From positions 590,049 through 654,048 of the forward strand of contig NZ_BLJA01000001.1 in the NCBI RefSeq assembly GCF_019972295.1: a stretch of 64,000 nucleotides of DNA, given 5' to 3'. The notes under the pieces were generated by a model. The model saw only the letters and a list, made by a program, of their open reading frames with translations. It ran no database searches and was not told the DNA's origin. The stretch comes from Geobacter sp. AOG2. Its GTDB lineage: Bacteria; Desulfobacterota; Desulfuromonadia; Geobacterales; Pseudopelobacteraceae. How positions within the stretch are numbered: the stretch's first letter is position 1; each line of letters starts with the position of its first letter. Positions 1 through 64,000 of this stretch are shown here, piece after piece. The translations under genes and the position numbers were made by a program.

Positions 1-266
1 CCAACCCCAAGGTATCCATCTTTTTTCTGGCGTTTCTTCCCCAGTTCGTCGATCCGCGCCGGGGACCCCTGGCCGTGCAGTTCCTGCTGTTGGGCGGCCT
101 GTTCATTGTCGCCACCATCCTGGTGTTCGGGGCGATCAGCATACTGGCCGGGGCGCTGGGAGACCGGCTCAGGCAGTCCGCCCGGGCGCAACTGCTGCTG
201 AACCGCCTTGCGGGCACCATTTTTGCCGGACTTGCGTTGAAGCTGGCAACGGCCCGGCGTTTCTGA
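1..266 (+). CDS. LysE/RhtB-family amino-acid exporter, C-terminal part
   Basis: The gene enters from the left edge, so only the last 88 or so codons are present. Reading from base 3 gives NPKVSIFFLAFLPQFVDP, the signature that follows the third membrane segment in the RhtB/LysE exporter family, and then two further hydrophobic segments (about bases 75-145 and 205-260). Family members export amino acids or homoserine lactones across the inner membrane; the substrate here cannot be told. It ends 30 bases before moaC and shows no functional link to it. Confidence 0.85.
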   Translation, partial: NPKVSIFFLAFLPQFVDPRRGPLAVQFLLLGGLFIVATILVFGAISILAGALGDRLRQSARAQLLLNRLAGTIFAGLALKLATARRF

Positions 267-296
267 CGTTTCAAAATCCAACCACAGGTGTCAGCT

Positions 297-779
297 ATGG
301 AATTCAATCATTTTGATGAAGAGGGCAATGCGGTGATGGTGGACGTGAGCGCCAAGCAGGAGACCCTGCGGACCGCCACGGCGGGTGCGGAGGTGCACAT
401 GTCGGGAGAGTTGCTGGCGGCGATCCGCACCGGCACGGTAGCCAAGGGGGATGTGCTGGGGGTGGCGCGGCTGGCCGGGATCATGGCGGCCAAGAAGACC
501 CCGGATTTGATCCCCCTTTCCCATCCGTTGTCCCTGCACTCGGTGGCGGTGGATTTCGAGCAGGATTCGGCTTCCGGGCGGATCGGGGTCCGGTGCACCG
601 TGCGCGCCTTCGAGCGCACCGGGGTCGAGATGGAGGCCATGACCGGCGCGGCCGTGGCCGCCCTGACCATCTACGACATGTGCAAGGGGGCCGACAAATC
701 CGTCACCATCGGCGATATCCGGCTGTTATACAAGGAAGGCGGCAAAAGCGGCGTGTACCGCCGGGAGGAGCGACCATGA
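297..779 (+). CDS. moaC: Cyclic pyranopterin monophosphate synthase MoaC
   Basis: MoaC forms cyclic pyranopterin monophosphate from the product of MoaA in molybdenum cofactor synthesis, in the cytosol. The 160-residue product has the usual length and the family motifs IPLSHPL (about residues 73-79), the METMTGAAVAALT-like region (here EAMTGAAVAALTIYDM) and KGADKS near residue 130 with the conserved Asp-Lys. The ATG at 297 is chosen because AGGTG lies at 286-290; an in-frame GTG at 288 has no such site. Its stop overlaps the mogA start (ATGA), so the two are co-translated. A broken copy of its first 60 bases lies at 13847-13906. Confidence 0.97.
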   Translation: MEFNHFDEEGNAVMVDVSAKQETLRTATAGAEVHMSGELLAAIRTGTVAKGDVLGVARLAGIMAAKKTPDLIPLSHPLSLHSVAVDFEQDSASGRIGVRCTVRAFERTGVEMEAMTGAAVAALTIYDMCKGADKSVTIGDIRLLYKEGGKSGVYRREERP

Positions 780-1288
780 GAGTGGCCATACTGACCCTGA
801 GCGACAAGGGGTCGCGGGGCGAGCGGGTTGACGAGAGCGGTCCGGCGCTGGCCTCATGGCTGGCGGAGCGGGGGGTGACCACGGTGCATGCCGAGATCAT
901 CCCCGACGATTTCCAGCGGATCGTGACCGTGCTGGGCGCCTGGGCCGACGCGGACAAGGCGGAGCTGATCCTGACCACGGGGGGCACCGGGGTCTCGCCG
1001 CGGGACGTAACCCCCGAGGCGACGCTGAAGGTGGTGGAGCGGACGATCCCCGGCATCGGCGAGCTGATGCGCCTGAGGAGCCTGGAGAAGACCCCCATGG
1101 CCGCACTGTCCCGGGCGATTGCGGGGATCCGCGGCCAGGCCCTGATCATCAACCTGCCGGGCAGTCCCCGTGGGGCGCTGGAAAATCTGGAAGCGGTCTG
1201 GCCGGTCATCGGCCATGCCGTGGAGAAGATCCGCGGCGACCAGGGCGATTGCGGGGGACTCTACGGAACCCGGAATCCGGCCGGCTGA
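776..1288 (+). CDS. mogA: Molybdopterin adenylyltransferase MogA/MoaB family
   Basis: This protein adenylylates molybdopterin before molybdate insertion. The 170 residues include TTGGTG at 67-72 (the nucleotide/pterin loop), the VSPRDVTPEA stretch after it, and PGSPRGALENLEA from about 128, all hallmarks of the MoCF-binding fold. The ATG overlaps the moaC stop by the classic ATGA junction, with GGAGGAG just upstream, so moaC and mogA form one transcript. MogA and MoaB are hard to separate by motif; MogA is preferred because of length and pairing with MoaC. Confidence 0.92.
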   Translation: MRVAILTLSDKGSRGERVDESGPALASWLAERGVTTVHAEIIPDDFQRIVTVLGAWADADKAELILTTGGTGVSPRDVTPEATLKVVERTIPGIGELMRLRSLEKTPMAALSRAIAGIRGQALIINLPGSPRGALENLEAVWPVIGHAVEKIRGDQGDCGGLYGTRNPAG

Positions 1289-1942
1289 CCTTGCGTGCCA
1301 CCCCTTTGAGCTTCCCCATGTAGGTAGTCATGGTCCGGCCCGGCTTCGGGATACCAGCGTCAGAGCCGGTTGCACCCCCTTGCTTGCTGGAACCCGGTTC
1401 GCATAGCCCCGGGCCATGGTGATCATTCACCGGTTTCCCGGTTTTCCCCTCCCGAAGGCGATTCCAGGCGAAGAGCCTGCGGGTCCCCGCCGGCTCGGGT
1501 TCCGCGCCCGTCCTGTCAGCGTCTCCTCCCATCCCGCCGCATCCCCGTGCGATCCCGCACGAACCTTCATGGCCCCGTAAAGCCGATTTCAGTGCTGTTT
1601 TTTCAAGAAACCGGAACGCCCCGCAGGCTTCCCCACCTGAGAAAGCAGGGCCGCCGTGGTCTTGCCGGCTACGGTTCGCCCGAATTTGGTACTGTTTCAG
1701 GCGTTTTGTCAAAGCGAGAAGCCGTTTCTCAAAATAAGAGTAGCGCGTGCCTATTTGATGCAAAATGGTAAATGAAATTGACCAGTTATTTAAATGCTTT
1801 CATGGCACGCCCGCTGCAACGGCATGCAGAGAGCAACTTCCGTGAAGCAGCCGCAGCACGGGTCCGTTTTTGAAGTAAGCCTGCAAAGGGATATGAGGGG
1901 TGGGTCCTGACGATAACTCGGGCAACACTACAATGGTGTAGA
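1289..1942. other. 654-bp gap without a recognised gene
   Basis: No convincing gene lies between mogA and the histidine kinase. The first 470 bases are GC-rich and stay open on the minus strand (1763 down into mogA), with a product rich in Gly, Arg and Pro that resembles no family I know; it may be a decayed element or chance. After about 1700 the DNA turns AT-richer and holds the sigma-54-like promoter at 1803-1818 and the leader of the kinase gene. Confidence 0.5.
1803..1818 (+). promoter_or_regulatory. Candidate sigma-54 promoter for the PAS kinase
   Basis: TGGCACG, four bases, then CTGCA matches the -24/-12 consensus TGGCACG-N4-TTGCA with a single mismatch; the GG and GC doublets have the correct 10-base spacing. 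Transcription would start near 1830, leaving a leader of about 110 bases before the ATG at 1943. No enhancer-binding regulator is encoded beside it. Confidence 0.6.
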
Positions 1943-4033
1943 ATGAGAACTCAAGCCAAATGCTCTGTCGTGGAAGATGTTGCGGAACACAAACACCTCG
2001 ACGAGATCCTGCAATTCAAGAACTTCTCCATCGACAACATATCGGAGGCGATCCACTGGACGAACGTGGACGGCAGCTTCTGGGATTGCAATGTGGCTGC
2101 CTGCACCATGCTGGGGTACCGTCGCGCAGAACTCCTCTCGCTTTCGAACAGCGACATCGACCCCGATTACTCCCAGGCCGAGCGGCACGCCAATCTCGAC
2201 GAACTGAGGCGCACGGGAAAGGTCGTGCGCCAGAGGCGGTTTCACACCGCCAAGGACGGCCGCCGCATCCCCGTGGAGATAACCTCCTCCTACTTCAGAT
2301 ACCATGACCGGGAATTCGTCTGCTCCATGGTGAAAGACATCAGCGACCTCGTCAAGGCCGAGAAGGAAGCATCTTTTTACAAGACCCTGATCGAGTTTTC
2401 CCGCGACCCGGTCTACGTCGTCGACAGTAATGACGGCGGGAAGATGTTCTATGCCAACGAGGCCGCCTGCGCCCACTTCGGGATCGATCTGGCGCGGCTG
2501 CTGACCATGCGGATCGCCGACTGGGACCCCTTCTTCGACGTGAAGAGTCTCCCGGAGGTCGTTGCCCTGATCAGGCAGGGGAACATGGGGCGCCTCGAGA
2601 CGACGCATTGCAACGCCGCGGGGAGGCGGATCCCGGTGGAAGTGACCAGCAACATCATGGAATACGACGGCAAGGAGTTGCTGTACGGATACTGTTTCGA
2701 CGCCAGCGAACGCAAGGCCATGAACGCCGCCCTGGAAGAGGCCCATCGTGATCTGGTGGCGGCCCAGCGCATCGCCCGCATGGGGAATTGCATAACCTCC
2801 CACGACGGCCGGTTCCTTTCCGCTTCCGAAGAGTGCGCCGCTATTCTGGGGGTGCCGGCGGGCGATTTCCCACGCACGTTCGAGGCGTATCTGGAATTCG
2901 TGCACCCCGACGACCGGGAGCGGCTCCGCTCGGCATCGGCATGCATACGGCGGGACCGTGCTCCCAATCTGCTCGAATACCGTATTTGCCGGCCCGATGG
3001 CGCGGAACGGGTGGTCCAGGCACGGGGCGAAGCGGTCTTCGACAATGCGGGCGCGACCGACCGCATCGTCGTCGCGATCCAGGATATTACCGAACAAAAG
3101 CTTGCGGAGGCCGAACGTCTCGAATGGGAGAAGGCGCTGCTGCACACCCAGAAGCTGGAAAGCCTGGGCGTCATGGCGGGCGGGGTTGCCCACGATTTCA
3201 ACAATTTGCTGACGGTCATTATCGGCAACCTGCAATTGCTCCTGCAGGAGTTGCCGCTCTCCGACCCCGGCCGCCGCCGTATAGAACAGGCCGAGCTTGC
3301 CGGCAGGCGCGCCGCCGATCTTGCCAACCAGATGCTGGTCTATTCGGGCAAGGGATTATTCCAGTCGATGGATATCGATATCGGCAAGGTTGTACGGGAA
3401 AACGCCGAACTCTTCAGAACGGTTGCGCCGCGCAACATCGCCCTGACGCTTGTCGCCGCCGCCGACCTGCCCCCGGTGACGGCGGACCCCAGCCAGGTAC
3501 AGCAGGTCGTCATGAACCTGATCGCCAATGCCGCCGAGGCTGTCGGCACGCAGCCCGGAGTGGTGACGCTCGTCACCGGCGTTATGGAATGCGATGCCGA
3601 TCTTATCCGCAGGAGCCGTCTCGTTGAAAAACCTCCACCGGGGAGGTTCTGCTATGTCCAGGTGTCCGACAACGGGTGCGGCATGGACGAGGAGACGCAG
3701 CAACGGCTGTTCGATCCGTTCTTCACCACGAAATTCAGCGGGCGGGGGCTGGGATTGGCGGCGACCCAAGGCATCGTCAGGTCGCATCGCGGGATCATCC
3801 TGCTGGAAAGCGAGCAGGGAAGGGGGACAACCTTCCGCGTCCTGTTCCCTGTCGCCGAAAACGGGGATGCCGCATCGCGAAAACAGGTCCCCGGAATTGC
3901 CGTGCCCCCGGAAAGCAGGGGGCCGGCGCCTGTCTCCGGCGAAGCTGTCCGTTCCATAAAAGCCGACTATCTGAAGCCTCCGGGATTTGCGTTCGCCGCC
4001 CCCGGTGGCGGCGCCCCTCTCTCGGCCCGGTGA
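1943..4033 (+). CDS. PAS-domain sensor histidine kinase
   Basis: A soluble sensor kinase of 696 residues with no membrane segment. Three PAS-type repeats are visible (about residues 20-140, 145-260 and 270-390; the second ends in [11 protein letters not shown], the third in [11 protein letters not shown]), followed by a HisKA box [11 protein letters not shown] with the phosphorylated His417, an N box near 525-530 ([10 protein letters not shown]), DNGCGMD, and [12 protein letters not shown]. About 50 residues after the ATPase domain are low in complexity and match no receiver domain. The HDFNNLL type kinase usually has a separate or fused receiver; none lies next to it. A sigma-54-like promoter precedes it and a chemoreceptor follows. 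Confidence 0.9.
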
Positions 4034-4086
4034 TCGTACCTCCTCCGGCCTGGCCGGGGGCTATTCTGCTACATACGGAGGCAGTC

Positions 4087-5715
4087 ATGTCGGTCCACAA
4101 GAACGCCCGCGTAGGAACAAAGCTTTTTGCCGGGTTCCTGTTTCTGGCCGTTATCGCCACGGCGGTGAATGTGGTGAACGCGTTGCGGCTGGCGCACATC
4201 AAAGGGATGCAGCAGCAACTGTACGCGCAGGATATCAAGCCGATGAAAGAGCTGGTCGATCTGACCGAGGCGTTCCAGAAGATGAGGGTGGCCACCCGCG
4301 ACGTCACCATAGCGCAAACCCCGGAAGCCAGGCAGAAGGGAAGCGCTCTGCGCAAAGAGAGTTTCAGGGCCGCAAACGAGGCCTTGATCGCGATTGCCGC
4401 CAGTTCCGGCGAATCGAGGGCCGCCGCGGACGAACTGCGGAAATCCATCACCCGGTACAATGCCATCCTCGACACGATCTACGAGATGATTGTCGCCGGC
4501 AAGGCCGCCGAGGCGGACGCCTTCGGCAGGACCCCCGAGGTTGCCGCCACCGTCAAGGCCAGCACCGAGCAGCTCAAGGCGCTGACTGCCGCCAAGATCG
4601 CCCACGGCAACAAGAACACCGAGGCGGCCATCGCCATCACCGATTCCTCGTTGATCCTGTCGGTGGTCTGCACCGTGGTCATGCTGGCGATTGCCTTCGT
4701 GTTCGGCATGGTGAGCACCCGCTTGATCACCCGGCCGGTCCACAGCCTGGTGCAACAGGCGGAAAAGATCGCCGCCGGCGACCTTACGGTGAAGATCGAG
4801 CAGGAATCCCGGGATGAGATCGGCGTATTGGCCGGCTCCTTCGCCAAGATGGCCGAAAACCTGCGCGATACCCTGGGGAGGGTCAAGGCCACCTCGGACC
4901 AGGTGGCGACCGCTTCCAACCAGCTCCAGTCCACATCGGAGCAGATCGCCACCGGGGCCGAAGAGGTCTCCGGCCAGGCACAGACCGTGGCCACCGCCAG
5001 TGAAGAGTTGTCGGCCACCTCCGGCGATATCGCCCAGAACTGTCATGCTGCGGCCCAAAGCTCCCGGCAGGCGACCGGTGCCGCCCAGACCGGCGCCGAG
5101 GTCGTGGCGCAGACGGTCAGCGTCATGACCCGCATCGCCGAGCGGGTCAACGCAACGGCCCGGAGCGTCGAGGGGCTTGGAACCCGTTCGGACCAGATCG
5201 GCACCATCGTCGGCACCATCGAGGATATTGCGGACCAGACCAACCTCCTGGCCCTGAACGCGGCGATCGAGGCGGCCCGGGCCGGCGAACAGGGGCGGGG
5301 GTTTGCGGTGGTCGCCGATGAGGTGCGGGCTTTGGCCGAGCGCACCACCAAGGCGACCAAGGAGATCGGCGCCATGATCAAGGCGATCCAGACGGAAACC
5401 AAGGGGGCCGTTTCCGCGATGGAAGAGGGGGTCAGGGAGGTTCGCCAGGGTACGGAAGAGGCGGCGAAATCCGGCGGGGCCATTCAGGAGATCCTTCACC
5501 AGATAGACGCGGTCTCCATGCAGGTGAACCAGATCGCGACGGCGGCCGAGGAACAGTCGGCGACGACCACCGAGATCACCAGCAACATCCACCGGATTTC
5601 CGGCGTGGTCCATCAGACGGCCCAGGGTTCCCAGAAATCCGCCGCCGCCGCGGCGCAGCTCGCCAGGCTGTCGGATGATCTCCACTCCCTGGTCGAACAA
5701 TTCAAGTTGGCCTGA
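4087..5715 (+). CDS. Methyl-accepting chemotaxis protein
   Basis: A 542-residue transmembrane chemoreceptor. Segment 1 lies at about 12-34, a periplasmic four-helix-bundle-like sensor at 35-185, segment 2 at about 187-212, a HAMP domain follows ([12 protein letters not shown], then [16 protein letters not shown]), and the cytoplasmic signalling hairpin carries [19 protein letters not shown] near 379-397 and [18 protein letters not shown], the CheA/CheW contact. The ATG at 4087 is preceded by GGAG; an upstream open frame overlaps the kinase gene and is not used. The 53-base gap suggests joint transcription with the kinase. Ligand unknown. A strong terminator follows at 5821. Confidence 0.95.
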
Positions 5716-5820
5716 TCGGGGGAACGGGTTGTGAACATGCCCGATCCGGCTCCCTGCCGGAAGACGCCGTTTCAAACTTCGGAGTAGCACGGGCTCGATA
5801 ACGAGCCTCCTTCATGTGGT

Positions 5821-5844
5821 GGGGGGAGCGATCCCCCCTTTTTT
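5821..5844 (+). terminator. Rho-independent terminator after the chemoreceptor
   Basis: GGGGGGA and TCCCCCC pair around a GCGA tetraloop and are followed by six T. It ends the kinase-chemoreceptor transcript and isolates it from gltB. Confidence 0.85.
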
Positions 5845-5887
5845 CAGTCCTGTTCCCGATCCGGTTTTGCCGCGGGGCGCCGGTGGT

Positions 5888-6009
5888 CCGCCTTGACCGC
5901 CTTGACCGCCTTGACCGCCTTGACCGCCTTGACCGCCTTGACCGCCTTGACCGCCTTGACCGCCTTGACCGCCTTGACCGCCTTGACCGCCTTGACCGCC
6001 TTGACCGCC
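5888..6009. repeat. 9-bp tandem repeat, about 13.5 copies
   Basis: The unit CCGCCTTGA is repeated perfectly thirteen times plus a partial copy. It is bounded by CGGTGG on the left (5881) and CCACCG on the right, which are reverse complements and could close a stem. One plus frame has stop codons in every unit, the others read Arg-Leu-Asp or Thr-Ala-Leu, and the minus strand reads Gly-Gly-Gln; none looks like a real protein. It lies between a terminator and the gltB promoter. Confidence 0.97.
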
Positions 6010-6066
6010 ACCGTGCGGCAGCCGGTGGCGTCCGCCCTCCTTCCTCATGCAAATCGGCATTTGCTC

Positions 6067-6095
6067 TTGAAAATATCCACGTCTCCCGGTATGCT
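6067..6095 (+). promoter_or_regulatory. Candidate sigma-70 promoter of gltB
   Basis: TTGAAA (6067-6072), a 17-base spacer and TATGCT (6090-6095) form a good vegetative promoter about 115 bases before the gltB ATG. Confidence 0.6.
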
Positions 6096-6215
6096 ATCCA
6101 ATTCAACACCGGTTCGAATACCCCACGCTCAAAGCATGCGCCGAAACACCATTTCTTCCCGCCTCACCGTCGAGCGGCACATGCGCGATACCAGCACCAT
6201 ACAAAAGGCAGCCCT

Positions 6216-9200
6216 ATGAAAACCATCGAAGCACCTAAAAAGCAGGGACTCTACGATCCCCAGTTCGAGCACGACGCCTGCGGCGTCGGTTTCGTGGTCA
6301 ACATGAAGGGGAAGAAATCGCACGAGATCGTGCGCCAGGCCCTGACCGTCCTCGTCAACCTCGACCACCGCGGCGCCTGCGGCTGCGAGCCCAATACCGG
6401 CGACGGCGCGGGCATACTCATCCAGATGCCGGACCGCTTTCTGCGCAAGGTCTGTGGGCCTTTGGGCATAGACCTGCCCGAGCCTTCCCGCTATGGTGTC
6501 GGCATGGTGTTCACCTCGCCCGACCCGACGGAACGCAACAGCGCCCGCCACATCCTGGAAAGGATCGTCGTCGAGGAAGGGCTCAAGATCATCGGCTGGA
6601 GGGATGTCCCCACCGACCACTCCTCCCTCGGGATCACCGCCAGGGCCAGCGAGCCGGTGGTGCGCCAGTTGTTCCTCAAGGCGGGCGCCGATGATTTGGA
6701 CGAATTGTCGTTCAACCGCAAGCTCTACGTCGTCAACCAGCGGGCGATCAACCAGATCCGTCGCGCCGGTGTGGACAAAAACTGGTACGTGGCCAGCATG
6801 TCCAGCCGGACCATGATCTACAAAGGCATGCTCATGCCGGTCCAGGTGGACCAGTATTACCCCGACCTGCGCGATCCGGCGATGGAAACGGCCCTGGCGC
6901 TGGTGCATTCCCGCTTTTCCACCAATACCTTCCCCAGTTGGGACCGGGCCCATCCCTACCATTTCCTGGCCCATAACGGCGAGATCAACACCCTGCGCGG
7001 CAACGTCAACTGGATGCACGCCCGTCAGTCGCTCTTCAGCAGCCCCCTGTTCGGGGACGACATCAAGAAGGCCCTGCCGATCATCAACACCGACGGCTCC
7101 GACTCGGCCATGTTCGACAACTGTCTGGAGCTTCTGGTCATGGCCGGCCGCTCGCTCCCCCATGCCGTCATGATGATGGTGCCCGAGCCGTGGGAAAACC
7201 ATGAGACCATGGACCCCGCGAAGAAGGCCTTTTACGAGTATCATTCCTGTCTGATGGAGCCGTGGGACGGCCCCGCCGCCGTCGCCTTCACCGACGGCCG
7301 CAGCATCGGCGCCGTGCTCGACCGCAACGGCCTGCGTCCGTCGCGCTATTACGTCACCAGCGACGATCTCGTCATCATGGCCTCAGAGGCCGGGGTGCTG
7401 CCGATCGAACCGGAGCGGGTCCTGCGCAAGGGCCGCCTGCAGCCGGGCCGGATGTTCCTGGTGGATACGGAACAGGGGCGCATCGTGCCGGACGAGGAGA
7501 TCAAGCGCGAGCTGGCGGACGCCAAACCCTACGGCCAGTGGCTGAAGGATAATCATATCCTCCTCGAGGATTTGCCCGACGCGCTCCATGTGTACGGGCC
7601 GGACCACGATACGGTCCTGCAGCGCCAACAGGCCTTCGGCTATACCTTCGAGGATCAGCGCGTCATCCTGGGACCCATGGCGATGAGCGGCGTCCAGCCG
7701 CTCGGCTCCATGGGCACCGACACGCCGCTGGCGGTATTGTCCGATCAGCCGCAACTGCTCTACAACTATTTCAAACAACTCTTCGCCCAGGTGACCAATC
7801 CGCCCATCGACCCGATCCGCGAGGAGATCATCACCTCCACCACCACCCTGATCGGTTCCGAGGCCAACCTGCTCAAGCCGGCCGCCGCGAGCGCCCGCAT
7901 GATCAGGCTGGAACACCCTTTGCTCTCCAACGAGGAGCTTGAAAAACTGCGTCACGTGGAGAAGCCCGATTTCAAGGCCGTAACCCTGTCGCTGCTCTTC
8001 CCGGCGGCGGAAGGTCCCGCCGGGCTGGAAAACGCCCTGAAGAAGCTGTTCGAGGCAGCCCTCATAACGGTCGAGGCCGGCACCACCATCCTGGTCCTCT
8101 CCGATCGCGGCGTCGACAAGGATCATGCCGCCATTCCCGCCCTTTTGGCGGTCTCCGGGCTTCACCACCACCTGATCCGGACGGCTACCCGCACGCGGGT
8201 CTCGCTGGTGCTCGAATCGGGCGAGCCGCGGGAGGTTCACCACTTCGCCGTGCTGCTCGGCTACGGCGCCAACGCCATCAACCCCTACCTGGCCTTCGAA
8301 TCCCTGGACGACATGATCCGGCAGGGGATGCTGACGGACATCACCTACAAGAAAGCGGTCAAGAACTTCATCAAGGCCTCCATCAAGGGCGTGGTCAAGA
8401 CCATGGCCAAGATGGGCATCTCCACCGTGCAGAGTTACCGCGGCGCCCAGATCTTCGAGGCGGTCGGCCTGCATCAGTCGGTGATCGACACGTACTTTAC
8501 CTGGACCCCGTCGCGTATCGGGGGCACCGATCTTGCCGGGATCGCCACGGAACTCCTGGCGCGGCACCGCCGGGCCTGGCCCGAGCGGGTGCCCGCCGAG
8601 CCCACCCTGGACGCGGGCGGAATCTACCAGTGGCGCGAGGCCGGGGAAGAACACCAGTACAATCCGCTTACCGTCAGTTCGCTCCAGAAGGCGGTCCGCA
8701 CCGGCGACTACAACGAGTTCAAACAGTTTTCCTCGCTGATCGACGAGCAGGACACCAGGCTGTACACCCTGCGCGGATTGCTGGATTTCAGGAAAACCAT
8801 CGTCCCGGTGCCGCTCGACGAGGTCGAGCCGGTGGAAGAGATCATGAAGCGCTTCAAGACCGGTGCCATGTCCTACGGTTCCATCAGCCAGGAAGCCCAC
8901 GAGGCGTTGGCCATCGCCATGAACCGCATCGGCGGCCTCTCCAATACCGGCGAGGGGGGGGAGGACCCGGAACGCTTCACCTGGACCAACGAACAGGGGG
9001 ATTCCAAGAACAGCGCCATCAAACAGGTGGCGTCGGGACGTTTCGGCGTCACCAGTGACTATCTCTCCAATGCCCGCGAGATCCAGATCAAGATGGCCCA
9101 GGGGGCCAAACCGGGCGAGGGGGGCGAGTTGCCCGGCCAGAAGGTGTTCCCCTGGGTCGCCAAGACCCGCCACACCACGCCGGGGGTCGGTCTGGTCTCG

Positions 9201-10793
9201 CCGCCGCCGCACCACGACATCTATTCCATCGAGGATCTGGCCGAACTGATCCATGACCTGAAAAACGCCAACCGCCGCGCCCGCATCAGCGTCAAGCTGG
9301 TGTCCGAGGTGGGGGTCGGCACCATCGCGGCCGGCGTTGCCAAGGCCCATGCCGACGTGGTGCTCGTCAGCGGTTACGACGGCGGCACCGGCGCCTCGCC
9401 GGTCTCCAGCATCAAGCACGCCGGCCTGCCCTGGGAGTTGGGCGTGGCCGAGACGCACCAGACCCTGGTCCTGAACAATCTGCGCAGCCGTATCGTCATC
9501 GAGGCGGACGGCCAGCTCAAGACCGGCCGCGACGTGGCCATCGCCGCCCTCTTGGGGGCCGAGGAGTTCGGGTTCGCTACCGCGCCGCTGGTCTCCCTCG
9601 GCTGCATCATGATGCGCGTCTGCCACAGCAATACCTGCCCGGCCGGCGTGGCCACCCAGGACCCGGTCCTGCGGGCCAAGTTCACCGGCAAGCCGGAATA
9701 CGTGGTCAACTTCATGCGTTTCGTGGCCCAGGAGTTGCGGGAGATCATGGCCAAGCTCGGATTCCGGACCCTGAACGAGATGGTCGGGCGCGCGGACGTC
9801 CTGGAGCCCCGCAAGGCCATTGCCCACTGGAAGGCCAAGGGGCTCGATTTCTCCAACATCCTGTACCAGCCCCAGGTGGGCCTGGATGTGGGGCGTTACT
9901 GCATGGAGTCCCAGGACCACGGCCTGGAGAAGTCCATCGACATGACCAGGCTCCTGGAACTGTGCGAGCCCGCCATCGAGCGTGGCGAGAAGGTCAGCGC
10001 CGAGTTGCCCATCACCAACGTGGACCGGGTGGTGGGGACGATCCTCGGCAACGAGATCACCCGCCATCATGGCCCCCAAGGGCTCCCGGACGGTACCGTC
10101 AACCTGCTGTTCAACGGTTCGGCCGGCCAGAGTTTCGGCGCCTTCGTGCCCCGCGGGATCACCCTGGCGCTGTGCGGCGACGCCAACGACTACCTGGGCA
10201 AGGGGTTGAGCGGCGGCACGATCCTGGTCTATCCCCCCGAGGGGTCGCCCTTCAAGGCGGAAGAAAACATCATCGCCGGCAACGTGGCCTTTTACGGCGC
10301 CACCAGCGGTGACGCCTTCATCCGCGGCATGGCCGGCGAGCGCTTCTGCGTGCGCAACTCCGGCGTCAATGCGGTGGTCGAGGCGGTGGGCGACCACGGC
10401 TGCGAGTATATGACCGGCGGCACGGTGGTGATCCTCGGCCCGACGGGACGTAACTTTGCCGCCGGCATGAGCGGCGGCGTGGCCTACGTGCTGGACGAGG
10501 ACGGGGATTTTGCCGGCCGCTGCAATACCCAGATGGTTGGGCTCGAGGGGCTTGACGACCGGGATGTGTCCATTGTGCGGGAGATGATCGGCCGCCACGG
10601 GGAGTTGACCGGAAGCGAGCGCGCGGCAGCCGTACTGGCAGACTGGGATGGGTTCCTGCCCCGGTTCGTCAAGGTCATGCCCAAGGACTACAAACGGGTT
10701 TTGCAGGCTATCGAACGGGCGCAGGCCGCCGGTCTGAGCGGAGACGATGCCCTGAACGCGGCTTTCGAGGAGAACGCCCGGCTCGGGGAATAA
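6216..10793 (+). CDS. gltB: Glutamate synthase large (alpha) subunit
   Basis: GltB transfers the amide of glutamine to 2-oxoglutarate with electrons passed on from GltD. The 1525-residue product begins with a 21-residue propeptide; the catalytic N-terminal Cys of the mature enzyme is Cys22 in DACGVGF, which fixes the start at 6216. The class II amidotransferase domain fills roughly 22-430, the central domain about 450-760, the FMN/synthase domain about 820-1200 ([11 protein letters not shown], then [13 protein letters not shown] with the 3Fe-4S cysteines near 1130-1141), and the glycine-rich beta-helix about 1260-1450. gltD follows after 189 bases that are mostly a repeat element. Confidence 0.98.
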
Positions 10794-10830
10794 TGAGCGT
10801 TACGTTTAATTTCAGTACATCGTATATAAT

Positions 10831-10968
10831 AGGCTGTTGAGAAATTCAGGTTGTTCAAAAATAGTCGGATCGTCGCACCCGTAGAAAGCTCTGAGGAGGC
10901 GTAGCAGCGCTACGCCGCACGAAAGGGCTTTCGAGGATGGCGGCGAGATGGCTGTTTTTCAACAACCT
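10831..10968 (+). repeat. Stop-associated inverted-repeat element, copy A (forward)
   Basis: First of eight copies in this window of a roughly 138-bp element. It opens with GGCTGTTGAGAAATTC, continues GGTTGTTCAAAAATAG, has the central palindrome GGCGTAGCAGCGCTACGCC, and closes with GGCTGTTTTTCAACAACC. Opposing segments pair over almost the whole length, so RNA from either strand would fold into one long hairpin. Here it fills the gltB-gltD junction. Too short and too stop-ridden to encode a transposase; a MITE/REP-like non-autonomous element is the likely class. Confidence 0.9.
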
Positions 10969-10982
10969 CATAGGGAAACGAC

Positions 10983-12464
10983 ATGGGAAAAACAACCGGA
11001 TTTTTGGAATATCAGCGCGAAGTGCCGAGCGACCGGGAGCCGTTGGAACGGGCCCGGGACTGGAACGAGTTCCATCTGCACATGAGCGACGACGCTCTGC
11101 GTACCCAGGGGGCCCGCTGCATGGATTGCGGCATCCCGTTCTGCCATACCGGGAAGCTCATCAGCGGCATGGCCAGCGGCTGCCCGATCAATAACCTGAT
11201 CCCGGAATGGAACGATCTGGTCTACCGCAACCTCTGGCGGCAGGCTCTGGACCGGCTGCACAAGACCAACAACTTCCCGGAGTTTACCGGGCGCGTCTGC
11301 CCGGCCCCCTGCGAGGGCTCCTGCACCCTGGGCATCATCGACCCTCCCGTGACCATCAAGAATATCGAGGTCAGCATCGTGGAGCGGGGTTTTGACGAGG
11401 GTTGGATCGTTCCGGTGCTGCCGCGGGTGAAGACGGGCAAGCGGGTGGCCGTGGTCGGGTCCGGGCCGGCCGGTCTCTCGGCGGCGGCCCAGTTGAACCG
11501 GGCCGGACACAGCGTCACGGTCTTCGAGCGGGAGGATCTGCCCGGCGGGCTTTTGATGTACGGCATCCCCAACATGAAGCTGGACAAGCGCAAGGTGGTC
11601 CTGCGCCGCATCAAGCTGATGGAGGCGGAAGGCATCTCCTTTGTCTGCAACACCGAGATCGGCGGCGCGGCCTTCCCGGCCGAACGGCTGCGCAGCGAGT
11701 TCGATGCCGTGGTGCTGGCGACCGGAGCCACGGTGCCGCGCGATCTCCCCATCGAGGGGCGCGGCCTGAAGGGAATCCACTTTGCCATGGATTTCCTGAC
11801 CGCCAACACCAAGGCGGTGATCAACAGGGGCAGCGGCTTCATCACCGCCCAGGACCGGGACGTGGTGATCATCGGCGGCGGCGACACCGGCACCGACTGC
11901 GTCGGCACCTCCCTGCGCCACGGCTGCAAATCGGTCACGCAACTGGAGATCATGCCCCGCTCGCCCGAGGAGCGTGCCGCCGACAACCCCTGGCCCGAGT
12001 GGCCCAAGGTGCACAAGGTGGATTACGGCCAGGAAGAGGCCGCCGCCCGGTTCGGCGACGACCCGCGGGTCTACCTGACCACCGCGACGAAATTCGAAGG
12101 GGACGGGAACGGCCAGGTGGCTGCGGTCCACACGGTTCAGGTCGCTTGGGAGAAAAACGAGAAGGGGCAGTTCGTGCCCACGCCGGTGCCGGGCACCGAG
12201 CAGGTGCGTCCCGCCGGTCTGGTGCTGTTGGCCATGGGCTTCCTCGGGCCGGAACAGGCTTTGCTCGAATCCCTGGGCCTGGAGCGGGACCCGCGGAGCA
12301 ACGTCAAGGCCGACTACGGCCGGTACGCCACCAGCCTGCCGGGGGTCTTCGCCGCCGGCGACTGCCGCCGGGGCCAGAGCCTGGTGGTCTGGGCCTTCAA
12401 CGAGGGGCGCGGCGCGGCGCGGGAGTGCGACCGGTATCTGATGGGGACGACGGAGTTGCCGTAA
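10983..12464 (+). CDS. gltD: Glutamate synthase small (beta) subunit
   Basis: GltD oxidises NADPH and feeds electrons through FAD and Fe-S centres to GltB. The 493-residue protein has the N-terminal 4Fe-4S cysteines CMDCGIPFC near 41-49 and CPAPCEGSC near 108, an FAD Rossmann motif VVGSGPAG near 157, the NADPH motif [11 protein letters not shown] near 298, and the C-terminal FAD-contact [15 protein letters not shown]. The repeat copy upstream ends 14 bases before the ATG and leaves only AGGGAAACG as a ribosome-binding site. Confidence 0.97.
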
Positions 12465-12567
12465 ATTCTGGCCTTTGTCCCCCCGGATGTGGCCTAATCA
12501 TTCGTAATTGCTGCCCTGGTTTTTCCAACATTAAACAAAACAGTACTTGTTGTTTAGTAGTGGCGGC

Positions 12568-12608
12568 TTGACGATCTCCCTGGATTTGTGTACTATTTGA
12601 ATGTGTAC
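12568..12608 (+). promoter_or_regulatory. Promoter and possible operator of tacAT
   Basis: TTGACG (12568-12573) and TACTAT (12591-12596) are 17 bases apart, a near-consensus promoter. Two direct copies of GTGTAC, at 12588 and 12603, overlap the -10 box and the start point and would suit binding by the RHH antitoxin, as in other type II modules. Confidence 0.55.
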
Positions 12609-12627
12609 AAGGATACGGGGGTTCCAC

Positions 12628-12906
12628 ATGCCAAGAATAGCTGTTGAAGATAATAGCCGGATGTCCCTGAGAATACGTCCGGACGATAAGGCGCTGTTGA
12701 TGCGCGCCGTTGCCTACGCTCATACCGATCTCACGGATTTTGTGCTGCGCACTACCATGCAGGCGGCGAAGGCTGTGATTGCCCAAGCCGAACACGCTTT
12801 GCTGTCGGAGCGCGACAGCCTGCGCGTATTGGATGCTTTGGAGAATCCGCCCGCGCCAAACGCGAAGCTGCTGGCGGCGGCCCATGCTTTGCCGAAGCAA
12901 TCGTGA
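12628..12906 (+). CDS. TacA-type (DUF1778) antitoxin
   Basis: A 92-residue antitoxin that should neutralise the acetyltransferase encoded next and repress the operon. Residues 10-45 (SRMSLRIRPDDKALLMRA, then LTDFVLRTTMQAA) form the ribbon-helix-helix domain of the DUF1778 family; the C-terminal half is the toxin-wrapping arm. ATG 12628 is preferred over an in-frame ATG at 12601, which would lie within the presumed operator. The stop overlaps the toxin start by four bases (GTGA). Confidence 0.88.
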   Translation: MPRIAVEDNSRMSLRIRPDDKALLMRAVAYAHTDLTDFVLRTTMQAAKAVIAQAEHALLSERDSLRVLDALENPPAPNAKLLAAAHALPKQS

Positions 12907-13430
12907 CGATTCCCCCTTGGCATGAAGAGCCGATTTCCAAACGGCACAATCGGGAAGCGTTTGATTGTGGCGATACTGTATTGAATGATTTTTTGCGCAG
13001 TTATGCGCGTCAAGCGCATGACCAGGGCGGGGCCAAAACCTTTCTTGCGATCAGAGACGATGACGCGCCGCCGGTTCTTGGATTTTATTCCCTCAGTCCC
13101 GCCTCTGTAGAATTTTCCCGCGCCCCTGCTGTCGTCAAGCGGGGATTGGCACGGTATGACGTGCCTGTTTTTCGCCTCGGCCGGCTGGCTGTCGATCGGT
13201 CCATGCAGGGCAAGGGGCTCGGGGGGCAACTTCTGCTGTCTGCCGGTAGGCGTTGCCTTCGCGCCTCTCAAGACGTGGGGGGCGTGGCGATGCTGATTGA
13301 TGCCAAAAATGACGGCGTAGCACACTGGTATGCCGGCTATGGCGCGTTGCCCCTTCTGGACACTCCTCTGTCTTTGCTTCTGCCGCTGTCAACCATCCGA
13401 ACGGTTTTGGAAGCCGCCGGAAAATTATAA
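12903..13430 (+). CDS. TacT-type GNAT acetyltransferase toxin
   Basis: Members of this family acetylate the amino group of charged tRNAs and stop translation. The 175-residue protein has the acetyl-CoA loop SMQGKGLGGQLL near residues 100-111, LGRLAVDRS just before it, and the catalytic Tyr in HWYAGYGA near 145. It starts with GTG overlapping the antitoxin stop. Family resemblance is good; the tRNA target cannot be predicted. Confidence 0.88.
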   Translation: MTIPPWHEEPISKRHNREAFDCGDTVLNDFLRSYARQAHDQGGAKTFLAIRDDDAPPVLGFYSLSPASVEFSRAPAVVKRGLARYDVPVFRLGRLAVDRSMQGKGLGGQLLLSAGRRCLRASQDVGGVAMLIDAKNDGVAHWYAGYGALPLLDTPLSLLLPLSTIRTVLEAAGKL

Positions 13431-13497
13431 ATCCACACCACGGCACTAAGACAGCGGCCCCACGGTTTGCTTTACCCGCCCACCGTATCACAGCCTT

Positions 13498-13833
13498 TCA
13501 TTTTTGGCGATCAGGCTGCTCCCGCCGCTCGACATACGACCGCAAAACGGCATTAATGCGGGACGGACAGCCTTTGCCGGTCCGACGAAAGCAGTCCGGA
13601 ACTTCCCGGTCGATTCGCATGTTAAGCACGGCTTTGGGTTGCGGCGATTCAACGGTACTGTTCGCCCAATCCATGACCATGTCGGCTTCATCGGCATCGG
13701 AAGCAACGCGGGCCTCGATCTTGGCCTTTGTCATGTCGGCAGCCTTCCCCCAATCGGAACGTGTGCCCTTCTCTTCGGCCAATTTGGTCAATTCTTCATC
13801 CGTATATTTGACGATACGCTCTTTCCTCGCCAT
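13498..13833 (-). CDS. BrnA-like orphan antitoxin
   Basis: The 111-residue product has a charged N terminus (MARKERIVKYTDEEL) and the C-terminal segment NMRIDREVPDCFRRTGKG followed by INAVLRSYV, typical of BrnA antitoxins, which bind BrnT ribonucleases and act as RHH repressors. ATG 13833 has GGGGGAG eight bases upstream; that site lies in DNA derived from the moaC 5' end. No BrnT toxin gene precedes it, so it is an orphan, perhaps after deletion. It converges on tacT. Confidence 0.7.
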   Translation of the reverse strand: MARKERIVKYTDEELTKLAEEKGTRSDWGKAADMTKAKIEARVASDADEADMVMDWANSTVESPQPKAVLNMRIDREVPDCFRRTGKGCPSRINAVLRSYVERREQPDRQK

Positions 13834-13846
13834 CGCGCGCTCCCCC

Positions 13847-13906
13847 GCTTGGCGCTCACATCCACCATCACGCATTGCCCTCTTCATCGAAATGATTGAA
13901 TTCCAT
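13847..13906 (-). pseudogene. Broken copy of the moaC 5' end
   Basis: Read on the minus strand, the first 60 bases from ATG 13906 match moaC bases 297-357 with two substitutions and one missing G (GCGTG against GCGGTG), which shifts the frame. Similarity begins upstream at CCACAGG, the moaC ribosome-binding region, and fades after GCGCCAAGC. The fragment ends 13 bases before the BrnA-like ATG. Confidence 0.9.
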
Positions 13907-13974
13907 ACCCGGCGCCTGTGGTTTTTTTGATGTATCATAGTGTAATTTATCGGCAAATCGAGCGGATTAAACGT

Positions 13975-14003
13975 TTGACACGCGCCGCCGGACGTACTAG
14001 TCT
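13975..14003 (+). promoter_or_regulatory. Candidate promoter of the Fe-S subunit gene
   Basis: TTGACA (13975-13980), 17 bases, then TAGTCT (13998-14003). The -35 is perfect and the -10 fair. Transcription would start about 115 bases before the GTG at 14126. Confidence 0.4.
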
Positions 14004-14125
14004 GGCCTTTCATGGTATTTTTGTGATATTATACCAACTTCGGCATGGAGCCCCTGCATGATGCGGGGTGCGCAGCACCGGCAACCGGCCATAATTTACG
14101 CTGTATATGGAAAAGGAACGTTTTC

Positions 14126-15403
14126 GTGGAACAATCCCGCGACCCTCTCAAGCGAGTTGAAAAGGATCTTAAAAAATGTGTGAAGTGCGGCGCTTGCCGG
14201 GCTAATTGCCCGGCCTTCACCGCCTTTCAGCGCGAGCCGGCCGTCGCCCGCGGCAAGGTGGCCCTGGCCCAGCATATCCTCAAGGACGACATCGAACTGG
14301 ACGACCAGACCTACGTGGCCATGTCCAAGTGCCTGTTGTGCGGCAGTTGCGTGGAGAAATGCCCGAACGAGGTGCCGACCGACGAGATCGTCGTGGCCGC
14401 GCGCGAGGCCCTGGCCCAGCGTCGCGGTCTGACCACCTTCCACGCGGCCGTCGGGCAGGTGATCAAAAACCGCACCCTGATGAAGATGGGCGCCAGGATG
14501 GCCGGTCTGCTCGGCCCGCTCTTCTTCAGGAAGGTGCCCGAAACCTCGGGCCTGCGGCTGCGGTTCCCGGTGCCGTTCATCGGCAACAAACGCCACATCC
14601 CGGCCATCGCCAAAAAGCCCTTCATGGACCGGCATCCCGAGGTGATCCCCGGTGAACCGGGCAAGCCGCGGATCGTCTTCTTTGTCGGCTGCATGACCAA
14701 CTTCGTCTATACGGATATCGGCGAGGCGGCCCTGGCGCTTTTCCGCCACCTGGGCTGCACGGTGATCATCCCCAAGGGACAGCAGTGCTGCGGCCTGCCG
14801 GCCATGTCGGGAGGAGACGTCGCCACGGTTCGGGAGCTGGCCGAGAAAAACCTGGCGGAGATGGAACGGTACGAAGCCGACTACGTCATGAGCGCCTGCG
14901 CCACCTGCGGCGGCGCCCTGCACCGTTTCTACCCGCTGGTGGTGGGCAAGCGCAACCCGGAGTTGCGGGCGCGGCTGGACGCCCTGGCGAAAAAGACGGT
15001 GGACGCCACCCAGTTGCTGCACCAGTTGGGGCTTAACCCCGCCGAGACCGGGGCGGGCGACGCAGTGCGCATAACCTACCATGATCCCTGCCACCTGCGC
15101 ACCCGCGGCCTGACCAAACAGCCCCGCGAGCTCCTGCAGGGCACGCCCGGCATCGAGCTGGCCGAGATGGAGGGGGCCGACCGCTGCTGCGGCCTGGGAG
15201 GCACGTTCAATGTCTACCACTACGGCTCGTCCATGACCATCAACGACGCCAAAAGCCGCGCCATCATCGATACGGCGGCCCGGGTCGTGGCAACCGGTTG
15301 TCCCGGCTGCATGATGCAGCTTTCCGACGGCCTGAAGCAGCACGGCTCCCGCGTCCAGGCCCTGCACACGCTGCAACTGCTGGCCCGGCGATTGAAACTT
15401 TGA
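14126..15403 (+). CDS. Glycolate/lactate oxidase-type Fe-S subunit (GlcF-like)
   Basis: The 425-residue protein carries two 4Fe-4S ferredoxin motifs near the N terminus (KCVKCGACRANCP and KCLLCGSCVEKCP) and two CCG domains (VGCMTNF with QQCCGLP; HDPCHLRT with DRCCGLGG), the layout of GlcF and of D-lactate dehydrogenase Fe-S partners. It would pass electrons from an FAD-linked hydroxyacid dehydrogenase to the quinone pool. The FAD subunit is not adjacent. GTG 14126 is chosen for the AAAAGGAA seven bases upstream; an upstream ATG at 14045 lacks one. Confidence 0.85.
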   Translation: MEQSRDPLKRVEKDLKKCVKCGACRANCPAFTAFQREPAVARGKVALAQHILKDDIELDDQTYVAMSKCLLCGSCVEKCPNEVPTDEIVVAAREALAQRRGLTTFHAAVGQVIKNRTLMKMGARMAGLLGPLFFRKVPETSGLRLRFPVPFIGNKRHIPAIAKKPFMDRHPEVIPGEPGKPRIVFFVGCMTNFVYTDIGEAALALFRHLGCTVIIPKGQQCCGLPAMSGGDVATVRELAEKNLAEMERYEADYVMSACATCGGALHRFYPLVVGKRNPELRARLDALAKKTVDATQLLHQLGLNPAETGAGDAVRITYHDPCHLRTRGLTKQPRELLQGTPGIELAEMEGADRCCGLGGTFNVYHYGSSMTINDAKSRAIIDTAARVVATGCPGCMMQLSDGLKQHGSRVQALHTLQLLARRLKL

Positions 15404-15473
15404 TACGCTTTTTTATTGTACTTAAATATTTTTATTATGGCTTATAATCTTTGCTCCTGATAAATAATTTTTA

Positions 15474-15500
15474 TTGACATAATAAGGCAAATTGTATACA
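15474..15500 (+). promoter_or_regulatory. Candidate promoter of the XRE-cupin regulator
   Basis: TTGACA (15474-15479) is perfect; TATACA lies at 15495-15500 with a short 15-base spacer. The surrounding 100 bases are markedly AT-rich, as promoters here usually are. Confidence 0.45.
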
Positions 15501-15542
15501 AAGCCCGGCATAAAAATGGGTTCTATTTCTGGTAGGGTGTGC

Positions 15543-16106
15543 ATGAGTGACTTCAATATCGGTGCAAAAATCAAGAAGCTGCGACTCGCCAAAAAAATGA
15601 CCCTTCAGGCGGTGGCCAGGGAAACGGGGTTCTCTCCCGCCCTTATCTCCCAGATCGAGAATAATAACGTATCTCCTCCGATTGCCACGCTGTCCAAGAT
15701 CGCCAAGTTTTTTGATGTCAAGATCGGGATATTCTTCGCCGAAGACGAGGAGGAGTGCCGCTTCGAGATCGTCCGCTCCCACGAGCGCAAGGCCATCCCG
15801 CGGGTCATCTCCCGCGCCGGCACCAGCCAGGGCTACTCCTATGAGTCCCTTTCCTTCCGCAAGCAGAGCAAGAAGATGGAACCCTTTCTTCTTACCGTTT
15901 CGGAGAAGGCCCTCGAGGAGAATACTTACAGCCATGACGGCGAGGAGTTTCTGTTCGTCATGAAAGGGACGGCCGACCTGTTGCTGGATGATCGCAGGAT
16001 TACCCTCTACGAGGGGGATTGCGTCTACTTCGATTCCGTCCTGAAGCATCGCCTGCTCTCCAAGGACGGGGAAGAGGTGAAGGTGCTGGCCGTCGTGACG
16101 AGATAG
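15543..16106 (+). CDS. XRE-family regulator with C-terminal cupin
   Basis: A 187-residue regulator: an HTH of XRE type at about 7-62 (LRLAKKMTLQAVARETGFS, SQIENNNVSPPIATL) and a cupin sensor barrel at about 105-185 (HDGEEFLFVMKG, LYEGDCVYFDS). Such proteins sense small carboxylates or similar ligands and act on the neighbouring gene. It sits directly upstream of, and in the same direction as, the acyl-CoA carboxylase genes, so control of propionyl-CoA metabolism is the natural guess. ATG 15543 follows a modest TAGGGTG. Confidence 0.9.
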   Translation: MSDFNIGAKIKKLRLAKKMTLQAVARETGFSPALISQIENNNVSPPIATLSKIAKFFDVKIGIFFAEDEEECRFEIVRSHERKAIPRVISRAGTSQGYSYESLSFRKQSKKMEPFLLTVSEKALEENTYSHDGEEFLFVMKGTADLLLDDRRITLYEGDCVYFDSVLKHRLLSKDGEEVKVLAVVTR

Positions 16107-16243
16107 TTTCCGCCCGGAAAGGGCTCTTTTCCGCCCATGCCGTCCCCCAGTTCCCGTGGCAATTTCATACGCAATGACAAGTGTGTTTACTCAATAGAGT
16201 CTGACGCTGCTGAAAAATTCCCTGTATCGGAAGGATAGCGGAG

Positions 16244-17968
16244 ATGTCCAAGAAAGCGATTAAACCGTCACTGCAAAACCCCTTTGCCCCGCCCGAGGTC
16301 GTCAAATTCACCATTCCCGGAGAGATCCCCGGCAAGACCGGCGGTTATGAAGAGGTGATGAAGGAAGGCCATGACCTGATCCATCGCCCCATCAGATCGG
16401 TCAGCATCGACCAGATCGAAAAACAGCACTTCAAAAAGCGGATGACGGTCTGGGAAAGAATCCGCGTCCTTACCGAAAACGAGCCGAACATCCTGTTCCA
16501 GAACTGGGGCAAGAACCTGGACGGCGCCTCCCTGGTCACCGGCATCCTCAATATCCGCGGCCGCGACGTGGCTGTCTACGGACACGACTTTACCGTCCGG
16601 GCCGGCTCCATGGACGCCACCAACGGGAACAAACTGGCCCGCCTCTTCCAGATGGCCGGCGAGAAGGGCATCCCGCTGATCGGCATGAACGACAGCGCCG
16701 GCGCCTACGTGCCCGCGGGGGTCGGCGGCCTGGACGGTTACGCCGAGGCCTTTACGGCGCTTCGGAAGATCAGCGGCGTGGTCCCCAGCATCATGTGCAT
16801 GTTCGGTTTCAACGCCGGCGGCGGCAGCTACCTCCCCCGCCAGGGAAGCTTCGTGATCCAGCCCAACGACACGTTCTTCGGCCTGACCGGCCCCGGTGTC
16901 GTCAAGTCGGTCCTGGGCGAGGACGTCACCCCTGAGGAGCTTGGCGGACCCAAGGTCCACGGGCTGTCGGGCGTTGCCGACCTCACCGTCGAGGACGAGG
17001 TGGGCGCCCTGAGGACCGCACTCCAACTGCTGAACTACCTGCCCGACAACAACAGCGTACTGGCCCCCTTCCAGCAGACGAGCGACCCCCTCGACCGCAA
17101 GACCTGGGAGATCAACACGCTCCTGAAGAAGGCGTTCAACTCCCCCACCGGTTTCAATACCCCCTTCGACGTGTCGATCATGATCCAGCAGATCTGCGAC
17201 CACGGGGACTATTTCGAGATGCAGCGGGACCGGGCGCGTAACGCCATCACCGCCTTCGGCCGCCTGGGCGGCAACGTGGTCGGCTTCGTGGCCAACAACA
17301 GCGCCGTGGCCTCCGGCCAGATCGACGTGGACGCGGCCTACAAGATTGCCCGCTTCAACCGTTTCTGCAACATCTACAACATCCCGCTGATCTTCATGGA
17401 AGACACCACCGGCTTCCTGCCGGGGCGCGAGCAGGAGGCCCGCGGCATCGTGCAGGCCGGCCGCGCCATGCTGGACTCCATCGTCGATATCAGAACGCCG
17501 CGTATCCTGCTGATCATCCGCAACGCCTACGGCGGGGCCTACGCCTCCTACAACAACTACCCCACCGGCGCCGACCTGGTGCTGGCGCTGCCGACCACCC
17601 GGCTGGCGGTCATGGGTCCGGCCGGCAAGGAGTTCGTCTACAAGGATGAACTCCGCAAGGTGCGCAACGCGGTTGCCGAGCAGGTGAAGCAGGGAGCCCA
17701 GGAGCGGGTCGCAGCCGGCATGGAGCCCGGCGAGGCCAAGAAAGAGGCCGAAAAGGACGCGACCGAGTGGTTGAAGGCACGGGAGGCCGAACTTAACCTC
17801 CGCTATGAAAAGGAGTTGATGAACCCCAAAGAAGCGCTCAGTCTGGGCTCCATCTCCTCGCTCGTGATGCCCACCGACCTGCGCAAGGTGCTTGGCGAGA
17901 ACCTGAACTTCTTCCTCCGCCATTACCAGCCTTCTGCCATGCAGGCGGTGCAGCGCGAGTTCTACTAA
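16244..17968 (+). CDS. Acyl-CoA carboxylase carboxyltransferase subunit (propionyl/methylmalonyl type)
   Basis: This subunit moves CO2 between biotin and an acyl-CoA, probably propionyl-CoA given the mutase and epimerase genes nearby. The 574 residues contain both crotonase-like halves: [32 protein letters not shown] and GLTGPGVV in the N half, [27 protein letters not shown] and [12 protein letters not shown] in the C half. A charged helical insertion of about 60 residues (roughly 470-530) lengthens it beyond the usual 510-520. The biotin carboxylase gene follows after 33 bases. A decarboxylase or transcarboxylase role is an alternative. Confidence 0.9.
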
Positions 17969-18001
17969 TCTATTTTACGACGAGATTGGAGATAGAGACC
18001 C

Positions 18002-20902
18002 ATGTCACATGCTTCCGATTACTACCTGAATAATCCCCTGATCCACCGGGATCGCCGCCTGGGCACCGCCGCTTCCGAGTGGGTGCGCTCCTTTTCCTGC
18101 GAGGACCTGAAACCGCTCATCGTCTGCCGCGGCCCGATCCGGAAAGAGGCGATGGATGTGTACCAGGAGATGGGCATCACCCATTACGGAATCCTGCTCT
18201 CCGAAAAGGACTCCATTGTCTACCCCAACGCCCTGGCCCCCGAACTGCGGCAGCTGACCGATTCCAACCGGGTGCATCGCGTGCCCGACTACACCGGGGC
18301 CAGCAAGGAAGAGCGGGTGGAGCGTATCCACCAGATCATCCGCATCGCCCAGGACAACGGCTACGACTCGATCTTCGCCGGTTACGGCTTCATGGCCGAG
18401 GATGAGGAGTTCGTCGCCGCAATCGAGAAGGCCGGCCTCACCTTCATCGGCCCCTGCGCAAACACCCAGGCCCGGGCCGGCAAGAAGGACGAAGCCAAGC
18501 GGACCGCCCTTACGGTGAATGTCAGCGTCACCCCCGGCGTCAACAACGTAACGGCCCTGACCCTGCTCAAGAAACACCCCACCCGGGAAAAGCTCCTGGC
18601 GCTGGTCAAGGCCGAAGGGCTTACCTGCGACGCCAAGGTGCTCAAGGACGCCAAGCTGCCGCTTGAAGAACTGGCCGACCATGTCCTGTTCGCGTCCTAC
18701 GCCAAGGGGATCGACCTCTTTACCATCGAGGAGTTGTGCGCCCAGGTCCAGAGCGAAGTGGCCGAACTGTTCCGCAAGTACCCCCGCAACCGTTTCCGCC
18801 TGAAGGCCATCGGCGGCGGCGGCGGCAAGGGACAGCGCATTGTCGGCGCCGCGCTTCTGGCGGCAAAGAACGCCGACGAGAAGATGATCGCCAAGGCCGC
18901 CGCCGAGGCGCCCGCCATGGTCCGCGAGATCCTGAACGAGGTCAAGGCCAACGGCGTCGGCGACAACAAGAATATCCTGATCGAACTCAATATCGAGCAG
19001 ACCCGCCATAACGAGATCCAGCTCCTGGGCAACGGCGAATGGTGCATCTCCCTCGGCGGCCGCGATTGCTCCCTGCAGATGCACGAACAGAAGCTGCTGG
19101 AGGTCTCCGTCACCCAGGAAGGCCTGGCCGAGGCCATCGCCAAGGCAAAGGCCGCCGGCAGGAAGGAAGAGGTCAAGGCCCTGGAGAGCGACCTGAAGGT
19201 GCTCAAGCGGATGGAAGAGGAATCGGCCCGTTTCGGCCAGGCGGTCGGCCTGGACTCCGCCTCCACCTTCGAGTGCATCGTCGACCGCGACCGCCATTAT
19301 TTCATGGAGGTCAATACCCGCATCCAGGTGGAGCACCGGGTCACGGAGCTCTGCTACAGCCTCAAGTTCACCAACCCCAAGGACAAGAACGACTTCTTCA
19401 TCGTCGAATCCCTGGTCGAGGCCATGGCGCTCCTGGCGCGGCACAAGAAACGCCTTCCCAAGCCGGAGCGGATCGTCCGTTTCAACGCGGCCGTGGAAGC
19501 CCGCCTGAACGCCACCGACGCCTCCCTCTCCCCCCATGCCGGCGGCATGATCCGCTACTGGTCCAAGCCGATCGAAGGGGAGATCCGCGACGATCAGGGC
19601 ATCAGCATGCTGAATCCCGACACCGCCGTATTCATGAAGTACAAGGTGGCCGGGGCGTACGACTCCAACATCGCCCTGCTGCTCACCAAGGGCGAGGACC
19701 GTCATGCCAGCTACGAATGCCTGTCCGAGGTGCTGCGCAGCACGACCCTGCGGGGCAGCGCGCTGGCCACCAACCTGGAGTTCCACTATGGCCTCGTGAA
19801 CTGGTTCCTGGGCAGGAATGTCATGGCCAAGCCGACCACCCGGTTCGTGGTCCCGTATCTGACCCTGGTGGGAACGCTGAAGGAAGAGGCCAACAAGCTG
19901 GACCCGGTGTATGCCTTCCTGCAGATGAAGAAACACTACGACAAGCTGGTGTGCGAGCAGTACGCCGATCAGCCCGAGCTGTGCGCCAAGGAGCGCAAAC
20001 ACATGTCGGCCCTGCTCGACCGCAAGGGCACCCTCATCACCCGTCCCATGGAGCGCCTCCTGGACGACCCCCATCTGCTTTCCGGCTGGTTGAGCATGAA
20101 CACTATCAACTTCCGCATCGAAAAAGGGCGGGTCATCTGGCTGAGGAACCCTCTCGGGGTCCTGAACGAGACCTACGAATACCTGCACATGTCCTATCGT
20201 CCGCACAAGCCGGCGGCCGAGATCATCTGGAGCCACGACAACGAGCTGTTGCAGCAGTCGCTGCACTTCTACCGCACCCTGCGCGAGAAGCTCGGCCTGG
20301 CGCGCGACGAATATTTCCAGCTCAACGAACTGCTGAAGAAGGAACAGCCCCAGGGCGGCTTCGACGCCGAGCAGTGGAGCCAGATCCGCTCCGCCCATTC
20401 CGGCTACGAGGCCGGGCTCGAACTCCTCGGCATGCTGTTCCTGGTGGGCGGAAACACCAAGTTCTGGGATATGCGCGTCCTGGACGACCTGGAAATCGTC
20501 ATCCCCGATTACCTGACCGATCCCGATTTGCAGGCCCGGATGAAGAAGGTCCTGGTGCCGCCGCCCGCCACCAAGGCCGATGAGATCGTCGCCGCCTGCG
20601 GCGGGATGTACTACGGCCAGGAAGCGCCGGGGCTCCCCCCCTTCGTACACGAGGGGATGCACTTCGAGAAGGACCAGCCGCTCTACATCATCGAAGTCAT
20701 GAAGATGTTCAATACGATCAGGGCCCCGTTCTCCGGGACGGTGGACAAGATCATCATGGACGGCGGGGACGGAACGATCGTACAGAAGGGGCAGCCGCTC
20801 TTCAAGATCACGCCGGACGAGAAATTCGTCGAGGTCGATCCCAAGCTGCTTGAGCGCGAGAAGCGAGAGCGGACGGCGGAATACCTGAAGGCGGTCATCT
20901 AG
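18002..20902 (+). CDS. Biotin carboxylase fused to biotin carrier domain, unusually long
   Basis: This subunit carboxylates biotin with ATP and bicarbonate for the carboxyltransferase encoded upstream. The 966-residue protein has a Rossmann N-terminal part, an ATP-grasp glycine loop GGGGGKGQRIVG at about 271-282, the catalytic EVNTRIQVEH at about 434-443, and a C-terminal biotinyl domain with Lys901 in EVMKMFN. Compared with E. coli AccC the glycine loop is shifted by about 110 residues and the EVNTRIQVEH motif by nearly 150, so there are two sizeable insertions inside the ATP-grasp region, and about 240 residues of unknown fold separate the carboxylase from the biotinyl domain. Confidence 0.9.
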   Translation: MSHASDYYLNNPLIHRDRRLGTAASEWVRSFSCEDLKPLIVCRGPIRKEAMDVYQEMGITHYGILLSEKDSIVYPNALAPELRQLTDSNRVHRVPDYTGASKEERVERIHQIIRIAQDNGYDSIFAGYGFMAEDEEFVAAIEKAGLTFIGPCANTQARAGKKDEAKRTALTVNVSVTPGVNNVTALTLLKKHPTREKLLALVKAEGLTCDAKVLKDAKLPLEELADHVLFASYAKGIDLFTIEELCAQVQSEVAELFRKYPRNRFRLKAIGGGGGKGQRIVGAALLAAKNADEKMIAKAAAEAPAMVREILNEVKANGVGDNKNILIELNIEQTRHNEIQLLGNGEWCISLGGRDCSLQMHEQKLLEVSVTQEGLAEAIAKAKAAGRKEEVKALESDLKVLKRMEEESARFGQAVGLDSASTFECIVDRDRHYFMEVNTRIQVEHRVTELCYSLKFTNPKDKNDFFIVESLVEAMALLARHKKRLPKPERIVRFNAAVEARLNATDASLSPHAGGMIRYWSKPIEGEIRDDQGISMLNPDTAVFMKYKVAGAYDSNIALLLTKGEDRHASYECLSEVLRSTTLRGSALATNLEFHYGLVNWFLGRNVMAKPTTRFVVPYLTLVGTLKEEANKLDPVYAFLQMKKHYDKLVCEQYADQPELCAKERKHMSALLDRKGTLITRPMERLLDDPHLLSGWLSMNTINFRIEKGRVIWLRNPLGVLNETYEYLHMSYRPHKPAAEIIWSHDNELLQQSLHFYRTLREKLGLARDEYFQLNELLKKEQPQGGFDAEQWSQIRSAHSGYEAGLELLGMLFLVGGNTKFWDMRVLDDLEIVIPDYLTDPDLQARMKKVLVPPPATKADEIVAACGGMYYGQEAPGLPPFVHEGMHFEKDQPLYIIEVMKMFNTIRAPFSGTVDKIIMDGGDGTIVQKGQPLFKITPDEKFVEVDPKLLEREKRERTAEYLKAVI

Positions 20903-20970
20903 AAGGCCCCTCAGGTCGAAGGCGCAAGTACGCCTTAGGGACCGGAACCGGTTGAGTCGTCGATGTGCCA

Positions 20971-21000
20971 GCGGACCCCGCCTGAAAAGACGGGGTCCGC
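20971..21000 (+). terminator. Hairpin after the carboxylase operon
   Basis: GCGGACCCCG and CGGGGTCCGC pair perfectly around a ten-base loop. There is no clear T-run, so it may stop transcription weakly or protect the 3' end. It is the only other structure in the 330-base gap, next to repeat copy B. Confidence 0.55.
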
Positions 21001-21016
21001 CATTTGGGACACCGGC

Positions 21017-21235
21017 AGGCTGCCGAAAAACTCAGGTTGTTCAAAAATAGTCAGATCGTCGCACCCGCAGAAAACCCCGAGGAGGCGTAGCAGCGCTACG
21101 CCGCACGAAGGGGTTTTCGAGGATGGCGGCGTATAATTATGCGTGAGCATAATTATCGGTGACGAAGCGATAGCGTAGTCATCCCGCTTAGCGGGACGCC
21201 GATAGGCGCTAAGATGGCTGTTTTTCAACAACCGC
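21017..21235 (+). repeat. Stop-associated element, copy B, with an inserted segment
   Basis: Forward copy of the eight-member family, enlarged by an 80-base insertion at about 21132-21211. The right end reaches the stop codon of the minus-strand zinc-ribbon gene: read on that strand the stop TAG is followed by one base and then CGGTTGTTGAAAAACAGCC. Confidence 0.88.
21132..21211. repeat. 80-bp hairpin-rich insertion inside copy B
   Basis: The insertion splits the element between GGCGGCG and AGATGGCTG. It has a perfect 10-bp stem, ATAATTATGC with GCATAATTAT around GTGA, and a second hairpin TCCCGC/GCGGGA around TTA. No coding capacity. It is much more AT-rich at its left end than the host element and looks like a separate small repeat. 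Confidence 0.7.
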
Positions 21236-21448
21236 CTAGAGCGAGGAGTTGTAGTCGTCCCCTTCGACGCACTCGGATTGCGACTGCAGGAACGAGTTGC
21301 CATGGGGGTCCTTGACGACCTCGACAATGCCGTGGTTGACCGACCACATGGTTCCGCAGGAGCGGCATTCCATGATCTGTTCGGAAAATCCTTCCGTTTG
21401 CAGGTCCATGCCGCTATAGTCGTAGCTGCTGCATGCGGGGCACTTCAT
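21236..21448 (-). CDS. Small zinc-ribbon protein
   Basis: A 70-residue cytosolic protein with CPAC at 3-6 and CRSC near 28-31, a treble-clef/zinc-ribbon pair, followed by an acidic tail. A GGAGGAG site precedes the ATG. I do not recognise the family beyond the metal-binding motif; it could be a small nucleic-acid- or protein-binding adaptor. It lies between the carboxylase and mutase genes on the opposite strand. Confidence 0.7.
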   Translation of the reverse strand: MKCPACSSYDYSGMDLQTEGFSEQIMECRSCGTMWSVNHGIVEVVKDPHGNSFLQSQSECVEGDDYNSSL

Positions 21449-21613
21449 GGTCTCCTCCTTTCCGTCAGATACCGATGGATCGTGGCGACAAGGTGCTTCG
21501 TATAGCTACAGTATAACGCCATTACCGCGCTTTGCATGCGCAAAACCGCAATGAGCCCGAAATGCGGCGCTTTGTGCGTGCTACATCATTTTTACAGGGT
21601 GAGGAGACATCTC

Positions 21614-23269
<1,656 letters not shown>

Positions 23270-23270
23270 G

Positions 23271-23410
23271 TAGGTTGTTGAAAAACAGCCATCTCCCCGC
23301 CGTCCTCGAAAAGCCCTTGTGCGGCGTAGCGCTGCTACGCCTCCGCGGGGCTTTTCTGCGGGTGCGACGATCTGGCTATTTTTGAACAACCTTGTTTTTT
23401 TCAAAAACCT
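23271..23410 (-). repeat. Stop-associated element, copy C (reverse)
   Basis: Reverse copy between mutase and epimerase genes. GGTTGTTGAAAAACAGCC starts three bases after the mutase TAA. The far end (TTTTTTTCAAAAACCT) stops about 17 bases before the epimerase ATG, so epimerase keeps only its own AGAAGGGGG ribosome-binding site. Confidence 0.9.
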
Positions 23411-23427
23411 TCCAGAAGGGGGTTACC

Positions 23428-23832
23428 ATGCTTACCAAAATCAATCATATCGGCATTGCCGTGAAGTCGCTGGACGAGGCGCTGCCGTTCTACCGGGATA
23501 ATCTGGGGATGGCCTTTGCGGGCATCGAAGAGGTCGCCGAACAAAAGGTGCGGGTCGCCATGCTCCAGGTGGGCGAATCCAAGATCGAACTCCTGGAACC
23601 GACGAGCGGGGAGAGCCCGGTGGCGAAGTTCATGGAAAAGAACGGCCCCGGCATCCATCACCTGGCATACGAGGTGGAGGATATCGAAGCCGCCATCGCC
23701 AAACTTCTGGCCGACGGGGCGCGGATGATCGACGAGCGGCCGCGTAACGGCGCCCACGGAACGCGGATCGCGTTTGTGCATCCCAAGAGCAGTAACGGGG
23801 TCCTGACAGAGTTGTGCCAGGCTGGTTGCTGA
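23428..23832 (+). CDS. mce: Methylmalonyl-CoA epimerase
   Basis: It converts the S and R forms of methylmalonyl-CoA, linking the carboxylase product to the mutase. The 134-residue vicinal-oxygen-chelate protein has metal ligands in NHIGIAV (His7), GIHHLAYEV (His near 77) and the Glu in LTELC near the C terminus. The last residues Ala-Gly-Cys and the stop codon lie inside the left terminal repeat of the next element, so the insertion may have replaced the original end of the gene. Confidence 0.95.
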   Translation: MLTKINHIGIAVKSLDEALPFYRDNLGMAFAGIEEVAEQKVRVAMLQVGESKIELLEPTSGESPVAKFMEKNGPGIHHLAYEVEDIEAAIAKLLADGARMIDERPRNGAHGTRIAFVHPKSSNGVLTELCQAGC

Positions 23833-23964
23833 AAATCTACTGCGGGGCCGGTCTGCGGCGTTGCCGCTCGCTCAAGGGCTCAACGTACCAAGGGGTACGC
23901 CTCACCCCCTCGCTCGCTTGCGCCTTGCATACCAGCCTCCTCGCGACGATTTTCAGCAACCAGC
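23821..23964. repeat. 144-bp element with perfect 17-bp terminal inverted repeats
   Basis: GCTGGTTGCTGAAAATC at 23821-23837 is exactly mirrored at 23948-23964. An inner stem CGTACC/GGTACG sits around AAGG. It has no reading frame of note and differs in sequence from the eight-copy family. It overlaps the last twelve bases of the epimerase gene and supplies its stop codon. Confidence 0.9.
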
Positions 23965-24006
23965 GGGCGCGGGCTGTGGAAATGTTTGGAGGGGTTGATT
24001 TTTTTG

Positions 24007-24035
24007 TTGACAGGGCATCATTCTTTCAGTAAGTT
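24007..24035 (+). promoter_or_regulatory. Candidate promoter of rplM-rpsI
   Basis: TTGACA (24007-24012), 17 bases, TAAGTT (24030-24035). The leader of about 55 bases before the rplM ATG may hold autoregulatory structure, but none is obvious. Confidence 0.5.
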
Positions 24036-24096
24036 ACACCTCTTCGAAAAAACCATGGTCTGTCTCCGGCAGATCGTGCAGTATGTGAGGAAGCTT

Positions 24097-24525
24097 ATGA
24101 AAACCGAAGTTGCAAAAGCGGAAAACGTAAAACGTGATTGGTACCTGGTCGATGCGCAGGATGCCGTGTTGGGACGTCTTGCCACCCAGATCGCTAATGT
24201 GTTGCGCGGCAAGAACAAGGCCATTTTTACCCCCAGCGTGGACACCGGTGACTTCGTCATCGTGGTGAACGCAGAGAAGATCGCGCTGACCGGCCGCAAG
24301 CTGGACGACAAGATGTACTATCACCACACCGGTTTCCCGGGCGGCCTGAAAGAGATCACCGCAGGCAAGCTTCTGGAGAAAAAACCGGAAGACCTCATCC
24401 GCAAGGCTGTCAAGGGCATGCTCCCCAAGAATAAACTTGCCCGGCACATGCTCAAGAAACTCAAGGTCTATGCCGGCGCCAGCCATCCCCACGACGCCCA
24501 GCAGCCCAAGAACCTGGCATTTTAA
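24097..24525 (+). CDS. rplM: Ribosomal protein L13
   Basis: A 142-residue large-subunit protein with the family signature: [18 protein letters not shown] at about 13-30, [20 protein letters not shown], and [16 protein letters not shown] near 105-120. ATG 24097 follows GTGAGGAAGC. An in-frame upstream start (23986) would add an unlikely extension. It is cotranscribed with rpsI, 21 bases downstream. Confidence 0.98.
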
Positions 24526-24546
24526 TACTCTGAGGAGATATACGAT

Positions 24547-24939
24547 ATGGCAGCAGTCAGCTATTATGGCACAGGAAAACGCAAGAGCTCGATAGCCCGC
24601 GTATGGCTCAAGCCGGGCGCCGGGAAGATCACGGTCAACGACAAGACCCTGGACGAGTACTTCGGCCGCGAGACCTCCAAGATGGTCGTGCGTCAGCCGC
24701 TGGAACTGGTCGAGAAGGTCGGCGTGTACGATATCTACGTAACGGTACAGGGCGGGGGCGACTCCGGCCAGGCCGGCGCCATCAAGCACGGCATCACCAA
24801 GGCCCTGCTGGAGACCGACGCCGAACTGCGCGGCGTGCTCAAGAAAGCCGGCTTCATTACGCGCGATTCCCGCGTGAAAGAGCGTAAAAAATACGGCAGG
24901 GCCGCAGCCCGCGCACGGTTCCAGTTCTCCAAGCGTTAA
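24547..24939 (+). CDS. rpsI: Ribosomal protein S9
   Basis: The 130-residue small-subunit protein starts [18 protein letters not shown] and ends in the conserved basic tail [13 protein letters not shown] whose terminal Lys-Arg reaches the P-site tRNA. GAGGAG lies before the ATG. A terminator follows at 24970. Confidence 0.99.
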
Positions 24940-24969
24940 TCGCCGGATTACAGTACACTGGCATGGTAG

Positions 24970-25000
24970 AAGGGGAAATCCGCAAGGGTTTCCCCTTTTT
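24970..25000 (+). terminator. Rho-independent terminator of rplM-rpsI
   Basis: AAGGGGAAA pairs with TTTCCCCTT across a ten-base loop, followed by further T residues. Repeat copy D begins six bases later. Confidence 0.85.
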
Positions 25001-25006
25001 GCTTGG

Positions 25007-25136
25007 AGGTTGTTGAAAAACAGCCATCTCGCCGCCGTCCTCGAAAGCCACCTTGTGCGGCGTAGCGCTGCTACGCCTCCGCGGGGCTTTCTGCGGGTGC
25101 GACGATCTGGCTATTTTTGAACAACCTGAGACAACC
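25007..25136 (-). repeat. Stop-associated element, copy D (reverse)
   Basis: Reverse copy in the rpsI-argC gap. Unlike copies B, C, F, G and H it follows a terminator instead of a stop codon. Its outer right end is shortened (ACAACCTGAGACAACC). Confidence 0.88.
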
Positions 25137-25168
25137 AGTTAAACCATTACGTTTTGTGGAGGTTTGCC

Positions 25169-26209
25169 ATGTTGAACGTTGCCATCGTCGGAGCCAGCGG
25201 CTACACCGGGCTGGAGTTGATCCGCATCCTGTACTGCCACCCCGAGGTCGCCGTGACCTGCCTGACCTCCGAGCAGAGCGCCGGGAAGCGGATCTCCGAG
25301 GTCTTTCCCACCCTGCGGGGACGCTGCGACCTGGTGCTGGAGAACCTGGAGCCGGTGCGGGTCGCGGAGAAGGCCGACGTCATCTTCACGGCCCTGCCCC
25401 ACAAGGCGGCCATGGAGGTGGTGCCCACCTTCCTGAAGCTGGGCAAGACGGTGATAGACCTGTCGGCCGACTACCGGCTCTCCGACCCTGCGGTCTACGG
25501 AGCCTGGTATGAAAAGCACCTCAACCCGGCCAACCTGAAAAAGGCGGTCTACGGCCTGCCGGAGATCAGGCGGGCCAAGATCAAGGGGGCGCGGCTGGTG
25601 GCCAACCCCGGCTGTTACCCCACCAGCATCATCCTCGGCCTGGCGCCGCTTTTGAAAAAGGGGCTGATCGATCCGCACAGCATCATCGCCGATTCCGCCT
25701 CGGGCACGAGCGGCGCCGGCAGGTCGGCCAAGGTGGACAGCCTGTACTGCGAGGTGAACGAGGGTTTCAAGGCCTACGGCGTCGGCGGAGCCCACCGGCA
25801 TACGCCGGAGATCGAGCAGGAGCTGTCGCTGTTGGCCGGGACCGACCTCAAGATCACCTTTACCCCGCATCTGGTCCCCATGGACCGGGGAATACTCTCC
25901 ACCATATACGCAACCCCCGCGAAAGAGGCGACGACCGAAAAGCTGGTTGCCCTCTACCAGGAATTCTATGGCGGCGAGCCCTTCGTGCGGGTGCTTCCCC
26001 AGGGGAGCCTCCCCTCGACCGCGTTCGTGCGCGGGTCCAACTTCTGCGACATCGCCCCCCTGGTCGACAGCCGCACCGGGCGGGTCATCGTGGTTTCGGC
26101 CATCGACAATCTGGTCAAAGGCGCCTCGGGCCAGGCGGTGCAGAATATGAACCTGGCCTGCGGACTCCCGGAGACCATGGGGCTTGACGGTCTGGCGCTC
26201 TTCCCTTGA
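25169..26209 (+). CDS. argC: N-acetyl-gamma-glutamyl-phosphate reductase
   Basis: Third step of arginine synthesis: NADPH-dependent reduction of N-acetylglutamyl phosphate. The 346 residues show the nucleotide motif GASGYTG at 8-14, the catalytic Cys149 in NPGCYPTS, and SGAGRSAK with [18 protein letters not shown] precedes ATG 25169. The order rplM-rpsI-argC is known from Geobacter genomes. Its stop overlaps the TTG start of the next gene. Confidence 0.98.
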
Positions 26210-28050
26210 CCGGTCACCTGCCCCTGGATCTTGCCGAAGCGCGGGCACGAGGGTGGAACGAACTGGATGTCGTCTTTGTCAGCGGCGACGCCTACATCGA
26301 CCACCCGGCCTTCGGGATTCCGCTCCTGGCCCGCTGGCTGGAGGCCCACGGCTTCCGGGTGGGGATCATCCCCCAGCCGGACTGGCGCTCCAAGGAGCCC
26401 TTCATGGCGCTGGGGCGTCCAAAGCTGTTCTTTGCCGTGTCGGCCGGGGCCATGGATTCCATGGTGGCCCACTACACCCCGGCGCGCAAGCTGCGCCACG
26501 ATGACGCCTATACGCCGGGCAACCGCCACGGCGCCCGCCCCAATCGCGCCACCATCATCTATACCTCGCGCCTGAAAGAGGCCTATAAGGATGTGCCGGT
26601 GGTTATCGGCGGCATCGAGGCCTCCCTGCGCCGGTTCGCCCACTACGACTATTGGGAGAACAAGGTGCGCCGCTCGATCCTTCTGGACGCCAAGGCCGAC
26701 CTTTTGATCTACGGCATGGGGGAGTCGCCGCTCTTGGAGCTGGCGCGGCGCATGGCGGGGGGGGAGCCGTTTTCGGAGATCCGCAACCTGCGGGGCGCCT
26801 GCCGGATCGCGAAGGGGACGGACGGAGCCCCGGCAGGCCCGGAGAACGGGGAGAGCGTCTTTCTCCCCTCCTTCGACGATGCGGCCGCCGACAAGAAAAA
26901 ATTCGCCGAGGCGTTCCGCCTGGCCTACCGGGAGCAAAACCCCTTCTCCGCACGGACCATCGTCCAGCCCCACGGCGACCGCCTGCTGGTGTGCAATCCG
27001 CCGGCCTTCCCCCTGAGCCAGGCCGACATGGACCGGGTCTATGCGCTCCCCTTCGAAAAGACGCCCCATCCCTCCTACCGGGAGCCGATACCGGCCTGGG
27101 AGCAGATCAAGACGTCCATCACCAGCCATCGCGGTTGTTTCGGCGGCTGCGCGTTCTGCGCCATCGCCATGCACCAGGGGAAGGTGATCCAGTCCCGCAG
27201 CGAGGCCTCGATCATCGGCGAGGTCGACGCCATGGCCCGCCAGGGGTGGTTCCGGGGCAGTATCAGCGACGTGGGCGGGCCGACCGCCAACATGTACGGC
27301 CTGGCCTGCAAAAATCCCGAGGCCATGCGGGTCTGCCGCCGGGAGAGCTGCATCTATCCCGCCGTCTGCGCCCATCTGGAAACCTCCGATAAACGCGCCG
27401 TCGCCCTCCTGCAGCAGGTACGGAACCGGCAGGGGGTCAAGCATGTGGCGGTTTCGTCGGGGGTGCGCTACGACCTGATGGAGCGGCAACCGGGCTATTT
27501 TCGCGAACTGGTGGGGCATCACGTGAGCGGCCTGCTCAAGATCGCCCCCGAGCATCTCGCGGAGCATGTCACGGCGCTGATGCGCAAACCGGGGAGGAAG
27601 CCCTTCGAACGCTTTTTGGCCCGCTTTCGCGAGGAAAGCATCCGCCTCGGCAAACGGCAGCACATCGTGCCCTACCTGATCTCGGGCCACCCCGGCTGTA
27701 CCGTGGCGGACATGCTCGATCTGGCCCTGGCCCTCAAAAAACTGGGGATGATGGTCGAGCAGGTCCAGGACTTCACCCCGACACCGGGGACGCTTTCCAC
27801 CTGCATGTACTACACCGGTATCGACCCGGAAAACGGCAAGCGGGTGTATGTCCCGGCCGGCGACCGGGAGAAGGGGTTGCAGAAGGCGCTTCTGCTGTGG
27901 CACCAGCCGGGTGAGAGGAACAAGGTTCTGGAGGCGCTCAGGGAGGCGGGGCGCGAGGACGCGGCGGCGATGCTGGGCGTGGCGGGCGGCGGCGTGCCGG
28001 GGCGGGGGAACCTGCCCGATCCCCGCCGGAAAACAAAAAAAACCCGCTGA
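26206..28050 (+). CDS. ygiQ: YgiQ-family radical SAM protein
   Basis: A 614-residue member of the UPF0313/YgiQ family, function not settled. An N-terminal domain ([38 protein letters not shown]) precedes the radical SAM cluster motif CFGGCAFC with Cys311. The C-terminal tail is Gly/Pro/Lys-rich. The likely start is TTG 26206, overlapping the argC stop (TTGA); no better start is seen before the conserved region. Its stop lies inside a bidirectional terminator shared with the cold-shock gene. Confidence 0.9.
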
Positions 28051-28067
28051 ATGATCAGCGGGTTTTT
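28032..28067. terminator. Bidirectional terminator between ygiQ and cspA
   Basis: AACCCGCTGA and TCAGCGGGTT pair around ATGA, with T residues on the right and an A-run on the left, so it can end transcription from both strands. The left arm contains the ygiQ stop codon. Confidence 0.88.
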
Positions 28068-28087
28068 GGGGAAATAGGTGGTCTGAA

Positions 28088-28291
28088 TTACTTGATCTTG
28101 TTGACGTTGGAAGCCTGGAGTCCCTTGGGACCCTGGGTGATGTCGAAGGTGACCGCGTCGCCTTCGGCGAGGGATTTGAAGCCGTCACCCACGATGGCGG
28201 AGAAATGAACGAAAACGTCTTCGCCGCCCTCCTGCTCGATAAAACCGAAACCCTTCGTGTCGTTAAACCATTTAACCTTGCCCTGTGCCAT
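28088..28291 (-). CDS. Cold-shock protein, CspA family
   Basis: A 67-residue single OB-fold RNA chaperone with RNP1 (KGFGFIEQ) near 15-22 and RNP2 (DVFVHFSAI) near 30-38. ATG 28291 has GGAGGTAGG upstream; the open frame extends further but only into the leader. About 150 bases of leader may carry cold-responsive structure, as usual in this family. Confidence 0.96.
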
Positions 28292-28507
28292 TTTCCTACC
28301 TCCTTTTTTCTCCGGTCCTTCGCCGGAACAGATGAGAATACCGCTTAAGTTTCCGGAGTCTTGATGCAGGAAAACCGCCAAGCTTGGTCAAACTTGTACT
28401 GCAACGTTCTGCAAAAACTTCCGAAACTTGCTGCCCGTGTCGTTTATCATAGACATAAAGCACGTGTCAAGAACTTTTAACGATAAAATTCGTGCCTTGT
28501 TACGGTG

Positions 28508-29098
28508 TTACGGCGCCTTCAATTCATCGGTTTTCGTCTGGAGTTTTTTGACCAGTTCGTTGTAGCCGTTGGCGGTGATGATCCTGTTGAACTGGGTGCG
28601 ATAATTGGACACCAGGCTGACCCCTTCGATGACCACGTCGTACACCATCCATTTGCCGTTCTCGTTGAGCAGGCGGTAGTCCAGCGAGTATTCGTCCCGC
28701 TTCGGGGTGATCACCTTGGACCTGACCTCGGCATAGTTGCCGTCGATGCTTTCATTCAGGTAGACGATCTTCTCGTTGTTGTAGGACTCGATCTTGCCGG
28801 CATAGGAGTTTTCCAGAAGCGACGCGAAAAGGTCGGTGAACTGCTTGCGTTCGGCCGGGCTGCGCTGGTTCCAGTGCCTGCCGAGGGAGCGTTTCGCCAT
28901 CTCGGAATAGTCGAAGATGACGCTGATAGCCTTTTTGAGGGCCTTGCGCCGTTCCTGGTCGTGTTTTTTCAGGTTTTTGTCGGCTACGATGCGGACCACT
29001 TCGTTCACGGTCTTTTTGACGTCGTCGGTGGCTCCGGCAAAGGCGTTGCCTGCCAGGAACACACCGGCCATGATTATGACGATGTAGCGTTTCAGCAT
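28508..29098 (-). CDS. mlaC: MlaC-family periplasmic phospholipid-binding protein
   Basis: The last gene of the minus-strand lipid-transport operon. The 196-residue product has a signal peptide (about 1-22, ending in NAFA) and the Ttg2D/MlaC fold: VRIVADKNLKKHDQERR, DYSEMAKRSLGRHW, FASLLENSYAGKIE, and YDVVIEGVSLVSNYR. It should ferry lipid between the inner-membrane MlaFED complex and the outer membrane. It begins 13 bases after the TolC-like gene. Confidence 0.93.
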   Translation of the reverse strand: MLKRYIVIIMAGVFLAGNAFAGATDDVKKTVNEVVRIVADKNLKKHDQERRKALKKAISVIFDYSEMAKRSLGRHWNQRSPAERKQFTDLFASLLENSYAGKIESYNNEKIVYLNESIDGNYAEVRSKVITPKRDEYSLDYRLLNENGKWMVYDVVIEGVSLVSNYRTQFNRIITANGYNELVKKLQTKTDELKAP

Positions 29099-29111
29099 TG
29101 ATTCATCCCTC

Positions 29112-30494
29112 TCATTTTCCGCCGTCCAGGGGCGGTTCCCCGACGGCATAGTCCAGGTTGGCCCTGGCGATCTTGTAGTTGTAGATGGCCTGGAAGTATT
29201 CGGCGCGCATACGGGCGTAGGCCTCCAGGGCATCGAATATCTCCTTGGCGGGGCCGACGCCGAAATCGAAGTTGGCCAGGGCGGCCACCGCCCATTTTTT
29301 CGCGTTGGAGTAGGCCGACTTGGTTGCCGTGACGCTCTTGTCGGCCTCCTGCAGGTCCAGGTAATATTTTTTGATCTGCAACGGGATATTGGCGTCGGCG
29401 AACTCCTTGGTGCTGAGCAACCGGTTGTATTGGGCCTGTTCGCCGGCCACCTTGGAGCCGGTGATGCCGAAATCCAGTTTCCAGCGCACGCCCAGGGCGG
29501 CGCCGCCGTAAAAATGTTTGTACGAGTCGGTGATGTAGGGGTTGTTGATGCGGTCGCGGTCGTCGGCGTAGGCCCAGGAGACGAGGCCGCCCAGGAAGAT
29601 GTCGGGGTAATAATTGGCTTTGGCCGCCTCGACCAGTGCGGCGCGGGCCTTGAGTCCTTCGGCGATCTGGCGGTATTCGGGCCGCCGTGAGCGAGCCCTT
29701 TCCACGAAGCTGTCATAGGCCGGGACCACCTCTTCGTCCATGGTCAGCCGTTCGTTGGCGATATCCAGCGGGGTGTCGGCCGCAAGCCCGAGGCGCGTCC
29801 TGAGCGCCGCCAAGGCCAGTTTTTCCCCTTTTTTCGCTTCTTCCAGCAGCTTGACGACCTCGCCGGAGAAGGCGTCCAGCTTGTAGATATCGATCTGGTC
29901 GACCGATTCCGAACCTTCATCCAGGAGTTTCTGGGCCTTCTTGCGTGCGCTCGTCAGATCGTCCTGGACCTCGAGCACCAGCTCTTTCAGCTCACGCGCC
30001 AGCATCAGGCCGAAATAGTACTCCCGCACCTTGAGGGCGATCTCGTTGGCGCGCTGTTCCTTGCGGGAGCGGTCCACCGCGATGCCGTGGGTGGCGGCCT
30101 TCATATTCTCGGAGATCTTGCCGAAGGTGTAGAGCGGCTGGATGAGCGTGGCGTCGGCGCTGGTGAACCAGGTGAGTTCGCTGAGCTTGGTGCGCCGGTC
30201 GGTCGCGATGGTGGGGGTGATGTCCGTTGCCCGGGCCTGGGGGGCGGGGCCGAACAGGCTTATGGCCTCGATCTGGGGATAGCGGTTGGACTTGGCCTCT
30301 TCCAGTTTGCTGGCGGTCAGCTCGATGTCGGCCTGGGCCTCGCCCAGTTCCGGTGCAGACTTAAGGGCCATGCGGATACAGTCGTTCAAGCCAAGCGTCA
30401 ACTTGTTTGCGGGAACCTCTTCCGCGGCGTGGCTACAGGAAAGGGAACCGAAGAAAGCCCCGGCGACCAGGATCGATACGAAGCGTGATTTCAT
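29112..30494 (-). CDS. TolC-family outer-membrane protein within the mla operon
   Basis: A 460-residue outer-membrane efflux-type protein: signal peptide at about 1-24, then two repeats of long helices (LGLNDCIRMALKSAPELGEAQ and ARSRRPEYRQIAEGLKARAA are the usual repeat starts). TolC proteins form trimeric channels that span the periplasm. Its place between mlaD and mlaC is unlike E. coli, where MlaA serves as outer-membrane partner, and suggests it is the exit partner of this transporter. Confidence 0.9.
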   Translation of the reverse strand: MKSRFVSILVAGAFFGSLSCSHAAEEVPANKLTLGLNDCIRMALKSAPELGEAQADIELTASKLEEAKSNRYPQIEAISLFGPAPQARATDITPTIATDRRTKLSELTWFTSADATLIQPLYTFGKISENMKAATHGIAVDRSRKEQRANEIALKVREYYFGLMLARELKELVLEVQDDLTSARKKAQKLLDEGSESVDQIDIYKLDAFSGEVVKLLEEAKKGEKLALAALRTRLGLAADTPLDIANERLTMDEEVVPAYDSFVERARSRRPEYRQIAEGLKARAALVEAAKANYYPDIFLGGLVSWAYADDRDRINNPYITDSYKHFYGGAALGVRWKLDFGITGSKVAGEQAQYNRLLSTKEFADANIPLQIKKYYLDLQEADKSVTATKSAYSNAKKWAVAALANFDFGVGPAKEIFDALEAYARMRAEYFQAIYNYKIARANLDYAVGEPPLDGGK

Positions 30495-30511
30495 GGGTTT
30501 TCTCCCTGGGG

Positions 30512-30961
30512 TCAGACCTTTCCGTGGATGAATTTGCTGATCAGTTCTTCGATATCGATGGCAGATTCGGTCTCGCGGATCGTGTCGTTGTTTTTGAGAA
30601 AGTGGTCGGAGCCGCCCGGTTTGAGCATGATGAACTTGTCGCCGATGATGCCGCTGGTGCGCACGGAAGCGATGACGTCGTCGCCGATCTTGGTGTCGCT
30701 CTTGATCTTGAGGTAGGCAAGCGCCTGATCCCACCCCTTGGTGTCCAGCGTGATGCGGTCCACCTTGCCGACCTCGACCCCGGCGATCTCCACCCGCGCC
30801 CCCGGCTTCAGGCCCGATACCGAATCGAATTTGGCCGAAACCGTGTAGTAGTCGCCTCCCATCAACTCCATCTTGCCGAGTTTGACCGAGAGGTAGCCGA
30901 GGCAGAGTATGCCGATGATCATGAATGTGCCGACCATCATTTCCAATTTTGCCATGTTCAT
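30512..30961 (-). CDS. mlaD: MlaD-family MCE-domain protein
   Basis: The 149-residue protein has one membrane anchor (about 9-27) and one MCE domain (about 38-120: YTVSAKFDSVSGLKPGARVEIAG, VGKVDRITLD). It forms the hexameric ring that takes lipid from the permease. It lies 21 bases after the ATPase gene and 17 before the TolC-like gene. Confidence 0.95.
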   Translation of the reverse strand: MNMAKLEMMVGTFMIIGILCLGYLSVKLGKMELMGGDYYTVSAKFDSVSGLKPGARVEIAGVEVGKVDRITLDTKGWDQALAYLKIKSDTKIGDDVIASVRTSGIIGDKFIMLKPGGSDHFLKNNDTIRETESAIDIEELISKFIHGKV

Positions 30962-30982
30962 GGTTCCTGTTTCCTCGCTATT

Positions 30983-31729
30983 TTACCCCAGATGAATTGG
31001 GCCGTCCAGGCTTCCACTGATAAATTGCCTCACTACCGGGTGGGTCGAGGCCTGGATCTCTTCCGGCGTCCCGTGCTGGAGAATCTCTCCCTTATACAGC
31101 ATGGCCACGTTCTGGGCGATGTCGAAGATATCCGGTATCTCATGGGAAACGACCACCGCCGTATAGCCGAACTTGGCGTGGGTTTCCCGGATCAGGTGGT
31201 GGATGGCCCGCTTGATGACCGGATCGAGCCCGGTGGTCGGCTCGTCGAAGAGGATGATCTTGGGGCCGAGCACCACGGCCCGCGCCAGTCCCACCCGTTT
31301 CTTCATCCCGCCGGAAAGTTCGTCCGGGAACTTGTTCTCCACGTTCTTGAGCCCCACATCCTCCAGGGCGGAGAGCACCCGGCGGCGGATCTCGTCCCTG
31401 GCCAGTTTCGTCTTTTCCTGGAGCGGAAAGGCCACGTTCTCGAACACATTCATGGAGTCGAACAGGGCCGCATTCTGGAACAGCATGCCGAACTTCTCCC
31501 GGATGCGGTTCAACTGGGAGCGGCGCAATCCTATGATGTTCTCGCCGTCCACCTCGATCCGGCCGCTATCCGGCTGCAGCAGGCCGATGATGTGCTTGAG
31601 CAGGACGCTCTTGCCTTCACCGCTGGGGCCGATGATGGCCGTGACCTTGCCCTCGGGGATCTCGAGGTTGAGGCCGTTTAAGACCTTCTGGGCGCCAAAG
31701 GATTTATGTACGTCGGTCAGTTTTATCAT
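30983..31729 (-). CDS. mlaF: MlaF-type ABC transporter ATPase
   Basis: A 248-residue ATPase with Walker A GPSGEGKS at about 35-42, signature LSGGMKKR near 138, Walker B IILFDEPTTG near 158, and a switch His in VVVSHE. LSGGMKKRVGLARA is typical of the Mla/Mce subfamily. The ATG overlaps the permease stop by four bases. Confidence 0.96.
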   Translation of the reverse strand: MIKLTDVHKSFGAQKVLNGLNLEIPEGKVTAIIGPSGEGKSVLLKHIIGLLQPDSGRIEVDGENIIGLRRSQLNRIREKFGMLFQNAALFDSMNVFENVAFPLQEKTKLARDEIRRRVLSALEDVGLKNVENKFPDELSGGMKKRVGLARAVVLGPKIILFDEPTTGLDPVIKRAIHHLIRETHAKFGYTAVVVSHEIPDIFDIAQNVAMLYKGEILQHGTPEEIQASTHPVVRQFISGSLDGPIHLG

Positions 31730-32496
31730 AAGAGTATCGAGGTCAGGAAGTAGTCCCATACCAGGACGAGGACGGAGGTCAACACCACCGATTCCGTCGT
31801 GGCCCGGGACACCCCTTCGGCGCCATGGCCGCTGAAATAGCCTTTGTAGCAGCTGACCCAGGCGATGATCATCCCGAACGAGAATGATTTGATTATGCCG
31901 GAGTAGACATCGCGCCACACGACCGATTTCTCCATCTCGTAGAAATAGGCTCCGGGGTTGACGCCCAGCAGCTTGACCCCCACCAGCCAGCCGCCGTAGA
32001 TGCCGACCACGTCGAAGATGGCGCACAAAAGCGGCAGCGAGATCATGGCGGCGACGAATTTGGGGGTGATCAGGTACTTGAAGGGGTCCAGCGCCATGGT
32101 CTCCAGGGCGTCGATCTGCTCGCTGATGCGCATGATGCCGATTTCGGCGGTAATGGCGCTGCCGGCCCGGCCGGTCACCATCAGGGCCGCCAGCACCGGA
32201 CCCAGCTCACGGATCAGGGAGAGGGCCACGGCGGTCCCCAGCATCCCCTCGGAACCGAATTTGGCCAGGGTATAGTACCCCTGCAAGCCCAGCACCATGC
32301 CGGTGAAGGCGGCGGTCAGCACGATGACGAACAGCGATTTGGTGCCGATGAAGCGCATCTGCTTGAGTATGTAGAGCGGATGGCCCGGCCGGCGGACGAT
32401 CATGTAGAGGGAGTAGAGGATGAACCATCCCATTCTGCCCAATTCCCGCACATACCTGATTGTCAGACGGCCTATGGCCTGGACCGGATTTGACAC
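31726..32496 (-). CDS. mlaE: MlaE-type ABC permease
   Basis: First gene of the lipid-transport operon, a permease of 256 residues with about five membrane segments and the family motifs GLQGYYTLAKFG, LIRELGPVLAALMVTGRAGSA and GSAITAEIGIM. I choose GTG 32496 because AGAGG lies nine bases upstream; an ATG at 32505 would leave no room for a ribosome-binding site. Promoter and an 18-bp palindrome lie just upstream. Confidence 0.94.
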   Translation of the reverse strand: MSNPVQAIGRLTIRYVRELGRMGWFILYSLYMIVRRPGHPLYILKQMRFIGTKSLFVIVLTAAFTGMVLGLQGYYTLAKFGSEGMLGTAVALSLIRELGPVLAALMVTGRAGSAITAEIGIMRISEQIDALETMALDPFKYLITPKFVAAMISLPLLCAIFDVVGIYGGWLVGVKLLGVNPGAYFYEMEKSVVWRDVYSGIIKSFSFGMIIAWVSCYKGYFSGHGAEGVSRATTESVVLTSVLVLVWDYFLTSILL

Positions 32497-32529
32497 GCCA
32501 CACATCCTCTAAAAAGTATAAATCATTAT

Positions 32530-32559
32530 TTTATACAGCACGTTATTATGCAATGTAAA
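32530..32559 (-). promoter_or_regulatory. Candidate promoter of the mla operon
   Basis: On the minus strand TTTACA (32559-32554), 18 bases, TATAAA (32535-32530). The start point would be near 32523. Confidence 0.5.
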
Positions 32560-32582
32560 GGATGAACCTCTGCTACTCATTT

Positions 32583-32600
32583 TGAATGAACAGTCATTCA
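32583..32600. promoter_or_regulatory. Palindromic operator candidate upstream of mla
   Basis: TGAATGA, four bases, TCATTCA: a perfect 7-bp inverted repeat of the type bound by TetR-family repressors. It is just upstream of the -35 box; no TetR gene lies nearby in the window. Confidence 0.5.
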
Positions 32601-32772
32601 TATACTGTTCGGCAATCAATTTGTCAAGCACTCTGTGCAATTTCCCCAATCACAGGAATCGTGTACTGAAAAAGGACAATAGATTAAAAGGGTGGCTGTC
32701 CGGTAGCCGGTGGGAGTTGTCCGTTCGCCTTGCCTCGCAGCTATCCTCGATTTACTGGGACGGCTTGGATGC

Positions 32773-33912
32773 TCAGGCCAACTCTTCGATCTTGCCCCCC
32801 GGCCTGAGCCGGAAGCGGCTGCCGCGCCATTCGACCCGGTTGCCGAGAAAGGAGAGGGCCCAGGTGAAGAAGGCCAGCATGTCCCGCACCGGGATCAGCC
32901 AGAGCCAGGCGGGGAGGAGGCGGTCGCGGACGAAGCGGCGGCTGAAGGCGGTGGTGACGGCGAGGCGCACGCCGTACAGCAGGGCGATTGCGGCCAGCGC
33001 CGGGGCCGGAGACGGGGCAAGGAACGCCGCCAGCAGCAGGGCGGGAAAGGGGAGCGTGATCCCCGACGCCAGGTAGCCGCCCGGCCTGCTGACCCGCATG
33101 GTGCGGGCCCAGCGCAGTTGCCGCGCCAGCACCGGCAGTACCTCTTCCGCCTTGAGCATGCTCTCCACGAAGGTGCCGTCCAGGGCGATGCGCCAGCCGG
33201 CCCGGTGCACCTTGTTGCCCAGTTGGTAGTCGTCGGCCAGGTAATCCACCAGGGCCTCGAAGCCGCCGATGGCCGCCAGGGCCTCGCGGCGCACGGCCAT
33301 GGAGGCCCCCAGGGCGAAGGAGAGCCCTTCCAGGTGGAGCGCCACCAGCACGTTGGGGATCATTTCGGAGGTAAAGCCCAGGGCCTCGATGGCCGTGGCC
33401 ATGGTGGGAGCGCTGGAGGTCCGGTAGAGCGAGGTGACCAGCCCAACCTGGGGATCGCTGAAGTGGGCGGTCACGTTTTTCAGGTAGTCGGCCGGGACGC
33501 GGATATCGCTGTCGCAGACGATGACGATGTCGTGCCGGGCCTGGGGAAAGGCGTTGATCAGGTTGGATACCTTGTAGTTCGGCCCGTGGATGGCCGGATT
33601 GACCACCAGGGAAACCCGGTCGTCGCCGAACTCCTCCATGAGCCGGCGAATGACCGGAATGACCGGGTCGTCGGCCGATGCCGCGGCGAACAGCAACTGC
33701 ACCGGGCCTGCGTACTCCTGCCGGCAGAAGGAGGCAAAGTTCTCGTAACTCCCGGCGTCCATCCCCTTGACCGGTTTCAGGATGGTGATGGCCGGGGCTT
33801 CCGGCGAACGGGGGGGCGTTGCGGCGAAGAACCGCCGGGCGCAGGCCAGGGAGATCAGGCTGTAGGCCAATGACGGCAGGACGACGATGAAGGGGAGCAG
33901 CGCACGCAGCAT
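32773..33912 (-). CDS. HpnI-like glycosyltransferase (GT21-type)
   Basis: A 379-residue membrane glycosyltransferase: an N-terminal anchor, then ITILKPVKGMD, PNYKVSNLINAFPQARHDIVI, the DSDIRV metal-binding Asp motif, GLVTSLYRT, DYLADDYQLG and the RQLRWARTMR product-site motif, followed by three or four C-terminal membrane segments. This matches HpnI, which adds N-acetylglucosamine in hopanoid side-chain synthesis, and ceramide glucosyltransferases. No other hopanoid gene is nearby, so the acceptor is uncertain. It starts one base after the stop of the methylase gene. Confidence 0.8.
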   Translation of the reverse strand: MLRALLPFIVVLPSLAYSLISLACARRFFAATPPRSPEAPAITILKPVKGMDAGSYENFASFCRQEYAGPVQLLFAAASADDPVIPVIRRLMEEFGDDRVSLVVNPAIHGPNYKVSNLINAFPQARHDIVIVCDSDIRVPADYLKNVTAHFSDPQVGLVTSLYRTSSAPTMATAIEALGFTSEMIPNVLVALHLEGLSFALGASMAVRREALAAIGGFEALVDYLADDYQLGNKVHRAGWRIALDGTFVESMLKAEEVLPVLARQLRWARTMRVSRPGGYLASGITLPFPALLLAAFLAPSPAPALAAIALLYGVRLAVTTAFSRRFVRDRLLPAWLWLIPVRDMLAFFTWALSFLGNRVEWRGSRFRLRPGGKIEELA

Positions 33913-33913
33913 G

Positions 33914-34504
33914 TCAGGCGCCCTTCTGGACGAGGATGAGGTACGGCGCGTCGGCCGCGGCGTTGATCTGGCCCATGCGCCAGACGTGGAACAGGGGAGC
34001 CCTGAGCGTCGCCGCCCATTCCTCCACCAGGCGGCGTTCCTCGCCGCCCCCTCCATGACCGGGATAGATGGTCAGCGTCACGACGCCCGACGGCGCCAGG
34101 AGGGCCGCAGCCTGTTCCAGGGCCGCTCCGGTGGTCTCCGGCCGGGTGATGACGCTGCGGTCGCCCCCCGGCAGATAGCCAAGGTTGAAGACCACGGCGT
34201 TCAGGGGTGCGTCGATCCGTTCGGCCATGGTTTCATGGCCCCCGTCGATCAGCGTCACCCGCTCCGTCAAACCGCTCGCCGCCAGTTTGCGGGCCGTGTT
34301 CCCGATGGCCTCCCGCTGGATGTCGAAGCCCCAGACCTTGCCCCCAGTCCCTACCAGTTCCGCCAGGAGGAGCGTATCGTTGCCGTTGCCGCAGGTGGCG
34401 TCCACGGCCCGGTCGCCGGGGCGGACGAAGTGCCGCAGCAGCAGGTGCGCCAGGGGGACCGGCCCGCGCAGGAGCGGGATATCGTGGGGTGCGTCAGGAG
34501 TCAT
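33914..34504 (-). CDS. MnmM/YtqB-like SAM methyltransferase
   Basis: A 196-residue class I methyltransferase of the rRNA_methylase (PF06962-like) group: AVDATCGNGNDTLLLAE (SAM motif I), VWGFDIQ, and the distinctive NLGYLPGGDRSVITRPETT. Bacillus YtqB/MnmM, of similar length, methylates the wobble uridine side chain of tRNA; the same role is inferred. ATG 34504 gives the family length; a GTG at 34543 is possible. Confidence 0.82.
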   Translation of the reverse strand: MTPDAPHDIPLLRGPVPLAHLLLRHFVRPGDRAVDATCGNGNDTLLLAELVGTGGKVWGFDIQREAIGNTARKLAASGLTERVTLIDGGHETMAERIDAPLNAVVFNLGYLPGGDRSVITRPETTGAALEQAAALLAPSGVVTLTIYPGHGGGGEERRLVEEWAATLRAPLFHVWRMGQINAAADAPYLILVQKGA

Positions 34505-34572
34505 GGCCGCCAGAGGGTACCAAAGTCGGACCGCTTTTTCCACAGGGAATTTTTATCCTGAAAAATGCTGTT

Positions 34573-34702
34573 GTCCACGAAATGCACGAAAAACACGAAC
34601 AAAAATAATAAGACTTGGCAACTTCATGGTTGTAACCTACCGGCGAATTGCCGTTTTGCACCATGTTTCTATTTTTCGTGATATTTCGTGTCGTTCGTGG
34701 AC
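34573..34702. repeat. Long imperfect inverted repeat rich in CACGAA
   Basis: The left arm (34573-34607) reads GTCCACGAAATGCACGAA and onwards; the right arm (34670-34702) is its imperfect reverse complement, ending CGTTCGTGGAC. About 60 bases lie between. It fills most of the divergent gap between mnmM-like and rluA-like genes and might act as a bidirectional structure or be a repeat remnant. Confidence 0.7.
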
Positions 34703-34794
34703 CCAATAGCCGTTTTAAGGTTTATTGGTTTTCATCCAGAGCCCCGGAGGAAACTATTTGCATCTCACCATGAAATCGGGGTAGTAACGAGGTC

Positions 34795-35673
34795 ATGATA
34801 TATAAGAAAACCGTGACAGAAGATCAGGGGGGGCGGCGGCTGGACGATGCCGTGGCGCTCCTGTTCGACGGCCTCAGCAAGTCCGAGGCGCGGCGGATCA
34901 TCGACCGGGGCGGGTGCAGCGTCAACGTCGCCCTGGTCCGGGTGGCGTCGCGCACCGTCAAGGCGGGGGACGTGGTGGAGGTGGGCGTGATGGAGCCGGG
35001 CAGGTTCCGGGAACTCGTCCTGCCCCCGGAGGCCCTCCTGTACGAGGACAACGACCTGATCGCGGTCGACAAGCCCGCCGGGGCGAATACCCAGCGGACC
35101 CCCTATCAGCTCAAGGGGACCATGGAGTTCTGGGTGGCCGAATACTTCCGCCAGCATGGGATCATGGAACCGGCCAGGGTGATCCACCGTCTGGACCGGG
35201 GCACCTCGGGGGTGATGGTGTTCCCGAAACACAAGCGGGCCGCCGCCTGGCTTTCGGCCCGTTTTCACGACGGCCTGGCGGACAAGCGCTACCTGGCCCT
35301 GGTCAGCGGACAGCCGCGGCAGGAAACCTGGCGCATGGACGGCCCCATCGGCAAGCTGGGCACGTCGCGCTACGGCGTCATGGCGGGAGGCAGATCGGCC
35401 CTGACCGAGTTCCGCGTGGTGGCTGCCGCCGCCGGAGGCGCCCTGGTGGAGGCGCACCCCCTGACCGGGCGCACCCACCAGATCCGCGTCCATCTGGAGG
35501 CGTCCGGGCTGCCCATCGTCGGGGACGCCACCTACGGCGGCGCGGAGGCTGTGCGCATGATGCTGCACTGCGCCAGTCTCTCGTTCAAAAACGAAAAGGG
35601 TGTGGAGATCCGTCTCGAAGCCCCCCTGGACCGGGCCTTCGAGGCCGCTTTGCGGGATTGCGGCATACCCTGA
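34795..35673 (+). CDS. RluA-family pseudouridine synthase with S4 domain
   Basis: A 292-residue RNA-modifying enzyme: S4 RNA-binding domain at about 12-70 (RRLDDAVALL, LSKSEARRIID), then the catalytic domain with Asp134 in HRLDRGTSGV, and LTGRTHQIRVHLEASG. It isomerises uridines in 23S rRNA or tRNA; the site cannot be assigned. The stop overlaps the kinase start (TGATG), so the two genes are coupled. Confidence 0.93.
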   Translation: MIYKKTVTEDQGGRRLDDAVALLFDGLSKSEARRIIDRGGCSVNVALVRVASRTVKAGDVVEVGVMEPGRFRELVLPPEALLYEDNDLIAVDKPAGANTQRTPYQLKGTMEFWVAEYFRQHGIMEPARVIHRLDRGTSGVMVFPKHKRAAAWLSARFHDGLADKRYLALVSGQPRQETWRMDGPIGKLGTSRYGVMAGGRSALTEFRVVAAAAGGALVEAHPLTGRTHQIRVHLEASGLPIVGDATYGGAEAVRMMLHCASLSFKNEKGVEIRLEAPLDRAFEAALRDCGIP

Positions 35674-37628
35674 TGGTGCGCTGGCTCTACTGCATCATAC
35701 TGGTCGCCATGCTCCAATCCCCGGCCCTGGCCGCCAATCCCCTTGCCCGGCAGGGAGGATTGGAACTCGGCGGCCATGACCTGGGCCGGGACGGCCCCCT
35801 GCGCCTCGACGGCGAGTGGGAGTTCTACTGGGGGCGGTTACTGGCTCCGAAGGATTTCCACGGTCCCCATGCCCCCGAAAAAAACGGCTACCTTTCCCTG
35901 CCGGCGTCCTGGAACGATTTCAAACTCAACGGCAAAAAGATCGGAGAGACGGGGTACGCAACATTTCGTCTGCGGGTCCTGCCGGGACCGGGCAGGCGCG
36001 AGTTGGCCCTGCGCCTCTTCGACATCCCCTCGGCCTGCCGGCTGTGGGTCAACGGCGCCCTCCTCGCCGCAAGCGGTCGCGTGGGGACGAGTACCGCCAC
36101 GGAAGTCCCCGGCCCATCGGTACTCCTGGCCCGTTTCCCGAGTACGGGAGAGCCGCTTGAACTGATCCTCCAGGTGTCCAATTACCACTCGCGGGTGGGC
36201 GGCGTCACCTCGCCCATCCTGCTGGGGGATGCCGGGGCGATCGAGGCCGGCCAGGTCCGGCGCTGGGGAATGGCCCTGTTCTTCATCGGCAGTCTCCTGG
36301 TCATGGGGGTCTACCATCTGGTCCTGTTCTCGTTCCGCAGACGGGACGTCTCGCCGCTCTACTTCGGGTGCTACTGTCTTTTGTGGATGGGCTCGCTCCT
36401 CGCTTCGAACACGGGCGACTGGAGCATCCGCCTCTTCTTCCCGGCAGTCCCGGCGCCGCTTCTGAACATGATCGACGCGATCTGTTTTTTTCTTTCCGTG
36501 CCGGTCGGCTACAGCTTTTTCCGCTCTCTGTACCCCCAGGAGTTTTCCGTGCGCGTCCTGCGCTTTTCCCAGGTCATGGCAGGGCTGTTCCTGGCCGTGG
36601 CCCTGTTCTTTCCGGCCCTGACGCTCAGCCGCCTGCTGCCGGTCTACTATGCCGGAGCCGTCCTGCAGATCGTTTACAGCCTGGCCATGCTCCTCAGGGC
36701 GAGGATAAAGGGGAGGGAAGGGGCGACGTTCATTCTGGCCGGCTTCGTCATCCTGGGGCTTGTCGGCATCAACGACATGCTCTATGATCTCCGCCTGATC
36801 CCGTCCCTGTTTCTGATACCGGTGGGGATGTTCGTTTTTATCCTGTTCCAGGCCTTTGCCCTGTCGCTGCGGTTTTCCCGCGCCTTCTCCGCCGTCGAGC
36901 GCCTTTCGGGCGAACTGGAGCAGAAGAACGTCTCCCTGGAAACGGAGATGGCCGAGCGTCTCGGATTGGAACGGAAGATCGTCATGATCAGCGAGGAGGA
37001 GCGCCGGAGCATCAGCCACAATCTGCACGACGGACTCTGCCAGCAGTTGACCGGCGCCAGGCTGCGCTGTTCCGTGCTGGAACGCAAGCTGGCGGGCGCC
37101 GGGGAGGATACGGCCGAGTTGCGGCAACTCTCCTCCCTGTTGGAGGAGTCGGTCGATCACGCCTACAACCTCTCCCGGGGTCTCTGGCCGGTCGAGCACG
37201 ATCCCCGGGGCATGAGCCCGTCCCTGGAGGAGTTGACCCGGCGTTTCGCCGAATCGACCGGCATCGCCATAGAATTCCAACAGGAACGGGCCTGCGTCTC
37301 CTGTGCCAACGAGCAGATCACCCACCTGTACCGCATCGCCCAGGAGGCGCTCACCAACGCCGTGAAACATGCCCGGCCGAGCCGGATTACCGTGGCGTTC
37401 ACCTGTCTGGGCGGGGGGGGGATCGTCACCCTCGCGGTGAGCGACAACGGCATCGGCAGAGACCGGGCGGCCAGGTCGCAGGGGGGGCTGGGGTTGGGGA
37501 TCATGGCCCACCGCGCCAGGATGATCGGCGGCTCGCTCAGGATCGGGGATGCCGAGGGGGGCGGGACCGTGGTTACCTGTACGGTCCCATGCGAAGCGGG
37601 CATGACAGGGGAGGAACGGGATGGCTGA
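35673..37628 (+). CDS. 7TMR-DISM sensor histidine kinase (NarX/DegS class)
   Basis: A 651-residue membrane kinase. A signal peptide (about 1-20) leads into an extracytoplasmic beta-sandwich domain (about 30-180, LDGEWEFYWG, YLSLPASWND, YATFRLRV), then seven membrane segments (about 190-395), a short coiled coil, a HisKA_3 dimerisation domain with His452 in HNLHDGLCQQL, and an ATPase domain with EALTNAVKHA, SDNGIG and GLGLGIMAHRA. It should phosphorylate the LuxR-type regulators downstream; its stop overlaps the first one by eight bases. Ligand unknown, possibly a carbohydrate-like compound. Confidence 0.93.
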   Translation: MVRWLYCIILVAMLQSPALAANPLARQGGLELGGHDLGRDGPLRLDGEWEFYWGRLLAPKDFHGPHAPEKNGYLSLPASWNDFKLNGKKIGETGYATFRLRVLPGPGRRELALRLFDIPSACRLWVNGALLAASGRVGTSTATEVPGPSVLLARFPSTGEPLELILQVSNYHSRVGGVTSPILLGDAGAIEAGQVRRWGMALFFIGSLLVMGVYHLVLFSFRRRDVSPLYFGCYCLLWMGSLLASNTGDWSIRLFFPAVPAPLLNMIDAICFFLSVPVGYSFFRSLYPQEFSVRVLRFSQVMAGLFLAVALFFPALTLSRLLPVYYAGAVLQIVYSLAMLLRARIKGREGATFILAGFVILGLVGINDMLYDLRLIPSLFLIPVGMFVFILFQAFALSLRFSRAFSAVERLSGELEQKNVSLETEMAERLGLERKIVMISEEERRSISHNLHDGLCQQLTGARLRCSVLERKLAGAGEDTAELRQLSSLLEESVDHAYNLSRGLWPVEHDPRGMSPSLEELTRRFAESTGIAIEFQQERACVSCANEQITHLYRIAQEALTNAVKHARPSRITVAFTCLGGGGIVTLAVSDNGIGRDRAARSQGGLGLGIMAHRARMIGGSLRIGDAEGGGTVVTCTVPCEAGMTGEERDG

Positions 37629-38259
37629 CGAAGCGAAAACCGGGGCACGGGTCTTTCTGGTCGACGACCACCCGGCGGTGCGCCAGGGATTGGCGTTGCT
37701 GCTTGCCCAGAAGGACTACGTGGTCTGCGGCGAGGCGGGCGATCGGGCCGGGGCGCTGGAACTGCTCGACGGTTCCCCGGCGGATCTGGCTTTGGTGGAC
37801 CTTTCCCTGGGCGAGGAGAGTGGGCTCGACCTGATCGGCGACCTGCACGAGCGCGGCATACCGGCGCTGATCTACTCCATGCACGAGGACGCCGAAACCA
37901 TCGAGCGGGCATTCGGCGCCGGCGCCGACGGTTACGTCACCAAGCGGGAGGTTTCCGACGTCCTTCTGGAAGCGGTGGCCGGCGTGCTTGCCGGGCGCCG
38001 CCACGTCAGTCCCCACGCGGCCCAAAGCCTCGCCGACAGGGTGCTTGCCACGCAGGCCGGCCAAGCGGAGGGGGTGCTCAGCGAGCGGGAACGCCAGATC
38101 ATGGCAATGACCGGCCGGGGCGACACCAGCGCCGAAATCGCCGCAACCCTCGCCATCAGCGCCCGCACCGTGGAAACCTATTATTCCCGGATCATGGATA
38201 AGCTTGGCCTGGACGGGATGAAGGCCCTGAGGCGCCACGCCATCCATAATTACCAGTAG
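37621..38259 (+). CDS. LuxR/NarL-type response regulator 1
   Basis: A 212-residue regulator: receiver with DD at 15-16, phospho-acceptor Asp60 in LVDLSLGEESGLDL, conserved Lys in YVTKREV near 109, and a C-terminal HTH (LSERERQIMAMTGRGDTSAEIAA) at about 150-205. It is translationally coupled to the kinase upstream, its evident partner. A terminator follows. A close paralogue lies 417 bases downstream. Confidence 0.95.
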   Translation: MADEAKTGARVFLVDDHPAVRQGLALLLAQKDYVVCGEAGDRAGALELLDGSPADLALVDLSLGEESGLDLIGDLHERGIPALIYSMHEDAETIERAFGAGADGYVTKREVSDVLLEAVAGVLAGRRHVSPHAAQSLADRVLATQAGQAEGVLSERERQIMAMTGRGDTSAEIAATLAISARTVETYYSRIMDKLGLDGMKALRRHAIHNYQ

Positions 38260-38676
38260 TTTCCCTTTCGAGGGACCCCTGTCCGGTTTCGGAGCCGGGC
38301 AGGGGGAGGCCGTTCCCCCCCCTTTTTTTTCGGAACCCTGTCCGTAAAATTCCCTACACAAAAACCGTAATTCCCCCCACAGACAAATGCCTTGATCGAG
38401 GCTATTCTTTCGAAAATCCCCGGTAGCCGTCGATACCGTGCGACGTGCCGGCGATCCGTGAATGGAAAGGTTTCCGATCGTTGTTGTGGAGCTGGTGCAA
38501 TCGGAAAACGGGAAGATTCTCTATGCAGACAAGATACATCGTTCTTCAGGTATTGGCGCTTTTTCTGCTTGTCCTCATCCGCAAATCCATACGGTTTGAC
38601 CGCGCCGGCGACAACCCCGAAAAGGAAAGCGTTGCAAACAACGCCACCTCTGCCGCCATGCTCAAAGGACTCGCCC
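38260..38676. other. 417-bp gap between paired response regulators
   Basis: It holds a terminator (38301-38330) and, from about 38360, AT-richer DNA that should contain the promoter of the second regulator, though no clear -35/-10 pair stands out. A short hydrophobic frame at 38523 is listed separately. Confidence 0.5.
38301..38330 (+). terminator. Rho-independent terminator after regulator 1
   Basis: GGGGGA and TCCCCC form a short stem closed by six loop bases and followed by a run of eight T. Confidence 0.75.
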
Positions 38677-38717
38677 ATGGGCCACGAGAAAAAGAACCCT
38701 CGAATCATTCTGGTTGA
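38523..38717 (+). CDS. Possible small membrane peptide
   Basis: A 64-codon frame starting at ATG 38523, preceded by GGGAAG. Residues 4-20 (RYIVLQVLALFLLVLI) could cross the membrane; the rest is polar. It overlaps the start of regulator 2 by 41 bases. I recognise no family. It may be a real small protein, a leader peptide, or the remnant of a duplicated kinase gene. Confidence 0.25.
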   Translation: MQTRYIVLQVLALFLLVLIRKSIRFDRAGDNPEKESVANNATSAAMLKGLAHGPREKEPSNHSG

Positions 38718-39312
38718 CGACCACCCGGCAGTACGCCAGGGGGTTGCGCTTCTGCTTATGCAGGAAGGGTTCACGATCTGCTGCGAGGCGGAAAGCCGGG
38801 CCGAAGCCCTGGAACGTCTCCAGGGGTGCGGGGCCGATATCGCCCTGGTGGACCTTTCCCTGGGGGAGGAGAGCGGCCTCGATCTGATCGGGGATCTGAA
38901 AAAACGGGACATACCGGTGCTGATCTATTCCATGCACGAGGATACGGGCAGCATCGAACGGGCATTCGCCTTCGGCGCGGGCGGCTATGTCACCAAGCGG
39001 GATCTTGCGGCCGAGTTGGTGCAGGCGGTTCGCGACGTCCTGGCGGGGCAGCGCCACATCAGTCCCCGGGCCGCCCAGGGCCTGGCAAAAAAACTGGTTT
39101 CCGCCCCGATGGCGATTTGGGACGAATCCCTGAGCGAGCGGGAGCGCCAGGTCATGGCCATGATCAGCCGGGGCGATACCACCTCCGACATCGCCGCGGC
39201 CCTTGCCGTAAGCCACCGCACCGTGGAAACATATTACTCCCGGATCATGGAAAAAGTAGGCCTCGACGGCATGAAAGCCCTGAGGCAATACGCCATCAGG
39301 AACACCCGATAG
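38677..39312 (+). CDS. LuxR/NarL-type response regulator 2 (paralogue)
   Basis: A 211-residue regulator very similar to the one at 37621: both share ILVDDHPAVRQG or its equivalent, VDLSLGEESGLDLIGDL with Asp59, YSMHED, GYVTKR, LSERERQ and TVETYYSRIM. ATG 38677 follows AAAGGA; longer in-frame starts enter non-conserved sequence. The DNA-binding helices differ at several positions, so targets may differ. It has no kinase of its own and probably shares the one at 35673. Confidence 0.93.
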   Translation: MGHEKKNPRIILVDDHPAVRQGVALLLMQEGFTICCEAESRAEALERLQGCGADIALVDLSLGEESGLDLIGDLKKRDIPVLIYSMHEDTGSIERAFAFGAGGYVTKRDLAAELVQAVRDVLAGQRHISPRAAQGLAKKLVSAPMAIWDESLSERERQVMAMISRGDTTSDIAAALAVSHRTVETYYSRIMEKVGLDGMKALRQYAIRNTR

Positions 39313-39521
39313 CCCCCCAGTTCACCCCTTTTTGCCGTGGCACCGCCCGCGCCCGGCAACGCGCGGCAATTTCGCAACGAGCGATTGCCATCTTGCATTA
39401 TCCCCGGCGATACACGATAATCGGCGGCGCCAAAGAGGGCGTGACTCTCCGCTGGGCCGGGGAGACCGACTGGGGCGGGTGGTTACGTTCAAAAAAACCG
39501 TTCCCTCGAATGTCGTTTAAT
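39313..39521. other. Gap before repeat copy E; nothing assigned
   Basis: About 210 bases after regulator 2 contain no gene, clear terminator or promoter. With the repeat copy that follows, the whole gene-free stretch runs to the tautomerase gene. Confidence 0.4.
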
Positions 39522-39659
39522 AGGTTGTTGAAAAATTCAGGTTGTTCAAAAATAGTCAGATCGTCGCACCCGCAGAAAGTCCCGCGGAGGCGTAGCAGCG
39601 CTACGCCGCACAAAGGGGCTTTCGAGGATGGCGGCGAGATGGCTGTTTTTCAACGACCT
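39522..39659 (+). repeat. Stop-associated element, copy E (forward)
   Basis: The most regular forward copy, with outer ends AGGTTGTTGAAAAATTC and TTTTTCAACGACCT. It lies upstream of the tautomerase gene and is separated from its ATG by 46 bases. Confidence 0.9.
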
Positions 39660-39705
39660 GTTAAACGTTGAACCCGATCCCGGAGATATCCTTAAGGAGA
39701 ATATG

Positions 39706-40101
39706 ATGCCAAGCGTTCTGATAGAAGTCCGCCAGCACTACCCCGTCGAGGTCGAGAAGGGAATCATGGAGGCCGTTCACTCGGCCCTGAGAGAGTGCTT
39801 CAAAATAATGCCCCATGATCGCAATGTGAGGTTGCTGGTCCATGAGCCCCATCGGTTCGAATGCCCGCCGGATCGGGAGCGGCCGGAATACTATACGCAC
39901 ATCAGCATAGATTGCTTTGCCGGCAGATCTCTTGAGGCAAAGAGGTCATTGTACAAGGCCATCGTAACCAATCTCTCGAAATACGATATCCCCGCCAACC
40001 ATGTGAAGATAATGCTGCGGGAAATCGCCCCCGAGAATTGGGGCATCAGAGGGGGCTACGCGGCGTGCGATATCGATCTTGGTTTCAAAATCGATGTCTG
40101 A
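39706..40101 (+). CDS. Tautomerase-superfamily protein
   Basis: A 131-residue protein. Members need an N-terminal proline as catalytic base; ATG 39706 followed by CCA gives Met-Pro-Ser-Val, so Pro1 is exposed after Met removal. The start at 39706 also has AAGGAG at an ideal six bases, better than ATG 39703. Later parts (YYTHISIDCFAGRSLEAKRSLYKAI, KIMLREIAPENWGIRGG) match the duplicated 4-oxalocrotonate tautomerase fold. Substrate unknown. Confidence 0.82.
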   Translation: MPSVLIEVRQHYPVEVEKGIMEAVHSALRECFKIMPHDRNVRLLVHEPHRFECPPDRERPEYYTHISIDCFAGRSLEAKRSLYKAIVTNLSKYDIPANHVKIMLREIAPENWGIRGGYAACDIDLGFKIDV

Positions 40102-40115
40102 GCCGTGAAAGTCCG

Positions 40116-40385
40116 TCAAGATTCTTTTTCCCCGTGGCACCGCGCGCACTGTGCGTCCGTGACCCTGCGTTTCAGCAGGCTTTCCCTGTCTGTGGGCCGG
40201 TTCTTGCCCATCAGTTTCTCCCCCGGATTGTGACAACCGAAACAGCCCTCCCCCCGGAGGGCGGTGTGCATGGCCACCATCTTGGGATTTTTGCTGTGGC
40301 AGACCTTGCATTCGAAGGCCATGGCCGCTGGTGCTGCGGACAGGCCGATTGCCACGGCGAGTAGCGGTATGAACGGTTTTGGCAT
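40116..40385 (-). CDS. Small periplasmic c-type cytochrome, three haem motifs
   Basis: The 89-residue precursor has a signal peptide (about 1-23, ending AAMA) and three CXXCH motifs (CKVCH, CFGCH, CARCH), the pattern of c7-type triheme cytochromes, though the spacing differs from PpcA. It could shuttle electrons through the periplasm. It converges on the tautomerase gene, 14 bases apart. Confidence 0.9.
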   Translation of the reverse strand: MPKPFIPLLAVAIGLSAAPAAMAFECKVCHSKNPKMVAMHTALRGEGCFGCHNPGEKLMGKNRPTDRESLLKRRVTDAQCARCHGEKES

Positions 40386-40602
40386 CTGGACGGTACCTCG
40401 CTGCAAAATGACGCTTCCGGCAAATCCTAACGCCTCCCCGTGGGAAAATATTTGACCGTTGTCAATAAACGGCTCATGGACCGCCGGAAAAATATGTTTT
40501 GCACCAAGGGCACTTGTATGGTAATTTTGCGCTCTTCGGCGCCCAGCGCCCCCATGACTATAAAATTATCGCAACCAGATTTCAGGCAAGGCCCATTCCG
40601 TT

Positions 40603-41376
40603 ATGTCCAAGATCATCTGCATCGCCAATCAGAAGGGTGGGGTCGGCAAGACCACCACCGCCGTCAATCTGGCCGCCTCGCTGGCTGCGGCCGAGAAGCC
40701 GACGCTTCTGGTTGATATCGACCCGCAGGGCAACGCGACCAGCGGCGTGGGGATCGACAAATCCCGGCTGAAGCACTCCGTCTACGACGCTCTCGTCAAC
40801 GAGGCGGACGCCCGGGGCCTGGTCATGGACATCGGGCAGCCGTTTTTGCATGTCATACCGGCAAATTCCGACCTCGCCGGGGCGGAGCTGGAACTGGCCT
40901 CCGAGATCGGCCGGGAACTGAAGCTGAAATTCGCCCTTGCCCCCCTGGTGGAGCAGTATCGGTACATCATCATCGACTGTCCCCCGTCGCTCAACCTGTT
41001 GACCGTCAACGCCATGACCGTGGCCGATTCCGTGCTGATCCCGCTCCAGTGCGAGTTTTACGCCATGGAGGGGCTTTCCCAGATCCTGCGCACCATCGGC
41101 CTGATCCAGCGGGGGCTCAATCCGTTGCTCAAGGTGGAGGGAATTCTGCTGACCATGTTCGATTCCCGCGGCAACCTGGGCAAGGAAGTGGTGGCGGAGA
41201 TCAGGACCCATTTCGCCGACCAGGTGTTCGAGGCGGTCATTCCGCGCAACGTGCGCCTGGCCGAGGCGCCCAGCCACGGCAAGCCGGTCATTCATTACGA
41301 CATATCGTCACGCGGTGCCGCCAGTTATCTGCAACTGGCCCGGGAAATCATCCAGAGGGAGACGGCCAATGGTTAA
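40603..41376 (+). CDS. parA: Chromosome-partitioning ATPase ParA (Soj)
   Basis: A 257-residue Walker-type ATPase with the deviant P-loop KGGVGKTT at 11-18, DIDPQGNATSG and DCPPSLNLLT. It forms the nucleoid gradient that moves ParB-bound origins. The stop overlaps parB by eight bases. parAB beside ATP synthase genes is usual near the origin in this group; no parS-like 16-mer was noticed in the window. Confidence 0.97.
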   Translation: MSKIICIANQKGGVGKTTTAVNLAASLAAAEKPTLLVDIDPQGNATSGVGIDKSRLKHSVYDALVNEADARGLVMDIGQPFLHVIPANSDLAGAELELASEIGRELKLKFALAPLVEQYRYIIIDCPPSLNLLTVNAMTVADSVLIPLQCEFYAMEGLSQILRTIGLIQRGLNPLLKVEGILLTMFDSRGNLGKEVVAEIRTHFADQVFEAVIPRNVRLAEAPSHGKPVIHYDISSRGAASYLQLAREIIQRETANG

Positions 41377-42223
41377 GAAAGGCGGCCTCGGGAGAGGGAT
41401 GGCGGCGCTGTTGCAGGTAACGGAAACGGTCGGCGAGCACTCCGATTATTTTATCTGCCCCATCGAGAAGATCAGGCCCAACCGGAACCAGCCCCGCAAG
41501 TATTTCGCCACGGACAAGCTGGAGGAGTTGGCCGCCTCCATCCGCGAGCAGGGTATTATCCAGCCGCTGGTGGTGACCAAGAAGGACGGCTTCTACGAGA
41601 TCGTCGCCGGCGAGCGCCGCTGGCGCGCCGCCCAGAAGGCCGGCGTCCGGGACGTGCCGGTGGTCATCCGCGAGGCCAGCGAGGACACGGTACTGGAGCT
41701 GGCCCTGATCGAGAATATCCAGCGCCAGGATCTGAACGCCATCGAAGAGGCCCAGGCGTACCGCTCGCTGGTGGAACATTTCGGCATCTCCCACGAGGAT
41801 GTGGCCAAAAAGGTCGGCAAGAACCGCACCAGCGTCACCAATTCCCTGCGGTTGCTCAAGCTGCCCGTCGAGGTGCAGCAGGATATCGTGGAGGAACGCA
41901 TGAGCATGGGCCATGCCCGCACCCTTCTGGCCCTGGAGAGCCCCGAGTCGATCCTCACGGCCCGCCACGAGATCGTGCAGCGCCAATTGAGCGTCCGGGA
42001 GGCCGAAAACCTGGTGCGGCGGCTGAAGATGAATCCCCACCCCGCGCCGCACAAGCGCCCGCAGCAGCCCGATCTGCTCATGGGGGCTCTGGAAGAGCAG
42101 TTGCAGAAGCGCTTCCAGGCACGGGTCGCCATCCGCAGGGTCGGGGCCAAGGGGGGGAGGCTGGAGATCCATTTCAGCGATCCCGACGAGTTGACCCGCA
42201 TCGTCGATCTGCTCGAACTGTAG
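41369..42223 (+). CDS. parB: Chromosome-partitioning protein ParB
   Basis: The 284-residue CTP-dependent clamp binds parS. It has the basic N terminus with LGRGMAALL (ParA contact), GERRWRAAQKAG in the CTP-binding domain, the ENIQRQDLNAIEEAQAY stretch, and the HTH with VAKKVGKNRTSVTNSLRLLKL. Repeat copy F begins two bases after its stop. Confidence 0.96.
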   Translation: MVKKGGLGRGMAALLQVTETVGEHSDYFICPIEKIRPNRNQPRKYFATDKLEELAASIREQGIIQPLVVTKKDGFYEIVAGERRWRAAQKAGVRDVPVVIREASEDTVLELALIENIQRQDLNAIEEAQAYRSLVEHFGISHEDVAKKVGKNRTSVTNSLRLLKLPVEVQQDIVEERMSMGHARTLLALESPESILTARHEIVQRQLSVREAENLVRRLKMNPHPAPHKRPQQPDLLMGALEEQLQKRFQARVAIRRVGAKGGRLEIHFSDPDELTRIVDLLEL

Positions 42224-42224
42224 C

Positions 42225-42361
42225 AGGTTGTTGAAAAACAGCCATCAGGCCTTCGTCCTCGAAAGCCCTTTTGTGCGGCGTAGCGCTGCTACGCCTCCGC
42301 GGGTCTTTCTGCGGGTGCGACGATCTGACTATTTTTGAACAACCCGAGTTTTTCAATAGCC
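42225..42361 (-). repeat. Stop-associated element, copy F (reverse)
   Basis: Reverse copy one base after the parB TAG. It differs from other copies where CATCAGGCCTTCGTCC replaces the usual CATCTCGCCGCCGTCC. It separates parAB from the ATP synthase operon. Confidence 0.9.
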
Positions 42362-42421
42362 CGCCGGTCCCTGCCCGCCACTGTTGCCGGTAAAATCGTT
42401 CCGGTTTCTTTGCAATTCAGC

Positions 42422-42451
42422 TTGACATATAGCCAAAATATGTGGTAGCTA
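42422..42451 (+). promoter_or_regulatory. Candidate promoter of the atp operon
   Basis: TTGACA (42422-42427), 18 bases, TAGCTA (42446-42451). The region is AT-rich and lies just downstream of repeat copy F. Confidence 0.5.
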
Positions 42452-42505
42452 GGTCCGATATGTGGATACAGTATACAATTTATGCATGCCTGCAAGGGGT
42501 AGGTC

Positions 42506-42931
42506 GTGATTGAATTAAATTTGGCATTCGTTGTTCAGGTCATCAACTTCGGGATTCTTGTCCTCATCCTCAACATCTTCCTCTACAAGCCGATCCGCAA
42601 GACCCTGGCCGATCGTCGCCGGGTGATCGACTCCGCCCGTGAAAAGGCCGCTTCCGTCGATCTGGAGGTCCAGGAGAAGATGGCCCGGTACGAGGCCCGT
42701 CTGCACGAGGCCAAGACCGAGGCTGCCGGCCGTCGCGCCGTGGCCCTCAAAGAGGCCCAGGCCGAAGAAACCGCGCTTCTGGAGAAGGCCCGCAAGGAAG
42801 CCGCCGGCTCCCTGGACGCAATCCGCACCAAGGTCGCCAAGGAGGCCGCCGACGCCCGCGCGCTGCTGAAACAGCAGGCCGAGGCCCTGTCCGGCGACAT
42901 CTGTGAGAAAATCCTGGGGAGGAGCCTGTAA
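42506..42931 (+). CDS. atpX: ATP synthase Fo subunit b' (AtpF-like)
   Basis: A 141-residue stator subunit: one membrane anchor at about 6-27 followed by a long charged helix. Together with the second b-type subunit downstream it forms a heterodimeric stalk. It starts with GTG 42506 after GGGGTAGG. Subunits a and c are not part of this cluster. Confidence 0.9.
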   Translation: MIELNLAFVVQVINFGILVLILNIFLYKPIRKTLADRRRVIDSAREKAASVDLEVQEKMARYEARLHEAKTEAAGRRAVALKEAQAEETALLEKARKEAAGSLDAIRTKVAKEAADARALLKQQAEALSGDICEKILGRSL

Positions 42932-42932
42932 C

Positions 42933-43547
42933 ATGTTGATGGTATCCGATCGTACAAAGAAAATCGCCTTCTCCCTGGCCTGTATTGCCGTTATCGCCCT
43001 GGCCGCCTCCGCCGGTTTTGCCGAAGAGGGTGGCGAGGCTGCGCACCATGCCGACCACGCCGCCGCCCAGATGAAGGATTTCGGCTGGCGCGTGTTCGAC
43101 TTCGCCGTTCTGGTCGTTATTATGGTATGGGCGCTGAAAAAGGCCAATGTGAAGGGCTCGCTGGCCGACCGCCAGGCCCAGATCGAAAAGAACCTCAAGG
43201 AAGCCGAGCAGGGCCGGGCCGTTGCCGAGGCCAAGCTGGCGGAATACAGCACCAAGCTCGACCAGGCATCCAAAGAGATTGACGAACTGCACGCCGCCAT
43301 CATCCGCGAGGGTGAGCAGGAGAAAGAGCGCATCATCGGCGAGGCCCGCAAGGCTGCCGAAAAGATCGCGCTCCAGGCCAGCCAGTCCGCCGAGCAGGAA
43401 ACCCTCAAGGCCCGTGCCGAGCTGCGCGCCGAGGCTGCCCGCCTGGCGGTGGAGATCGCCACCGGCAAGCTGACCGGCGCCATCCAGAAGGCCGACCACG
43501 ACCGATTTGTCGGCGAATATCTTGACAAGGTGGTACAGATCCAGTGA
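42933..43547 (+). CDS. atpF: ATP synthase Fo subunit b
   Basis: The 204-residue stalk subunit has a signal-like hydrophobic segment (about 10-30) followed by a His/Ala/Glu-rich linker, the actual membrane anchor (about 52-70), and a long amphipathic helix. Such extended b subunits occur in delta-proteobacterial lineages. GGGGAGGAG overlaps the end of the upstream gene. Confidence 0.95.
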   Translation: MLMVSDRTKKIAFSLACIAVIALAASAGFAEEGGEAAHHADHAAAQMKDFGWRVFDFAVLVVIMVWALKKANVKGSLADRQAQIEKNLKEAEQGRAVAEAKLAEYSTKLDQASKEIDELHAAIIREGEQEKERIIGEARKAAEKIALQASQSAEQETLKARAELRAEAARLAVEIATGKLTGAIQKADHDRFVGEYLDKVVQIQ

Positions 43548-44086
43548 TCAACAATACGATTGCGAGACGATACGCCAAGGCCCTGGTGCAGCTTGGTTCG
43601 GAGGCCGGCCTGATCGACCGCTTCAATGAGGAGCTTTCCGCGGTGGACGGTCTTTTCTCCGGCAATGGCGAGCTGCGGGCCGCATTCGGCAACCCGGCTT
43701 TCACCGCCGAGCAGAAGAAGGGGATCATGAAGGAGCTGGTGGCGAAGGCCGGCTGCTCCGAACTGGTCGGGAACTTCCTGCTCCTCCTGGTGGACAAGAA
43801 CCGCGTGGCCTTCCTCGACCAGATCGTCCAGACCTACAAAAAACTGGCCGACGAACAGTCCGGCGTCATCCGTCCCTTCATCAGGACCGCCTTCCCGCTG
43901 GACGACGCCCAGGTGGCCTCCATTCAGGGCGCCCTGGAGAAAAAGACCGGCAAGAAGGTCGTGCCGCAGGTGACGGTGGACCAGGCCCTTCTGGGCGGCG
44001 TCGTGACCCAGATCGGCGATACGGCCTTTGACAGCAGCGTAAAAACTCAGCTTAAACGGATTCAAGATATACTACAGAAGGGGTAA
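43544..44086 (+). CDS. atpH: ATP synthase F1 subunit delta
   Basis: The 180-residue stator cap links the b stalk to alpha. Recognised by [13 protein letters not shown] at the N terminus and the C-terminal [17 protein letters not shown]. It starts with GTG overlapping the atpF stop (GTGA). Confidence 0.96.
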
Positions 44087-44094
44087 ATGCTTCC

Positions 44095-45603
<1,509 letters not shown>

Positions 45604-45621
45604 ACAAGGACGGTTTGAGAC

Positions 45622-46488
<867 letters not shown>

Positions 46489-46512
46489 CAAGAGAACCGA
46501 ATCACTATATGA

Positions 46513-47958
<1,446 letters not shown>

Positions 47959-47997
47959 ATTAACCTTACGGGGCACACCCCTTTCAAGGACTGATAT

Positions 47998-48414
47998 ATG
48001 GCTGAAAAGATGAAGCTGGAGATCGTCACCCCTTACAAGAAGGTGGTTGACATGGAAGTCGAAGAGGTCACCGCCACCGGCAAGCTGGGCGAATTCGGCG
48101 TCCTGCCGGGCCACGCCCCGTTTCTGACCTCGCTCAGGATCGGCGAGCTTGCCTACAAGTACGACGGCAAGATCGAGCACATGGCCCTCAACTGGGGCTA
48201 CTTCGAGATCAAGGACGACAAGATCATCGTCCTGGTGGAGACCGCCGAGGCCGCCGAAGAGATCGACGTGGAGCGTGCCAAGGCCGCCCTGGGGCGCGCC
48301 GAGGAAAAGCTCAAGCAGCTCACCGCCGAGGACAAGCAGTTCAAGGTCTACGAGGCAGCGCTGGAGCGTGCCATGATCCGCGTGCAGGTAGCGGGCAAGG
48401 CGGTTCGCAGGTAG
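47998..48414 (+). CDS. atpC: ATP synthase F1 subunit epsilon
   Basis: The 138-residue rotor subunit: N-terminal beta sandwich (FGVLPGHAPFLTSLRIGEL) and C-terminal helical hairpin that can block ATP hydrolysis. Last gene of the operon, followed by a strong terminator. Confidence 0.97.
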   Translation: MAEKMKLEIVTPYKKVVDMEVEEVTATGKLGEFGVLPGHAPFLTSLRIGELAYKYDGKIEHMALNWGYFEIKDDKIIVLVETAEAAEEIDVERAKAALGRAEEKLKQLTAEDKQFKVYEAALERAMIRVQVAGKAVRR

Positions 48415-48440
48415 GTTCACTACCGGATAGGTATGTCAAG

Positions 48441-48468
48441 GAGCGGCAGCAATGCCGCTCTTTTTTTT
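48441..48468 (+). terminator. Rho-independent terminator of the atp operon
   Basis: GAGCGGCA and TGCCGCTC pair around GCAA, followed by eight T. Almost the same hairpin recurs at 63879-63903 in reverse. Confidence 0.9.
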
Positions 48469-48547
48469 GTTCATCCCCCTCTCGGCCTCCCTCCGCCGGG
48501 GGAAGGAACTGGTTGCCACGGTACAGTACGCAGTTCCAGGAGCCCCC

Positions 48548-49258
48548 ATGCCGCCACCCAAACGCCCGCCGCCCAAGTACCAGCCCAAGGGGCTCACGGT
48601 CCTGCACGAGGACCGGGCAATCATCGTCGTGGAAAAACCGTGCGGCCTTCTCACCATCGGCACGGAGCGGGACAAGACGCGGACCGCCCACACCATCCTC
48701 AACGACTACGTGCGCAAGGGCGACCCCCGCTCCCGGAACCGGGTCTACATCGTCCACCGCCTGGACCGGGACACCTCCGGCCTCCTCATCTTCGCCAAGA
48801 GCGAAACCACCAAGATCTTCCTCCAGGACCACTGGCAGGAGACCGACAAACGCTACCTCACCATCGTCCACGGCATCCTCGACCCGAAGAGCGGGACCAT
48901 CGCCAGCTACCTGGCCGAGAACAGCGCCCTGAACGTCTACTCCACCACCGACCCCGCCAAGGGGAAACTTGCCCGCACCGAATACACCGTCCTGAAAGAG
49001 GCCAAAGGCCTCAGCCTGCTGGCGATCCACCTGCTCACCGGCCGCAAGCACCAGATCCGGGTCCACCTGTCCGAGCAGGGGCACCCGGTGGCGGGGGACC
49101 GGAAATACGGCAGAAACGACGGCTACGCCACCCTGGCGCTCCATGCCCGCTCCATCGCCTTCACCCACCCGGTGAACGGCAGAAGGCTCTTCTTCGAGAC
49201 CGGCGTCCCGGACTTTTTCACCCGGCTGATGGGGGCGATAGACGTACCGGCAGACTGA
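48548..49258 (+). CDS. RluA/RsuA-type pseudouridine synthase without S4 domain
   Basis: A 236-residue enzyme with the catalytic Asp73 in HRLDRDTSGL, YLTIVHG and LTGRKHQIRVHLSEQGHPV. A proline-rich N terminus (MPPPKRPPPKYQPKG) replaces the S4 domain. ATG 48548 has AGGAG six bases upstream; an earlier ATG at 48452 lies in the terminator. Target uridine unknown. Confidence 0.9.
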   Translation: MPPPKRPPPKYQPKGLTVLHEDRAIIVVEKPCGLLTIGTERDKTRTAHTILNDYVRKGDPRSRNRVYIVHRLDRDTSGLLIFAKSETTKIFLQDHWQETDKRYLTIVHGILDPKSGTIASYLAENSALNVYSTTDPAKGKLARTEYTVLKEAKGLSLLAIHLLTGRKHQIRVHLSEQGHPVAGDRKYGRNDGYATLALHARSIAFTHPVNGRRLFFETGVPDFFTRLMGAIDVPAD

Positions 49259-49414
49259 TGTCTGCCTGCGCCGATGTGCTTTTGTTGTGGGGGTGGGGAT
49301 GCGGTGAGACGGCCAAGGCGGGTCGCGGGTGCTTATCCACAATTGACGAGTATACCCCGCTGTTAATTTTTTTAACAGACTGTTTATTTTTTTTTCCGGT
49401 GGTATAGTTAAATC

Positions 49415-49597
49415 AGCTGGAAGAGGTACAAAAAGGCATAAGGAGGTTTCAATTCGTATGGAAGACACTCCGCCTGGCTCTTTAACGTAGTATAGCAGCA
49501 CCACATAATCCGATGCAGCACGGATCGGAACTATCCTCGCAAGAGGAACACAGAACCAAAAAAATTCAGAAGCCCACCGATTCCCTGGTGGGCTTTT
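49415..49597 (+). ncRNA. Candidate small RNA or attenuated leader
   Basis: A promoter-like TATAGT at 49403-49408 and a terminator at 49571 define a possible transcript of about 180 bases. Within it AAGGAGG precedes a ten-codon frame, MEDTPPGSLT, and the inverted sequence CTATCCTCGCAAGAGG. Because the terminator stands 30 bases before the kinase gene, it could be either a free small RNA or a leader that controls that gene. I cannot match it to a known RNA family. Confidence 0.35.
49571..49597 (+). terminator. Rho-independent terminator ahead of the small kinase gene
   Basis: AGCCCACC and GGTGGGCT pair across eight bases, followed by a T-rich stretch (TTTTCCTTTT). Confidence 0.8.
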
Positions 49598-49628
49598 CCT
49601 TTTCCGCGAAATGCGCTACCCTCACCCC

Positions 49629-50081
49629 ATGAACGCCATCATCCTCATCGGCATACCGGCCAGCGGCAAGAGCACCTTCTACCGGCAGCGGTTCTTCTTC
49701 ACCCATATGCGCATCAGCCTGGACATGCTCAAGACCCGCCACCGGGAAAGGCTCCTGGTGGAGGCCTGCCTGGCGGCCCGCCAACCCTTTGTGGTGGACA
49801 ACACCAATGCCAGCCCCCAGGAGCGCGCCCGCTTCATCGGCCCGGCCCGGCAGGCCGGGTTCCGGGTGGTCGGCTATTATCTCGACTCCACGGTGGCGGA
49901 TGCGCTGGAACGCAACCGGCAGCGACAGGGCACGGGCCGGATACCGGACAAGGGGGTGGCCGGGGTCGCGGCGCGGCTGGAATTGCCGACCTTGGGGGAG
50001 GGGTTCGATGAGTTGCGGTACGTGCGGATGGATGGGGAGGGCGGGTTTGTGGTGGAGGAGTGGCGGGATTTGCAGCGTTGA
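49629..50081 (+). CDS. P-loop kinase/AAA-type ATPase, small
   Basis: A 150-residue protein with Walker A GIPASGKST at 7-15 and the FVVDNTNASPQERARFI segment seen in polynucleotide-kinase-like P-loop proteins, which phosphorylate nucleic acid ends or small molecules. A lid with paired Arg residues (ERNRQRQGTGRIPDKG) follows. Substrate unknown. ATG 49629 places the P-loop at the usual distance from the N terminus. Confidence 0.8.
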   Translation: MNAIILIGIPASGKSTFYRQRFFFTHMRISLDMLKTRHRERLLVEACLAARQPFVVDNTNASPQERARFIGPARQAGFRVVGYYLDSTVADALERNRQRQGTGRIPDKGVAGVAARLELPTLGEGFDELRYVRMDGEGGFVVEEWRDLQR

Positions 50082-50261
50082 CAGGTGGATGCAGGCAGGG
50101 TAAGGTAAGTCGATTTTTTTTGCTATGGAGTGGGGATGGTTGGGATGGGAGAATCGGACGATTTATGGAGGCCGCTGAACCGGGGAGGATCTCGGTTGGG
50201 CGGTTTTTTTACTTCAAGAGAGGCAACGAAGGCTTTGTATTTATTCTCAGTAGTATTTATG

Positions 50262-50291
50262 CTTACAGTAAGTTATGTGATCTGATACGTT
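50262..50291 (+). promoter_or_regulatory. Promoter with palindrome upstream of the SmaI-like endonuclease
   Basis: TTACAG (50263-50268), 17 bases, TACGTT (50286-50291). CTTACAGTAAG (50262-50272), a 5-bp inverted repeat around one base, covers the -35 box and resembles the TTACC/GGTAA sites before the RHH gene at 52163. Confidence 0.45.
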
Positions 50292-50339
50292 AACGGTACG
50301 ATACTCAATGCAAAATCATACTTACTAGGAAAGAAAAAT

Positions 50340-51113
50340 ATGACGCGTAGAGAACGAATCGAGCGGTTAATAAAGGCAATTCCGGATTTGAGTAATTATC
50401 GTTTAGAGCTAGTAGATCGCATTGTTGCTGTTTTTTCACAACCATGGGAATTGGCGTGTGATCCAACCTCTGATATTATTTCAGAGACCTCTCTCGCTGA
50501 TTTCGGGGATGTTTTGCGCCTTCATCATTGTTTTTCAAGAGAACCTTTCTCAAAGGATAAATTCGAGTTTGCCCTTGAAATGGTCCTCCAAGCCTCTGGG
50601 AAAGATGCCCGATTGGCTCCAAGAGGAACGCGTGGATATGACATCGAAATTTCAGGTCATAAAGTATCTCTAAAAACCGAAGCGGCCAAAGCAATCCGAC
50701 AAGAATTAATTCACATCTCAAAATTTATGGAACTTGGCGGTGGACAGTGGGGCGATAGCCCCAATGATCTCGTCGGCCTGAGACAACAGTTTCTTGGAAA
50801 TCTCGCCGGAATAGAGCGCATATTAGTGTTGCGTGCCCTAAAAAAAGGGGCACCAGATTATTTGTACGAACTTGTTGAAATACCAAAGGCTTTGCTTGAA
50901 TTGGCAAATCAGGGACGTTTAGAAATGCGGTTGGAGAGTAAGCAGCACCCGAAACCGGGATACTGCTACGTAGAACGTGATAACGAGACTCTATACAGCC
51001 TTTATTTCGATGGTGGTGGGGAGCGAAAACTGCAAATCAAGTCGCTACGGAAGGATTTGTGCAGAATTCATGCAACTTGGCGTTTCGATGTGGAGTTTCA
51101 AGAACAGGCATAA
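50340..51113 (+). CDS. Type II restriction endonuclease, SmaI-like
   Basis: The 257-residue product matches my recollection of SmaI along its length: GYDIEISGHKVSLKTEAAK with Asp101, Lys112 and Glu114 as likely catalytic residues of a PD-(D/E)XK fold, HISKFMELGGGQW, YELVEIPKALLE, ESKQHPKPGYCYV and SLYFDGGGERKLQIKSL. It should cut CCCGGG. The DNA is clearly more AT-rich than its surroundings, a sign of transfer. AGGAAAG precedes the ATG. Its 3' end overlaps the convergent methyltransferase gene by 77 bases. Confidence 0.85.
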   Translation: MTRRERIERLIKAIPDLSNYRLELVDRIVAVFSQPWELACDPTSDIISETSLADFGDVLRLHHCFSREPFSKDKFEFALEMVLQASGKDARLAPRGTRGYDIEISGHKVSLKTEAAKAIRQELIHISKFMELGGGQWGDSPNDLVGLRQQFLGNLAGIERILVLRALKKGAPDYLYELVEIPKALLELANQGRLEMRLESKQHPKPGYCYVERDNETLYSLYFDGGGERKLQIKSLRKDLCRIHATWRFDVEFQEQA

Positions 51114-51954
51114 GAGGTGGCGTGACAGAGAACAGACGTTGGCGGGCAATGTCAACGTATTCTGTTTTTAATTCTACACCGACGCATTGACGGCCTGTCT
51201 CAATTGCTACAACACCCACAGTACCGCTTCCGAAAAATGGATCAAGTACAGTGCCGCCTACCGGAGAACCGGCTAAAATGCAAGGACGAACGAGTGCACG
51301 CGGGAATACGGCAAAATGAGCTTCCTTGCACGGCTCTGTATTGATGCTCCAAATTGACCGCTTATTTTTTCGGGTTTTCCCGTCTGCAGTTGGCTCCTTT
51401 ATAGCGTCTTGATTGAAGTAGTATACTTCGTTCTTTGATAGCATGAACAGATATTCGTGCGCCATTGTTACCCTGTCTTTTACCGATTCGGGCTGGCAAT
51501 TTGGCTTGTGCCAGATAATGTCGGAGCGTAGATACCAGCCATCAAGTTGCAAGGCCATTGCAAGCATCCAGGCTACACCGATCAAGTCTTTAGGTTTAAG
51601 ACCCTCTGGTGTGTCAGGGCGGAATGACATGGCCCGGCCTGCATTTTTGGAGTCGGATTGACGCCAAGTTCTTCCGCCGGAAGTGTAGGTATTACCGATA
51701 TTGAGCCAAAGCGTGCCGTCACCTCTCAGGACACGCCGCACATCGCGAAAGATGGTAACCAAGTCCCTAATATAATCCTGAATCGTTGCTTCAGCGCCGA
51801 TTTGCCCTTCGTAACCATAGTCGCGCATACCCCAATAAGGGGGAGAGGTGATGCAGCAATCAAAAAAGTTGTCGGGGAGGTGTGATAGTTCCTGGCGGAT
51901 GTCACCATGGATAATTCGAACCGGCTCATTATCAAAATGTGTTGCAGCAGTCAT
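51037..51954 (-). CDS. DNA methyltransferase, N4-cytosine type
   Basis: The 305-residue partner of the endonuclease. The catalytic motif TSPPYWG comes first (about 36-42) and the SAM motif DPFFGSGTVG later (about 236-245), the beta-class order; SPPY points to N4-cytosine methylation, as in SmaI/Cfr9I-type systems. It protects CCCGGG by inference. Its ATG overlaps the stop of the RHH gene upstream (ATGA), so both are made from one transcript. Confidence 0.88.
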   Translation of the reverse strand: MTAATHFDNEPVRIIHGDIRQELSHLPDNFFDCCITSPPYWGMRDYGYEGQIGAEATIQDYIRDLVTIFRDVRRVLRGDGTLWLNIGNTYTSGGRTWRQSDSKNAGRAMSFRPDTPEGLKPKDLIGVAWMLAMALQLDGWYLRSDIIWHKPNCQPESVKDRVTMAHEYLFMLSKNEVYYFNQDAIKEPTADGKTRKNKRSIWSINTEPCKEAHFAVFPRALVRPCILAGSPVGGTVLDPFFGSGTVGVVAIETGRQCVGVELKTEYVDIARQRLFSVTPPLMPVLETPHRNAKLHEFCTNPSVAT

Positions 51955-52163
51955 GATTCTTCTCTCGATCGTGATGTGTCGGACGCGTTTTGGGGGGAAT
52001 AGCTAGAAGAATTCTCATGCACTCGTGCATTAAGCGTATCAATAATGTAGGCATGTAGGGTCATGTCGCATTCCAAAGCCTTAAATTTCAGTGCTTTGTG
52101 CAGTTTCTCCTCGATTTCAAGAGGGAAAGTTTTTTTTCTTTTTGTTTCTTGTGAATGCATCAT
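51951..52163 (-). CDS. RHH-like small controller protein of the R-M system
   Basis: A 70-residue basic protein. TFPLEIEEKLHKALKFKALE followed by LHAYIIDTLNARV fits a ribbon-helix-helix (Arc/CopG) domain; the tail is Ser/Asn-rich. It precedes and overlaps the methyltransferase gene. The promoter puts the transcript start at the ATG, so it is probably leaderless. It likely represses its own promoter, taking the place of the HTH C-protein common in R-M systems. Either of two adjacent ATG codons (52163, 52160) may be used. Confidence 0.7.
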   Translation of the reverse strand: MMHSQETKRKKTFPLEIEEKLHKALKFKALECDMTLHAYIIDTLNARVHENSSSYSPQNASDTSRSREES

Positions 52164-52169
52164 AAGACG

Positions 52170-52198
52170 AGGTTACCTAAGTTACCTTGGTAAGTCAA
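52170..52198 (-). promoter_or_regulatory. Promoter with overlapping operators for the RHH-methyltransferase genes
   Basis: On the minus strand TTGACT (52198-52193), 17 bases, TAACCT (52175-52170). The spacer holds TTACCTTGGTAA (52182-52193, a palindrome), and GGTTACC (52171-52177) covers the -10. The start point predicted 6-8 bases downstream coincides with the ATG. Confidence 0.6.
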
Positions 52199-52355
52199 GT
52201 TGGTTTTAATTCTAATAGAAATAAATGAAACTACAAGGCGTCACCCTTTGATTCGGCCAAATTCTATACTCCATCGTGACCACATCGAACTGTACGCCAC
52301 CCCCTCCCAGCCCTTCCCTGCTGGTGGTGGGAATATAACCACGAAGCGAACTAAC

Positions 52356-52445
52356 ATGACCGCACCCACCCGTGACTTTTATCGCGACAAACTCCTGAAA
52401 CACCTTCTGGGCGTGCCGGTATACTTTGAGAGCGATAAAGGGTAA
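52356..52445 (+). pseudogene. Truncated HIT-family gene start
   Basis: ATG 52356 opens a 29-codon frame whose product MTAPTRDFYRDKLLKHLL followed by GVPVYFE parallels the N terminus of the intact HIT gene at 54061 (MTAPICDFYCDKILKGLI, DVPVCFE). A stop replaces the rest of the domain. DNA identity is only moderate, so it is an old or diverged paralogue remnant. Confidence 0.75.
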
Positions 52446-52478
52446 CAGAGAGATAACCAGAGATAACGGTGCCCACCT

Positions 52479-53063
52479 ATGGAAAAGAACCGACTGGAAG
52501 CCTTTAGCGATGGCGTGATCGCCATCATCATCACCATCATGGTCCTGGAGATGAAGGTGCCCCACGGCTCCGAACTCTCCGCCCTTTTGCCGGTCCTGCC
52601 GGTATTCCTCAGCTATCTCCTCAGCTTCGTCTACATCGGCATCTACTGGAACAACCACCACCACATGCTGCACACGGTCCGCCGCGTGACCGGCGGCATC
52701 CTCTGGGCCAACCTGCATCTGCTCTTCTGGCTCTCCCTGTTCCCCTTCGCCACCGGCTGGATCGGCACCAACCATTTCACTTCCGCTCCCCTGGCGCTCT
52801 ACGGGGCGGTGCTGCTTCTGGCGTCCATTGCCTACTTTATCCTGCAACAGACGATCATCGCCAGCCAGGGACCGGATTCGATCCTGAAAAAGGCCGTGGG
52901 CCGGGACGTGAAGGGGAAGGTGTCCCCCATCCTTTATGCCGCCGCCATCCCGGCGTCGTTCTACGAACCCCGGATCGCCAACGCCATCTACGTGTTCGTG
53001 GCGTTGATGTGGCTGGTGCCGGACCGGCGTATCGAGCGGGCATTGCGGGCAGCGGCCCCCTAG
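52479..53063 (+). CDS. DUF1211/TMEM175-like membrane protein
   Basis: A 194-residue membrane protein with about six hydrophobic segments. The first carries EAFSDGVIAIIITIMVLE, the FSDG motif that lines the pore in the TMEM175 potassium-channel family, and YWNNHHHMLH lies after the second helix pair. Ion conduction is inferred. Repeat copy G starts two bases after the stop. Confidence 0.87.
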   Translation: MEKNRLEAFSDGVIAIIITIMVLEMKVPHGSELSALLPVLPVFLSYLLSFVYIGIYWNNHHHMLHTVRRVTGGILWANLHLLFWLSLFPFATGWIGTNHFTSAPLALYGAVLLLASIAYFILQQTIIASQGPDSILKKAVGRDVKGKVSPILYAAAIPASFYEPRIANAIYVFVALMWLVPDRRIERALRAAAP

Positions 53064-53064
53064 G

Positions 53065-53202
53065 AGGTTGTTGAAAAACAGCCATCTCGCCGCCGTCCTC
53101 GAAAGCCCTTTCGTGCGGCGTAGCGCTGCTACGCCTCCTCAGAGCTTTCTGCGGGTGCGACGATCTGACTATTTTTGAACAACCTGCGTTTTTTAACAGC
53201 CT
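53065..53202 (-). repeat. Stop-associated element, copy G (reverse)
   Basis: Reverse copy, one base after the TAG of the DUF1211 gene. Its outer right end (GTTTTTTAACAGCCT) is well preserved. Confidence 0.9.
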
Positions 53203-53336
53203 GCTAGGGGCAATCGGATAGGGGCGGGGTCCTGTCCTGGCCGGCACTTTTTTAAGCGAGTGGCTGCGGATTTCCGTTGTGGGCCGAGCTGGCCTGGGGT
53301 AGAACAGGGTGGAGATCAACGGCAAGGCGGTTACAC

Positions 53337-53717
53337 ATGAGTTGTCCATTCTGTGCTGCGGAGATACCTGGGGCCGTCCTGGCCAACGACCATGCAGTGG
53401 CCGTGTACGACGGCTTTCCGGTGACCCCCGGCCATAGCCTGATCATCCCGAGGCGGCACATGGCCTCGTTCTTCGAGGCGAGCAGGGAGGAACGGTCGGC
53501 GCTGCTCGACCTGCTGGAGGAGATGCGCGCACTCCTGCAAAGGGAACATAACCCCGACGGCTTCAACATCGGCATCAACGACGGCGCCGCCGCCGGACAG
53601 ACGGTCATGCACCTGCATATCCACCTGATCCCGCGCTATGCGGGGGACACCGGCGACCCGCGCGGCGGGGTGCGCTGGATCATGCCCGAGAAGGCGCCGT
53701 ACTGGAAGAGACGGTGA
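53337..53717 (+). CDS. HIT-family nucleotide hydrolase, Hint/Fhit type
   Basis: The 126-residue protein starts CPFCAAEIPGAVLAND and has the histidine triad HLHIHLIPR (His92, 94, 96), GHSLIIPRRH and the ITDGGAAGQTV-like FNIGINDGAAAGQTV. Family members split nucleoside phosphoramidates or dinucleotides. Not closely similar to the second HIT gene at 54061. Confidence 0.92.
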   Translation: MSCPFCAAEIPGAVLANDHAVAVYDGFPVTPGHSLIIPRRHMASFFEASREERSALLDLLEEMRALLQREHNPDGFNIGINDGAAAGQTVMHLHIHLIPRYAGDTGDPRGGVRWIMPEKAPYWKRR

Positions 53718-53807
53718 GAGGGTTGGAGCGGCGGGAAGAATACTTTGCAGCGGTGCGGGCAGGAATGGACAGGGACTATCAGTCGATGAAACGGTTGTTT
53801 GCAGGTG

Positions 53808-54002
53808 TTATCGAGAGGTCTTTCGAGACTTCGTAGGAACCTCGTCGTTCTTGGCTTTATCGACAAAACGTCCGCTCGTTGCGTCGCGTTTTACCCAAAT
53901 CCCCTCGATAGCGGACGAGGAGGCTACATTGCGCGCCAAGGCACTATCGCGCGTGGCGCGGTCTTTCAGGTAGGGATTGGTGTCAAGCAGTGACTTTTTC
54001 AT
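53808..54002 (-). CDS. Small protein with SSSAIEGI motif
   Basis: A 64-residue Lys/Arg/Ser-rich protein beginning MKKSLLDTNPYLKD, with NVASSSAIEGIWVKRD in the middle. The motif fits the [S/T]xxxE[G/N] signature of Fic-inhibitory helices, but no Fic protein is near. GAGG lies 11 bases before the ATG. It may be an orphan antitoxin-like gene; function unknown. Confidence 0.5.
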   Translation of the reverse strand: MKKSLLDTNPYLKDRATRDSALARNVASSSAIEGIWVKRDATSGRFVDKAKNDEVPTKSRKTSR

Positions 54003-54060
54003 AGTGTTACTATACCTCAAATCAAACTGAAATGTGAGCAAAAAGGGACAGCGAGCCACC

Positions 54061-54405
54061 ATGACCGCACCAATCTGCGACTTCTATTGCGACAAGATCC
54101 TGAAAGGCCTCATCGACGTGCCGGTGTGCTTCGAGAACGAGCACGTCTTTGCCTTCCACCACACCAACCCGATCTGGGAGAACCATGTGGTGCTGCTCCC
54201 CAAACGCCACGTGGAATCCCTCATCACCCTGGAGGAGGCGGACAACGACCTGCTCCTGGAACTTATGCGCACGGCCACGATGATCGCCCGCGACTTCATG
54301 GAGCGCTTCGGGGCCTGCCGGGTGTACACCAACCTGGGGGAGTACCAGTCCTCCAAGCACCTGCACTGGCACATCGGCTGCGGCGCCCAGTTGCGCCCCT
54401 ATTGA
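54061..54405 (+). CDS. HIT-domain protein, second type
   Basis: A 114-residue HIT protein with ENHVVLLPKRHVESL and the triad HLHWHIG (His100, 102, 104). It lacks the Zn-binding CxxC start of the first HIT gene. ATG 54061 is chosen, though a GTG at 54034 is open in frame. Fragments related to its 5' part lie at 52356 and 55442. Confidence 0.9.
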   Translation: MTAPICDFYCDKILKGLIDVPVCFENEHVFAFHHTNPIWENHVVLLPKRHVESLITLEEADNDLLLELMRTATMIARDFMERFGACRVYTNLGEYQSSKHLHWHIGCGAQLRPY

Positions 54406-54480
54406 CAAGTCGGGCCGAGTGCTGGAGAATTGTGAACATGGCGATTGCGAGTCTCGTTCCTCTTTTTGAATATTTATATC

Positions 54481-54509
54481 TTGGTAGTCTGGAAAACTGG
54501 TTATATAGT
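54481..54509 (+). promoter_or_regulatory. Candidate promoter of the zeta-type module
   Basis: TTGGTA (54481-54486), 17 bases, TATAGT (54504-54509), in an AT-rich stretch 57 bases before the antitoxin ATG. Confidence 0.5.
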
Positions 54510-54565
54510 GAATTCATGGCTCGAAGCCATCCCCCGACCTCTTTACTCCGGACAGGAGAAGGCAC

Positions 54566-54745
54566 ATGAAAAAGGATGCTACGGAAAAAACGCTCTCCGC
54601 TCTTTCGAAAAAGGTGGGTCAGTCGGTACGCTCCGAGGCCAAATCGGTCAAAAAGTCGTTGCTAGCCAGTTTTCGCAAGGAAATGTCCCATGCCAAGACG
54701 GATGCCAGAACCATTGTCGGCCGAAAATCCACCGGAAAAGCCTAA
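54566..54745 (+). CDS. Putative antitoxin of the zeta-type module
   Basis: A 59-residue Lys/Ser-rich helical protein (MKKDATEKTLSALSKKVG, KSVKKSLLASFRKEM) with no recognised family. GGAGAAGG precedes the ATG. It overlaps the start of the toxin gene by 56 bases, the tight coupling expected of an antitoxin. It does not resemble the classical epsilon antitoxin. Confidence 0.65.
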   Translation: MKKDATEKTLSALSKKVGQSVRSEAKSVKKSLLASFRKEMSHAKTDARTIVGRKSTGKA

Positions 54746-55373
54746 GCTCCTGGTGATCGCCGGGCCGAACGGCTCCGGGAAAACCACCTTTACCAAACAG
54801 TTGCTGGGGCATCACTGGTCGGACGATTGCGTGTTCATCAATCCGGATATCATTGCCGAACGGGAATTCGGAGGATGGAACGACCAAGCGTCGATACTGA
54901 AGGCTGCCGACCGTGCCGCCGAACTGCGTGAGGAGTGTCTGCGCACAAGGACAAGTATGGTGGTGGAAACCGTTCTTTCGATGGAAGATAAGGTCGATTT
55001 TTTGCGGCGCGCCCAGGAGAATGGTTTTTTTGTGCGCGTCTTTTTCATTGGCACGGATACGCCGGAGATCAACGCAGCCAGGGTTACCCGCCGGATGATC
55101 GAAGGGGGGCACGAAGTACCCATTAACAAGATCCTTGCGAGATATTTCAGATCCATGCGCCTTTGTGTTTCGGCGGGTCTTATCTCAGACCGGTTGTACG
55201 TCCATGACAACTCTTTTGACGGCGAAAATCCGGTACTGCTGTTCAGAAAGCATGATGGAGAGTTCTACAAAACGTATCCGGGCCTGAATAAACACTGGTG
55301 GGCCGAGGAGATTTTCCGGGAGCTGCGGAAACTCAAAAAACTGGAGACGGTTTCAAGTGCCAGCGATAATTGA
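54690..55373 (+). CDS. Zeta-toxin-like kinase
   Basis: A 227-residue P-loop protein: Walker A GPNGSGKTT at 25-33, FINPDIIAEREFGG, TSMVVETVLSMEDKVDFL, and the Arg-rich VTRRMIEGGHEVP lid. Zeta toxins phosphorylate UDP-N-acetylglucosamine and poison wall synthesis; chromosomal relatives of this size are common. ATG 54690 has AAGGAA seven bases upstream; ATG 54702 is possible. Confidence 0.85.
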   Translation: MPRRMPEPLSAENPPEKPKLLVIAGPNGSGKTTFTKQLLGHHWSDDCVFINPDIIAEREFGGWNDQASILKAADRAAELREECLRTRTSMVVETVLSMEDKVDFLRRAQENGFFVRVFFIGTDTPEINAARVTRRMIEGGHEVPINKILARYFRSMRLCVSAGLISDRLYVHDNSFDGENPVLLFRKHDGEFYKTYPGLNKHWWAEEIFRELRKLKKLETVSSASDN

Positions 55374-55441
55374 ACCGTCTGTTAAAGTTACAAACGGCTA
55401 AACCCCACCTGTAATCTCTATTACGCCAAGGTTTTCAGCAT

Positions 55442-55484
55442 GTGCCGGTGTGTTTCGTGAACGAGAGCAGGTTCTTGTCCTTCG
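55442..55484 (+). pseudogene. Short fragment resembling the HIT gene
   Basis: GTGCCGGTGTGTTTCG, then GAACGAG and, with small gaps, CTTGTCCTTCG, parallels 54118-54155 of the HIT gene at 54061 (GTGCCGGTGTGCTTCGAGAA onwards). The match covers roughly 40 bases and is not open as a HIT frame. Confidence 0.55.
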
Positions 55485-55533
55485 CCGTATCGATTTTACC
55501 CTCATGCCGGGCTAAACCGGTCAGGAGTGAACC

Positions 55534-55869
55534 ATGACGCCATTCTCCTATTTCCCCACCCCGGATTTCGCCGCCAAGCTGGCCAAGATCGAGAAACACG
55601 ACCCGCCGGGGCACAGCCGCATCCTGGGCGTGATCGACCGCATCCTCCACAACCCCGGCGACGCCGACGGCTGGATGCACGGCGACCACCACGGCCGCCT
55701 CAAGAAGTACGTGGGCCGCAACGACTACCGCCTCATCTACAACTGGTGCGAGGTCTGCCGCAAACAGGCCAAGACCCTGGAAGAGAAGTGCGGTTTCTGC
55801 CGCGAGGTGGGGGACAACAGCGTGATCTTCTTTACGGTTTACCACAAGAACGAGGCGAGCCGGGTGTAA
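55534..55869 (+). CDS. RelE/ParE-like protein with zinc-knuckle insertion
   Basis: The 111-residue protein has a RelE-superfamily outline: N-terminal helices (IEKHDPPGHSRILGVIDRIL), HGRLKKYVGRNDYRLIYNW, and the last strand VIFFTVYHKNEASRV. Between the strands a segment with Cys72, Cys75, Cys86 and Cys89 (CEVC, CGFC) could bind zinc. That insertion is unusual. No antitoxin-like gene is coupled; a CPXCG protein gene follows after six bases. It may be a toxin, or an RNA-binding relative of one. Confidence 0.7.
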   Translation: MTPFSYFPTPDFAAKLAKIEKHDPPGHSRILGVIDRILHNPGDADGWMHGDHHGRLKKYVGRNDYRLIYNWCEVCRKQAKTLEEKCGFCREVGDNSVIFFTVYHKNEASRV

Positions 55870-55875
55870 GCAACC

Positions 55876-56091
55876 ATGCCGAGACGCCACCCGCCACGGG
55901 AAGAACCGCTTGAGACCCGCAGGCACGTATTCACCTGCCCCCACTGCGGCGAACGCATCTCCGCGGTGCTGGACCTGTCGGCCGGCTACCAGCGCTACAT
56001 CGAGGACTGCGAGGTCTGCTGCAACCCCATCGAGATCACCTGTCAGGCGGAAGAGGGGGCGATCATCGCCTTCCAGGCCGGGATTCCGTGA
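55876..56091 (+). CDS. CPXCG-type small cysteine-rich protein
   Basis: A 71-residue protein with CPHCGER near 20-26 and CEVCCNP near 46-52, the paired knuckles of the CPXCG family, of unknown role. The first 14 residues are Arg/Glu-rich. It lies six bases downstream of the RelE-like gene and is probably cotranscribed. Confidence 0.8.
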   Translation: MPRRHPPREEPLETRRHVFTCPHCGERISAVLDLSAGYQRYIEDCEVCCNPIEITCQAEEGAIIAFQAGIP

Positions 56092-56129
56092 GTAAGGGAA
56101 ACGGCCGCTTGCCAAGGATGATGTTATGG

Positions 56130-56150
56130 TGTATATCTTAGCCATATACA
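56130..56150. promoter_or_regulatory. Operator candidate of brnTA
   Basis: TGTATA and TATACA form an inverted repeat with a nine-base gap, ten bases before the brnT ATG. BrnA-type repressors bind such sites over the promoter. Confidence 0.5.
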
Positions 56151-56160
56151 GGGAACAGTA

Positions 56161-56454
56161 ATGGTGCCATGGGAAACGATAACCGGCTTTAACTGGGACA
56201 AGGGCAACGAACAGAAAAATTCCAAGCACGGCGTTACGCCTGCCGAAGCGGAGCACGTGTTTCTGAATGAGCCGCTGGTTGTTCTCGATGATCCGAAACA
56301 TAGCGATATCGAGCAACGTTTTCACGCCTTGGGTCACACAAATGAGGGCCGGTTACTGCATATTACTTTTACCATTCGCGTCAACAAAATTCGGGTTATC
56401 TCCGCCCGGGACATGCACCGAAAGGAGCGAACCGTTTATGAGCAAGAAACTTAA
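56161..56454 (+). CDS. brnT: BrnT-family ribonuclease toxin
   Basis: The 97-residue toxin shows FNWDKGNEQKNSKHGVTPAEAE, FLNEPLVVLDD, and LHITFTIRVNKIRVISARDMHRKER, the RelE-like BrnT fold with its conserved His, Arg and Glu. It cleaves RNA when free. The stop overlaps the antitoxin gene by 17 bases. Confidence 0.92.
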   Translation: MVPWETITGFNWDKGNEQKNSKHGVTPAEAEHVFLNEPLVVLDDPKHSDIEQRFHALGHTNEGRLLHITFTIRVNKIRVISARDMHRKERTVYEQET

Positions 56455-56719
56455 AGAGATACCAAGATTTGCCAACGAGGATGAAGAACGGGAGTTCTGG
56501 CTGACCCACGACACGACCGATTATGTCGATTGGTCGAAAGCCCAAAAAGTCACCTTCCCGAATCTGAAACCGACAACTCAATCCATCTCCCTGCGGCTGC
56601 CGCTCTGGATGCTGGATTCCATCAAAACAACCGCTAATCGCCAGGATGTACCCTATCAATCGCTCATCAAGGTCTGGTTGAACGAAAAGCTGGAAGAGGC
56701 GCACCACGGGGCCAAGTAA
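56438..56719 (+). CDS. brnA: BrnA-type antitoxin
   Basis: A 93-residue antitoxin: N-terminal toxin-binding part (FANEDEEREFWLTHDTTDY) and a C-terminal RHH/CopG part (SISLRLPLWMLDSIKTTANRQDV, YQSLIKVWLNEKL). AAAGGAG lies ten bases before ATG 56438. Confidence 0.9.
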   Translation: MSKKLKEIPRFANEDEEREFWLTHDTTDYVDWSKAQKVTFPNLKPTTQSISLRLPLWMLDSIKTTANRQDVPYQSLIKVWLNEKLEEAHHGAK

Positions 56720-56800
56720 ACTTGTCTTGCTGGCGACCCGCCTGTCCAGCGACTGACCACCTCTACCCTACGAGATCCTGCACCGAACACCCTTGACCCC

Positions 56801-57472
56801 ATGGACCGCTCCTCGCGCAATCGCCTGACGGAAAAACTCCTGCCCCAATTTGCCGGGACCACCCTGTTCGACGCCGTGGGTCGGGCGGTCTGCGCCGCGG
56901 GCTGTCTGCCGCGCAAGGAGCTGTATGAGGCGTGGGAGGTGGCCCGCCGGGTGCGCCGCCGTTTCCGGGGCGGGCGGGTCGTGGACCTGGCCTGCGGCCA
57001 CGGGCTGTTGGCCCAGCTTCTGCTGCTTCTGGACGATACCTCTTCCCTGGCCCTGGCCGTGGACCGGCGGATACCCAAAAGCGCCGCGACCCTGGCGGCG
57101 GCCATGGACGCGGCCTGGCCGCGCCTGGCGGGGCGGACCCGGTTTGTGGAGGCGGACCTGGAGGGGGTGGAACTGCACCGGGACGATGTGGTGGTGTCGG
57201 CCCACGCCTGCGGCGGGTTGACGGATCTGGTGCTGGAGCGGGCCGTGGCGGCGAGGGCTCGGGTGGCGGTGCTCCCCTGTTGCCACGACCTGAAGGGGGG
57301 CGACCTGGGGGGGCTGGAGGGGTGGCTGGACGGGCCGCTGGCCATGGACGCGGCGCGGGTGGCCCGGCTGCGCTCCTGTGGCTACCGGGCGATCACCCAA
57401 CGGATACCGGGGGATATCACCCCCAAGAACCGGCTGCTGTTGGCGGAACCGGAAGAGGGGAGCGGACCATGA
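56801..57472 (+). CDS. Class I SAM methyltransferase (PF13679-like)
   Basis: A 223-residue protein with VVDLACGHGLLAQLLLL (SAM motif I) near 60-76, VSAHACGGLTDLVLE and LPCCHD, features of the GSTCD-like methyltransferase group. Substrate unknown. Its stop overlaps the yheU-like start (ATGA). Confidence 0.82.
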   Translation: MDRSSRNRLTEKLLPQFAGTTLFDAVGRAVCAAGCLPRKELYEAWEVARRVRRRFRGGRVVDLACGHGLLAQLLLLLDDTSSLALAVDRRIPKSAATLAAAMDAAWPRLAGRTRFVEADLEGVELHRDDVVVSAHACGGLTDLVLERAVAARARVAVLPCCHDLKGGDLGGLEGWLDGPLAMDAARVARLRSCGYRAITQRIPGDITPKNRLLLAEPEEGSGP

Positions 57473-57717
57473 CGTCGCCGCAACGGACCGATTATCACGA
57501 GGAGGGGGTGGAAGTCCCCTATGAGCAGATCAATCCCGATACCCTGCGCAATCTGGTCGGCGAGTTCGTGACCAGGGAGTGGGAGGAGTCGGGGGAGGTC
57601 AGCTATACCCTGGACCAGAAGATCGAGCAGGTGCTGCGGCAACTGCGCGAAGGGAAGGCGAAGGTGGTCTTCGACGCCGCGTCGGAGAGTTGCAACATCG
57701 TGCCGTGCCGCTCTTGA
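57469..57717 (+). CDS. YheU-family protein
   Basis: An 82-residue protein matching YheU/UPF0270: VPYEQINPDTLRNLVGEFV, SYTLDQKIEQVLRQL, and the C-terminal SCNIVP. Function unknown. Translationally coupled to the methyltransferase gene. Confidence 0.88.
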   Translation: MTSPQRTDYHEEGVEVPYEQINPDTLRNLVGEFVTREWEESGEVSYTLDQKIEQVLRQLREGKAKVVFDAASESCNIVPCRS

Positions 57718-57829
57718 CAGCGGAGGTCTTCCCGTGGTTCACTACGGCATGATATCCGCCACGAGACAATACCGTTCCGCCCTGCCTCCCGTGCTGCGCC
57801 GCGCCGCCCTGCCGGGCGGGGAGTGACCC

Positions 57830-58222
57830 ATGCTCCTGCGCCTCTTCCTGGTTTTCACCATCGTCCCGATCGTCGAAGTCTGGCTGTTGATCAAGATCGG
57901 CCGGGTCATCGGCGCGCTCCCCACCGTGGGGGTCCTGCTGGCCATCTCCCTGGCCGGGGCCTGGCTGGCCCGGTCCCAGGGCTTCCGGGTCATCGTCGCC
58001 ATCCGGGACGAACTGGCCATGGGGCGCATGCCGGGGGCCCAGATCCTGGACGGCGCCATTATCCTGGCAGGGGGGATTCTCCTGTTGACCCCCGGTTTTT
58101 TTACCGATTTCGTCGGCCTGTTCTTCCTCATCCCCGCCACCCGCATGCTTTTGAAGCGCTGGCTGGGGATTTGGCTGGAACGGCGGCTGCGCCAGGGGAG
58201 TTTTGTGGTCCGCCGCTTCTGA
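57830..58222 (+). CDS. FxsA-family membrane protein
   Basis: A 130-residue protein with four hydrophobic segments and the conserved VPIVEVWLLIKIG, GAWLARSQG and LLTPGFFTDFVGL of FxsA, a cytoplasmic-membrane protein named for suppressing phage exclusion when overproduced. Confidence 0.92.
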   Translation: MLLRLFLVFTIVPIVEVWLLIKIGRVIGALPTVGVLLAISLAGAWLARSQGFRVIVAIRDELAMGRMPGAQILDGAIILAGGILLLTPGFFTDFVGLFFLIPATRMLLKRWLGIWLERRLRQGSFVVRRF

Positions 58223-58266
58223 AATATTCCGCAGGAACACTACCAATGCATGAAAAAGGAGATCCC

Positions 58267-58794
58267 GTGAACGATATGATCGAGCTGTTGAGGAAACGCC
58301 GGAGCATCCGCGCCTTTACCCCGGAGCCGGTGGCGCCGGAAACCGTGGACCTGCTGGTGGAGGCGCTGCTCCGGTCGCCGTCGTCCCGTGGCAAGAATCC
58401 GTGGGAGTTCGTGGTGGTGGACGACCGGGAACTGCTGGAGCAGCTCTCCCGCTCCAAGGAGCACGGCTCCCAATTCATCAAAAAGGCGCCGCTGGCCATC
58501 GTGGTCTGCGCCGACAGCACCCAGTCGGACGTGTGGGTGGAGGATTGCTCCATCGCGGCCATCATCGTGCAGATGACGGCCCTCTCCCTGGGGCTGGGAA
58601 GCTGCTGGGCCCAAATACGCAAGCGCACCCACGACGCCGGCCGCTCGGCGGAGGAGTATATCCGCGAGATCCTGGGGCTGCCGGAGCATATGGCGGTGGA
58701 GTGCATCGTCGGCATCGGACATCCGGCGGAGGAGAAAAAACCGGTCCCGGCCGGGGCGCTGCACTACGACAAGGTGAAGCGCAACCGGTATTAA
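58267..58794 (+). CDS. Nitroreductase-family flavoprotein
   Basis: The 175-residue FMN protein begins MIELLRKRRSIRAFTPEPV, has SPSSRGKNPWEFVVV and CSIAAIIVQMTALSLGLGSCW, and ends with GIGHPAEEKKPVP. GTG 58267 has AAGGAG six bases upstream and is preferred to ATG 58246. Substrate unknown. The third repeat family starts two bases after its stop. Confidence 0.93.
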   Translation: MNDMIELLRKRRSIRAFTPEPVAPETVDLLVEALLRSPSSRGKNPWEFVVVDDRELLEQLSRSKEHGSQFIKKAPLAIVVCADSTQSDVWVEDCSIAAIIVQMTALSLGLGSCWAQIRKRTHDAGRSAEEYIREILGLPEHMAVECIVGIGHPAEEKKPVPAGALHYDKVKRNRY

Positions 58795-58795
58795 G

Positions 58796-58958
58796 CAGTG
58801 TCACGTGCGGTTAGTTCGCACTCGTCATTCCGGCTCTTTTGACCGCTGCCGTCGTTACGGCTCCTTGATGTAGGCCGTGCTACACCTGCGTCGCCGCGCC
58901 TTGGCACCGGCCAAAATAGCGCGGAATTACTTCCCGCAGCTAACCGCACGGGACACTG
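58796..58958. repeat. 163-bp element with 19-bp terminal inverted repeats
   Basis: CAGTGTCACGTGCGGTTAG at the left and CTAACCGCACGGGACACTG at the right are reverse complements with one mismatch. It fills the space between the nitroreductase stop and the ribosome-binding site of the next gene. No coding capacity; distinct from the other two families. Confidence 0.88.
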
Positions 58959-58971
58959 GAAGGTGGAACCC

Positions 58972-59388
58972 ATGAAGAGTCATCGCAAGGAGTTGTGGTT
59001 CGAGACGCACAAGCGCCGTGAGTTGCGGAATATTACCGGCGATGTTGCGGAGTGCCTCCGGGCGAGCGGCATCCGCGAGGGGCTTGTGCTCTGCAACGCC
59101 ATGCACATCACCGCCAGCGTGTTCATCAACGACGACGAGTCCGGTCTGCACCAGGATTTCGAGGAGTGGCTGGAGGGGCTGGCGCCGGAAAAGCCGTACT
59201 CCCGCTATCGTCACAACGGTTACGAGGACAACGCCGACGCCCACCTCAAACGGACCATCATGGGGCGGGAGGTGGTGGTTGCTGTTACGGACGGGAAACT
59301 TGATTTGGGGCCGTGGGAACAGATCTTTTACGGCGAGTTCGACGGCATGCGGAAAAAACGGGTGCTGGTGAAGATCATCGGGGAGTAA
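58972..59388 (+). CDS. YjbQ/UPF0047-family protein
   Basis: A 138-residue protein with [45 protein letters not shown] and [11 protein letters not shown], the signature of YjbQ, reported to have weak thiamine-phosphate synthase activity. AGGTGG lies before ATG 58972. Confidence 0.94.
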
Positions 59389-59458
59389 GCGTAACCCCAC
59401 CGTGAGAAGACCGTAACATCCACCGTAATAAAAACCGTAACATCCTCAGGAGGGGAAT

Positions 59459-59965
59459 ATGCCCCTGGCCAACGAGCTGAAGCACTACCGCTGCTACGAA
59501 ATCTTCTCCCAATCCACCGGCGTGGAGATCCGCGAGGCATCCAAGGTCCACGAAGAGAACGGCCAGGTCGCGGAGCGCGCCGGCCGGGTGCAACTGCGCT
59601 TCTTCAAGCTGACCCCGAAGACCAAACCGGACGACGTGACCCAGATCCGCTTCATCTGCGAACCTGACGAGGCCTTTGGCCTGGCGCTGATGATCGGCCA
59701 GGTGGCAGCCTCATCGGCCCCGTGCAAGGAAAAGCTCGCCCCCCACAAGTTTGCGGGCGGCGAGCAGGGGGCGGAGACGGTGACCACCCTTTCCGTGGAA
59801 AAGTGGGAGCGGGGCGGCAAGAGCGGCTATGCCCTCACCGTGGGCCGCGGCAAGGATTTCATCAGCGTGCCGGTCCCCTTGGGCAAGTTCCTCTTCGCCG
59901 GGGAGTTCCTCAAGTCCCTGGCCGTGGAGCAGTGCTGGGTGGAGCGGCCGGAGAAGAAGCACTAA
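59459..59965 (+). CDS. Conserved-looking hypothetical protein
   Basis: A 168-residue soluble protein that I do not recognise. AGGAGG stands directly upstream of the ATG. It is rich in Glu, Lys and Val with alternating strand-like segments (RAGRVQLRFFKLTP, GYALTVGRG) and two lone Cys; no catalytic motif, signal peptide or membrane span is visible. Repeat copy H starts two bases after its stop. Confidence 0.8.
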   Translation: MPLANELKHYRCYEIFSQSTGVEIREASKVHEENGQVAERAGRVQLRFFKLTPKTKPDDVTQIRFICEPDEAFGLALMIGQVAASSAPCKEKLAPHKFAGGEQGAETVTTLSVEKWERGGKSGYALTVGRGKDFISVPVPLGKFLFAGEFLKSLAVEQCWVERPEKKH

Positions 59966-59966
59966 C

Positions 59967-60102
59967 AGGTTGTTGAAAAACAGCCATCTAGCGCCGTCCT
60001 CGAAAGCTTCCTTGTGCAGCGTAGCGCTGCTACGCCTCCGCGGGGCTTCCTGCGGGTGCGACGATCTGACTATTTTTGAACAACCTGAGTTTTCAGAGAC
60101 CT
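59967..60102 (-). repeat. Stop-associated element, copy H (reverse)
   Basis: Reverse copy one base after the TAA of the hypothetical gene. Its far end stops four bases before the GTG of the next gene, so it also forms that gene's translation leader. Confidence 0.9.
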
Positions 60103-60106
60103 ACTA

Positions 60107-61048
60107 GTGTCACAACCCAAACGGTACAACACCTTTTCAGATGAATTGAAACGGCTCTTCGGCTGCAAGGTGCAGCGCATCTCTGTGGATGCCGGTTTTA
60201 GCTGCCCCAACCGGGACGGTACCCTGGATACCGGAGGATGCATCTTCTGCGGCGGGTCGGGTTCCGGCGCCTACAGTATCCGCCCCGAACTCTCCGTGGC
60301 CGCCCAAGTGGAGGACGGCAAGGAGGTCATGCGCCGCAAATACCGGGCGGAGAAGTTCATCGCTTATTTCCAGGCCTATTCCAATACCTATGGGCCAGTG
60401 GAGAGGTTGCAGGCGCTGTACCACGAGGCGCTCTCGGTCCCCGGCGTGGTGGGGCTCATTATCGCGACCCGCCCCGACTGCCTGCCCGACCCGGTACTCG
60501 ATCTCCTGGCCCGCCTGAGGGAAGAAACCTATCTCTGGCTGGAGCTGGGGCTCCAATCCATCCACGACAAGAGCCTAACGTTCATCAATCGTCGCCATGA
60601 CTACGCCTGTTTCGTGGATGCCCTGAAACGGGCCAAAGTCCGCAGGATACGGGTCTGCGCCCACGTGATCCTGGGGCTGCCCGGCGAATCGCGGGAGGAG
60701 ATGCTGGCCATGGCGGGCGAGTTGAGCCGTCTCGGCGTGGACGGCGTCAAGCTGCACCTGCTGCATGTGATGAAGGGAACGCGCCTGGCGGAGATGTACG
60801 AACGCGGCGAGATTGCGGTGCTGGACCGGGACGGCTATGCCGGACTGGTGTGCGATTTTCTGGGGCTCCTGGATCCGGACATCCTGATCCATCGCCTGAC
60901 CGGCGACGGCGGCCGCGACAACCTGGTGGCGCCCCTCTGGTCGCTCAATAAGTTCGAGGTGCTCAACCTGATCGACGCAGAAATGGAGCGGCGCAACAGT
61001 CGGCAGGGGATCAGATTTTTCCCAGAAAGATCAGCACCAGAAAGATGA
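60107..61048 (+). CDS. YhcC-family radical SAM protein (TIGR01212 type)
   Basis: The 313-residue protein carries VDAGFSCPNRDGTLDTGGCIFC, the radical SAM cluster with its long first spacing typical of YhcC, then FQAYSNTYGP, LGLQSIHDKSL and ILGLPGESREEM. Function unknown, perhaps RNA-related. The GTG start lacks a good ribosome-binding site because repeat copy H lies directly before it. The 3' end overlaps the antiporter gene by 38 bases. Confidence 0.88.
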   Translation: MSQPKRYNTFSDELKRLFGCKVQRISVDAGFSCPNRDGTLDTGGCIFCGGSGSGAYSIRPELSVAAQVEDGKEVMRRKYRAEKFIAYFQAYSNTYGPVERLQALYHEALSVPGVVGLIIATRPDCLPDPVLDLLARLREETYLWLELGLQSIHDKSLTFINRRHDYACFVDALKRAKVRRIRVCAHVILGLPGESREEMLAMAGELSRLGVDGVKLHLLHVMKGTRLAEMYERGEIAVLDRDGYAGLVCDFLGLLDPDILIHRLTGDGGRDNLVAPLWSLNKFEVLNLIDAEMERRNSRQGIRFFPERSAPER

Positions 61049-62027
61049 AGTAGAATCCCCCGCCAACCAGCAGCGTCCCCGGCGTCAGATGTTTTTTCCA
61101 GCGGATTTGCAGGTAGGCCATGCCGACGGAGCCGAACGTCAGCAGGACCGTCAACATGGCCGCGCTGTTGAGCCGCCATTCGGTCATCAAGATGCCGATG
61201 GCCGTGATGATGGAGCCCTGAAAGACCATGGCGCCGGTGACATTGCCGATTGCCAGGGTGTCCTTGCCTTTGTTGATCCAGATGACGCTGTTGAACTTCT
61301 CCGGCAACTCCGTGGCAATCGGGGCGATGATCATGGCCAGAATAAAGGCCGAAATCCCCATCTGCTGCGAGAGCATCTGCACCTTTTCCACGAAGATGTA
61401 CGACCCCCAGACAATCAAAAGCAGCGATCCCAGTACCTGAAACCCGATGATCGCCATGTGCGGATCGTGGGACTTCGGGGCAAAGTAGCAAGGATCGATT
61501 TCCGACTCTTCGATCTCGTGCGCCTCCGGTTCGCCACCCCCCGTCAGGGTTCTCAGCACGTAGCCGCCGTAAGCGAGGAAAAGCGCCAGCGCCATAAAGG
61601 TTTTGACGACCGGGTGCCCGCCGAGGAATGATGCAGTGATGGCTACTGCATACAACACCAGAAAATACTCCATGTCGCGCCGCATGACCACGGTATCGAC
61701 CCGCATGACCGGGTAGTCGTCCCGCTTCTTGCGGTTGACGATCACGGCCAGGCCGCTGATGAAAAAGGCCAGCGTGCCCAGCATGAACGGTGCGCCGATG
61801 ATGGCGCCGACACCGATTTTGTGGCCGGCTTCGGGCGATCCGAACATGATGGCGACAATCGGGACAAGCGTCTCGGGCAGGGCTGTACCGATGGCGGCGA
61901 AGATGCTGCCAACGGCGCCGTCCGACAGTCTCATCTTCTTGCCGAACCATTCCAGTCCGTTGGTGAAGACCGTGGCTCCCAGGAGGATGATGCCCAGGGC
62001 GACCAGCAACAACAACCAATTGATCAT
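61011..62027 (-). CDS. CaCA-family sodium/calcium antiporter-like protein
   Basis: The 338-residue membrane protein has about ten spans and the two alpha repeats of cation/Ca antiporters: AAIGTALPETLVPIVA with VGAIIGAPFMLG, and IIAPIATELPEKFNSV with IGNVTGAMVFQGS. The usual Ser and Asn residues are partly replaced, so the ion is uncertain. It begins two bases after the kup stop and is cotranscribed with it. Confidence 0.88.
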   Translation of the reverse strand: MINWLLLLVALGIILLGATVFTNGLEWFGKKMRLSDGAVGSIFAAIGTALPETLVPIVAIMFGSPEAGHKIGVGAIIGAPFMLGTLAFFISGLAVIVNRKKRDDYPVMRVDTVVMRRDMEYFLVLYAVAITASFLGGHPVVKTFMALALFLAYGGYVLRTLTGGGEPEAHEIEESEIDPCYFAPKSHDPHMAIIGFQVLGSLLLIVWGSYIFVEKVQMLSQQMGISAFILAMIIAPIATELPEKFNSVIWINKGKDTLAIGNVTGAMVFQGSIITAIGILMTEWRLNSAAMLTVLLTFGSVGMAYLQIRWKKHLTPGTLLVGGGFYFIFLVLIFLGKI

Positions 62028-62029
62028 GA

Positions 62030-63847
62030 TTACATCTCCACTCGCGTGACAACCCCTTGCAACTTGGCAGCAGGAAGTTTGTTGAACTGCACGAACGTCG
62101 GCGTCAGCTTCTTGATCAAGGCAAACACCTTCCAGATTGGATTGTTTGTTTCGATATCCTCGATCCCGTAAAAAATGACTTTCTCGCTGATACCGTGGTT
62201 TTTCAACTGCTTCTCGATGTCAAGAACCTCCATGTAGCCGGCTTTTAATTCGAAAAATTCCAGCCCACTCCCCACATCTTTTTTATGATGACAGAAGGTC
62301 CCGAACGGTTCGTCCGTACGTACGATGGAGATGAAGATGTTGCGTTCGTAGATGATGTTGGAGCGGATAACGCAATGAATGATATAGGGGGGGATTACAT
62401 CCAATCCCTTGAGGAAGAAGAGCGCCGTGCCCGGGATACACCCCTTGCCGTAAATCTGTTCGTAGGAAAGCAGGAAAATGTCGAGTTCCAGCGGGCGTAG
62501 CGCCTTGTAAAGGTATCGCTGTCCATTGGTCCAGATCAGGATGATGGCAAAGGGGATCGATGCCAGGATGATCGACCAGTAGGCTCCATGGGGGAACTTT
62601 GAGAAAGTGGAGGTGAAATAGACCAGGTCGATCAGGGCGATGCCGACGACGATCGGTACTTTCCATTTTTTGGTGGTCCGGGAGAAGACCATGATCATCA
62701 TGATGGCGGTAATGGTCATGGAACCAGTGACCGCCATGCCGTAAGCCGCCGCCAGGTTGCTCGACTGCTGAAAGAAGAACATCACGAAAATGACCGCCAC
62801 CATCAGGGTCCAGTTCACTGCGCCGATGTAGATTTGGGACTGGATATGGCTGGAGGTGTACTGCACCTTGAACAACGGCATCAACCGGGTGGTTATACCT
62901 TGGTAGACGATGGAGAATACGCCGCTGATGATAGCCTGGGAGGCGATGATGGTGGCCATGATCGTCAGTAGCAGGAAAGGGATGTAGAGCATGGGGGCCT
63001 GGTTCTGGATCATGGCGAAGAGGATATTTTTCGCCTCAGGGTTGCGCAGAATGAAAGCTCCTTGGCCGAGGTAATTCAGGTAGAGGGAGGCAAAGACGAA
63101 GTACCAGGCCCGGATGATCGGTTTCTTGCCCAAGTGCCCCATGTCGGCGTAGAGCGCTTCACCGCCGGTGGAGCAGAGGATCACTTCCGACAATACAATG
63201 TAGCCGGCAAAGCCGTTGTGACGGAAAAATTCCAGCGCGTGCCAGGGGTTGATGGCCGAGACGATGGCCGGGGTGCCAGCGATGGAGGCTAGTCCCGATA
63301 CCAGCAGGGCACTAAAATAGACCACCATGATCGGCCCAAAGATGCCGGCCACCCTGTCGGTGCCACGGGATTGGAAGAAGAACAGGGTAAAGGCGATCAG
63401 GGCTGCAATCAGGACCAGAATCGACTGCGAAGTGGCGGCCAGAGAGGGGATCAGCAGCATACCTTCAACTGCAGAAAGGATCGATATTGCCGGGGTGATG
63501 ACCCCGTCCCCCAACAGCAACGACACGCCCAGGAATGAGAGAAACCCGGCAAATGCCAGCACACGCCCCTTTTTGAAGAGCTTGATGATAATCTCCCGCA
63601 GGACGATTTCACCCCCCTGACCCTTCTTACCCAGGCTCATGGCCAGCCAGGCGTATTCGGCCGTCACCAGGATAGTCATAGTCCAGAAGATCAGGGAGAG
63701 AATGCCGTAGACGTTGGCTACCGTTGGCTTGGTCAGAGTGAACACCACGGTCAGGGTGTAGATCGGGCTGGTGCCGATATCGCCGAACACCAGACCCAGC
63801 GCCTTGACGATGCCACCCCAGAAAGAATCTTTTGGCTTGTGAATCAT
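62030..63847 (-). CDS. kup: Potassium uptake protein Kup
   Basis: A 605-residue potassium/proton symporter with about twelve spans: LGLVFGDIGTSPIYTL at the N terminus, GGEALYADMGHLG, and a cytoplasmic C-terminal part of some 150 residues. ATG 63847 follows GGGAG; an open frame extends upstream into a terminator. The last residues (KLQGVVTRVEM) recur in the gene fragment at the window edge, showing tandem kup copies. Confidence 0.96.
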   Translation of the reverse strand: MIHKPKDSFWGGIVKALGLVFGDIGTSPIYTLTVVFTLTKPTVANVYGILSLIFWTMTILVTAEYAWLAMSLGKKGQGGEIVLREIIIKLFKKGRVLAFAGFLSFLGVSLLLGDGVITPAISILSAVEGMLLIPSLAATSQSILVLIAALIAFTLFFFQSRGTDRVAGIFGPIMVVYFSALLVSGLASIAGTPAIVSAINPWHALEFFRHNGFAGYIVLSEVILCSTGGEALYADMGHLGKKPIIRAWYFVFASLYLNYLGQGAFILRNPEAKNILFAMIQNQAPMLYIPFLLLTIMATIIASQAIISGVFSIVYQGITTRLMPLFKVQYTSSHIQSQIYIGAVNWTLMVAVIFVMFFFQQSSNLAAAYGMAVTGSMTITAIMMIMVFSRTTKKWKVPIVVGIALIDLVYFTSTFSKFPHGAYWSIILASIPFAIILIWTNGQRYLYKALRPLELDIFLLSYEQIYGKGCIPGTALFFLKGLDVIPPYIIHCVIRSNIIYERNIFISIVRTDEPFGTFCHHKKDVGSGLEFFELKAGYMEVLDIEKQLKNHGISEKVIFYGIEDIETNNPIWKVFALIKKLTPTFVQFNKLPAAKLQGVVTRVEM

Positions 63848-63878
63848 GAGACTCCCGTTCTTAACGGACAGGGAATAC

Positions 63879-63903
63879 AAAAAAAGAGCGGCATTGCTGC
63901 CGC
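63879..63903 (-). terminator. Terminator between tandem kup genes
   Basis: On the minus strand GGCGGCA, GCAA, TGCCGCTC and seven T. It should end the transcript of the second kup copy. The hairpin nearly equals the atp operon terminator at 48441. Confidence 0.75.
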
Positions 63904-63956
63904 CCACTATTTATACACCATTCTTTCCGAACATGTAACCCCTGATCAGGTGAACA

Positions 63957-64000
63957 CTACATTTCCACCCGCGTCACCACGCCTTGCAACTTGGTTGCCG
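63957..64000 (-). CDS. C-terminal end of a second Kup protein
   Basis: Only the last 14 codons are inside the window; they read ATKLQGVVTRVEM and a TAG stop, almost identical to the end of the Kup protein at 62030. The gene continues beyond the right edge. Confidence 0.75.
   Translation of the reverse strand, partial: ATKLQGVVTRVEM

Follow-up and report, generated by a model that had tools for sequence, protein, structure and literature searches.

A putative ribbon-helix-helix autorepressor gene coupled to the methyltransferase gene of a SmaI-family restriction-modification system in Geobacter sp. AOG2

A type II restriction-modification system of the SmaI family in Geobacter sp. AOG2 is probably controlled by a ribbon-helix-helix (RHH) autorepressor, encoded by the first gene of a methyltransferase operon whose transcript is predicted to be leaderless or nearly leaderless. 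The system lies within a 64,000-nucleotide stretch of the genome that was analyzed as a whole (hereafter the window) and comprises three genes:

50340–51113, plus strand: SmaI-family type II restriction endonuclease gene (257 aa; Pfam SmaI PF17411, PADLOC REase_II)
51037–51954, minus strand: DNA methyltransferase gene (305 aa; N6_N4_Mtase, TSPPY motif; PADLOC MTase_II)
51951–52163, minus strand: gene for the 70-aa RHH regulator, its stop codon sharing the sequence ATGA with the methyltransferase start

The endonuclease and methyltransferase genes are convergent, and their 3′ ends overlap by 77 bp. The G+C content of 500-base windows between positions 50000 and 52499 is 41–51%, below the 57.5% of a 464-kb genome sample that includes the window, and the SmaI-like region therefore looks acquired. 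None of the 11 families of direct repeats around the insert was judged to bracket the restriction system. Within the genus no empty site was readable, as G001 has the left flanking gene and G003 the right one (each in two of six genomes, the system's own included).

Enzymes and regulator of the Geobacter locus

An earlier note on this DNA had described the endonuclease as SmaI-like, and the protein indeed matches Pfam SmaI (PF17411) along its full length, from position 3 to 240 of the 240-position profile over residues 12–249, with an E value of 3.2e-77 and 259.7 bits against a curated cut-off of 27.3. It also matches PADLOC REase_II at 1.4e-81, and its homologs in other genomes share 45–75% identity. 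The hexamer CCCGGG occurs in 464 kb of the genome at 0.53 of its expected frequency, ranking 9th of 64 palindromes, a weak avoidance that is at most suggestive of CCCGGG cutting.

The methyltransferase matches Pfam N6_N4_Mtase (6e-54) and PADLOC MTase_II (1.7e-135). Its translation contains, by direct reading, TSPPYW followed by DPFFGSGT, which we take to be motif IV (SPPY) and motif I (FxGxG), respectively. SPPY is the usual form in N4-cytosine methyltransferases, and the enzyme is probably an N4-cytosine methyltransferase of the beta class. The family match and the TSPPYW motif thus uphold part of the earlier assignment to this type, the methylated base being only probable by motif; the nearest solved sequence is that of CcrM, an adenine enzyme, so homology does not settle the base.

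Assignment of the 70-aa protein to the RHH class, proposed earlier as an Arc/CopG-like repressor, is well supported by the sum of the sequence and model evidence, no single score sufficing. We aligned 13 of the 16 RHH proteins identified in this work (alignment A1), leaving out that of L005, with two N in its gene, and those of the later finds L038 and L046. All 13 match Pfam HicB and nine match RHH_10, weakly (E up to 0.1), and the window protein alone scores 17.5, under the gathering cut-off of 21. The alignment has 15 invariant columns, including KTFP (residues 11–14) and LHK. No helix-turn-helix (HTH) family was detected in the 70-aa protein at E up to 1 in Pfam and NCBIfam. A comparison with the sequences of solved structures gave nothing convincing, the best RHH chain being 9kkd at E 0.038.

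Structure prediction of the 70-residue monomer, which the earlier note had proposed as a check, gave two confident helices that fit an RHH protein (residues 15–31 and 36–54, pLDDT about 90; mean pLDDT 71.3, pTM 0.45) and left the N-terminal strand unformed. In RHH proteins the strand forms only in the dimer, and the invariant KTFP sits at the expected strand place of the fold. A Foldseek search with the model returned no significant match (best E 3.1), and its matches are insignificant alone; 23 of the 30 are RHH proteins, as judged by reading. In a second structural comparison, rows 1–15 are RHH proteins by reading, with Z scores of 2.9–4.5, and homeodomains score lower, at 2.5 or less.

Loci carrying the regulator gene and their promoter

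A pattern-based scan for the endonuclease in the species-genome collection yielded 21 loci, 13 of which (L003–L015) carry the RHH gene upstream of the methyltransferase gene. The genomes behind 20 of the 21 loci (without L005) were searched for the RHH gene; 13 were positive, adding a locus on another contig of the L016 genome (L038), and seven were negative at E 0.001, those of L002 and L017–L022. The missing gene in L002 says little, because that contig ends inside the methyltransferase gene. A further RHH locus, L046, came from a phylum search. The total is 16 distinct RHH loci, the window included, from at least four phyla; repeats of other loci, recognized by place and identity, were left uncounted (L001, L028–L037, L039–L044, L073, L076, and L078–L080). 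The recorded hosts are Geobacter, other Desulfuromonadales or Deltaproteobacteria, Syntrophaceae, Nitrospira and other Nitrospirae, Acidobacteria, Verrucomicrobiota, and Akkermansiaceae, together with two metagenome bins, a gammaproteobacterium and Blastochloris.

Searches with the regulator profile gave matches in 3 of 57 relatives, 4 of 277 class genomes (overlapping the 57), 5 of 295, 1 of 337, and 2 of 347 genomes, counts that include the own or starting genomes. Every strong match (at least 95 bits) in six genome searches adjoins a SmaI-type methyltransferase gene; at L038 the contig ends before an endonuclease gene could follow. The overlap between the RHH stop codon and the methyltransferase start reads ATGA or GTGA in 15 of the 16 loci and TAATG in L038, and the methyltransferase frame is open in all of them. 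The RHH protein had no match in plasmids or phages, nor did the RHH alignment in viral contigs; the endonuclease likewise had none in phages or viral contigs and matched eight plasmid records, all below 60% identity.

It is very improbable that the small gene is a leftover antitoxin-type RHH gene or some other passenger without a role in restriction. Several of the matched families are antitoxins by name (HicB, Antitox_RHH, and CopG_antitoxin), and of the three weak RHH matches, L045, L047, and L048, none of which has an endonuclease or methyltransferase match nearby, L047 adjoins an integrase and L048 a PIN-type protein (by reading). Against this stand the linkage to SmaI-type loci over several phyla, the conserved overlap with the methyltransferase start, and the number of invariant columns among the 13 aligned sequences; moreover, by reading, no toxin gene adjoins the RHH gene in the window.

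Upstream of the regulator gene in the window, the following promoter elements and predicted operators were recognized:

52193–52198, minus strand: −35 box TTGACT of the promoter shared by the regulator and methyltransferase genes, found in all 16 RHH loci
52182–52193, minus strand: predicted operator dyad 1, TTACCAAGGTAA, with half-sites on a 9-bp lattice
52173–52184, minus strand: predicted operator dyad 2, TAACTTAGGTAA, its center 9 bp downstream of that of dyad 1
52170–52175, minus strand: −10-like box TAACCT, 17 bp from the −35 box and ending 6 nt before the ATG, with a predicted leaderless start

In the window, TTGACT, a 17-bp spacer, and TAACCT predict that transcription begins at the A of the ATG at 52163 or next to it, as the earlier note had proposed. 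The same geometry, with a −10-like hexamer ending 6–9 nt before the start codon, was found in 14 of 14 loci, and by reading the distance is 9 nt in L038 and L046; with this placement in 16 loci, the transcript is probably leaderless or nearly so. The −10-like hexamers are poor (TAACCT, 3 of 6 positions by direct reading, TAACTT, TTACTT, and similar), which makes the start point of the operon a prediction only, and in L010 and L011 the −10 box fits better at 18-bp spacing.

Across 14 loci, mean information per column, by block, is 1.15–1.84 bits over the promoter, compared with 0.12–0.41 upstream and 0.45 just downstream. TTGACT served as the alignment anchor, so its columns are not evidence, and columns 7–29 are. 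No conserved block was found in these loci upstream of the −35 box, the place expected of an activator site. The predicted dyads TTACCAAGGTAA and TAACTTAGGTAA fill the −35/−10 interval of the window promoter. Half-sites of the forms TTAC, GTAA, TAAC, and GTTA fall mostly at positions 6, 14/15, and 23/24, and sometimes at 32/33, forming a 9-bp lattice in which the half-sites of cognate sites are separated by 4 nt. There are 73 half-sites in the 16 promoters compared with 30.3 (SD 4.7, maximum 47) in 1,000 dinucleotide shuffles, an excess that bears out the earlier description of TTACC/GGTAA-type palindromes in the regulator promoter; in some promoters, above all those of L010 and L011, half-sites fall off the 9-bp register.

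A search of both strands of 647,643 bases for the pattern TTGACTTACY-N12-GTWA gave 12 matches, each at the start of an RHH gene, and missed 4 of the 16 loci; of the 15 occurrences of TTGACTTAY alone, 14 are at such starts. As the longer pattern was drawn from the same promoters, this result speaks for specificity and is not an independent discovery. A genome-wide search for a regulon gave no enrichment of the single dyad TTACYNNRGTAA, which occurs at 10 places versus 14 for the reversed control.

Gene order, together with the conservation of promoter and operators and the fold class, can be read from the sequences themselves; from them we infer that the RHH protein binds and represses, and in what sequence the steps follow one another after entry into a new host. 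RHH dimers would bind two dyads, and in some relatives perhaps three, 9 bp apart, covering the −35 box, the spacer, and the −10 box, and would thereby block RNA polymerase at the regulator-methyltransferase promoter. Repression by occlusion is suggested by the placing of the sites over these elements and by the lack of anything conserved upstream, and the coupling of the regulator gene to the methyltransferase gene would make the regulated quantity the methyltransferase plus the regulator. In a new host, which lacks the RHH protein, the operon would be fully on and methyltransferase would be made at once; accumulating RHH protein would then turn the operon down to a set level.

That the RHH protein is instead an activator, or first an activator and then a repressor like the HTH C proteins, seems to us quite unlikely. 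As with C.PvuII and AhdI (PMC2997769 and PMC5333194), a type II system here has a dedicated third gene, whose transcript is predicted to be leaderless, and its weak −10 box (direct reading) is of the sort seen in promoters needing help. However, the conserved sites lie between and over the −35 and −10 boxes with none upstream, the gene is coupled to the methyltransferase and not to the endonuclease, and RHH regulators of toxin-antitoxin operons are strict repressors according to PMC3874152.

Candidate control of the endonuclease

The earlier note had further proposed that a sequence similar to the operators covers the −35 box of the endonuclease and that the RHH protein controls both promoters. 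The sequence in question is present in the window:

50262–50272, plus strand: CTTACAGTAAG, the site proposed on the endonuclease side, judged here to be a chance palindrome

The half-sites of CTTACAGTAAG are 1 nt apart, as opposed to the 4 nt of cognate sites, and among dinucleotide shuffles of the 140 nt that precede the endonuclease gene, 72% contain one or more palindromes of its grade. The hexamer proposed as the −35 box, TTACAG, agrees with TTGACA at two of six positions by direct reading, and the promoter scan listed none there. We also scanned up to 150 nt upstream of 16 endonuclease genes with a leave-one-out operator matrix, using first-order Markov sequences as the null. The best match upstream of the window endonuclease is poor, scoring 4.1 (p 0.34), and cognate operators range from 7.8 to 16.7. 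Good matches were obtained in 3 of the 16, L003 (9.5, p 0.065), L010 (8.9, p 0.008), and L011 (8.3, p 0.013), and marginal ones in L012 (3.7, p 0.050) and L013 (6.2, p 0.046), giving a combined p of 0.007 over the 16 loci. A minority of the relatives may thus carry an RHH site upstream of the endonuclease gene, and the window shows none.

With these results, the proposed similarity over the endonuclease −35 box is reduced to chance level, and control of both promoters finds no support in the window. A dual controller that binds its own promoter and that of the endonuclease and so coordinates the two is an improbable reading more generally. The combined p and the three good sites, whose scores of 8.3–9.5 lie in the range of the weakest cognate sites, speak for it. 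Yet L010 and L011 are close relatives of each other, L005 and L006 are without a good site although they are, with L003, nearest to the window's methyltransferase, the window scores poorly and its CTTACAGTAAG, with half-sites wrongly spaced, is a chance palindrome, and a repressor absent on entry would not delay the endonuclease.

Under methyltransferase-side autorepression, any delay of the endonuclease would, speculatively, be due to weakness of its promoter or to convergent transcription that leaves the methyltransferase operon while this is unrepressed. The latter can be developed along the lines of toxin-antitoxin logic: in this clade, the activator on the endonuclease side would have given way to an RHH autorepressor beside the methyltransferase. 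Transcription of the RHH-methyltransferase operon, at first unrepressed, would run through the overlapping 3′ ends and restrain the endonuclease, later RHH repression would release it, and a pure repressor would yield the delay that C proteins reach by activation. We put this forward tentatively, as a fairly unlikely extension. No terminator on the methyltransferase strand was listed inside the endonuclease gene (the nearest is at 49595–49570), an absence that proves nothing, so few being expected by chance.

Other regulators of restriction and descent within the SmaI family

C-protein orthologs have been identified in the SmaI system, according to PMC2997769. The Geobacter system shares with it a homologous endonuclease and a small third regulatory gene, and differs in that an RHH gene stands with the methyltransferase, whereas in the relatives L022 and L024 an HTH_3 gene precedes the endonuclease. 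In the PvuII and AhdI systems, the C.PvuII-dependent transcripts and the C transcript, respectively, are leaderless (PMC2997769 and PMC5333194). Those systems resemble the present one in convergent layout and in a leaderless regulator transcript and autogenous control (both predicted here); their C gene is cotranscribed with the endonuclease gene and its product activates and then represses, whereas the RHH gene is coupled to the methyltransferase gene and has no visible activator site. The 70-aa protein lacks an HTH_3/XRE fold, and its gene overlaps the methyltransferase start on the strand opposite to the endonuclease. By fold and position the regulator is thus not a C protein, and its role is probably alike. 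The earlier view that the locus departs from the HTH C-protein scheme holds for the fold, for the place beside the methyltransferase, and for the absence of conserved sites ahead of the −35 box, and does not extend to leaderlessness.

The layout has parallels among toxin-antitoxin operons. Omega and PaaR are, according to PMC3874152, strict RHH repressors whose gene precedes the antitoxin gene, unlike C proteins. In omega-epsilon-zeta and paaR-paaA-parE, as here, a separate RHH gene stands before the protective gene and the promoter carries repeated sites for its own regulator (predicted here; same source). Formally, endonuclease and methyltransferase make up a toxin-antitoxin pair in which the methyltransferase is the antitoxin; here, in contrast to Omega and PaaR, the endonuclease as counterpart of the toxin is convergent and outside the operon, and the half-site pitch is 9 bp. 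In Ecl18kI, SsoII, and EcoRII, where the methyltransferase is fused to a repressor domain, a repressor is likewise tied to methyltransferase production (PMC12707154), whereas here the predicted repressor is a separate protein of another fold.

In two reviews, the dedicated regulators of type II systems are HTH C proteins (PMC12707154 and PMC3874152), and among the papers listed in searches of one open-access library we recognized no report of an RHH controller of a type II system. If the autorepressor reading is true, a SmaI-type clade over several phyla would show that another circuit can serve to establish these enzymes safely; the need for endonuclease activation in transfer to a new host becomes testable; and restriction systems are tied closer to three-part toxin-antitoxin operons.

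The tail-to-tail arrangement is shared by systems with and without the RHH gene, the two genes overlapping by 12–89 bp in 23 of 24 loci. The 24th is L018, with a broken endonuclease frame; it was dropped from the endonuclease alignment (A2) for its in-frame stops, and L005 and L016 were also left out. A 23-row tree of the methyltransferases places the RHH group on one side of a branch, as one change, with low support (70/59); inside the group, members of different phyla come together at forks, as do Syntrophaceae and Nitrospirae at 98/94. The simplest reading, though unproven, is a single gain of the RHH gene and its later transfer.

Regulators differ elsewhere in the family. In L022, L024, and the distant L074, whose methyltransferase gene is of another type by reading, a gene matching Pfam HTH_3 at 4e-16 to 1.4e-15 stands in front of the endonuclease gene, the classic C arrangement. 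Judged from these sequences, both the fold of the regulator and the position of its gene are changed in the RHH loci relative to SmaI relatives with HTH C genes. By eye, the ORF lists of L017, L018, L020, L021, L025–L027, and L075 show no small regulator beside the genes, and in L019 and L023 the sequence ends too near one of the genes for such a reading. In L077, a 65-aa HTH_17 gene stands in front of the methyltransferase gene and has, by reading, a promoter with TTGTCA, a 17-bp spacer, and TATATT ending 8 nt before its ATG, a similar near-leaderless geometry that may point to repeated swapping of regulators at the methyltransferase side.

Regulator and endonuclease in related loci

The gene preceding the methyltransferase in L077, a SmaI-family locus in another genome, encodes an HTH_17 protein and represents another regulator type within this enzyme family.

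L077 372-569, plus strand: HTH_17 gene (65 aa), 5′ of the methyltransferase of a SmaI-family system

The ATG of this gene lies 8 nt past the end of the promoter −10 box, and the transcript is again predicted to be near-leaderless. An operator-like sequence abuts the endonuclease start in a second such locus, L003.

L003 about 115-136, just 5′ of the endonuclease ATG: TTGAGTTAGGTAACTAAATG, operator-like

In the Xanthomonas locus L018, the SmaI-family endonuclease frame (about 5001-5777) contains two stops, whereas its methyltransferase frame is open throughout.

Palindrome depletion in the window genome

The most depleted six-base palindromes in a 464-kb sample of the genome were GGATCC, CAGCTG, CGATCG, and CTCGAG (observed/expected 0.30-0.37); CCCGGG, the site expected for the window's system, was less depleted (0.53).

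Genes near the restriction system

A TMEM175-type gene directly adjoins the window's restriction system; a search of five further genomes from the genus found a close homolog of its product in just one. A small ORF without a match in a Pfam search and a zeta-toxin-like gene, whose start it overlaps, possibly form a toxin-antitoxin pair (54566-55373).

52479-53063, plus strand: potassium channel family protein, TMEM175-type (Pfam 1.4e-32)
54566-54745: small ORF (59 aa) preceding the zeta-toxin-like gene
54690-55373, plus strand: P-loop protein, zeta-toxin-like (Pfam Zeta_toxin 5.5e-11)
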